33,323 nt of DNA from an uncultured Lentisphaeria bacterium (lineage in GTDB: Bacteria; Verrucomicrobiota; Lentisphaeria; Oligosphaerales; Oligosphaeraceae), in assembly GCA_945827525.1 (NCBI GenBank), contig CALZPA010000011.1, forward strand, positions 1 through 33,323, given 5' to 3'. A program made the position numbers and the translations under genes. Shown in pieces: positions 1-33,323 of this stretch (positions are counted from its first letter, which is position 1; every line of letters begins with the position of its first letter). A model generated the notes under the pieces. That model had not been told where the DNA came from. It saw only the letters and a program-made list of their open reading frames with translations, and searched no databases.

Positions 1-931
1 ATTACTTTAAGAAGGAACTTCGACAGGGGGGCTTAAACATGCCCCTCCTCCCTAATACCGCCTCAAAGCATTACTTTAAGAAGGAACTTCGACGACAATA
101 GATTGTTTACGCCAACTGGAAGAAAAAGCCGCCTCAAAGCATTACTTTAAGAAGGAACTTCGACTCCACTTCGGGTGGTTTGGCACTGGCATCTCGTCCG
201 CCTCAAAGCATTACTTTAAGAAGGAACTTCGACCCCTGTCGTCGTCGATGACCTCCGCGGAAAGAGCCGCCTCAAAGCATTACTTTAAGAAGGAACTTCG
301 ACGTAACAGTGTCCCCCCCTATATATATATTTAGACCGCCTCAAAGCATTACTTTAAGAAGGAACTTCGACTACGCAGGCGGGCTGAGGAACATCCTGGA
401 CGGCAACCGCCTCAAAGCATTACTTTAAGAAGGAACTTCGACTAAGCCCAAGTTTGGCGGCGCTCAACATCCACGACCGCCTCAAAGCATTACTTTAAGA
501 AGGAACTTCGACCAACGGCGTCCAGCGTGGGGCGGCAGGTACTACGCCGCCTCAAAGCATTACTTTAAGAAGGAACTTCGACGATATAGTCAAATGCGGG
601 AAAGGCTACATTTGTCCCGCCTCAAAGCATTACTTTAAGAAGGAACTTCGACGCCGGGCGTCAAGGCCGAACTTGTAGTAGTCAACCCGCCTCAAAGCAT
701 TACTTTAAGAAGGAACTTCGACTGCTTTCGGTCGCGTCACGCAAAGACACTAACACCGCCTCAAAGCATTACTTTAAGAAGGAACTTCGACCGCCTGTCT
801 CCAAAAAGGGATTTCACGCTTCAGGTCCGCCTCAAAGCATTACTTTAAGAAGGAACTTCGACGACCCAGTCAGCCGATAGGAGCTACAATGAGACCCGCC
901 TCAAAGCATTACTTTAAGAAGGAACTTCGAC
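1..931 (+). CRISPR. CRISPR array, type V-B: 14 repeats (first truncated at window edge, 1-24), 13 spacers of 33-35 nt; strand is provisional
   Basis: Identical 36-nt repeat CCGCCTCAAAGCATTACTTTAAGAAGGAACTTCGAC at 58, 129, 198, 267, 336, 407, 477, 547, 617, 687, 756, 827 and 896, plus 1-24. All spacers look unique. Strand chosen because the repeat 3' end (..CTTCGAC) resembles the ..GTGGCAC end of known Cas12b repeats. Confidence 0.98.
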
Positions 932-935
932 GGCG

Positions 936-964
936 CCCATTGGAACTCAAGGTTCTCGAATGGG
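936..964. other. Imperfect hairpin just after the last repeat
   Basis: CCCATT-g-GAAC-tcaag-GTTC-tcg-AATGGG: nested arms of 6 bp and 4 bp. Confidence 0.5.
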
Positions 965-994
965 TTACACGACCGTTTGCGAGCATCTCTCAAC

Positions 995-1060
995 AGACTA
1001 CTGATGACCCTTTGTTAGTTTCCTTGCTGGACATTTAGAAACGAAGGTCACCAGTAGTCT
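995..1060. repeat. Inverted repeat, 15-bp arms with one mismatch
   Basis: AGACTACTGATGACC (995-1009) and GGTCACCAGTAGTCT (1046-1060); inner GTTTC/GAAAC also pairs. Confidence 0.7.
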
Positions 1061-1273
1061 TTGAGCCTAACTGTCAAGGAGCGCGAGCATCTAAGCGTCG
1101 AGACTTGACGACCTCACTGCTCGTCAGGCCGTCTCCCCCTCGGCATGGTCTTGGCTGGTGCATAAGCCACGAGCTGCTGGGGATAACAGTCATGTTGTAG
1201 CTGAACGTGAGGTGGGAACATAGCAACTGAGGTATGTTGTGACATACCATCACATTTCCAATGCTCCAGTCGT

Positions 1274-1524
1274 GTCGAAAGAGCCTTCTTACAGCAATAC
1301 CTTGTTCCTCCAATGGCGGCGGAGGAATGTCCTGCCGGAGACGCGGTCCGGCGAAAAAACAAACAGTCAGTCGAGATGCCTTCTTACAGCAATACCTTGT
1401 TCCTCCAATGGCGGCGGAGGAATGTCCTGCCGGAGACGCGGTCCGGCGAAAAAACAAACAGTCAGTCGAGATGCCTTCTTACAGCAATACCTTGTTCCTC
1501 CAATGGCGGCGGAGGAATGTCCTG
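1274..1524 (+). ncRNA. Candidate tracrRNA region with three anti-repeat copies; transcript ends unknown
   Basis: GTCGAGATGCCTTCTTACAGCAATACCTTG (1370-1399; 95 bp later at 1465) matches the reverse complement of the CRISPR repeat at 23/30 positions without gaps. Copy 1 has GTCGA-AAGAG-CCTTCTTACAGCAATACCTTG from 1274. Hairpins follow within the unit: TTCCTCC/GGAGGAA (1305-1327) and GCCGGA/TCCGGC (1334-1352). Confidence 0.75.
1284..1524 (+). repeat. 95-bp tandem direct repeat, two full copies (1284-1378, 1379-1473) plus partial third (1474-1524)
   Basis: CCTTCTTACAGCAATACCTTGTTCCTCCAATGGCGGCGGAGGAATGTCCTG occurs identically at 1284, 1379 and 1474. The 44-nt linker CCGGAGACGCGGTCCGGCGAAAAAACAAACAGTCAGTCGAGATG is identical in the first two. 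Confidence 0.97.
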
Positions 1525-1585
1525 TCCAGAACTCAAGCCGAACGATAGGAACTATAGCACATGATGGTGTCTCGTCAAGCCGTCA

Positions 1586-1876
1586 TCAGACAAAAATCAC
1601 CTTGGGAATCGGAGCAATGGGTTTGCCGATGGTCTCGAAGGATTGGAACACTTCGGGATTGGGTCCCAGATCCACGAGCAGACATTGATCCTCATGGTGG
1701 TTGACGAGTTCAGCCAGCGCAGTCATGAGTCTATTTTTCATAAGCTCTGACAATTGGCAGTAAAAAACGGACTCCTGCAGTCTGTAGCCATAGCCCTCAA
1801 GGAGTCTGGCGATTCTTCTGAGCCGTTTGGGATCGGCAATATCATATGAGACGATGAACGAGCGTTGGGCTGCCAT
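1586..1876 (-). CDS. cas2: CRISPR-associated endonuclease Cas2
   Basis: 96 aa, N-term RSFIVSYDIADPKRLRRIARLLEGYGYRLQESVFYC is typical of Cas2; adjacent to cas1. Confidence 0.95.
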   Translation of the reverse strand: MAAQRSFIVSYDIADPKRLRRIARLLEGYGYRLQESVFYCQLSELMKNRLMTALAELVNHHEDQCLLVDLGPNPEVFQSFETIGKPIAPIPKVIFV

Positions 1877-1881
1877 GAGGA

Positions 1882-3600
1882 TTAACGTGTCACAATGGGA
1901 TGGTAGGTGTTCATGTCACCGCGGAAAATACGCCATAGCTGTCGCGTCTGGACCTCCAGCAGTCTTCTGTATGACATTCGGTACTTGAAGGTAGGATGGA
2001 TGAGTTCTTCGGCCATCCGCCTTGAGTAGGCCGTCCAGAACGCCTGATGGCCGCTTTTCTTGAGGGCGCATCCGGTCGAGGCGGAGATGAAGTCGGACAC
2101 ATCGACTGCGCCTCTGTTGACTAGCGAAAGGACCACGCTATCCACGATCAGCGGTCGGAATTCCTCCATGAGGTCGAGCGCGAGGGCGGGGCGTCCATAT
2201 CGGGGCGCGTGTAGGATGCCGCAGGCAGGATCCAGCCCCACCAGATGGCAGATGCCGGTGATTTCGGAGGCGAGGACACTGTATCCCAGGGAAAGCATGG
2301 CATTGACGGGGTCGCGTGGCGGGCGTCTGTTTCTGCCGGAGAAGAGGCTGGCGAAGTCTGGCTGCGCCAGCATATCGGCAAAATGCCCGAAATAGAGAGC
2401 GGCAGCCCGTCCCTCAACGCCCATGAGTTCGTTTCGGGTGGTGGCCTTGACGGCTTGTCTGGCCAGCTCGGCCAAATCGTCAAGGAGCTGTTTGTCTCGC
2501 TGCCTGGCGTTGCGCTGCAGCAGAATGCGCTGGTTCATGATTTTCGCCTTGATCATCTGTCCAGCTAGCTTGACGGCGTGCGGCTCGTTCTCCGCCAGGC
2601 GATATTGGCCATGGCGCGAGTCCAGCCCCGCAAGTCCGAGTGTGTCAAGACGTCCCATATAGGAGCCAGCTGGTGAGAAGAAGGCGACGGCTATCTGTTC
2701 CTTCAGGCACATCTGCAGGACCTGGGTGGAGAGTTGAGCCGTACCGTAGATGGCGATGGAGGAGAGGGAATGGATGGGAGCCGAGGCAAGCACCTGGTCA
2801 TTCTCCACGACGGCAATCGTGTCCCCACGCTTTGAAAGCCTGGCCTGGGGGCTGGTGACGACGAGCGCGACGCCATCCTCCCGTTCAGCCAGCGGCGGGG
2901 CATCGCCGCCGGTCGCCTTCTGCTGATGTTTCCAGACCAACGTCTCATTGGGCAGACAGACGGGATAGGCTGAGCAGCGCAGACAGCGCATATCCTGGGA
3001 ACGGGGCGGGGGCATGCCGCCGGCGGCGCAGGCGCGAAGCTCATCCAGCAGATGGCTCAGCTCCGTGTCATCATCGGGTATGGTTATGGGCAGCACCTGA
3101 CGGGTTCTGGCATAGTAGACCGCGCCAGCCGACACCTGGTAGCCTTGTCGCCGTGCAAGCGTGGCATAGGCGATGACCTGCCAGGTGTCCGTGTCCCAGG
3201 CCCGCGTCTGCCCCGTTTCGTCCGTCAGCGGTGCGCCATGCTTGTAGTCGTAGAGACACCAAGTGCCGTCCTCCTGCCGTCGCAGCAAATCGGCCACGCC
3301 GGAGAGTCCCAGCTCGTCATCCGGGAGTGCCAGCGAGCGCAGCGTCTCCCGTGTGCCATTGAGGAGTTCATCGGGATAGGCGGTGACCGAAGGCACATCC
3401 ACCCGCCGATGCGTCGCGTCACCGGCGACGACATCGGCGTTGGTGACAAAGACCCCCTCCACGAACTGGATATACATCAGACGCGGGCAGTAGACATAGT
3501 TGTGCACGACCCTGACGGGTATCATCTGCCTTTCGTCCTCCGAGGGTGCAGCTACCTTAGCGGACATGCTGTTCGCCATGATGGTTGCCGGCTGAACCAT
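1882..3600 (-). CDS. cas4-cas1: Cas4-Cas1 fusion protein
   Basis: N-terminal Cas4/RecB-like part with YCPRLMYIQFVEG and Cys cluster CLRCSAYPVC, then a Cas1 domain (DSRHGQYRLAENEPHAVKLAGQMIKAKIMNQRILLQRN...). ATG at 3600 overlaps the cas12b stop; the ORF track starts at a TTG at 3603. Confidence 0.95.
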   Translation of the reverse strand: MVQPATIMANSMSAKVAAPSEDERQMIPVRVVHNYVYCPRLMYIQFVEGVFVTNADVVAGDATHRRVDVPSVTAYPDELLNGTRETLRSLALPDDELGLSGVADLLRRQEDGTWCLYDYKHGAPLTDETGQTRAWDTDTWQVIAYATLARRQGYQVSAGAVYYARTRQVLPITIPDDDTELSHLLDELRACAAGGMPPPRSQDMRCLRCSAYPVCLPNETLVWKHQQKATGGDAPPLAEREDGVALVVTSPQARLSKRGDTIAVVENDQVLASAPIHSLSSIAIYGTAQLSTQVLQMCLKEQIAVAFFSPAGSYMGRLDTLGLAGLDSRHGQYRLAENEPHAVKLAGQMIKAKIMNQRILLQRNARQRDKQLLDDLAELARQAVKATTRNELMGVEGRAAALYFGHFADMLAQPDFASLFSGRNRRPPRDPVNAMLSLGYSVLASEITGICHLVGLDPACGILHAPRYGRPALALDLMEEFRPLIVDSVVLSLVNRGAVDVSDFISASTGCALKKSGHQAFWTAYSRRMAEELIHPTFKYRMSYRRLLEVQTRQLWRIFRGDMNTYHPIVTR

Positions 3601-6600
3601 CAATAGCCGAGCTGGTCAGTTGGGCTATCGGACCAGAGCGTCTTGGTGACGGATATTCTTCCCCGCAACTTCTGCCATTCTTGAGGTTGCCACTGGCAGG
3701 ACTGCGATGCCTCATCGGTCAGGAAGCAGCGCACAGCCGTTTCCCAGTCGTCCTCACGCCAGTGGGTCGCCTCCGGCAGTTCGGGCATGAGTTTCCGGAG
3801 CCGTTGCCAGTTGAGCTGACGGCAACGCTTCCATTGCAGGAGACTGTCGTGCCAGAGTCCACCGCCAAACAGCAGATTGGGATATTTTCGACGTGTAGCC
3901 TCATCCTTGAAGATGGGCTTCTGCTGTTCCTGATAGAAATGGAGCTCCTCTGTCCGGCAGCCAAGGACAAAGACATTGCCTCCGTCCCTCGCATAGGAGC
4001 CACTGGGCACATAGTCCACTTCGAGCGGCTCCTGGTAGACCATCTTGGCGAGCTTGGAGGTCTTCTTGACTTGCCAGCAGCCGGGCACCTTTCCCTTGCG
4101 CTCCATCGACAGGCGGTTATTGATGTCCAGCCTGGAGCCCTCGACAACCGCGCGGAGCCCCAGGTTGAAGGAGGCGTTGACATCCGCCTGCACCAGACGG
4201 TCACTCTGACAGAAGCAGACAAAGACAGGGCCGCCATTGCGGGGAATAACCACGGAGGAGGCTGGCTGCTTCCATTCCAGCAGTTTGGCGATGCGCGCAT
4301 TCTGGCTGGCCACTCGTGCAAGAGCCGAGGCGCCTGTATCCGAAGCCTGTTGGGGCTTCTCCTCAGGCACATCAAACAGTTGCAGCTGCTGGCCATGGGG
4401 AGGCTCCTGGGGCTGGGCGTTCTTACCGGCCATGTGCCTCTTCGCGAGCGTCTGGCCAGCGGCCTGACGGAAGCCGTAGGAGGCCATCAGGCGCTGATAG
4501 GTCAGCTCCTCGGCGCGGAAGCCAGGAATGCCCTCTGCGGAGAACTTGGACGAGTAGGCCGCATTGACCTCCACCAGGGGAATGCCATAGATTTCGCAGA
4601 GTAGCTTGAGCTTATCCCGAATGGCCCGATGCGCCCACTTCATGAGACGCGAATTCTCTCGTCTGGAGCGATCCTGGCTGAAGCGGTAGCGGCTGAGGTT
4701 CTCGATGACGACAAAGGCGGCTGGCTGCAATCCGGGGATCTGTGCATATTCGCCATGAATGTCGTTTTCCGCTCGCCTCTGCCTGTCCTCTTGCCGATGG
4801 GGTCGGTGGCGCAGTCCCAGTGCCTGGGTGAGTATCAAGTTTGCCGTCTGGTTCACCCGCTGTTCCTTGAGCTCATCCAGGCGCATAAGGACATCGGGAC
4901 ACGGATCGGGAATGGGAGTCTCCCGCATCTGCTGCACGCTCATGGGCCGTTCGCCTGGAACCGTCATCAGGATGCGGTTGAGCGACTGGCAGCATTGGCG
5001 GAATGTCTCGAGCTGCTCCAGGCGCAGGAAGCTCAGCCCGCGCTGTCCGCGTATCAGGGTCGGAGTGGGGTCGCTTCCGCGAGCAGTCTGCCGCAACTGA
5101 AGGCAGCGTCCATCACCGACACGGCACCATTGCCAGCCGCGCCCACGCAAGGGCAGTATACGGTTGGCGATGGTCAGCAGGTCATCCGGCAGCTCCCGAC
5201 GCAGGGTCTCGACCTGGGCACGGATGCCCTCGTTGGTCTTGTCAGTCAGCCAGGAGCAGGCCGCTATTTCCTCCTCGACGCCCTTGAGGTTACCCAGAGT
5301 GCGCCCCATCAGGAAGCGCATCAGTTGCCTTAGCCTGGACAGCGCCCGTCTAAAGCCGACGAGCAGCAGATCGTTCTGCTCGGGGAAGTAGTTTCTGTCA
5401 AGACACTCCATATCCTGTGTCTCGCCCCAGATGCGCCTGAATTCGGCCTCGTCCTGAGCCAGCAGCTTCCGCATGAGTGCCTGACCAGCCAAAGTCTCCT
5501 CCTTGCTGGCATGCCGTCCGCGCTCGCCATCGCGCTCCTGGACAAACCGGTCTTTCTCCAGCACTTTGGCGTCCTCACCCGGCAGCCGCAGCAACTGCGA
5601 ATGGCGTCTCACAGCATACCACTCCCGATTCTCGGCATGGCCAATGGACAGGGCACCTGGTCGGGGCGTCGTGGTGACCGTGATGCGTGACAGAGCGCCG
5701 GCCGTGCGCTGTCCCAGATCCACCGACACGAGGTCAAAGGGCTTTCCCGACTTATACCATGATGCGCCATCCGCCGTCGCGCCGTAGGAGGGCCACAGCA
5801 TACAGACATTGGCGTCATTGGCATAGTAGAGCTGGCCTTTGGCCAGGAAGGGCGACTGGGTGGAGGAGGACAGCTTGGCCACATTCAGGGAGGGGAGGAA
5901 ATTCAGCAGGAAGCGTCGGTGCCCTGAACGGTCCACATCGGGCATGAGCTGCACATCGACCTCCTTGAAGTCCACGGCATCAGCAGCTGTCTCTGCGCAC
6001 TCCAGCAGCGGTCTTGCGGCTGGCGGCAGATAGACGCTTTCGCCGTCGGCGAGGAGGCCGTCTCGGCGCAGACGCGGGGCACTGTATTCCAGCAGGCACT
6101 CCTGGAAGACACATGATCCATCTGAGTTGCGGTAGGTCAAAGGAACGACATAGTGGCCTGGCTTGGTATGTCCCGTCTTCTTGCGAATGAACGGCTTCAG
6201 ATCCAACTGACGCCGGGAGTGCTCCGCGTCTGCTGGCGTGAAGCGTATCGGTTCCATCAAATGCTTGATTTCATCCAGCACCTCGGCGTAGACGACCGCA
6301 TCGCGCAGAATATTGCCTGAGCGGAATTTTCCAGCAGGGGCACTGTCCGCCCGCCAGATGCACCAGTTCTGCGGAGCGCTGAGAGCCCCAAAGAGCATGG
6401 CGCTGCCAAAGACATCCGAACGCTTGGTCTGCACCGCCTTCAGGTGTTCCAGCAAAGCCTGCTGCATCTGGTCGTCGGATTGCCCCTGGCGCTTGGCGAG
6501 CAGAGCGTTCCAGCCCTTGAAGATTTCGTCGGCGGTTCGGATGGTTCGCCATGTCAGACCATAGTCGGCGGACTGTCCGTCCGTGAAGGGATTGGTGACG

Positions 6601-7922
6601 GCCAGTTCGGTCTTGAGCAGTTCGTTGAGTCGTTCCCAGCGGGGATCACCTGCAAGGATGGGAAGGGCTCCCGTCTCCTCGTCAGCCTCTTCCGCGTCAT
6701 CTCCCTCATCCAGGCGTGGCGGCTTCTTGAGTTCGGAGACGCCCTCCATCCAGTCTTTAGCGGCCTGGTATCGCTTCAGCTCCTCATCTCGCTCAGCCGT
6801 CTTCTGACGGAACTGGTTGATGGTCTTAAGTGCTTCGGAAAACGCTTCTTTGTCAAATTTGTTTTCTGTTTCCTGACAAACCAGGGCGGTGAAATAGGGA
6901 AACACAAAACCTCTTGTCCCACGTGCCTCGCGCACGGGGTCACCTCCGATGCCAGCATCGATGACCTGTGCCTTCTTGTCCTCCTTCTCTGGCTTGAGCA
7001 ACAGCTTGGCCAGAGAGACTGTGGCGTCGTTGGGAAAGAACTTGAGCATCCAGGCCATATTTCTTATAGGCAGACTGGTTCTGTTGTTTCTCGGGAAACG
7101 CACCTGCTCCAGTTCATCGACCTTATCAAGCATCCTGGCAAGTTCCGTTTGCACACTTTCCTGCGCCAGCCAATCGAGCGCAGCAGGTGGACTGATACGC
7201 TTGTCTCGATCCAGATAGAAGCGTATGGCGTCCTTGAGCTCCTTCTTCGCATCATCACCCTCAAAGAATTTGCCGGTCTGAGTCTTGACGCCGAACCACT
7301 CCAGCGAGATATCAGGCTGGAGAGCCCGAATGGCGGCCAGGGCATCGGATTCACGTAAGGCGGCAAAAAGACGTTGCCTGCCAGCCGCTCCCTCATTGGC
7401 CTTCTCGTCGCATTCCCAGTTCCCATCATAATCGGGACGGCACAGACGAGCGATATAGGTGGCGCCCGATTGCTTGACATCCCCATTGACAATGCACTTG
7501 TCCGCCACCTGGCAAATGGCCTTCTCCAGCAGCTCCGAACTGGAGGGATTCCCCGCCAAAATCAGGTTGCAGGCGGCCTCCAGACCATGCGTCTCGTCCA
7601 ACAGCCTCTCCCGATGCTGCGGAAAGACTCGTGCCAGCGAGTGCTTCAGGCCAGGACGCTTTCCTCCTGACGCCTGGAAATCGTTCCAGACATCCCGCAT
7701 CCGCAGCTTCAGCTTGCCAATGAAGCTGTTCTCATCATGGGACATGGCGGCCAAAGCCACCAGGTAATAGTTCACCGCATCCTGATAGAGAACCACATGA
7801 CGCCACAGAACCTCCTCCATCTCCTCCTTGGACAAGACTCTGTTGACCTCTCCTCTGACAGTAAGCCCCGTAATGCGACCCTGATAAATGCGAATGAATT
7901 CACTACCCATACTCTGTGCCAT
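3600..7922 (-). CDS. cas12b: Type V-B effector Cas12b (C2c1), 1440 aa
   Basis: RuvC-I VSVDLGQRTAG, RuvC-II FVVIENLSRYRFSQDRSRRENSRLMKWAHR, VNAAYSSKFSAEGIPGFR, RuvC-III VQADVNASFNLGLR; same order and similar to AacCas12b motifs. Gene order cas12b, cas4-cas1, cas2, array. Confidence 0.95.
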   Translation of the reverse strand: MAQSMGSEFIRIYQGRITGLTVRGEVNRVLSKEEMEEVLWRHVVLYQDAVNYYLVALAAMSHDENSFIGKLKLRMRDVWNDFQASGGKRPGLKHSLARVFPQHRERLLDETHGLEAACNLILAGNPSSSELLEKAICQVADKCIVNGDVKQSGATYIARLCRPDYDGNWECDEKANEGAAGRQRLFAALRESDALAAIRALQPDISLEWFGVKTQTGKFFEGDDAKKELKDAIRFYLDRDKRISPPAALDWLAQESVQTELARMLDKVDELEQVRFPRNNRTSLPIRNMAWMLKFFPNDATVSLAKLLLKPEKEDKKAQVIDAGIGGDPVREARGTRGFVFPYFTALVCQETENKFDKEAFSEALKTINQFRQKTAERDEELKRYQAAKDWMEGVSELKKPPRLDEGDDAEEADEETGALPILAGDPRWERLNELLKTELAVTNPFTDGQSADYGLTWRTIRTADEIFKGWNALLAKRQGQSDDQMQQALLEHLKAVQTKRSDVFGSAMLFGALSAPQNWCIWRADSAPAGKFRSGNILRDAVVYAEVLDEIKHLMEPIRFTPADAEHSRRQLDLKPFIRKKTGHTKPGHYVVPLTYRNSDGSCVFQECLLEYSAPRLRRDGLLADGESVYLPPAARPLLECAETAADAVDFKEVDVQLMPDVDRSGHRRFLLNFLPSLNVAKLSSSTQSPFLAKGQLYYANDANVCMLWPSYGATADGASWYKSGKPFDLVSVDLGQRTAGALSRITVTTTPRPGALSIGHAENREWYAVRRHSQLLRLPGEDAKVLEKDRFVQERDGERGRHASKEETLAGQALMRKLLAQDEAEFRRIWGETQDMECLDRNYFPEQNDLLLVGFRRALSRLRQLMRFLMGRTLGNLKGVEEEIAACSWLTDKTNEGIRAQVETLRRELPDDLLTIANRILPLRGRGWQWCRVGDGRCLQLRQTARGSDPTPTLIRGQRGLSFLRLEQLETFRQCCQSLNRILMTVPGERPMSVQQMRETPIPDPCPDVLMRLDELKEQRVNQTANLILTQALGLRHRPHRQEDRQRRAENDIHGEYAQIPGLQPAAFVVIENLSRYRFSQDRSRRENSRLMKWAHRAIRDKLKLLCEIYGIPLVEVNAAYSSKFSAEGIPGFRAEELTYQRLMASYGFRQAAGQTLAKRHMAGKNAQPQEPPHGQQLQLFDVPEEKPQQASDTGASALARVASQNARIAKLLEWKQPASSVVIPRNGGPVFVCFCQSDRLVQADVNASFNLGLRAVVEGSRLDINNRLSMERKGKVPGCWQVKKTSKLAKMVYQEPLEVDYVPSGSYARDGGNVFVLGCRTEELHFYQEQQKPIFKDEATRRKYPNLLFGGGLWHDSLLQWKRCRQLNWQRLRKLMPELPEATHWREDDWETAVRCFLTDEASQSCQWQPQEWQKLRGRISVTKTLWSDSPTDQLGY

Positions 7923-7947
7923 TGTGTACGAAGGTTCATTAGGTGAT

Positions 7948-7975
7948 GTTATCCTATATGCCTCTCATGACTCAA
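7948..7975 (-). promoter_or_regulatory. Possible sigma70-like promoter for the cas operon
   Basis: Minus strand TTGAGT-16 nt-GATAAC in an AT-rich region just upstream of the cas12b ATG. Confidence 0.25.
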
Positions 7976-8239
7976 ATTTTTCCCTATACATTCTGCCATT
8001 ACTATACTGGCCTTAAGCTTGCTTTTCCACCTCAATCTAGAATAATAAGTGAGCTTTTTATGACATATGCAAAAGTGTCAATCTTTGTCGTTTATTGTCC
8101 AATAAAAGAACAAGTTATTTCCCTGAATGGAGAAGTCATGCTGTATCTGCATAAGAGAGTGATTTAGGAGGATAGCACAAACTGTCACATTGTGGGAACT
8201 GAGCGCTCAAGCCAATCACTGACTGAATACGGCAAAGAC

Positions 8240-8558
8240 GCCTCGCTTCGCTCGGAGGGCTTTTTTTCTCGCCTCGCTTCGCTCGGAGGGCTTTTCTCTC
8301 GTCACTCTCGTCACTCTCGTCACTCTCGTCACTCTCGTCGCTTTTTGCCGCCTCGCTCCTCGCTTCGCTCGGCGGGCTTTTCTCTCGTCACTCTCGTCGC
8401 TTTTTGCCGCCTCGCTTCGCTCGGCAGGCTTTTTTTGCTCTCGTCACTCTCGTCACTCTCGTCACTTTTTCTCGCCTCGCTTCGCTCGGCGTTTTTTTCT
8501 CTCGTCACTCTCGTCACTCTCGTCGCTTTTTGCCGCCTCGCTTCGCTCGGCGGGCGCT
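8240..8558. repeat. Nested low-complexity repeats: palindromic CGCCTCGCTTCGCTCGGCG units separated by tandem 9-mers (CTCTCGTCA)n
   Basis: CCTCGCTTCGCTCGG recurs six times, mostly followed by T-runs and CTCTCGTCA/CTCTCGTCG tandems of 2-5 copies. Confidence 0.95.
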
Positions 8559-8563
8559 ATTCG

Positions 8564-8610
8564 CCCGACGGCGGGGGCGCCGTCGGGACAGGCCTCGCTT
8601 TGCTCGGCGG
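8564..8610. repeat. Dispersed hairpin repeat, copy 1
   Basis: CCCGACGGCGGGGGCGCCGTCGGGACAGGCCTCGCTTTGCTCGGCGG; 9-bp stem CCCGACGGC/GCCGTCGGG. Confidence 0.9.
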
Positions 8611-8664
8611 GGTATGATCCACAAAAGGCACAAAATACGCCAAAGACGCATCGCTGCGAACGAC

Positions 8665-8705
8665 AAAAAAAAAGCGACCCGCGCTGCTGATGCGGCGCAG
8701 GTCGC
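8665..8705 (-). terminator. Rho-independent terminator for the minus-strand gene ending at 8809
   Basis: Minus strand GCGACC-T-GCGC-loop-GCGC-G-GGTCGC followed by nine T. Confidence 0.85.
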
Positions 8706-8719
8706 CCCCTACTTCTTCG

Positions 8720-8766
8720 CCCGACGGCGGGGGCGCCGTCGGGACAGGCCTCGCTTCGCTCGGCGG
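8720..8766. repeat. Dispersed hairpin repeat, copy 2
   Basis: CCCGACGGCGGGGGCGCCGTCGGGACAGGCCTCGCTTCGCTCGGCGG. Confidence 0.9.
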
Positions 8767-8776
8767 ACGCCTTTCG

Positions 8777-8806
8777 CCCGACGGCGGGGGGGCCGTCGGG
8801 ACAGGC
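8777..8806. repeat. Dispersed hairpin repeat, copy 3 (truncated, just past a stop codon)
   Basis: CCCGACGGCGGGGGGGCCGTCGGGACAGGC, directly beyond the 3' end of the CDS at 8809. Confidence 0.85.
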
Positions 8807-8808
8807 GC

Positions 8809-10872
8809 TCAGAAGCGCTCGCTACGCTCCCAGGTCTCGTAGACTGGCGTGAGGGAACCGTCGCAGTAGTCGTACATGCGACGATTGACCTCGGCCATCT
8901 GGTTGACACAGTCGTAGTGGGGATGATTGCAGATGTCGATGAGGCCGTGAGGCATGCACTCGCCGTCAAAACGTCCCAGCAGCGGCTGGTCGTTGAGCTC
9001 GAAGTAGTGGACACCCACACACTGCGGATTGGACATGGTCTTCTTCAGGTAGTTGGCACAGGCCTTGCCACGCTCAAACTGCGTGGTGGCGTTGACCAAT
9101 GCGTTGGAGAGCAGTCCCTGGTCGGAGGGGCCATAGTGCCATTCGCCGACGATAAGCGGCGTCGTCGCACAGCGGTTGACCAGGTTGAGCAGTCCGGCCG
9201 GATCCTGAGTGTAGTTGTTGGAGGAGAACATGTCGAAGAGCGCCTCGCCCGCAAAGTCCTTCTCGGTGACGTTGGCGTAGCGCATGCCCAGGTTGAGCGC
9301 CTGGGGACAGACGGCGCGGAGCGCCTCCGTCGGGACCTTGACGTACTGTTCGAGCAGGAGGGCGCGGAAGGCGTCGAGGGCCTGGGCGGCGGGGCCGTCC
9401 GCGGGGAGGTCGGCGCAGGGGACAGGCGTCCGGTAGAGATCCTCGAAGGCGGAGAGGGAGGTGTGGAAGGCGTCGTTGAAGTCCTGGATGGAGGGGAAGC
9501 GCTGCTGGAGCCAGTCGAGGAGGACGCGCTTGGACTCGCAGCCATTGACGGTCTCCAGGAGTCGCGCGGCGGGATTGGTGCTGCGCTGGAAGAGCCATTC
9601 GGGCTCGTTGTTGATGAAGTAGCCGATGAGGTAGGGATTGTCGCTGAAGGGTCGGAGCTGTTCGGCGAAGGTGGCGCAGAGTGTGCGGTACTCGTCGGAG
9701 AAGACGTCGGGGAAGTCGCGGAAGATGAATTCGCGCGTCTTGGGGAACTGCTTGAGCGTCCAGGTGAAGGGGATCTGGGCGAGTTTGAGGTAGTCCTCGA
9801 CGCGTTCGTCGAAATAGTTGTTGACGCAGACGGAGATGGTGTTGAAGCCCCAGCGCTTGAGTCGTGCGGCATTGATGGTAACCCAGGCGTTCCACCAGTT
9901 GTCGCCGAAGGCGCGGATCATGTTGGCGCGGGCGAAGTTGAACATGCGACGTCCGCGTCCGGCCTCGACGCCATTGCGCTTGACGAATTCGGGTATCTGG
10001 TCGGCGGTGGTCCAGGCGTCGCGGAAGACGGGGTCATCGGCTGGCGGGAGGAAGTCGAACATTTCCTCCATGCCGTCGACGAAGCCATGGACTCCCATTC
10101 GCGAGGCGTAGCAGATGCCGGAGGAGAAGAAGGCGCAGCCGTCGGGGTCGACGAGCCACCAGCGTTTGCCGTCGTGGAGCTTGTAGAAGCGTCCCTTTGG
10201 TTCGAAGCGTCGGGAGAGGCAGCCACCGAAGCGCGAGAAGCCGTCGGGGTAGCTGTTGTTGTGGCGTGCGAAGTCGTATTCGGCCTTGAGGTAGTCGACG
10301 AGCTGCTGTTCGGAATGGACTTTCTGTGGCCAGTCCATGTCCTTCCACTGTCCGAAGGGGTCGACCATGGGGGTGCCCTGGACCTTCAGCGGGGGGAGTT
10401 CGGAGGCGAGTCGGAGTCCATGGATGGTGACGGACTTGAGTGCGCGTCCCTTGGCGAAGACGATGTCGATGTGCGAGACGCGGTCGATGTGGGTGGGTCT
10501 GCCGGTGACGTGTCCCTTGAGGGAGCCTGGGAGGGTTGGGAGAAAGAAGCGTTGGGAGGCGAGGTCCTCGCACTGGACGGCCATGGTGACGCGGTGCTGT
10601 GGGATCATGTAGTACTGGAGGGTGAGGCGTTCGTTGCCGTCGTGGAAGACGATGCGTGTGTCGACCTTGGAGAGCTGGTCGGCCTCGAAGTCGAGGAGGA
10701 GGAATTCCTGTGGGGTCCAGGCGTGTCCGTTCTGGGAGGCGTCGAGTCTGAGGACGAGTTCCTGTCCCTCGTGTCGAGCGAAGGTAAGATGGTCTGGTGT
10801 GGCGGATAGCAGGTCGCCTCCGGAGACGAGATGCAGGTCTGCGAGTGGGATGGTGGTGTTAGGCGTCAGCAT
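8809..10872 (-). CDS. Glycoside hydrolase, GH50/agarase-like (clan GH-A type)
   Basis: GRFYKLHDGKRWWLVDPDGCAFFSSGICYASRMG, YLIGYFINNEPEWLF, PLIVGEWHYGPSDQG. ATG at 10872 (MLTPNTT) preferred over the longer ORF, which overlaps the neighbouring gene. Confidence 0.65.
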   Translation of the reverse strand: MLTPNTTIPLADLHLVSGGDLLSATPDHLTFARHEGQELVLRLDASQNGHAWTPQEFLLLDFEADQLSKVDTRIVFHDGNERLTLQYYMIPQHRVTMAVQCEDLASQRFFLPTLPGSLKGHVTGRPTHIDRVSHIDIVFAKGRALKSVTIHGLRLASELPPLKVQGTPMVDPFGQWKDMDWPQKVHSEQQLVDYLKAEYDFARHNNSYPDGFSRFGGCLSRRFEPKGRFYKLHDGKRWWLVDPDGCAFFSSGICYASRMGVHGFVDGMEEMFDFLPPADDPVFRDAWTTADQIPEFVKRNGVEAGRGRRMFNFARANMIRAFGDNWWNAWVTINAARLKRWGFNTISVCVNNYFDERVEDYLKLAQIPFTWTLKQFPKTREFIFRDFPDVFSDEYRTLCATFAEQLRPFSDNPYLIGYFINNEPEWLFQRSTNPAARLLETVNGCESKRVLLDWLQQRFPSIQDFNDAFHTSLSAFEDLYRTPVPCADLPADGPAAQALDAFRALLLEQYVKVPTEALRAVCPQALNLGMRYANVTEKDFAGEALFDMFSSNNYTQDPAGLLNLVNRCATTPLIVGEWHYGPSDQGLLSNALVNATTQFERGKACANYLKKTMSNPQCVGVHYFELNDQPLLGRFDGECMPHGLIDICNHPHYDCVNQMAEVNRRMYDYCDGSLTPVYETWERSERF

Positions 10873-10883
10873 CGTACCTTGTT

Positions 10884-12287
10884 TCACTCCTGGGGGGTTG
10901 AGGTATGGGGTGTAGCGTGTCGGAGGGAACGCCAGTCGGCGCCGCAGACGGCATAGGCCACGCTGAGCAGGAAACTCACGCAGACGAAGGCGAAGCGCAG
11001 CGACCGGTGTGACAGGGTGAGGCAGACGAAGATGGCGAGCAGGATGCAGACCAGCAGCTTGAGCATTCTGGGGATGCTCGGCCACATCATCAGTCCGAAG
11101 TGCTTGTAGGGGATTTTGGAGGCCATCAGGAGGCAGGCGAGGAGGACCACGGCCGTGGACAGGATGCCCAGGAGTGGCTGTGCGAACTCCAGTCCAAACA
11201 GGACGGCGGAGCCGGCGAGGGCTGCGCCGGCGCTGGCGGGCAGTCCGCAGAACCAGCCTGGGCGTGGCTTGAAGGAGGAATGGCGGAAGCGGAAGACATT
11301 GAAGAGGATGGCGCCCCAGTAGAGTGCGCCGGCGCAGGCGGCGACCGACCAGCTGATGAGTTCCTCTCCGAAGGTGAGGCAGCAGAAGATCATGATGGTG
11401 CCGCCGACGCCGTAGGCGGTGGCGTCAGCGATCTCGTCGAAGACGTCGCCATTGGCGGTGGAGCCGAATTTCTGTGCGAGTCGTCCGTCGAAGAGGTCGA
11501 AGAACTGACCGGCGAAGATCATGCAGAAGGCGAGGACGTAGTAGTTGTGTCGGTCGTTGAGGTATCCGAGGATGCAGAGGAAGACGGAGGCGACGCCGCA
11601 GAGGTAGTTGAGAAGGATGAGCGTGTTGGCGTACCACTGGTCGGGGATAACCTTGCAGTAGAAGGAGAGGAAGGCGAGCGAGGTGCAGAGGACCATGAGC
11701 ATGAGGACGAAGCCCTCATTGAGGAGGACGAAGCCGCCGAACTGGAGGGGTGAGATCTGGTTCAGGGAGATGAGGGAGAGGACGACGGTGACGAGTGCGG
11801 TCTTGGCCTTGCCGAAGGAGTTGGCGGCCTTTTTCTGGACCCAGAGGCGCGAGAGCTGTCCGGCGGTGTCGAGGATGATGAAGGCAACGACGAGCCAGAA
11901 GGGGAGGATGGTCATGCCCCAGCCGAAGAGGTTTCCGCTGCTGAAGTAGACGAGAGCGGGGAAGTACATGAACTTGTCGCTGAGCGGGTCGAGCCACTTG
12001 CCCATTTCGGTCACGAGGTCGCAGTTTCGTGCGATGGTGCCGTCGGTCATGTCGGTGATCATCCAGAAGGCGAACCAGAGGGTGGCGGCGGCCCACCAGC
12101 CCTGGTGCGCGAGGAGGATGCTGACGATGCCCATGGGGAGTCTCATGACGGACAGTCCGTTGGGTGTGAGCAGCCAGATGTCTCGGAACCAGTGCTTGAG
12201 GCGGGGATTGCGGGTGGTTTTCGTTATCAGCACCCGTTCGATGGCCAGCATGGCCAGAATCAGCAAGACCACCATCCAGTAGCTCAC
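10884..12287 (-). CDS. Membrane protein with two CDP-alcohol phosphatidyltransferase domains
   Basis: Two CDP-OH-P motifs: DMTDGTIARNCDLVTEMGKWLDPLSDK and DLFDGRLAQKFGSTANGDVFDEIADA; multiple hydrophobic segments. Confidence 0.85.
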   Translation of the reverse strand: MSYWMVVLLILAMLAIERVLITKTTRNPRLKHWFRDIWLLTPNGLSVMRLPMGIVSILLAHQGWWAAATLWFAFWMITDMTDGTIARNCDLVTEMGKWLDPLSDKFMYFPALVYFSSGNLFGWGMTILPFWLVVAFIILDTAGQLSRLWVQKKAANSFGKAKTALVTVVLSLISLNQISPLQFGGFVLLNEGFVLMLMVLCTSLAFLSFYCKVIPDQWYANTLILLNYLCGVASVFLCILGYLNDRHNYYVLAFCMIFAGQFFDLFDGRLAQKFGSTANGDVFDEIADATAYGVGGTIMIFCCLTFGEELISWSVAACAGALYWGAILFNVFRFRHSSFKPRPGWFCGLPASAGAALAGSAVLFGLEFAQPLLGILSTAVVLLACLLMASKIPYKHFGLMMWPSIPRMLKLLVCILLAIFVCLTLSHRSLRFAFVCVSFLLSVAYAVCGADWRSLRHATPHTSTPQE

Positions 12288-12324
12288 GGTCTAAGTCTCC
12301 CTGCGTTGTTGGTTGTTGTGGTGG

Positions 12325-12369
12325 CTCGTCCGCGTCTGGGGGGAAAAGTCGTCACCAGGCGCGGACGAG
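12325..12369. other. Intergenic hairpin, 10-bp perfect outer stem
   Basis: CTCGTCCGCG (12325-12334) and CGCGGACGAG (12360-12369). Confidence 0.65.
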
Positions 12370-12400
12370 GCGTAGTGTGTGTGTTTTTTCGGGGGAGGGA

Positions 12401-15400
12401 CTAGCGGTTGTCCTGGAGTCGGTCGAGGAGGCTTCCGACCTTGTAGCGGACGGCTCGTATCTGGAGTGGCTGACGCATGAAGCGCGAGGTGTACCGTCCG
12501 CCGGCGGATGGCATGTCCACGAGGGAGCAGACGTCCTGGAGGAGCGCCTTGGCCTCTGGGGTTCCGATGGCCTTCAGCATGGTGAAGTACTCGTGGTCGT
12601 CGACGCCGTCGCGGGCGGCCTCCATGCGGACGGAGGTGACGGGTCGTCCGTCACCGAACTGCTGTCCGGGATACATGATGTAGCCGTCGCCATTGGGGTA
12701 GCGTATCCAGTAGGGCTTTTGGGTGGGGGAGTCGGACTGTCGGATGTAGGAGTGCCAGCCGTACTTCCAGGGGTCGAGGGTGAGCCAGGTTCCGCCCCAG
12801 AATTCGTAGGCGTCGGCGCCGTACTTGAAGCAGTAGTAGGGGAGGAGTCGTTCGATGCCGGCGAAGGGTGTGTCGGTGCACATCTGTCCGTCGGTGGTGA
12901 ACCAGAAGCGTTCGCCGGCCTGTCGGCGTTCGCGGATTTCGTCTTCGGGGAAGCATCCGTAGTGTCCGGCGCCCCAGAGTGAGATGTAGCCGTCCCAGTC
13001 CTTGCAGTGTCTCCAGGAGGAGGTGTAGATGAGGAGTCCGGGTTCGACCTCTCGGATGGCCTGGCAGAGTGCCTTCATCTGGTTGCGGATGTATGGGTGG
13101 CTGAAGTGGGGTTCGTCGGAGATGTAGTAGACGACCTTCTTGTCCCAGCCCTTTTCGCGGAGATGGTCCATGTAGAGCCGGAGCATGGTCTGGAGTGTCT
13201 TTTTGTATTCGGGTCTGAGGGTGTCGCGGGGTTCGCCCTTGTCCCAGGGGTAGTCACCGTCGAAGGGCTTTTCGCCGAGGAGCGTCTTCGGGGGGTAGGC
13301 CCAGCCGAACATGTAGAAGATGCCTGGGGTGTAGCTGACGGGGAATTTCATCTCGTCGAAGAAGACGGTTGCGGCCTTGTCGTAGGCGGTGAAGTCGGCG
13401 GTGATGGAGCCGTCGGGCTGGCGCTTGAAGTGGGGGTCGGCGCCGACGCTGTCGGGGCAGAGCTTCTTCTCCTTCATGAGCTGCATGATTTCGCGCCGGA
13501 TCTGGTCGTGGGGGACTCCAGGGCGGTTCCAGTGGTGGGACAGTCGGATGTCGTAGAGGGCGGCGAAGGTGGCGTTTTCGGGGAGCGTGAAGCGCCAGAC
13601 TCTGATTTGGACTGGGAAGGCGGCGCGGACGCCCTGTCCCTCGATGGTGACGGTTGCGGCATGGGTGCCGGGGCGCGCGTCTGGGTTGGTCTTGAAGAGG
13701 AGCCAGAGCGGCTGTGTGCTGTTGGCCTGGAGGCTGAAGGTGTGTTCGGGTCGGATGGGGTCTGGCCAGAGTCCGGCCCAGCCGTCGGAGGCGCCCTGTC
13801 CGCCGGGGACGAGCTGGATCCAGGCCTCCTGTCGCGAGCCGAAGTAGCTGCTGCGCCAGTCGATGGGGACGAAGCCGACGACGCCGACCTCGCAGGAGAC
13901 GCCGGTTCCCTGGAGTCCGTCGACCTTGACGCTGAGGTTCTGGAGGTCTCGTCCGGCGCGGAGGGCGAGCTGGAGCGGTTCCTGCTCGCGCCGTGCCATC
14001 TCGATGCCGAAGGGGGAGCTGACGGTGAGCTTGCTGGAGGTCAGGTTCAGCGTGGCGCGTCCGTAGGGTGCGTCTCCGGGGATGGGTGCGGTTTCCGCGA
14101 TGGTCTCGGGGAACACCTTGAAGACGGGGTCGACCTGCCAGAGTGCGAGGTCGGTCTCGGGCAGCGGCCGTGACTGGAGGGCCTCGACCTGCACCTCGGT
14201 CGTCTCGGCGACGATGACGCCGTCATGGCGCAGCGTGCCGTGTCCGTTCATGGTCAGATGGACCTGCAGGTGGGTGGCGGTGGCGGGGATGGCGGCGATG
14301 CCGAAGCAGGGTGTCCACTGGAGGGGCTTGCCGCTGGCGGGTGCGGAGAGATAGCCGCTGTCAACCACATCGCCATTGGCGTCGCGCAGATGGGCGTGGA
14401 CGGCGACGCTGGTGTCCAGCTTGTCGTCGCCGAGCAGCCAGACGCCGTAGATGTAGTGGTGTCCGGGCTTCACGGGGATGGACTGTCGCCAGCCGATCCA
14501 GTCGGTGGGGGCGTCGGCGGGAACGGTCATGAAGGCATGGCGGCGTCCGAAGCCACCAGGCGTGGCGGTGCCGAACTGGACGCCGGCGGCGGGGCGCTTC
14601 TCGCCGGCGGCGCTCCAGCCCGTCGGCATGTTCTGGGCGTCGGTGTCCTCGAACGAGGGGTTGACGGCGAGGTTGGCGGAGCCGGCGAGGAGTGCGGCGA
14701 CCTGTCGCATGTCGGTGCCGTTGCTCTGCTCGACCAGGATCTGGTCTGAGGGGATGTCGCTACCAAGGGTGTGGGTCACGTTGGCGGGAGTCTCGAGTTC
14801 CTCGGGGGTCTTTTCGTTGGTGTAGAGGTAGTAGTAGCGGGTGGTGCGTGGGGGGACGCTGGCGTGGAAGAAGAGGTTACCGCCTAGCTGGAAGGTGGGC
14901 TGTGGCTTGCCGTCCGCCTCCACGATGGCCTGTCGGACGCTCAGGTTGCGCATATCGCTGACGCTGACGCAGGCCAGGACCTTCTCCATGGGCTGGTCGA
15001 GACTGTTGACGACGCGCAGGGGGAGTCGGAAGGCGTAGTTCTGGTTCCACTGCTTCAGGGGCTGCTGTCCCAGCTCGCGTGTCTCGCGCCGTTCGGGGAT
15101 GCCGGTGCGGAGCGTGACGCGGACGGTGGACGTGGGCTGTATCAGCAGTCGGAAGTCATCGTACCAGGCGATGCCGCCCTGTCCGTTGAACACGGATCCG
15201 GTGACGAGTCGGTCTGCGTCCTCGGGGGCGGTGAAGTCGATGGTGAGCTCACGCCAGCCGAAGGTGCTTTCCTTGACGGTGGCCACATGGTTGACCTTCA
15301 TGCCGTTGGAGCTGTTGCCGCAGTGGACGTACCAGCCGGCGTGGCCGCCGGTGCGTTCGCCGCGCACCTTCACGCGGATGGAGACCTTGGAGCCGGGCTC

Positions 15401-16033
15401 GACGGCGATGGCTCCGGTGTGGAGCTTGAACCAGCTGGGGGAGGCGCCGTCCTGCACCTCGGCCTTCAGGCAGCGGCGTCCCTCGGCGGGGCTCTCCTCG
15501 GAGACGGACAGGCGATGGTCGCGGTCGGACATCTCGGCGTGCCAGTATTTGGGCAGGCCTCTCTCGGCCTCCTCGAAGCCGGTGTTGCGCACCTGCCGCG
15601 GCTCCGGCAGGAGATCCGGCGAGAACCACGCCTTCCGGTTGCCGATGTAGATGTAGTAGGTCGCCTCGCCTGACGCCTTCACGCTGACGGGCACATACAG
15701 CAGGCAGCCCGCCGTCACGGCCTGCTCCTGGAGCGTCTCGCCCTGGGCGTTGACGACGCGGTACTTCAGCTGTGTCCCATGGTCATCCACCACCCGGAGC
15801 GTCCCGGCGATCTCGCCGATGAGGGGTGAGCCCTCGGCGATGGGCAGGGGGCGGACGCGTCCGAGCAGGTCGGCCTCGCCGCTGTTGGCGATGTGGAGCG
15901 GCACCCGTCCCGTCCAGCGTCCGCCGCCGTCGATGAAGAGGCGGGCGGGCCAGGCGGGCGAGGCCGCCACGGCGACGAAGGCCAGGCTGAGGGCAAGGAA
16001 GAGGCTCAGGCGTCGTGTCAGTCGTTGTCTCAT
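12401..16033 (-). CDS. Large secreted GH123/DUF4091-like glycoside hydrolase
   Basis: Signal peptide MRQRLTRRLSLFLALSLAFVAVAASPAWPA; C-terminal region with VVYYISDEPHFSHPYIRNQMKAL, DAYEFWGGTWLTLDPWKYGWHSYI and VRMEAARDGVDDHEYFTML typical of DUF4091/GH123. Confidence 0.75.
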   Translation of the reverse strand: MRQRLTRRLSLFLALSLAFVAVAASPAWPARLFIDGGGRWTGRVPLHIANSGEADLLGRVRPLPIAEGSPLIGEIAGTLRVVDDHGTQLKYRVVNAQGETLQEQAVTAGCLLYVPVSVKASGEATYYIYIGNRKAWFSPDLLPEPRQVRNTGFEEAERGLPKYWHAEMSDRDHRLSVSEESPAEGRRCLKAEVQDGASPSWFKLHTGAIAVEPGSKVSIRVKVRGERTGGHAGWYVHCGNSSNGMKVNHVATVKESTFGWRELTIDFTAPEDADRLVTGSVFNGQGGIAWYDDFRLLIQPTSTVRVTLRTGIPERRETRELGQQPLKQWNQNYAFRLPLRVVNSLDQPMEKVLACVSVSDMRNLSVRQAIVEADGKPQPTFQLGGNLFFHASVPPRTTRYYYLYTNEKTPEELETPANVTHTLGSDIPSDQILVEQSNGTDMRQVAALLAGSANLAVNPSFEDTDAQNMPTGWSAAGEKRPAAGVQFGTATPGGFGRRHAFMTVPADAPTDWIGWRQSIPVKPGHHYIYGVWLLGDDKLDTSVAVHAHLRDANGDVVDSGYLSAPASGKPLQWTPCFGIAAIPATATHLQVHLTMNGHGTLRHDGVIVAETTEVQVEALQSRPLPETDLALWQVDPVFKVFPETIAETAPIPGDAPYGRATLNLTSSKLTVSSPFGIEMARREQEPLQLALRAGRDLQNLSVKVDGLQGTGVSCEVGVVGFVPIDWRSSYFGSRQEAWIQLVPGGQGASDGWAGLWPDPIRPEHTFSLQANSTQPLWLLFKTNPDARPGTHAATVTIEGQGVRAAFPVQIRVWRFTLPENATFAALYDIRLSHHWNRPGVPHDQIRREIMQLMKEKKLCPDSVGADPHFKRQPDGSITADFTAYDKAATVFFDEMKFPVSYTPGIFYMFGWAYPPKTLLGEKPFDGDYPWDKGEPRDTLRPEYKKTLQTMLRLYMDHLREKGWDKKVVYYISDEPHFSHPYIRNQMKALCQAIREVEPGLLIYTSSWRHCKDWDGYISLWGAGHYGCFPEDEIRERRQAGERFWFTTDGQMCTDTPFAGIERLLPYYCFKYGADAYEFWGGTWLTLDPWKYGWHSYIRQSDSPTQKPYWIRYPNGDGYIMYPGQQFGDGRPVTSVRMEAARDGVDDHEYFTMLKAIGTPEAKALLQDVCSLVDMPSAGGRYTSRFMRQPLQIRAVRYKVGSLLDRLQDNR

Positions 16034-16070
16034 GGTCGCTCCTGTGTGTGCTTGCTTGAAAGGGCAAAAA

Positions 16071-16877
16071 TCAGCGCAGTCCGAGGACATCCTGCATGTC
16101 GTACATGCCGGGGACGGCGGTCTGGAGGAATTTGACGGCGCGGACGGCGCCGTTGGCGAAGCAGTCTCGGCTAGAGGCCTTGTGGGTCAGCTCGACGCGT
16201 TCGCCGTCGGTGGCGAAGATGACCGTATGGTCGCCGACGACGTCGCCTCCGCGCAGCGAGTGCATGCCGATTTCGCGTTTGGTGCGGGCGCCGACGTTGC
16301 CGACGCGTCCATGCCGCGTGTCGGTGGCGTAGTCGAGTCCGGCGGCGGCGGCGAGGATTTCGCCGATGCGCTCGGCGGTGCCGGAGGGCGCGTCCTTCTT
16401 GCGGTTGTGGTGCATCTCGACGACTTCCATGTCGTAGTCGGGGCCAAGGGTGCGGGCGACCTTGTCGCAGAGGGCGAAGAGGAGATTGACGCCGACGCTC
16501 ATGTTGGGGGCGCAGACGATGCGGGCGCCGTGGTCGGCGAGGCCCTTGAGGGCGGCCTTGTTCTCGGGTGTGAGGCCGGTGGTGCCAATGACGAGGGCGA
16601 GTCCGGCGGCGGCGGCCTGTGGGGCCAGGGCCATGGTGACGGGGGCGAAGGTGAAGTCGATGACGGCGTCGGCGTCGGCGAACGCGGCCTGCGCGTCGGC
16701 GGTGATGGTGACGCCGCAGGGCTGGAGTCCGGCGACGGCGCCCGCGTCCTGTCCGAGGAAGGGCGAGGCTTCCGCCTCCAGTGCGCCGCAAAGTTCGAGG
16801 TCGGCGTCAGCCATCACATGGGCAACCAGCATCCGGCCCATGCGGCCAGCGGCTCCAACAACCACAGTTCTGATCAT
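16071..16877 (-). CDS. dapB: 4-hydroxy-tetrahydrodipicolinate reductase
   Basis: VVVGAAGRMGRMLV, VIGTTGLTPENKAAL, APNMSVGVNLLF, EVVEMHHNRKKDAPSGTA. Confidence 0.95.
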   Translation of the reverse strand: MIRTVVVGAAGRMGRMLVAHVMADADLELCGALEAEASPFLGQDAGAVAGLQPCGVTITADAQAAFADADAVIDFTFAPVTMALAPQAAAAGLALVIGTTGLTPENKAALKGLADHGARIVCAPNMSVGVNLLFALCDKVARTLGPDYDMEVVEMHHNRKKDAPSGTAERIGEILAAAAGLDYATDTRHGRVGNVGARTKREIGMHSLRGGDVVGDHTVIFATDGERVELTHKASSRDCFANGAVRAVKFLQTAVPGMYDMQDVLGLR

Positions 16878-16948
16878 CTTGTGCGTAACTCCTGTCTGTT
16901 CGTCCTGTCCGGCAGCCGTCTGGGGCGACCGGGTTCTGTCTCGTGTAC

Positions 16949-18373
16949 CTATTCCTGCTCCGGCTCCTCGGCGGACGGTTCGCCGTCCTGGTCGCCGTCG
17001 CCGTCGCCGTCGGGGTTCTGTGCCTGGTTCTGCTCGGCCTTTTTGCGTTCGGCCTGTGTGCGTTCGCGTTCGGCCTGGATGCGTTCGGGATGTGCGGCCA
17101 GCTCCATGCCCTTGCGGTAGACCTTGTCGGAGGTGGTCTGGCGGTCGAGGAACTCCTGCTGACGGCGGAGTCTCTCGGTCTCGCTGAGGTTGGCCTTGTC
17201 CTGTTCGGCCTTGAAGACCTCGTAGTCGTGCTCGAGGGCGTCGAGTTCCTCCTCGGAGTAGGCGAGCTCGACGTCGGGGAGGATGCCGTTGCCGTGGATG
17301 CGCCGCCGGTCGGGGGTTCCCTGGGGCTGGACGAAGTAGTAGGCCATGGTCAGCTTGAGCTCGCTGCCGTTGCTGAGCGGCACGATGCTCTGGACCGAGC
17401 CCTTGCCGAAGGTCTTCTCGCCGACCACAACGGCGCGTCCCTGCGCCTGGAGGCAGCCCGACATGATTTCGGCGGCGCTGGCGCTGCCGCCGTTCACGAG
17501 CAGCACCAGCGGGATGTCGCGGAACTTGTAGCCGCCCTTCGCCTTCTCCGAGACGCTCTGCTGGCGGCCCTCCACGGAGACCACGAAGCTGCCCTCCGGG
17601 AGAAAGTAGCTGCAGATCTCGACGGCGCTCACCAGCAGTCCGCCGGGGTTGTCGCGGAGGTCGATGACCAGTCCGCGGACCTCCTCGCCGCTGAACTGCT
17701 GCTCCAAGGCGGTCTTCAGCTCCTCGGCCGTCTTCTCCATGAACTGGGTGAGGCGCACATAGCCGACGCCGTCGACGACCGTCGCCTTCGTCACGCTGTG
17801 GATGGGGATCATCGCCCGCTCGAGCGTCACCTCACGGGGTTCGCTGAAGCCCTCGCGGGTGTAGAGGAGGCGGACGGTGGTGCCGGGCTTGCCGCGCATC
17901 TTCGCCACAGTCCGTTCCAGCCCCAGTCCGGCGACCTCCTCGCCGTCGACCTTCAGAATGACGTCACCGGCGCGGAGGCCGGCGCGATAGGCGGGAGTGC
18001 CGTCGATGGGGGCCACGACGACCAGCCGTCCGCGCTTGAAGTCGATCTGGACGCCGATGCCGCCGAATTCGCCCTCGGTCTCCTCGTGGAGGCGGGTCTG
18101 GCTCTCGCCGTCGAGGTAGGCGCTGAACGGGTCCAGCGTGCGGAGGACGCCGCGGATGGCGCCGCGGAAGAGATCCTTGGCGGCGGTTCTGTCGGCGTCG
18201 ACGTAGTTGGTGCGGACGGCCTGGATGACCTCCATGAGGACGTCGATCTGGCGATACACATCGTCCTGGCCGTCCTGAGCCGCCGCCTCCTGCGAATGGA
18301 GGCGGTATCCGACGCACAGGTTGACCAGCAGCAGCAACACCGTCACCCAGACACCCAACGACCGCACCTTCAT
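16949..18373 (-). CDS. S41 family carboxy-terminal processing peptidase
   Basis: N-terminal TM, PDZ domain (GTPAYRAGLRAGDVILKVDGEEV), S41 core (LVIDLRDNPGGLL, LVNGGSASAAEIMSGCLQ, GEKTFGKGSVQ). Internal ATG at 18373 equally plausible as 18391. Confidence 0.93.
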   Translation of the reverse strand: MKVRSLGVWVTVLLLLVNLCVGYRLHSQEAAAQDGQDDVYRQIDVLMEVIQAVRTNYVDADRTAAKDLFRGAIRGVLRTLDPFSAYLDGESQTRLHEETEGEFGGIGVQIDFKRGRLVVVAPIDGTPAYRAGLRAGDVILKVDGEEVAGLGLERTVAKMRGKPGTTVRLLYTREGFSEPREVTLERAMIPIHSVTKATVVDGVGYVRLTQFMEKTAEELKTALEQQFSGEEVRGLVIDLRDNPGGLLVSAVEICSYFLPEGSFVVSVEGRQQSVSEKAKGGYKFRDIPLVLLVNGGSASAAEIMSGCLQAQGRAVVVGEKTFGKGSVQSIVPLSNGSELKLTMAYYFVQPQGTPDRRRIHGNGILPDVELAYSEEELDALEHDYEVFKAEQDKANLSETERLRRQQEFLDRQTTSDKVYRKGMELAAHPERIQAERERTQAERKKAEQNQAQNPDGDGDGDQDGEPSAEEPEQE

Positions 18374-18545
18374 CTGCACTCCTTCACGCACGTTTTGCCC
18401 CGTGGAGCCGAGGCGTCGTCATCCACGGCGCTCACGGGGTTCCCCGGGAGCCTGGCGAGCGCCATCTCATCATGTAACTAACTAAAAGACAGAAAGACAC
18501 ACGAGGGACACGCGACTGCGCGGCCACCGTGTGCCTTTCCCTCAG

Positions 18546-18562
18546 GGCTGCGATCGGCAGCC
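18546..18562 (-). other. Small hairpin directly after glyQS; possible part of a terminator
   Basis: Minus strand GGCTGC-CGATC-GCAGCC; no immediate T-tract. Confidence 0.35.
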
Positions 18563-18566
18563 TGCG

Positions 18567-19904
18567 TCAGAATTCGATCTGGACGCGCTTGTCCAGATAG
18601 GCGACCAACTGGTCGAGGCTGACGCGCTCCTGCGTCATGGTGTCACGGTCACGGACGGTGACGGCGTTGTCGTTGGCGGTGTCGAAGTCGAAGGTCACGC
18701 AGAAGGGCGTTCCGATCTCGTCCTCGCGGCGGTAGCGCTTGCCGATGGAGCCGGCGTCGTCGAATTCGGCGCGGAAGCGCTTGCGGAGGTCGTGGTAGAG
18801 CTTTTCGGCGGGTTCGTTGAGCTTCTTGGAGAGGGGGAGGACGGCGACCTGGACGGGGGCGACGGCGGCGGGGAGTCTCAGGACGACGCGCTCGTCCTCC
18901 TCCTTGCCCTCCTTGGCGGTGGTGGCGGAGTCGACCTCGTAGGCGTTGCAGAGGAGCATGAGGCAGATGCGGTCGAGTCCGCAGGAGGTCTCGACGACGG
19001 TGGGGAAGTAGGCCTCGCCCTTTTCGGCGTCGAAGTACTTGCAGGCGGCCTCCTCTCCGGAGAACTTGCAGTGCTGTGACATGTCCCACTGTCCGCGGTG
19101 ATGGACGCCCTCGACCTCACCCCAGCCGAAGGGGAACTCGAATTCGATGTCGAGGGCCTTCTTGGCGTAGTGGGCGAGCTTCTCGTGCCAGTAGATGTGG
19201 AGGCGGCTCTCGGGGATGCCGAGGATCTTGGTGTAGAAGTTCCAGCGCTGCTCATGCCAGTAGTCGAACCACTGCATGGAGTCCTCCTCGCGGCAGAAGA
19301 ATTCCATCTCCATCTGGATGAATTCGCGTGAGCGGAAGGTGAAGTAGCGGGGGTTGATCTCGTTGCGGAAGGACTTGCCGGTCTGTGCGATGCCGAAGGG
19401 GAGCTTCTGGCGGGAGGCGACCTGGATGGTGCGGAAGTCGACGAAGATGGGCTGGCAGGTCTCGGCGCGGAGATAGGCCGCGTGCTCCTCGTCGAACACG
19501 GGTCCGACGAAGGTCTTCATCATGAGGTTGAACTCGCGGGGCTCGGTCAGGTTATGGGAGCCGCAGTTCGGGCAGACGCCGGGTTCGGGGAGCTGGTCGA
19601 CGCGGTAGCGCTTCTTGCAGTCCATGCAGTCGGTCATCAGGTCGGAGAACTGGTCGAGGTGTCCGGAGGCCTTCCAGACCTGCGGATGGCAGATGATGGT
19701 CGAGTCCAGGGGGACGACGTTGTCGCGCGTCTCCACCATGTACTTCCACCACAGCTGCTCGACGGCGCGGCGCAGCGGCGCACCATAGGGGCCATAGTCC
19801 CAGAAGCCGTTGATGCCGCCGTAGATTTCCGAGCTCTGGAAAATGATGCCCCGCCGCTTGCACAGGGCAACGATCTTGTTCATCAGGTCGCCGTCGTTTG
19901 CCAT
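18567..19904 (-). CDS. glyQS: Glycyl-tRNA synthetase, dimeric (alpha2) type
   Basis: LCKRRGIIFQSSEIYGGINGFWDYGPYGAPLRR, CMDCKKRYRVDQLPEPGVCPNCG, FRNEINPR. Confidence 0.96.
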   Translation of the reverse strand: MANDGDLMNKIVALCKRRGIIFQSSEIYGGINGFWDYGPYGAPLRRAVEQLWWKYMVETRDNVVPLDSTIICHPQVWKASGHLDQFSDLMTDCMDCKKRYRVDQLPEPGVCPNCGSHNLTEPREFNLMMKTFVGPVFDEEHAAYLRAETCQPIFVDFRTIQVASRQKLPFGIAQTGKSFRNEINPRYFTFRSREFIQMEMEFFCREEDSMQWFDYWHEQRWNFYTKILGIPESRLHIYWHEKLAHYAKKALDIEFEFPFGWGEVEGVHHRGQWDMSQHCKFSGEEAACKYFDAEKGEAYFPTVVETSCGLDRICLMLLCNAYEVDSATTAKEGKEEDERVVLRLPAAVAPVQVAVLPLSKKLNEPAEKLYHDLRKRFRAEFDDAGSIGKRYRREDEIGTPFCVTFDFDTANDNAVTVRDRDTMTQERVSLDQLVAYLDKRVQIEF

Positions 19905-20101
19905 AATCCTACAACCTTTCGTCTTTCAGGGTTCCTACCGCCGGCGGCGGACGGCGCGAAACATGCGTCCCACGACTCCTCCGCCAGTTGAAAATTCGGT
20001 TTGCTGGTATAACATAACTTCGAACATCAAAACGGCAAATATTTTCTACTGAAAAATATTCGCGCCCCAGACTTCCACCCCCAACCCTCTCCCCTTCCCT
20101 C

Positions 20102-21067
<966 letters not shown>

Positions 21068-21074
21068 TGCGGGT

Positions 21075-22601
21075 CTACTTCAGCTCGAAGACGGCGCGGC
21101 GGGCGGAGCGGGCGCGATAGAGTTCGCGGAGATCGCCGTCGGGGAGGCCGGCGCGGCGGAAGAGGTCGCGGGCGGCGGCGGCGTCCGGGGCGATGGCGAG
21201 GCGGCGTCCGGGGGTGCGGGGGAGCCAGGCGGAGGCGGTCTCCAGCATCGGGCTGCCGATGACCAGTCCCTGGACGTCGGGCCTGCGGTACAGGCCCAGG
21301 TAGAAGGAGGCCGTCATCATGTCGTAGGCGTCGGTGAGGACGGTGGCTTCGCTGGCGGCAAGGCTCTCGTTCTCGGCGAATTCGCGGAGGTCCTCGGCGC
21401 CTCGGTAGTACTGCTGGAGGAGGTTGTCGGGGATGACGCCGCGTTTGAGCTGTGTGTCGGTGAGTCCCTCGGCGAGTCGCTCGACGAGGATGCCGCAGAC
21501 GAGCGTCGCCAAGGCGGTGTTGAGGAGTCGTCGTGGATGCTGGTCGGCGTTGAGCCAGCGGCAGGCGAGGAGCGGGAGGAGCGTCGCGGCGGGGAGCAGG
21601 ACCAGGAAGACGCGCGGGAACGGGGCATGGCCGCTACGGGAGAGCGCGAGTCCGAGGGCCGTCACGAGCGCCAGCGAGGCCGCGCCCCAGAGCAGGGGAC
21701 GCAGGACGGGGCAGGCGACCGCCCTGCCCTGCCGCCAGGCGCACAGGAGCGTCAGGGCGAGCGTTGCGCCGAGGTGGGCCGCCACGGCCAGCAGCAGATT
21801 GCCGGCGACGAGCCAGGCGGAGTTCCAGCCGTCGGGCTCGGCGAGGGCGCGGCGGACCTGCTCCAGGATGGTCAGGTAGTAGGCGGCGCCGAGCAGGGTG
21901 CCGGCGCACCAGGGAAGCAGCTTCAGGAGCGCCGTCGTAGGGCGCTGGCCGTCACGGCGGAGCAGCAGCCAGCCCAGTGTGGCCAGCACGGGCGCGAAGA
22001 GGAGGTTGGTCGGCATGACCAGGGGGAGCGCCAGTCCAGTCGCGCCGAGGAGCGAGCAGCCCGGGGCGGGGCGTGGGGGGGCGCTGTCCTCGACGGAGGG
22101 CAGCAGCTCCAGGAGTCCGGAGATGGCGAGCGTCGCCAGGAGGAGGCTGAGGGAATAGCCGCGCATCTGGTAGGCGTAGGCGGTGAAGACGGGGCTGATG
22201 GCGAGGGTCAGGGCGCCCAGGGCCGCCACGCGCAGTCCCAGCAGGCGTCGCCAGTGCAGCAAGACGGTCGCCACGGTGGCCAGGCCGAACAGCAGCGACG
22301 GCAGACGGAGCAGGTACTCGTCGAACCGTCCGCCCAGGACGCGCAGCCACCCGGCCTCCACCAGCGTGAACAGTAGGTGGTTGTTGGCGATGGGGTAGTC
22401 GCGCAGGATGGCCGACGGCTCGCCGAGATGGGGGAGCACGAAGCGCTGCAGGGTGAGCACCTCGTCGTACCAGAGCTCCGCTGAGGCCCAGGCGAAGGTG
22501 CGCAGGAGGAAGACGGCCAGCAGCAGGATCAGGAGGGTGCCGGGCTGGGGCTGGGGCGTCGCGGCCGTGCCGTGTGGTGTCGGTGTCGTCGTCGTCGCCA
22601 T
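21075..22601 (-). CDS. Multi-pass membrane glycosyltransferase (GT39/ArnT-like)
   Basis: ASAELWYDEVLTLQRFVLPHL near N-term, many TM segments. Start MATTTTPTPHG at 22601; the longer ORF runs through folE out of frame. Confidence 0.65.
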   Translation of the reverse strand: MATTTTPTPHGTAATPQPQPGTLLILLLAVFLLRTFAWASAELWYDEVLTLQRFVLPHLGEPSAILRDYPIANNHLLFTLVEAGWLRVLGGRFDEYLLRLPSLLFGLATVATVLLHWRRLLGLRVAALGALTLAISPVFTAYAYQMRGYSLSLLLATLAISGLLELLPSVEDSAPPRPAPGCSLLGATGLALPLVMPTNLLFAPVLATLGWLLLRRDGQRPTTALLKLLPWCAGTLLGAAYYLTILEQVRRALAEPDGWNSAWLVAGNLLLAVAAHLGATLALTLLCAWRQGRAVACPVLRPLLWGAASLALVTALGLALSRSGHAPFPRVFLVLLPAATLLPLLACRWLNADQHPRRLLNTALATLVCGILVERLAEGLTDTQLKRGVIPDNLLQQYYRGAEDLREFAENESLAASEATVLTDAYDMMTASFYLGLYRRPDVQGLVIGSPMLETASAWLPRTPGRRLAIAPDAAAARDLFRRAGLPDGDLRELYRARSARRAVFELK

Positions 22602-22621
22602 GTCCGGTGGGTAGGTCTTCT

Positions 22622-23206
22622 TCAGTGGTGGTCTTCGATGAGGCGGAGGAATTCGCTGCGTGTGGCGACGGACTTGAGGAAGGAGCCGCGCATGGCACTG
22701 GTGACCATGCAGGAGTTCTGCTTCTGGACGCCGCGCATCATCATGCAGAGATGGTGACATTCCATGACGACGCCGACGCCCTCGGCGTTGACCTTCGCCT
22801 TGATGTAGTCGGCAATTTCCTGGGTGAGTCGCTCCTGGATTTGGAGTCGTCGGGCGAAGCAGTCGACGAGTCGTGCCAGCTTGCTGACGCCGAAGACCTT
22901 GCCTCGCGGGATGTAGCCGATGTGGCAGCGTCCGTAGAAGGGCAGCATATGGTGTTCGCAGAGGCTGTAGACCTCGATGTCGCGGACGATGACCATGTGG
23001 TTGCACTCCTCGTGGAAGATGGCGTCGCCGACGACATCGTCGGGGTTCTGGGTATATCCCTGGAGGAGGAACTGGTATGCCTTGGCGACGCGCGCGGGAG
23101 TCTTGAGGAGTCCCTCGCGGTGGATGTCCTCGCCCTCGTTCAGGAGGATTTGCCTGACGCACTCCTCGGTGGTCATGGCGTTGGGTCTGTCTGGTTCGTT
23201 GCTCAT
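22622..23206 (-). CDS. folE: GTP cyclohydrolase I
   Basis: [64 protein letters not shown]. Confidence 0.96.
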
Positions 23207-23220
23207 GTCCCTGGCCTGGT

Positions 23221-24126
23221 TCAGCGGCTCAATGGTTTGTTTCTGCCGGGGCGGCGGCGCGCGGCCTCCAGCGTGTTGTAGAGGAGCATGGTGATGGTCA
23301 TAGGGCCGACGCCGCCGGGGACGGGGGTGATGAGGGAGGCCACCTGGCGCACGCTGTCGAAGTCGACGTCCCCGACGAGGCGATAGCCCTTGGGGCTGTC
23401 GGGGGCCTCGACGCGGTTGACGCCGACGTCGATGACGACGGCGCCGGGGCGGACCATCTCGCCGGTGACGGTGTTGGGCCTGCCGGAGGCGACGATGAGG
23501 ATGTCGGCCTGCCGGGTGAAGGCGGCGAGGTCGCGGGTATGGGTGTGGCAGAGGGTCACGGTGGCGTTGCCGAGGGCTGATTTCTGGAGCAGCAGGCTGG
23601 CCACGGGCTTGCCGACGATGTTGGAGCGTCCGACCACGACGGCGTGTGCGCCGTCGGTGGAGACGCCGCTGCGCTTGAGGAGGTGGAGGATGCCGTGCGG
23701 GGTGCAGGGGAGGAAACAGGGCTGTCCGATGAGCATGCGTCCCACGTTGACGGGATGGAAGCCATCGACGTCCTTTTCGGGGTCGATGGCCATGATGACT
23801 CGGTTCTCGTCGATATGGCGAGGGAGTGGGAGCTGGACGAGGATGCCGTCCACGGCGGGGTCATGGTTCAGCCTGTCGATGAGGGCGAGCAGGCTCTCCT
23901 CGGAGATGTCCTGGGGGAGTCGGTGGTCGAAGGAGGCGAAGCCGGCCTCGGCGCAGGCCTTCTCCTTGGCGGAGACATAGGACTTGGAAGCGGGATTGTC
24001 TCCGACGAGGACGACGGCGAGTCCGGGCTGGATGCCCAGTGTCTCGCGCAGAGTCGCCGTCTGCTCTTTGATTTCGGCGCGCATGTCCGCCGCCACCTGT
24101 TTGCCGTCGATGATGCCTGCTGCCAT
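23221..24126 (-). CDS. folD: Methylenetetrahydrofolate dehydrogenase/cyclohydrolase
   Basis: [68 protein letters not shown]. Confidence 0.97.
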
Positions 24127-24168
24127 AGTTGCTGCCCTGATGATTAGGAGTGGGAGTGGGGTCTGTCC

Positions 24169-24840
24169 TCAGAGGACGTCGAGGAGTTCGACCTCGAAGA
24201 CGAGGGTCGCGTTGGGAGGGATGACGTTGCCGGCGCCGGCGGAGCCGTAGCCCAGCTCTGGGGGGATGGTGAGGATGGCCTTGCCGCCGACCTTGAGCAA
24301 CTGCAGGCCCTCGGTCCAGCCGGCGATGACCTGGTTCAGGGGGAAGTCGATGGGCTGTCCGCGCTCGACGGAGGAGTCGAAGACCTTGCCGTCGATGAGC
24401 TTTCCGGTGTAGTGGACGCGGACCTTGTCGGTGGCCTTGGGTGACTTGCCGTCGCCCTGGCGGAGGATTTCGACCTGGAGTCCGGAGGGAGTGACCTGGA
24501 CTCCGGGCTTCTTGGCGTTCTCGGCGCGGTAGTCGTCGCCCTTCTTGGCGTGTTCGGCGCCGTCGCCGCACTTGCCGCCGTGGCAGCCGGAGCCGCAGTC
24601 GCCGTCGCAGCCGCAGTCGCAGTGATGGTTGCGGTGCTGCTCCTCAATCTTGGCGAACAGGGTCTCCAGGAGACCGGTGAACTCCTGCTGGGTGATCTGG
24701 GGCTTCTGGTTGTCGAACATGTCGAGGCAGCCGGCGAAGAACGCCTCCTTGTCGAAGTCGAGGGGCATCTGCATCACCTGCATGGCCATGTTCAGTCCCA
24801 GCGCGTAGGACGTCTTCTGCTCGTCGTTCTTGAATTCCAT
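24169..24840 (-). CDS. FKBP-type peptidyl-prolyl isomerase with Cys/His-rich linker
   Basis: FKBP core VRVHYTGKLIDGKVFDSSVERGQPIDFPLNQVIAGWTEGLQLLKVGGKAILTIPPELGYGSAGAGNVIPPNATLVFEVELLDV; FKBP_N-like N-terminus. Confidence 0.93.
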   Translation of the reverse strand: MEFKNDEQKTSYALGLNMAMQVMQMPLDFDKEAFFAGCLDMFDNQKPQITQQEFTGLLETLFAKIEEQHRNHHCDCGCDGDCGSGCHGGKCGDGAEHAKKGDDYRAENAKKPGVQVTPSGLQVEILRQGDGKSPKATDKVRVHYTGKLIDGKVFDSSVERGQPIDFPLNQVIAGWTEGLQLLKVGGKAILTIPPELGYGSAGAGNVIPPNATLVFEVELLDVL

Positions 24841-24903
24841 GATGGGGGATTCCTTTGGGTGTGGGGTTTTGGTGTGGCTATGGTTTCTGCGTCAGGTCAG
24901 CGT

Positions 24904-25392
24904 TCAGTCGCCGAGTGGGGTGACGCCCTGTGGGAGTCCGTGGGCGAGGAGCTGGCGTCCGAGGTCATCGGGGAGGTCGATGACGCGGGTCTCGTCCTGG
25001 CCGTCGCCGTAGGCGAGCGTGAGGGCGATGCAGTCGCCGCCGCGGAGGAGTCCGGCGATGCGCTCGGGCCACTCGACGAGGGTGATGGCGTCCGGGTCGA
25101 AGAGGTACTCCTCGATGCCGAAGGCGAGCGCGGAGCGCTCGTCGTCGATGCGGTACATGTCGAGGTGGTTGAAGCGTCGTCCGTCGGGTGCCTGGTATTC
25201 CTGGGCGACGGTGAAGGTGGGGCTGGTGACGGCCTCGGTGATGCCGAGTCCGCGCGCGACGCCCCGTGAGAGGACGGTCTTGCCGGCTCCCAGGTCGCCA
25301 TGGAGCGCCACGACCTGTCCGTTGCGCAGCAGGGATGCCAGTGCGGCGCCCAGCGCCTGCGTGCTCTCATTGGCCTGACTGACGAACTTCAT
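24904..25392 (-). CDS. tsaE: tRNA t6A biosynthesis ATPase TsaE
   Basis: ALHGDLGAGKTVLSRGVARGLG, VTSPTFTVAQEY, HLDMYRID, LVEWPER. Confidence 0.95.
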   Translation of the reverse strand: MKFVSQANESTQALGAALASLLRNGQVVALHGDLGAGKTVLSRGVARGLGITEAVTSPTFTVAQEYQAPDGRRFNHLDMYRIDDERSALAFGIEEYLFDPDAITLVEWPERIAGLLRGGDCIALTLAYGDGQDETRVIDLPDDLGRQLLAHGLPQGVTPLGD

Positions 25393-25414
25393 GGCGATGG
25401 CCTCCGGTGGTGCC

Positions 25415-26455
25415 TCACTCGACGCTCTTGACCTGATCCCAGGCGCGGTCGAAGATGATTTTCTTGTCTCCGAGGTTGTCGAGGGGGGTGCAGCGCTGGC
25501 GTTCCTCGGCGGGGATGGTGAAGGCGGGGTTGGCTCGGAGCGTGGCGTCGACCCTGTTCACGGCCTCGGTGTGGGGGGTGATGTACATGATCTCATCCAT
25601 GTTGCGCGCGGCGACCTCGGGGCGGTAGATGTAGTTGATGAAGGCGTAGGCGAGGTCCTTGTTGGTGGAGTTGCGCATGATGGCGAAGTTGTCGAAGGTG
25701 ACGGTGGAGCCTTCCTTGGGGATGACGAAGCGGATCTCGGGCTTTTCCATCATGACCTGGAGCATGTCTCCGCTGTAGGTCTGGATGAGCTTGAATTCGC
25801 CGGAGGCGAGGGACTGCTTGGTGTCGTCGACGCCGAATTTGGCGATGTTGGCCTTCCAGCGGGTGATGAGTGCGACGGCCTCGTCGACGTGCTTCTGGTC
25901 GGTGTCGTTGACGCTGTGGCCGAGGGTGGCGAGGGCGCATCCGAGGACTTCGCGCTGGTCGTCGAGGAGTGACATGGAGCCCTTGAGGTCGGTGCGCTCG
26001 AACATGCGCCAGGTGGGCTGGAAGTCCTTGACCTGCGTGGAGTCGTAGCCGATGCCGGTGAAGCTGACGAAGTAGGGGACGGTGTAGGTCATGTCGCTGT
26101 CGAAGGTCAGCTTGGCGTAGGAGCGGTCGAAGTACTTGATGACGTTGGGGAGCTTGGCGTGGTCGAGGCGGTCGATCATCTGCTCCTCGAACATCAGCTT
26201 GGCGAGGTAGGTGGAGGGGACGACGATGTCGTAGCCGCCGGCTCCGGTCTGGAGCTTGGCGTACATGGCCTCGTTGGAGTCGAACGTGTCGATTTTGACC
26301 TCGCAGCCGAACTCCTGCTCGAAGTCCCTGACGACCTGCTCCGAGATGTAGTCGCCCCAGTTGTAGATGTGCAGCGTCTCGCGCCGCTTGCCGCAGGAAA
26401 CCAGCAGCAGGGACATCGCGGACAGAACCATAGCCAGCGTCAACAGCCTTTTCAT
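25415..26455 (-). CDS. potD: Spermidine/putrescine ABC transporter substrate-binding protein
   Basis: Lipoprotein-like N-term LLLVSCGK; LHIYNWGDYISEQVVRDFEQEFGCEVKIDTFDSNEAMYAKLQTG; pot operon context. Confidence 0.93.
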   Translation of the reverse strand: MKRLLTLAMVLSAMSLLLVSCGKRRETLHIYNWGDYISEQVVRDFEQEFGCEVKIDTFDSNEAMYAKLQTGAGGYDIVVPSTYLAKLMFEEQMIDRLDHAKLPNVIKYFDRSYAKLTFDSDMTYTVPYFVSFTGIGYDSTQVKDFQPTWRMFERTDLKGSMSLLDDQREVLGCALATLGHSVNDTDQKHVDEAVALITRWKANIAKFGVDDTKQSLASGEFKLIQTYSGDMLQVMMEKPEIRFVIPKEGSTVTFDNFAIMRNSTNKDLAYAFINYIYRPEVAARNMDEIMYITPHTEAVNRVDATLRANPAFTIPAEERQRCTPLDNLGDKKIIFDRAWDQVKSVE

Positions 26456-26511
26456 TCTCTTGTACTCCTTTTAAAGCTTGCAGCGAGTTTGGGTGTGAGG
26501 AAACGTGAAAC

Positions 26512-27345
26512 CTATTCCGACTTGCCCTTGGACAGCAGGTTCTGGGTGACGAACACCAGTCCGAACGTCAGCAGCAGGAAGATGACGGAGAGCGCGTTCA
26601 GGACCGGCGGCGTCCCGCGGCGCATCGCGCTCTGGATGTAGATGGGCAGCGTCGTGTCGCCCGCGCCCTTGACGAAGAACGTGATGACGAAGTCATCGAT
26701 GGAGAGGGTGAAGGCGAAGAGGGCGCCGGCGACGATGCCGGGCATGATGACCGGCAGGGTCACATGGAAGAACGTGTAGAGTCCGCTGGCGCCGAGGTCC
26801 TGCGCCGCCTCCAGCAGGGAGTTGTCGAATTCCTTCAGCCGCCCGAGGACGACCATGGCGACATAGCTGAGGCAGAAGGTCACATGGGCGATGACGACGG
26901 TCGTCATGCCGAGCTCCAGCCGGAGTCCGAAGAGCGACTCGAGCCAGCCGCCGCAGACGTCCATGACCGTGACGAACAGCAGAAGCATGCTGATGCCCAG
27001 CAGGATGTCGGGCACGACCAGCGGCGTGTGGACCAGCGCGTAGTAGATGCCCTTCAGGCGGCTGCGGCTGCGATGGAGCGCCAGGGCGCTGAGGGTGCCG
27101 AGCACGGTGGAGAAGACGGTGGCCAGCAGCGCGATGACCAGCGTGTTCACCAGCGCCTCCCAGATGGCCCCCGTGTGGAACAGCTGGACGTACCACTTGA
27201 GGGAGAACTCCTTCCAGGCGCCGCCGTACTTGCTGGCGTTGAACGAGGCCACGGCGACCATCACCAGCGGCGTGTACAGGAACACCATGGCGAACATCAG
27301 CACATAGAACGGGAAGCGGCTGTTGCGGTTGCAGCGTCGGCTCAT
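26512..27345 (-). CDS. potC: Spermidine/putrescine ABC transporter permease
   Basis: LYTPLVMVAVASFNASKYGGAWKEFSLKWYVQLF; EAAQDLGASGLYTFFHVTLPVIMPGIVAGALFAFTLSIDDFVITFF. Start reassigned to ATG 27345. Confidence 0.92.
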   Translation of the reverse strand: MSRRCNRNSRFPFYVLMFAMVFLYTPLVMVAVASFNASKYGGAWKEFSLKWYVQLFHTGAIWEALVNTLVIALLATVFSTVLGTLSALALHRSRSRLKGIYYALVHTPLVVPDILLGISMLLLFVTVMDVCGGWLESLFGLRLELGMTTVVIAHVTFCLSYVAMVVLGRLKEFDNSLLEAAQDLGASGLYTFFHVTLPVIMPGIVAGALFAFTLSIDDFVITFFVKGAGDTTLPIYIQSAMRRGTPPVLNALSVIFLLLTFGLVFVTQNLLSKGKSE

Positions 27346-28241
27346 GGGCGGACCTCCTTGGCGGCGGCGGGGGCCTGCCGCTCCGCCTCCGTGCTCTGGC
27401 GTGCCTCGCGCAGTCGTCGCAGCACCAGTCCGGCCAGCAGGGGCAGGAAGACCGCCAGCATGAGCAGCGCCGAGAGGGCGCTGGCGTGGGGCAGGTTGCG
27501 GTCGACGAAGACGCGCTGGGCGATCTTGTCGCCCAGCAGCTCGCTGGTGGGGCCGCCCACCAGGCTCGGTATGAGGTACGCGCCCAGCGCCGGTATCAGC
27601 ACCACCATGAGCGCCGTCCAGATGCCGTTCGCGATGCCGGGCAGGAAGACCCGCCGGAACGCATAGAACGAGCTGGCGCCCAAATCCTTCGCCGCGTCGA
27701 GCAGGGAGAAGTCGAATTTCTCGGCCACGGCGTAGATGGGGAGGACGGCATAGGGCAGATAGGTGTAGACCATGACGGCCAGCACCGCCCACTCGTTGTA
27801 GAGGAGCTGCGTCGACGGCTCGGCCAGCCCCAGCCAGACCAGCGCCGTCTTGAAGGCGCCGTGGGGATGCAGGAACACCTTCCAGGCGTAGATGCGGATC
27901 AGGAAGTTCGTCCAGAACGGCACGATGATGAGCATGAGCGACAGGTTGCGCCAGCGCGGAGCCATGCGCGCCAGCTGGTAGCTGATGGGCACGGCCATCA
28001 TGATGCACAGCGCCGTCGACAGCGCGCCCTGCCAGGCCGTGCGCCAGATGATGGACGGGTAGCTCGGGTTGCGCAGCTCCATGACGGTCCGCAGTGTCCA
28101 GCCGTCGCCGATGCCGCCGTTGGCGTCCACGGGCTTGAACGCCAGCAGGAACATGATGAGCACCGGCAGGGCGTAGAACACGACCAGCCAGACGAAGGTG
28201 GGGGTGCCAATGAGGAAATTGGCCAGCTTTGCTCGCTTCAT
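27342..28241 (-). CDS. potB: Spermidine/putrescine ABC transporter permease
   Basis: AAKDLGASSFYAFRRVFLPGIANGIWTALMVVLIPALGAYLIPSLVGGP; 4-nt overlap with potC. Confidence 0.92.
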   Translation of the reverse strand: MKRAKLANFLIGTPTFVWLVVFYALPVLIMFLLAFKPVDANGGIGDGWTLRTVMELRNPSYPSIIWRTAWQGALSTALCIMMAVPISYQLARMAPRWRNLSLMLIIVPFWTNFLIRIYAWKVFLHPHGAFKTALVWLGLAEPSTQLLYNEWAVLAVMVYTYLPYAVLPIYAVAEKFDFSLLDAAKDLGASSFYAFRRVFLPGIANGIWTALMVVLIPALGAYLIPSLVGGPTSELLGDKIAQRVFVDRNLPHASALSALLMLAVFLPLLAGLVLRRLREARQSTEAERQAPAAAKEVRP

Positions 28242-28265
28242 CGCCGCCTCTCCTTTGTGTGTGGC

Positions 28266-29402
28266 CTACAGGTCCGGCAGCGCCAGGAGCTCCTCGTCAT
28301 CCTCGGCGTAGCGGTCAAGCATATAGGCGTTGTCCGCCTCGAACTTCAGCCAGACCGTGTCGTCCCAGCGGATGGCGCGCTCGTCGAGGGCATAGCCGTC
28401 ATGCTGCTTGATGACGGAGATGCGCCAGTCCTGGACGCGCACCCAGTAGCGCGTGTGGGCGCCCAGGTACACGACCTCCTCGACCTTGCCCTCGAGCAGG
28501 TTCGTGTTCGCGTCGGTGCGCTCCGGGCGGTTCAGCGCGATGGAGAACTTCTCGGGGCGGATGCTGACGTGGACTTCGGCGCCGACGTGGGCCTTCTTGT
28601 CGTTGAAGAGGCGGAGGGTGGGGAAGGCGTCGATGGCGAGGCTGCAGTAGTCGCCGTCGACGCTCTCGATGCGTCCGGAGAAGAAGTTGGTGTCACCGAT
28701 GAACGCGGCGACGAAGCTGGTTCGTGGAGCCTCGTAGAGCTGGGTTGGGGTGCCGATCTGCTCGACGTGGCCGCCGTTGAGGACGGCGATGTGGTCGCTG
28801 ATGGACATGGCCTCCTGCTGGTCATGGGTGACGAAGATGAAGGTGGTGCCGACCTCGTCGTGGAGGGTGTCGAGGTCGATGAGCATGCGCTGGCGCAGCT
28901 TGAGGTCGAGCGCGGCGAGCGGCTCGTCCAGGAGGAGGACCTTGGGCTTGTTGACGAGGGCGCGTGCGATGGCGACGCGCTGTCGCTGGCCGCCGCTGAG
29001 CTGGGCGGGGCGTCGGCTCTCGAAGCCCTCCAGCTGGACCAGCTTGAGGATTTTGGGGATTTCGGTGTCCAGCACATGCTGCGGCTGATGCGTCGCGCGC
29101 AGTCCGAAGGCGATGTTCTCCCACACGGTCAGGTGGGGGAACAGGGCGTAGTTCTGGAAGACGGTGCGGACTTCGCGGCGGTTGGCGGGCAGCTCGGTGA
29201 TGTCGGCGCCGTCCAGGATGACGCGGCCGGCGTCCGGGGGCTCGAAGCCGCCGCAGATTCTCAGCAGCGTCGTCTTTCCGCAGCCGCTGGGTCCCAGCAG
29301 CGAGAAGACCTCGCCCTTCCCGATCGATAGCGTCACATTGTCAAGAACCGTGTTCTTGCCGTAGCGTTTCGTGATGTTCTCAAAGCGCAGGATTTCGTCC
29401 AT
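28266..29402 (-). CDS. potA: Spermidine/putrescine ABC transporter ATP-binding protein
   Basis: Walker A GPSGCGKTTLL, signature LSGGQRQRVAIARAL, Walker B VLLLDEPLAALD, TOBE-like C-terminus. Start MDEILRFENITKRYG at 29402. Confidence 0.93.
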   Translation of the reverse strand: MDEILRFENITKRYGKNTVLDNVTLSIGKGEVFSLLGPSGCGKTTLLRICGGFEPPDAGRVILDGADITELPANRREVRTVFQNYALFPHLTVWENIAFGLRATHQPQHVLDTEIPKILKLVQLEGFESRRPAQLSGGQRQRVAIARALVNKPKVLLLDEPLAALDLKLRQRMLIDLDTLHDEVGTTFIFVTHDQQEAMSISDHIAVLNGGHVEQIGTPTQLYEAPRTSFVAAFIGDTNFFSGRIESVDGDYCSLAIDAFPTLRLFNDKKAHVGAEVHVSIRPEKFSIALNRPERTDANTNLLEGKVEEVVYLGAHTRYWVRVQDWRISVIKQHDGYALDERAIRWDDTVWLKFEADNAYMLDRYAEDDEELLALPDL

Positions 29403-29489
29403 GTCCGCGAACGATGTCCTTCCAGGTGAAAAATGTGTGACCCAAGTGAGAAGTGCCGCTCCCCGACCGAGAGACATGGCGAAAGCCAT

Positions 29490-29519
29490 AATATAATTGT
29501 CAGCCACCTATAATGCCAA
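29490..29519. promoter_or_regulatory. Overlapping divergent promoter candidates between potA and the GDPD gene
   Basis: Minus: TTGGCA-18 nt-TATATT. Plus: consensus -10 TATAAT at 29509-29514 with no clear -35. Confidence 0.35.
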
Positions 29520-29624
29520 CGGCGGACAAAATTTGGCCGGTTCTGTTGCCAGTGCCGGGATGGCGGCTATATTCCTCACCGACCGGGCCATTTCGCCGTC
29601 CACCATCCAGCTTCAGGAACCGCC

Positions 29625-30449
29625 ATGATTCGCACCGCTGCCCAAGACCACATTCTCCTCGCCGCCCATCGCGGCGTCGCGGGGGGCAACATCCCCTGCA
29701 ACACACTCCAGGCCTACCAGATTGCGCTCAATCAGGGTGCCGACATCGTCGAGATCGACGTCTCCGTCACGGCAGACCGCCAGCTCTTCGTCTTCCATCC
29801 CGGCATGGAGTTCTCGCACCTCCGCTCCCAGGCGCAGCTCAAGGATCTGCCGGCGGAGGAGGTTCGCAGGCTCCGCTTCGTCAACCAGGACGGCGCCCCC
29901 ACCGAATGCCCCATCGCCACGCTCGACGAGGTACTCGACCTCCTCCACGGCAAGTGCTTCGTCAACGTCGACAAATTCTGGACGGCTGTGCCGGAGATAG
30001 CCGCCTGCATCCGCCGTCATGGGATGCAGGAGCAGGTCATCGTCAAGGCACCCGTCGAGGAGAAGTTCCTGGACCTTCTCGAGCAGCACGCCCCCGACAT
30101 GCCCTACATGCCCATCATCCAGAACACCGACACCATCACCGAGCAGCTCCTCAAGCGCCACATCAACTACCTGGGGGCCGAAGTCCTCTTCGACTCCGAG
30201 GACTGCCAGACCGCCTCCGAGGCGTACATCGACGCCATGCACCGCCGCGGACTCCTCCTCTGGGTCAACGCCATCGTCTACTACTACAAGGCCCAGCTCA
30301 CCGCCGGACACTCCGACGACGCCGCCATCGTCGGCAATCCCGACTACGGCTGGGGCTGGCTGGCCGACCGTCACTTCGACATCATCCAGACGGACTGGCT
30401 GCTGCCGCTCCGGCTCTATTTCCAGTCGCGCGGACTCAAGGTCCGGTAA
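29625..30449 (+). CDS. Glycerophosphodiester phosphodiesterase family protein
   Basis: AAHRGVAGGNIPCNTLQAYQIALNQGADIVEIDVSVTADRQLFVFHPG. Confidence 0.85.
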   Translation: MIRTAAQDHILLAAHRGVAGGNIPCNTLQAYQIALNQGADIVEIDVSVTADRQLFVFHPGMEFSHLRSQAQLKDLPAEEVRRLRFVNQDGAPTECPIATLDEVLDLLHGKCFVNVDKFWTAVPEIAACIRRHGMQEQVIVKAPVEEKFLDLLEQHAPDMPYMPIIQNTDTITEQLLKRHINYLGAEVLFDSEDCQTASEAYIDAMHRRGLLLWVNAIVYYYKAQLTAGHSDDAAIVGNPDYGWGWLADRHFDIIQTDWLLPLRLYFQSRGLKVR

Positions 30450-30503
30450 GATCGGTCTCTCCCCTCATCTCCGCACCTTCCCCCCCAGCAGAAGGAGCTT
30501 CCC

Positions 30504-33152
30504 ATGACACGTGGTCTGACGCTGTTTCTTGTCCTTGCCGCCCTCTCCGCCTTCGCCCTCGAGCTGCGCGTCCGTGAGCGCAACGGGGTGGCTCTGCTGC
30601 ATCAGGACGGCCTGCCCATCCGCGGACGGATGTTCTGGGGCGGCCCGACCTCCTCCTCCGTCCCCGTCAAGGCAGGTCCGCAGCGTCTCACCATCCGCCG
30701 ACTCGCGCCCTCCGACTTCGACGGCGGGCTCACGTTCCACCTCCGCTTCGGCAAGCGCCCCTCCCTGATACGCTTCAGCCAGCTCGCCGTCACGGACATC
30801 ACCTCGGGCGAGACGCTCCTGCCGCCCTGCTCCTTCGAGAACGGGCTGGCCGACTACCGGCGCCTCTTCCGCCAGTGGCCCGCCCCCGCCGACGCCCCCT
30901 TCGCCGCCGTCGCCCTCGCCCCAGGCAACGGGCCCGACGGTGCCAACGCCATCGAGGTCAAGCTGGACTGGCAGGAGAACAGGCGCTATCCCGACTTCCA
31001 CCTCTACACCATCACCATCCCCACCCGACTCGCCGCCGGACATGAGTACCATATCACCCTCTGGCTGGACAGCGACGTCGAAACCACCCTCTCCCTGGGC
31101 GTCTACGAGCCGCCCCGGGGACGCGGCGGCATGTTCACGGCCAAGCTGTCCGACGGGCAGTTCGAGAACCAGCTCCGCCTGGCCGCCGGCGCCGGCGTCG
31201 ATCTTGTCTCCGTGCCCATCGGCCTCGCCTGGCCTGACCAGACGACCGGCCTCTACGACTTCACCGCCATCGACGACTTCCTCCGCTCCGTCCTGCGCGT
31301 CAACCCCAAGGCCAAGCTGCTGGTCCGCGTCAACGTCAATGCGCCCGACTGGTGGCGGAACGCCTACCCGGACGAGATGATGGGCTGGGATCCCGCCGTC
31401 GCCGCCCGCCACCGCCCCAACTACAGCGTCAGCTCGCGCATCTGGCGCGACGCCGTGCTCACGCATCTCGCCAGGCTCATCGACCATCTTGAGGAAACCT
31501 TCCCCGAGAACATGGCCGGATACCATCCCGGCGGGCAGAACACCGCCGAATGGTTCTATCAGGACTCCTGGTTCAACCACCATCACGGCTTCAGCCCCGC
31601 CGAAACCAAGGCCTTCCGCGAGTGGCTCACCCGCAAGTATGCCTCCGACCAGAGACTCCAGCAGGCCTGGAACGACCCGAAGGCCACGCTGGCCACCGCC
31701 ACCGCACCCGCCGTCGACCGCCGTGAGGGCTCACCCGCCCACGGCATCTGGCTCCTCCCGCAGGCCAGCCAGGATGTCATCGACTTCAATGACTTCCTCC
31801 AGGACGAGATGACCGACGCGCTCCTCGCCATGGCGCGCGTCATCCGCACCCACACCGCCGGACGCAAGCTCTCCGTCTTCTTCTATGGCTATGGCTATGA
31901 GTTCAGCTCCATGGCACGCCCCAGCGCCAGCGGACACAACGCGCTGCGCCGCCTCCTCGACAGCCCCGACATCGACATCCTCTGCTCACCCATCTCCTAC
32001 ACGGACCGGCAGCAGGGCGGCGCCGCCCAGTCCATGGCCGCCGCCGAGTCCGTGCAGCTTGCGGGCAAGGTCTGGCTCTACGAGGATGACACCGCCACCT
32101 ACCTCAGCTCCGGCGACGCGCCCGGCTGGAAGGAGAAAGTCCATACCTCCCTGGAGTCCAGGCAGCTCCTGGTCCGCAACACCGCACAGGAAATCTGCCG
32201 CAACATCGCCTGCTGGTGGATGGATCTCCGACGCGGCGGCTGGTTCAATGACCCGCTTTTCTGGGACGACATGCGGACGCTCGCGGCCATGGAAGCCCCG
32301 CTCCTCCAGAACCCCAGACCCTATCGTCCCGTCATCGCCTCCGTCTACGACGAGCGCTCCATGCTCTATGTGCGAGGCGGTTCCATGGTCTCGCGCCCGC
32401 TCACCTATCTCGGACGCGCTGAACTCGCGCGCACCGGCACCTCCTTCGGGCAGTACCTCCTGGACGACCTGCTCCGAGGACGCATCGACTCCCCCGTCAT
32501 CCTCCTCCACAACGCCTGGGTTCTTGACCAGAGCCAGAGACAGGCGTTCAGGCAGGCCACCGCCGGCAAATGCCTCGTCTGGGGCTATGCCGCCGCCCCC
32601 ATCGATCCGGACAGCCCCACGCCGATGAGCGCCGAGAAGATGGAGGAACTCTCCGGCTTCAGGCTCAGGACACTTCCCACGCTGCAGGAGACCTGCGTCG
32701 TCAGCGCCACCCAACTGGGGCGGCAGCTCGGCCTTCCGGCCACCTGGAGCCTACCCAAGGGCACTCCCTGCCCTCCCCTGCTCTACGCGGTCGTCCCCAC
32801 CGCCTCGCAGCGCGTGCTCGCGACCTGGCCCGACGGCTCGCCAGCCGTCGTCCTCAGCGGCAAAGGCCCAGACGCCAGCATCTTCTGCGCCATTCCCATG
32901 GTGCCACGCCAGCTCCTCCGCGTCGCACTCGGCATCTCCGGACAGGCCACGCTCACGGATGATGACTGCGTTCTCTTCAGCCAACTGCCCTTCATCATGG
33001 TGCACGCCACACACGATGGCCCGGTTCGGCTCCGACTTCCCTATGCCGCCTCCGTCACCGAGGTCATGACCGGACAGCGGCTGGGCGAGCGGCTGTCCAC
33101 CCTCACGCTCAACCTCAAATTCGCCGAAACCAAGGTCCTGCGGCTGGACTGA
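30504..33152 (+). CDS. Secreted glycoside hydrolase, GH42/beta-galactosidase-like
   Basis: Signal peptide MTRGLTLFLVLAALSAFA; DDFLRSVLRVNPKAKLLVRVNVNAPDWW; AFREWLTRKYASDQRLQQAWNDP; DIDILCSPISYTDRQ; KVWLYEDD. Confidence 0.7.
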   Translation: MTRGLTLFLVLAALSAFALELRVRERNGVALLHQDGLPIRGRMFWGGPTSSSVPVKAGPQRLTIRRLAPSDFDGGLTFHLRFGKRPSLIRFSQLAVTDITSGETLLPPCSFENGLADYRRLFRQWPAPADAPFAAVALAPGNGPDGANAIEVKLDWQENRRYPDFHLYTITIPTRLAAGHEYHITLWLDSDVETTLSLGVYEPPRGRGGMFTAKLSDGQFENQLRLAAGAGVDLVSVPIGLAWPDQTTGLYDFTAIDDFLRSVLRVNPKAKLLVRVNVNAPDWWRNAYPDEMMGWDPAVAARHRPNYSVSSRIWRDAVLTHLARLIDHLEETFPENMAGYHPGGQNTAEWFYQDSWFNHHHGFSPAETKAFREWLTRKYASDQRLQQAWNDPKATLATATAPAVDRREGSPAHGIWLLPQASQDVIDFNDFLQDEMTDALLAMARVIRTHTAGRKLSVFFYGYGYEFSSMARPSASGHNALRRLLDSPDIDILCSPISYTDRQQGGAAQSMAAAESVQLAGKVWLYEDDTATYLSSGDAPGWKEKVHTSLESRQLLVRNTAQEICRNIACWWMDLRRGGWFNDPLFWDDMRTLAAMEAPLLQNPRPYRPVIASVYDERSMLYVRGGSMVSRPLTYLGRAELARTGTSFGQYLLDDLLRGRIDSPVILLHNAWVLDQSQRQAFRQATAGKCLVWGYAAAPIDPDSPTPMSAEKMEELSGFRLRTLPTLQETCVVSATQLGRQLGLPATWSLPKGTPCPPLLYAVVPTASQRVLATWPDGSPAVVLSGKGPDASIFCAIPMVPRQLLRVALGISGQATLTDDDCVLFSQLPFIMVHATHDGPVRLRLPYAASVTEVMTGQRLGERLSTLTLNLKFAETKVLRLD

Positions 33153-33187
33153 CTGGCTGGCTGCCCACCACACAACCGAGCCGTTTC

Positions 33188-33235
33188 AGCGAGGCCTGTC
33201 CCGACGGCGGGGTCGCCGTCGGGACAGGCCTCGCT
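33188..33235. repeat. Dispersed hairpin repeat, copy 4, as a perfect 21-bp palindromic stem
   Basis: AGCGAGGCCTGTCCCGACGGC-GGGGTC-GCCGTCGGGACAGGCCTCGCT; shares CCCGACGGC...GCCGTCGGGACAGGCCTCGC with copies near 8564 and 8720. Confidence 0.95.
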
Positions 33236-33254
33236 GCGCTCGGCGGTCGCGCCT

Positions 33255-33323
33255 TCAGGTCAGCTTTTCCCGGTCGAGCTCCTCGCACTGCCAGTCGGCG
33301 ATGGTGCCTTTGGCGGTGTCGAG
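33255..33323 (-). CDS. C-terminal end of a CDS truncated by the window edge
   Basis: Minus strand LDTAKGTIADWQCEELDREKLT followed by TGA at 33255; too short to identify. Confidence 0.4.
   Translation of the reverse strand, partial: LDTAKGTIADWQCEELDREKLT

Follow-up and report, generated by a model that had tools for sequence, protein, structure and literature searches.

A stretch of 33,323 bases, referred to below as the window and comprising the whole of one contig, carries beside its CRISPR array a tandem segment which, with a probability of roughly 0.8 on the evidence of its sequence, is a triplicated type V-B (Cas12b) tracrRNA gene giving a single minus-strand transcript with three modules. 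An earlier note on this DNA had proposed that a tracrRNA anti-repeat is multiplied beside a Cas12b locus, and this proposal is borne out by the model matches, the anti-repeats and the hairpins of all three units; the plus-strand polarity which it gave to the tracrRNA is contradicted by the pairing of the minus strand, by the crRNA orientation of related loci and by the model matches alike. Ahead of the array on the crRNA strand, each unit combines a long anti-repeat, a pseudoknot-type hairpin and a match to a model of the family, and the window departs from the usual single tracrRNA gene per locus in having three such units.

Judged by its genes, the locus is a true type V-B system, with a Cas12b effector, an adjacent cas4-cas1 fusion, cas2 and a CRISPR array; on the minus strand these are ordered as the array at the contig start, the tandem segment, cas2, the cas4-cas1 fusion and cas12b (Table 1). 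The effector is also called as Cas12b by PADLOC (3.5e-130), and its residues D735, E1074 and D1247, which from motif context we take to be the RuvC catalytic triad, are invariant in the alignment. The crRNA strand was assigned by orienting related loci with Cas12b on the plus strand and comparing the ends of their repeats, which on the Cas12b strand read GAGGCGG, TGGCGG, GGACAC or GGCAC (GTGGCAC in the Alicyclobacillus locus L084, which was among those compared). The repeat in the window reads GTCGAAG...TTGAGGCGG on the minus strand, the strand of cas12b, cas4-cas1 and cas2, and because the matching repeat end GAGGCGG thus lies on the minus strand, the crRNA shares that strand with the cas genes; by homology of repeat ends and by gene order, the crRNA strand is the minus strand. 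The leader-proximal end of the array is at position 931, and its 13 spacers have no match in annotated phage genomes.

Table 1. Features of the locus, in order of position in the window.
Feature	Position	Strand	Details
CRISPR array	1..931	minus	13 full 36-nt repeats (58-931) and one truncated by the contig end; crRNA orientation minus (GTCGAAGTTCCTTCTTAAAGTAATGCTTTGAGGCGG)
Presumed leader	932..1273	minus	342 nt, from last tracrRNA unit to first repeat; assigned from position
Long anti-repeat, unit 1 (array-proximal)	1274..1304	minus	score 47; duplex -39.1 kcal/mol
Pseudoknot hairpin, unit 1	1305..1327	minus	TTCCTCC-GCCGCCATT-GGAGGAA, loop CCGCC; covariance model and hairpin search
Stem-loop 1, unit 1	1334..1352	minus	GCCGGACCGCGTCTCCGGC, 6 bp; covariance model and folding
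43-nt linker J, units 2/1	1335..1377	minus	anti-repeat tail, T-run, most of stem-loop 1
Long anti-repeat, unit 2	1370..1399	minus	anti-repeat search and duplex energy
Pseudoknot hairpin, unit 2	1400..1422	minus	covariance model and hairpin search
Stem-loop 1, unit 2	1429..1447	minus	covariance model and folding
43-nt linker J, units 3/2	1430..1472	minus	identical to units 2/1 linker
Long anti-repeat, unit 3 (promoter-proximal)	1465..1494	minus	anti-repeat search and duplex energy
Pseudoknot hairpin, unit 3	1495..1517	minus	covariance model and hairpin search
Sigma-70-like promoter (predicted)	1551..1578	minus	TTGACG-16-TATAGT, extended TG; only one in 900-1720, both strands
cas2	1586..1876	minus	profile matches
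cas4-cas1 fusion (Cas4g/Cas1g type)	1882..3603	minus	NF049935, 572 bits, cut-off 560
cas12b, 1440 aa	3600..7922	minus	NF033949, 567 bits, cut-off 150

Tandem Repeats Finder reports one array at 1283-1524, with a period of 95 and 2.55 copies that match at 100% without indels. Copies one and two agree over the full 95 nt, the exact repeat measures 147 bp, and the core common to the three units occupies 1283-1334, 1378-1429 and 1473-1524; of the three identical 51-nt segments at 95-bp spacing described earlier, the identity and the spacing stand, and the length is corrected to 52 nt. Read from 5' to 3' on the minus strand, each unit consists of a stem-loop, the hairpin TTCCTCC-GCCGCCATT-GGAGGAA and the anti-repeat. 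In all three units the hairpin loop CCGCC, the short anti-repeat, is complementary to the last five bases of the repeat, GGCGG, with which it is predicted to be able to form a short pseudoknot helix. The anti-repeat tail of unit 1, GGCTCTTTCGAC, is unlike the tails of units 2 and 3. The two hairpins that had been placed inside each full unit do exist, but they belong to a scaffold 5' of the anti-repeat and not to a tail 3' of it.

The pairing between the units and the repeat core was re-evaluated on both strands. The 17 Watson-Crick pairs in 21 positions that had been counted are confirmed, and the pairing sequences GTCGA and TCGAC are present; three of the four mismatches are G-U pairs on the minus strand and A-C mismatches on the plus strand. 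The 21-nt duplex accordingly has 17 Watson-Crick and 3 G-U pairs on the minus strand (20 of 21 positions paired) as against 17 and none on the plus strand, with energies of about -38.5 to -39.1 and -27.5 to -27.9 kcal/mol respectively, and co-folding of the units with the repeat again gave stronger pairing on the minus strand than on the plus. The duplex has z = -5.6 to -6.1, no shuffle in 1000 being as good, and the long anti-repeats score 50, 50 and 47 (the last being unit 1) compared to a top shuffled score of 40. Transcription of the units is predicted to run along the minus strand, as it does in the relatives, and the scaffold then precedes the anti-repeat.

The tracrRNAs of aligned relatives have a common anatomy, in which stem-loop 1 and a short linker precede a hairpin with the core TCCGCCATTGG, itself followed by the anti-repeat. 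The layout described for Cas12b comprises a long repeat/anti-repeat duplex and a short one of 5-7 bp in a pseudoknot (PMC11246509), and in the AaCas12b guide stem-loops 1 and 2 are required for activity while the repeat/anti-repeat stem tolerates truncation (PMC6255809). Across 15 relatives, with the window excluded, the tracrRNA hairpin pairs in 100% of cells and shows changes on both sides at five of its six pairs, and none of 500 shuffles attained the values of the whole structure for pairing percentage and covariation score. A covariance model made from these 15 sequences, and so with the window left out, was used to search the whole window on both strands and gave exactly three matches, all of them on the minus strand, at 1274-1362, 1391-1442 and 1486-1537 (25.4, 24.2 and 22.1 bits; E = 2.8e-5, 6.4e-5 and 2.6e-4). 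Counting against the assignment, these 22-25 bits fall well short of the 48-93 bits that most relatives reach with the model. Rfam gave no significant match in 900-1700; the sole line returned, mir-21, was rejected, as its E value is 0.4 and its score lies far below the gathering score.

The survey of anti-repeat number took in 46 Cas12b loci whose array could be used, with each species represented by one genome and most genomes assembled from metagenomes. It counted the anti-repeats that lay on the crRNA strand no more than 700 nt from the first repeat and exceeded a shuffled threshold (37 for the window). One anti-repeat was found in 40 loci, a weak second one in three (L038, L045 and L088, with no second pseudoknot-type hairpin beside it), none in two, and three in the window, which is the only one of the 46 to have three of near-equal strength. 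The statement that V-B loci have a single tracrRNA thus holds as a rule, with exactly one detectable anti-repeat in 40 of 46 loci and a single model match by the array in almost every relative. A search that is independent of the covariance model looked for hairpins that carry the short anti-repeat in their loop and have the long anti-repeat after them. It found three in the window, two in locus L030 and, in nearly all other GGCGG-type loci, one where it was expected; it found none in L061, for which the survey had nevertheless detected an anti-repeat, and in some loci it returned extra weak candidates far upstream. In L030 (genome G238) the main covariance-model match of 52 bits is adjoined by a second of 26.7 bits, a diverged tracrRNA-like element situated after the main tracrRNA and before the array (L030:10946-10995, minus strand; G238 contig C64). 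It comprises a separate stem-loop, GGCCACGGCC, a 7-bp hairpin that differs in sequence, and a 9-nt segment, CAAAGTCGC, with perfect pairing to the repeat; a promoter-like site belonging to this element was not found.

The single-copy Cas12b/C2c1 tracrRNAs of Alicyclobacillus and Bacillus resemble the window in the order of cas genes, tracrRNA and array on one strand, in the position of the scaffold hairpins 5' of the long anti-repeat and the pseudoknot of the short anti-repeat with the 3' end of the repeat (PMC11246509), and in the combination of a Cas12b effector with a Cas4-Cas1 fusion. The window differs from them in its three tandem modules, in the one promoter-like site for all of these and in a longer gap to the array. 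Closer likenesses are found in the V-B loci of metagenome-assembled genomes from Lentisphaerota and other Verrucomicrobiota-related lineages (L033-L062), which share the repeat end GAGGCGG, the hairpin core CTCCGCCATTGG, the promoter-like site and the placement of the tracrRNA between cas2 and the array; these have one tracrRNA each, the exception being L030 with its second diverged element. The gap between tracrRNA and array is 342 nt in the window compared to 157-262 nt in relatives, weak outlying matches aside; in most loci of the survey the anti-repeat is found 157-275 nt upstream of the first repeat. No report of multiplied tracrRNA genes was found in the open-access literature searched, and a prior description may exist elsewhere.

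The promoter-like site is located between cas2 and unit 3, a position that corresponds to that of the best sites in many relatives, and is separated from the hairpin by 33 nt, as against 21-29 nt in many of these. No comparable site was found for units 2 and 1, and no terminator-like site in 900-1720, including after each unit; because the region has a single promoter-like site, a multi-unit transcript is the simplest reading. When the segment is folded as one transcript, all three hairpins are predicted to form and the CCGCC loops to stay open; the weakness of stem-loop 1 in unit 3 counts against the reading, as does the lack of a terminator-like site. The same genome has a gene for RNase III, an enzyme expected to cut such duplexes in type V systems that use a tracrRNA (PMC12669027). 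From the sequence we infer transcription, co-transcription, processing, loading and an effect on dosage in the following form. The promoter just after cas2 would drive one transcript with three tracrRNA modules, in each of which stem-loop 1 would be followed by the CCGCC-loop hairpin, forming the pseudoknot with GGCGG, and by the long anti-repeat for the rest of the repeat; each module would take one pre-crRNA repeat, host RNase III would cut the long duplexes and so separate modules and crRNAs, and each dual RNA would load one Cas12b, the likely effect being more tracrRNA per transcript.

Whether the modules are kept for this effect is a further matter. It is proposed tentatively, at somewhat less than even odds, that the one primary transcript with its three working modules, separated by RNase III, is retained for a raised supply of tracrRNA relative to crRNA or Cas12b, with L030 taken to show that such multiplication has originated repeatedly in the group. 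If the dosage of the tracrRNA gene does change in nature, it would follow that type V immunity can be limited by the supply of tracrRNA and that selection can act on this supply. If one transcript does yield three modules, it would be a natural design for multi-copy guide scaffolds, and it would allow a test in E. coli of whether Cas12b interference scales with tracrRNA copy number. The forms of tracrRNA in type II-A systems (S. agalactiae, PMC4448216; the long form, PMC11417352) are a parallel in that a locus has more than one tracrRNA species, but those species come from a single gene with two starts, while in the window the gene itself is repeated.

The segment may instead be a neutral and recent tandem duplication, in which one unit, probably the promoter- or the array-proximal one, works, the surplus copies being carried along until they are lost; this is a serious possibility, though one held below an even chance. 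The repeats are 100% identical, and growth of the array by unequal recombination between identical cores fits the data, since both cores and linkers are identical and a recent expansion explains that identity. Identity alone, however, cannot separate neutrality from selection, and all three units retain the hairpin and both the short and the long anti-repeat. In the Cas12b tree, three Lentisphaerota sequences cluster with the window and a fourth lies close by (L034 and L033; then L035 and L052; then G238). The duplication is confined to the genome of the window, as neutrality would have it, and because loci with one tracrRNA fall between the window and G238, the multiplications in the window and in L030 probably arose separately, loss being the alternative; the diverged but still structured second element of L030 suggests, against neutrality, that extra copies can persist. 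By eye, the outer flanks of the array look ancestral: one has the promoter, and the other has a tail resembling those of relatives. The derivation of the linker from an old duplication of the whole tracrRNA was considered and set aside, as the similarity between linker ends and outer flanks is weak (p about 0.02-0.1), is partly forced by pairing with the same repeat and is suggestive at most.

An artefact of assembly in the copy number, with only two units, or else more than three, in the actual locus, is unlikely but bears on the exact count. The genome, of 3.7 Mb, is assembled in 355 contigs, and the 147-bp exact repeat is longer than the usual k-mer sizes for short reads, so that a short-read assembler may miscount it and the count of three is less sure than a count of at least two. 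The core-linker and linker-core junctions are both present and the outer flanks are unlike, which requires a minimum of two cores; the tail of the array-proximal anti-repeat also differs from the other two, which again speaks against an artefact.

It is improbable that the additional modules serve regulation, either by soaking up crRNA like a sponge or by acting as a long damping tracrRNA like that of Streptococcus Cas9: repression based on a long tracrRNA is described for type II-A (PMC11417352), and lends this idea an analogy, but the anti-repeats are not followed on their 3' side by any repeat-like sequence such as a natural single guide would need, and a repeat search of 1-8000 found no notable similarity between the units and the cas12b upstream region. 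Plus-strand tracrRNAs with hairpins 3' of the anti-repeat, in a layout like that of type II, are scarcely credible, as their pairing with the plus-strand repeat, which is above chance (1-4 of 1000 shuffles) because the complement of any true anti-repeat must pair in this way, is the weaker of the two, no promoter-like site and no covariance-model match lie on the plus strand, and the crRNA orientation in relatives contradicts them. The correction of the strand has practical weight: a guide RNA designed on the plus strand would be wrong in both sequence and layout.

Some further observations concern the surroundings of the units and the distribution of the effector. Viral contigs contained no copy of the tracrRNA unit core and, by protein search, no close relative of Cas12b; alignment found one distant relative among them. 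The stretch 932-1273 contains two inverted repeats, GGTATGT/ACATACC near 1229-1246 and 995-1009 with 1046-1060. Just upstream of cas12b, at 8192-8620, runs of the 9-bp unit CTCTCGTCA occur within a 61- to 126-bp periodic region.
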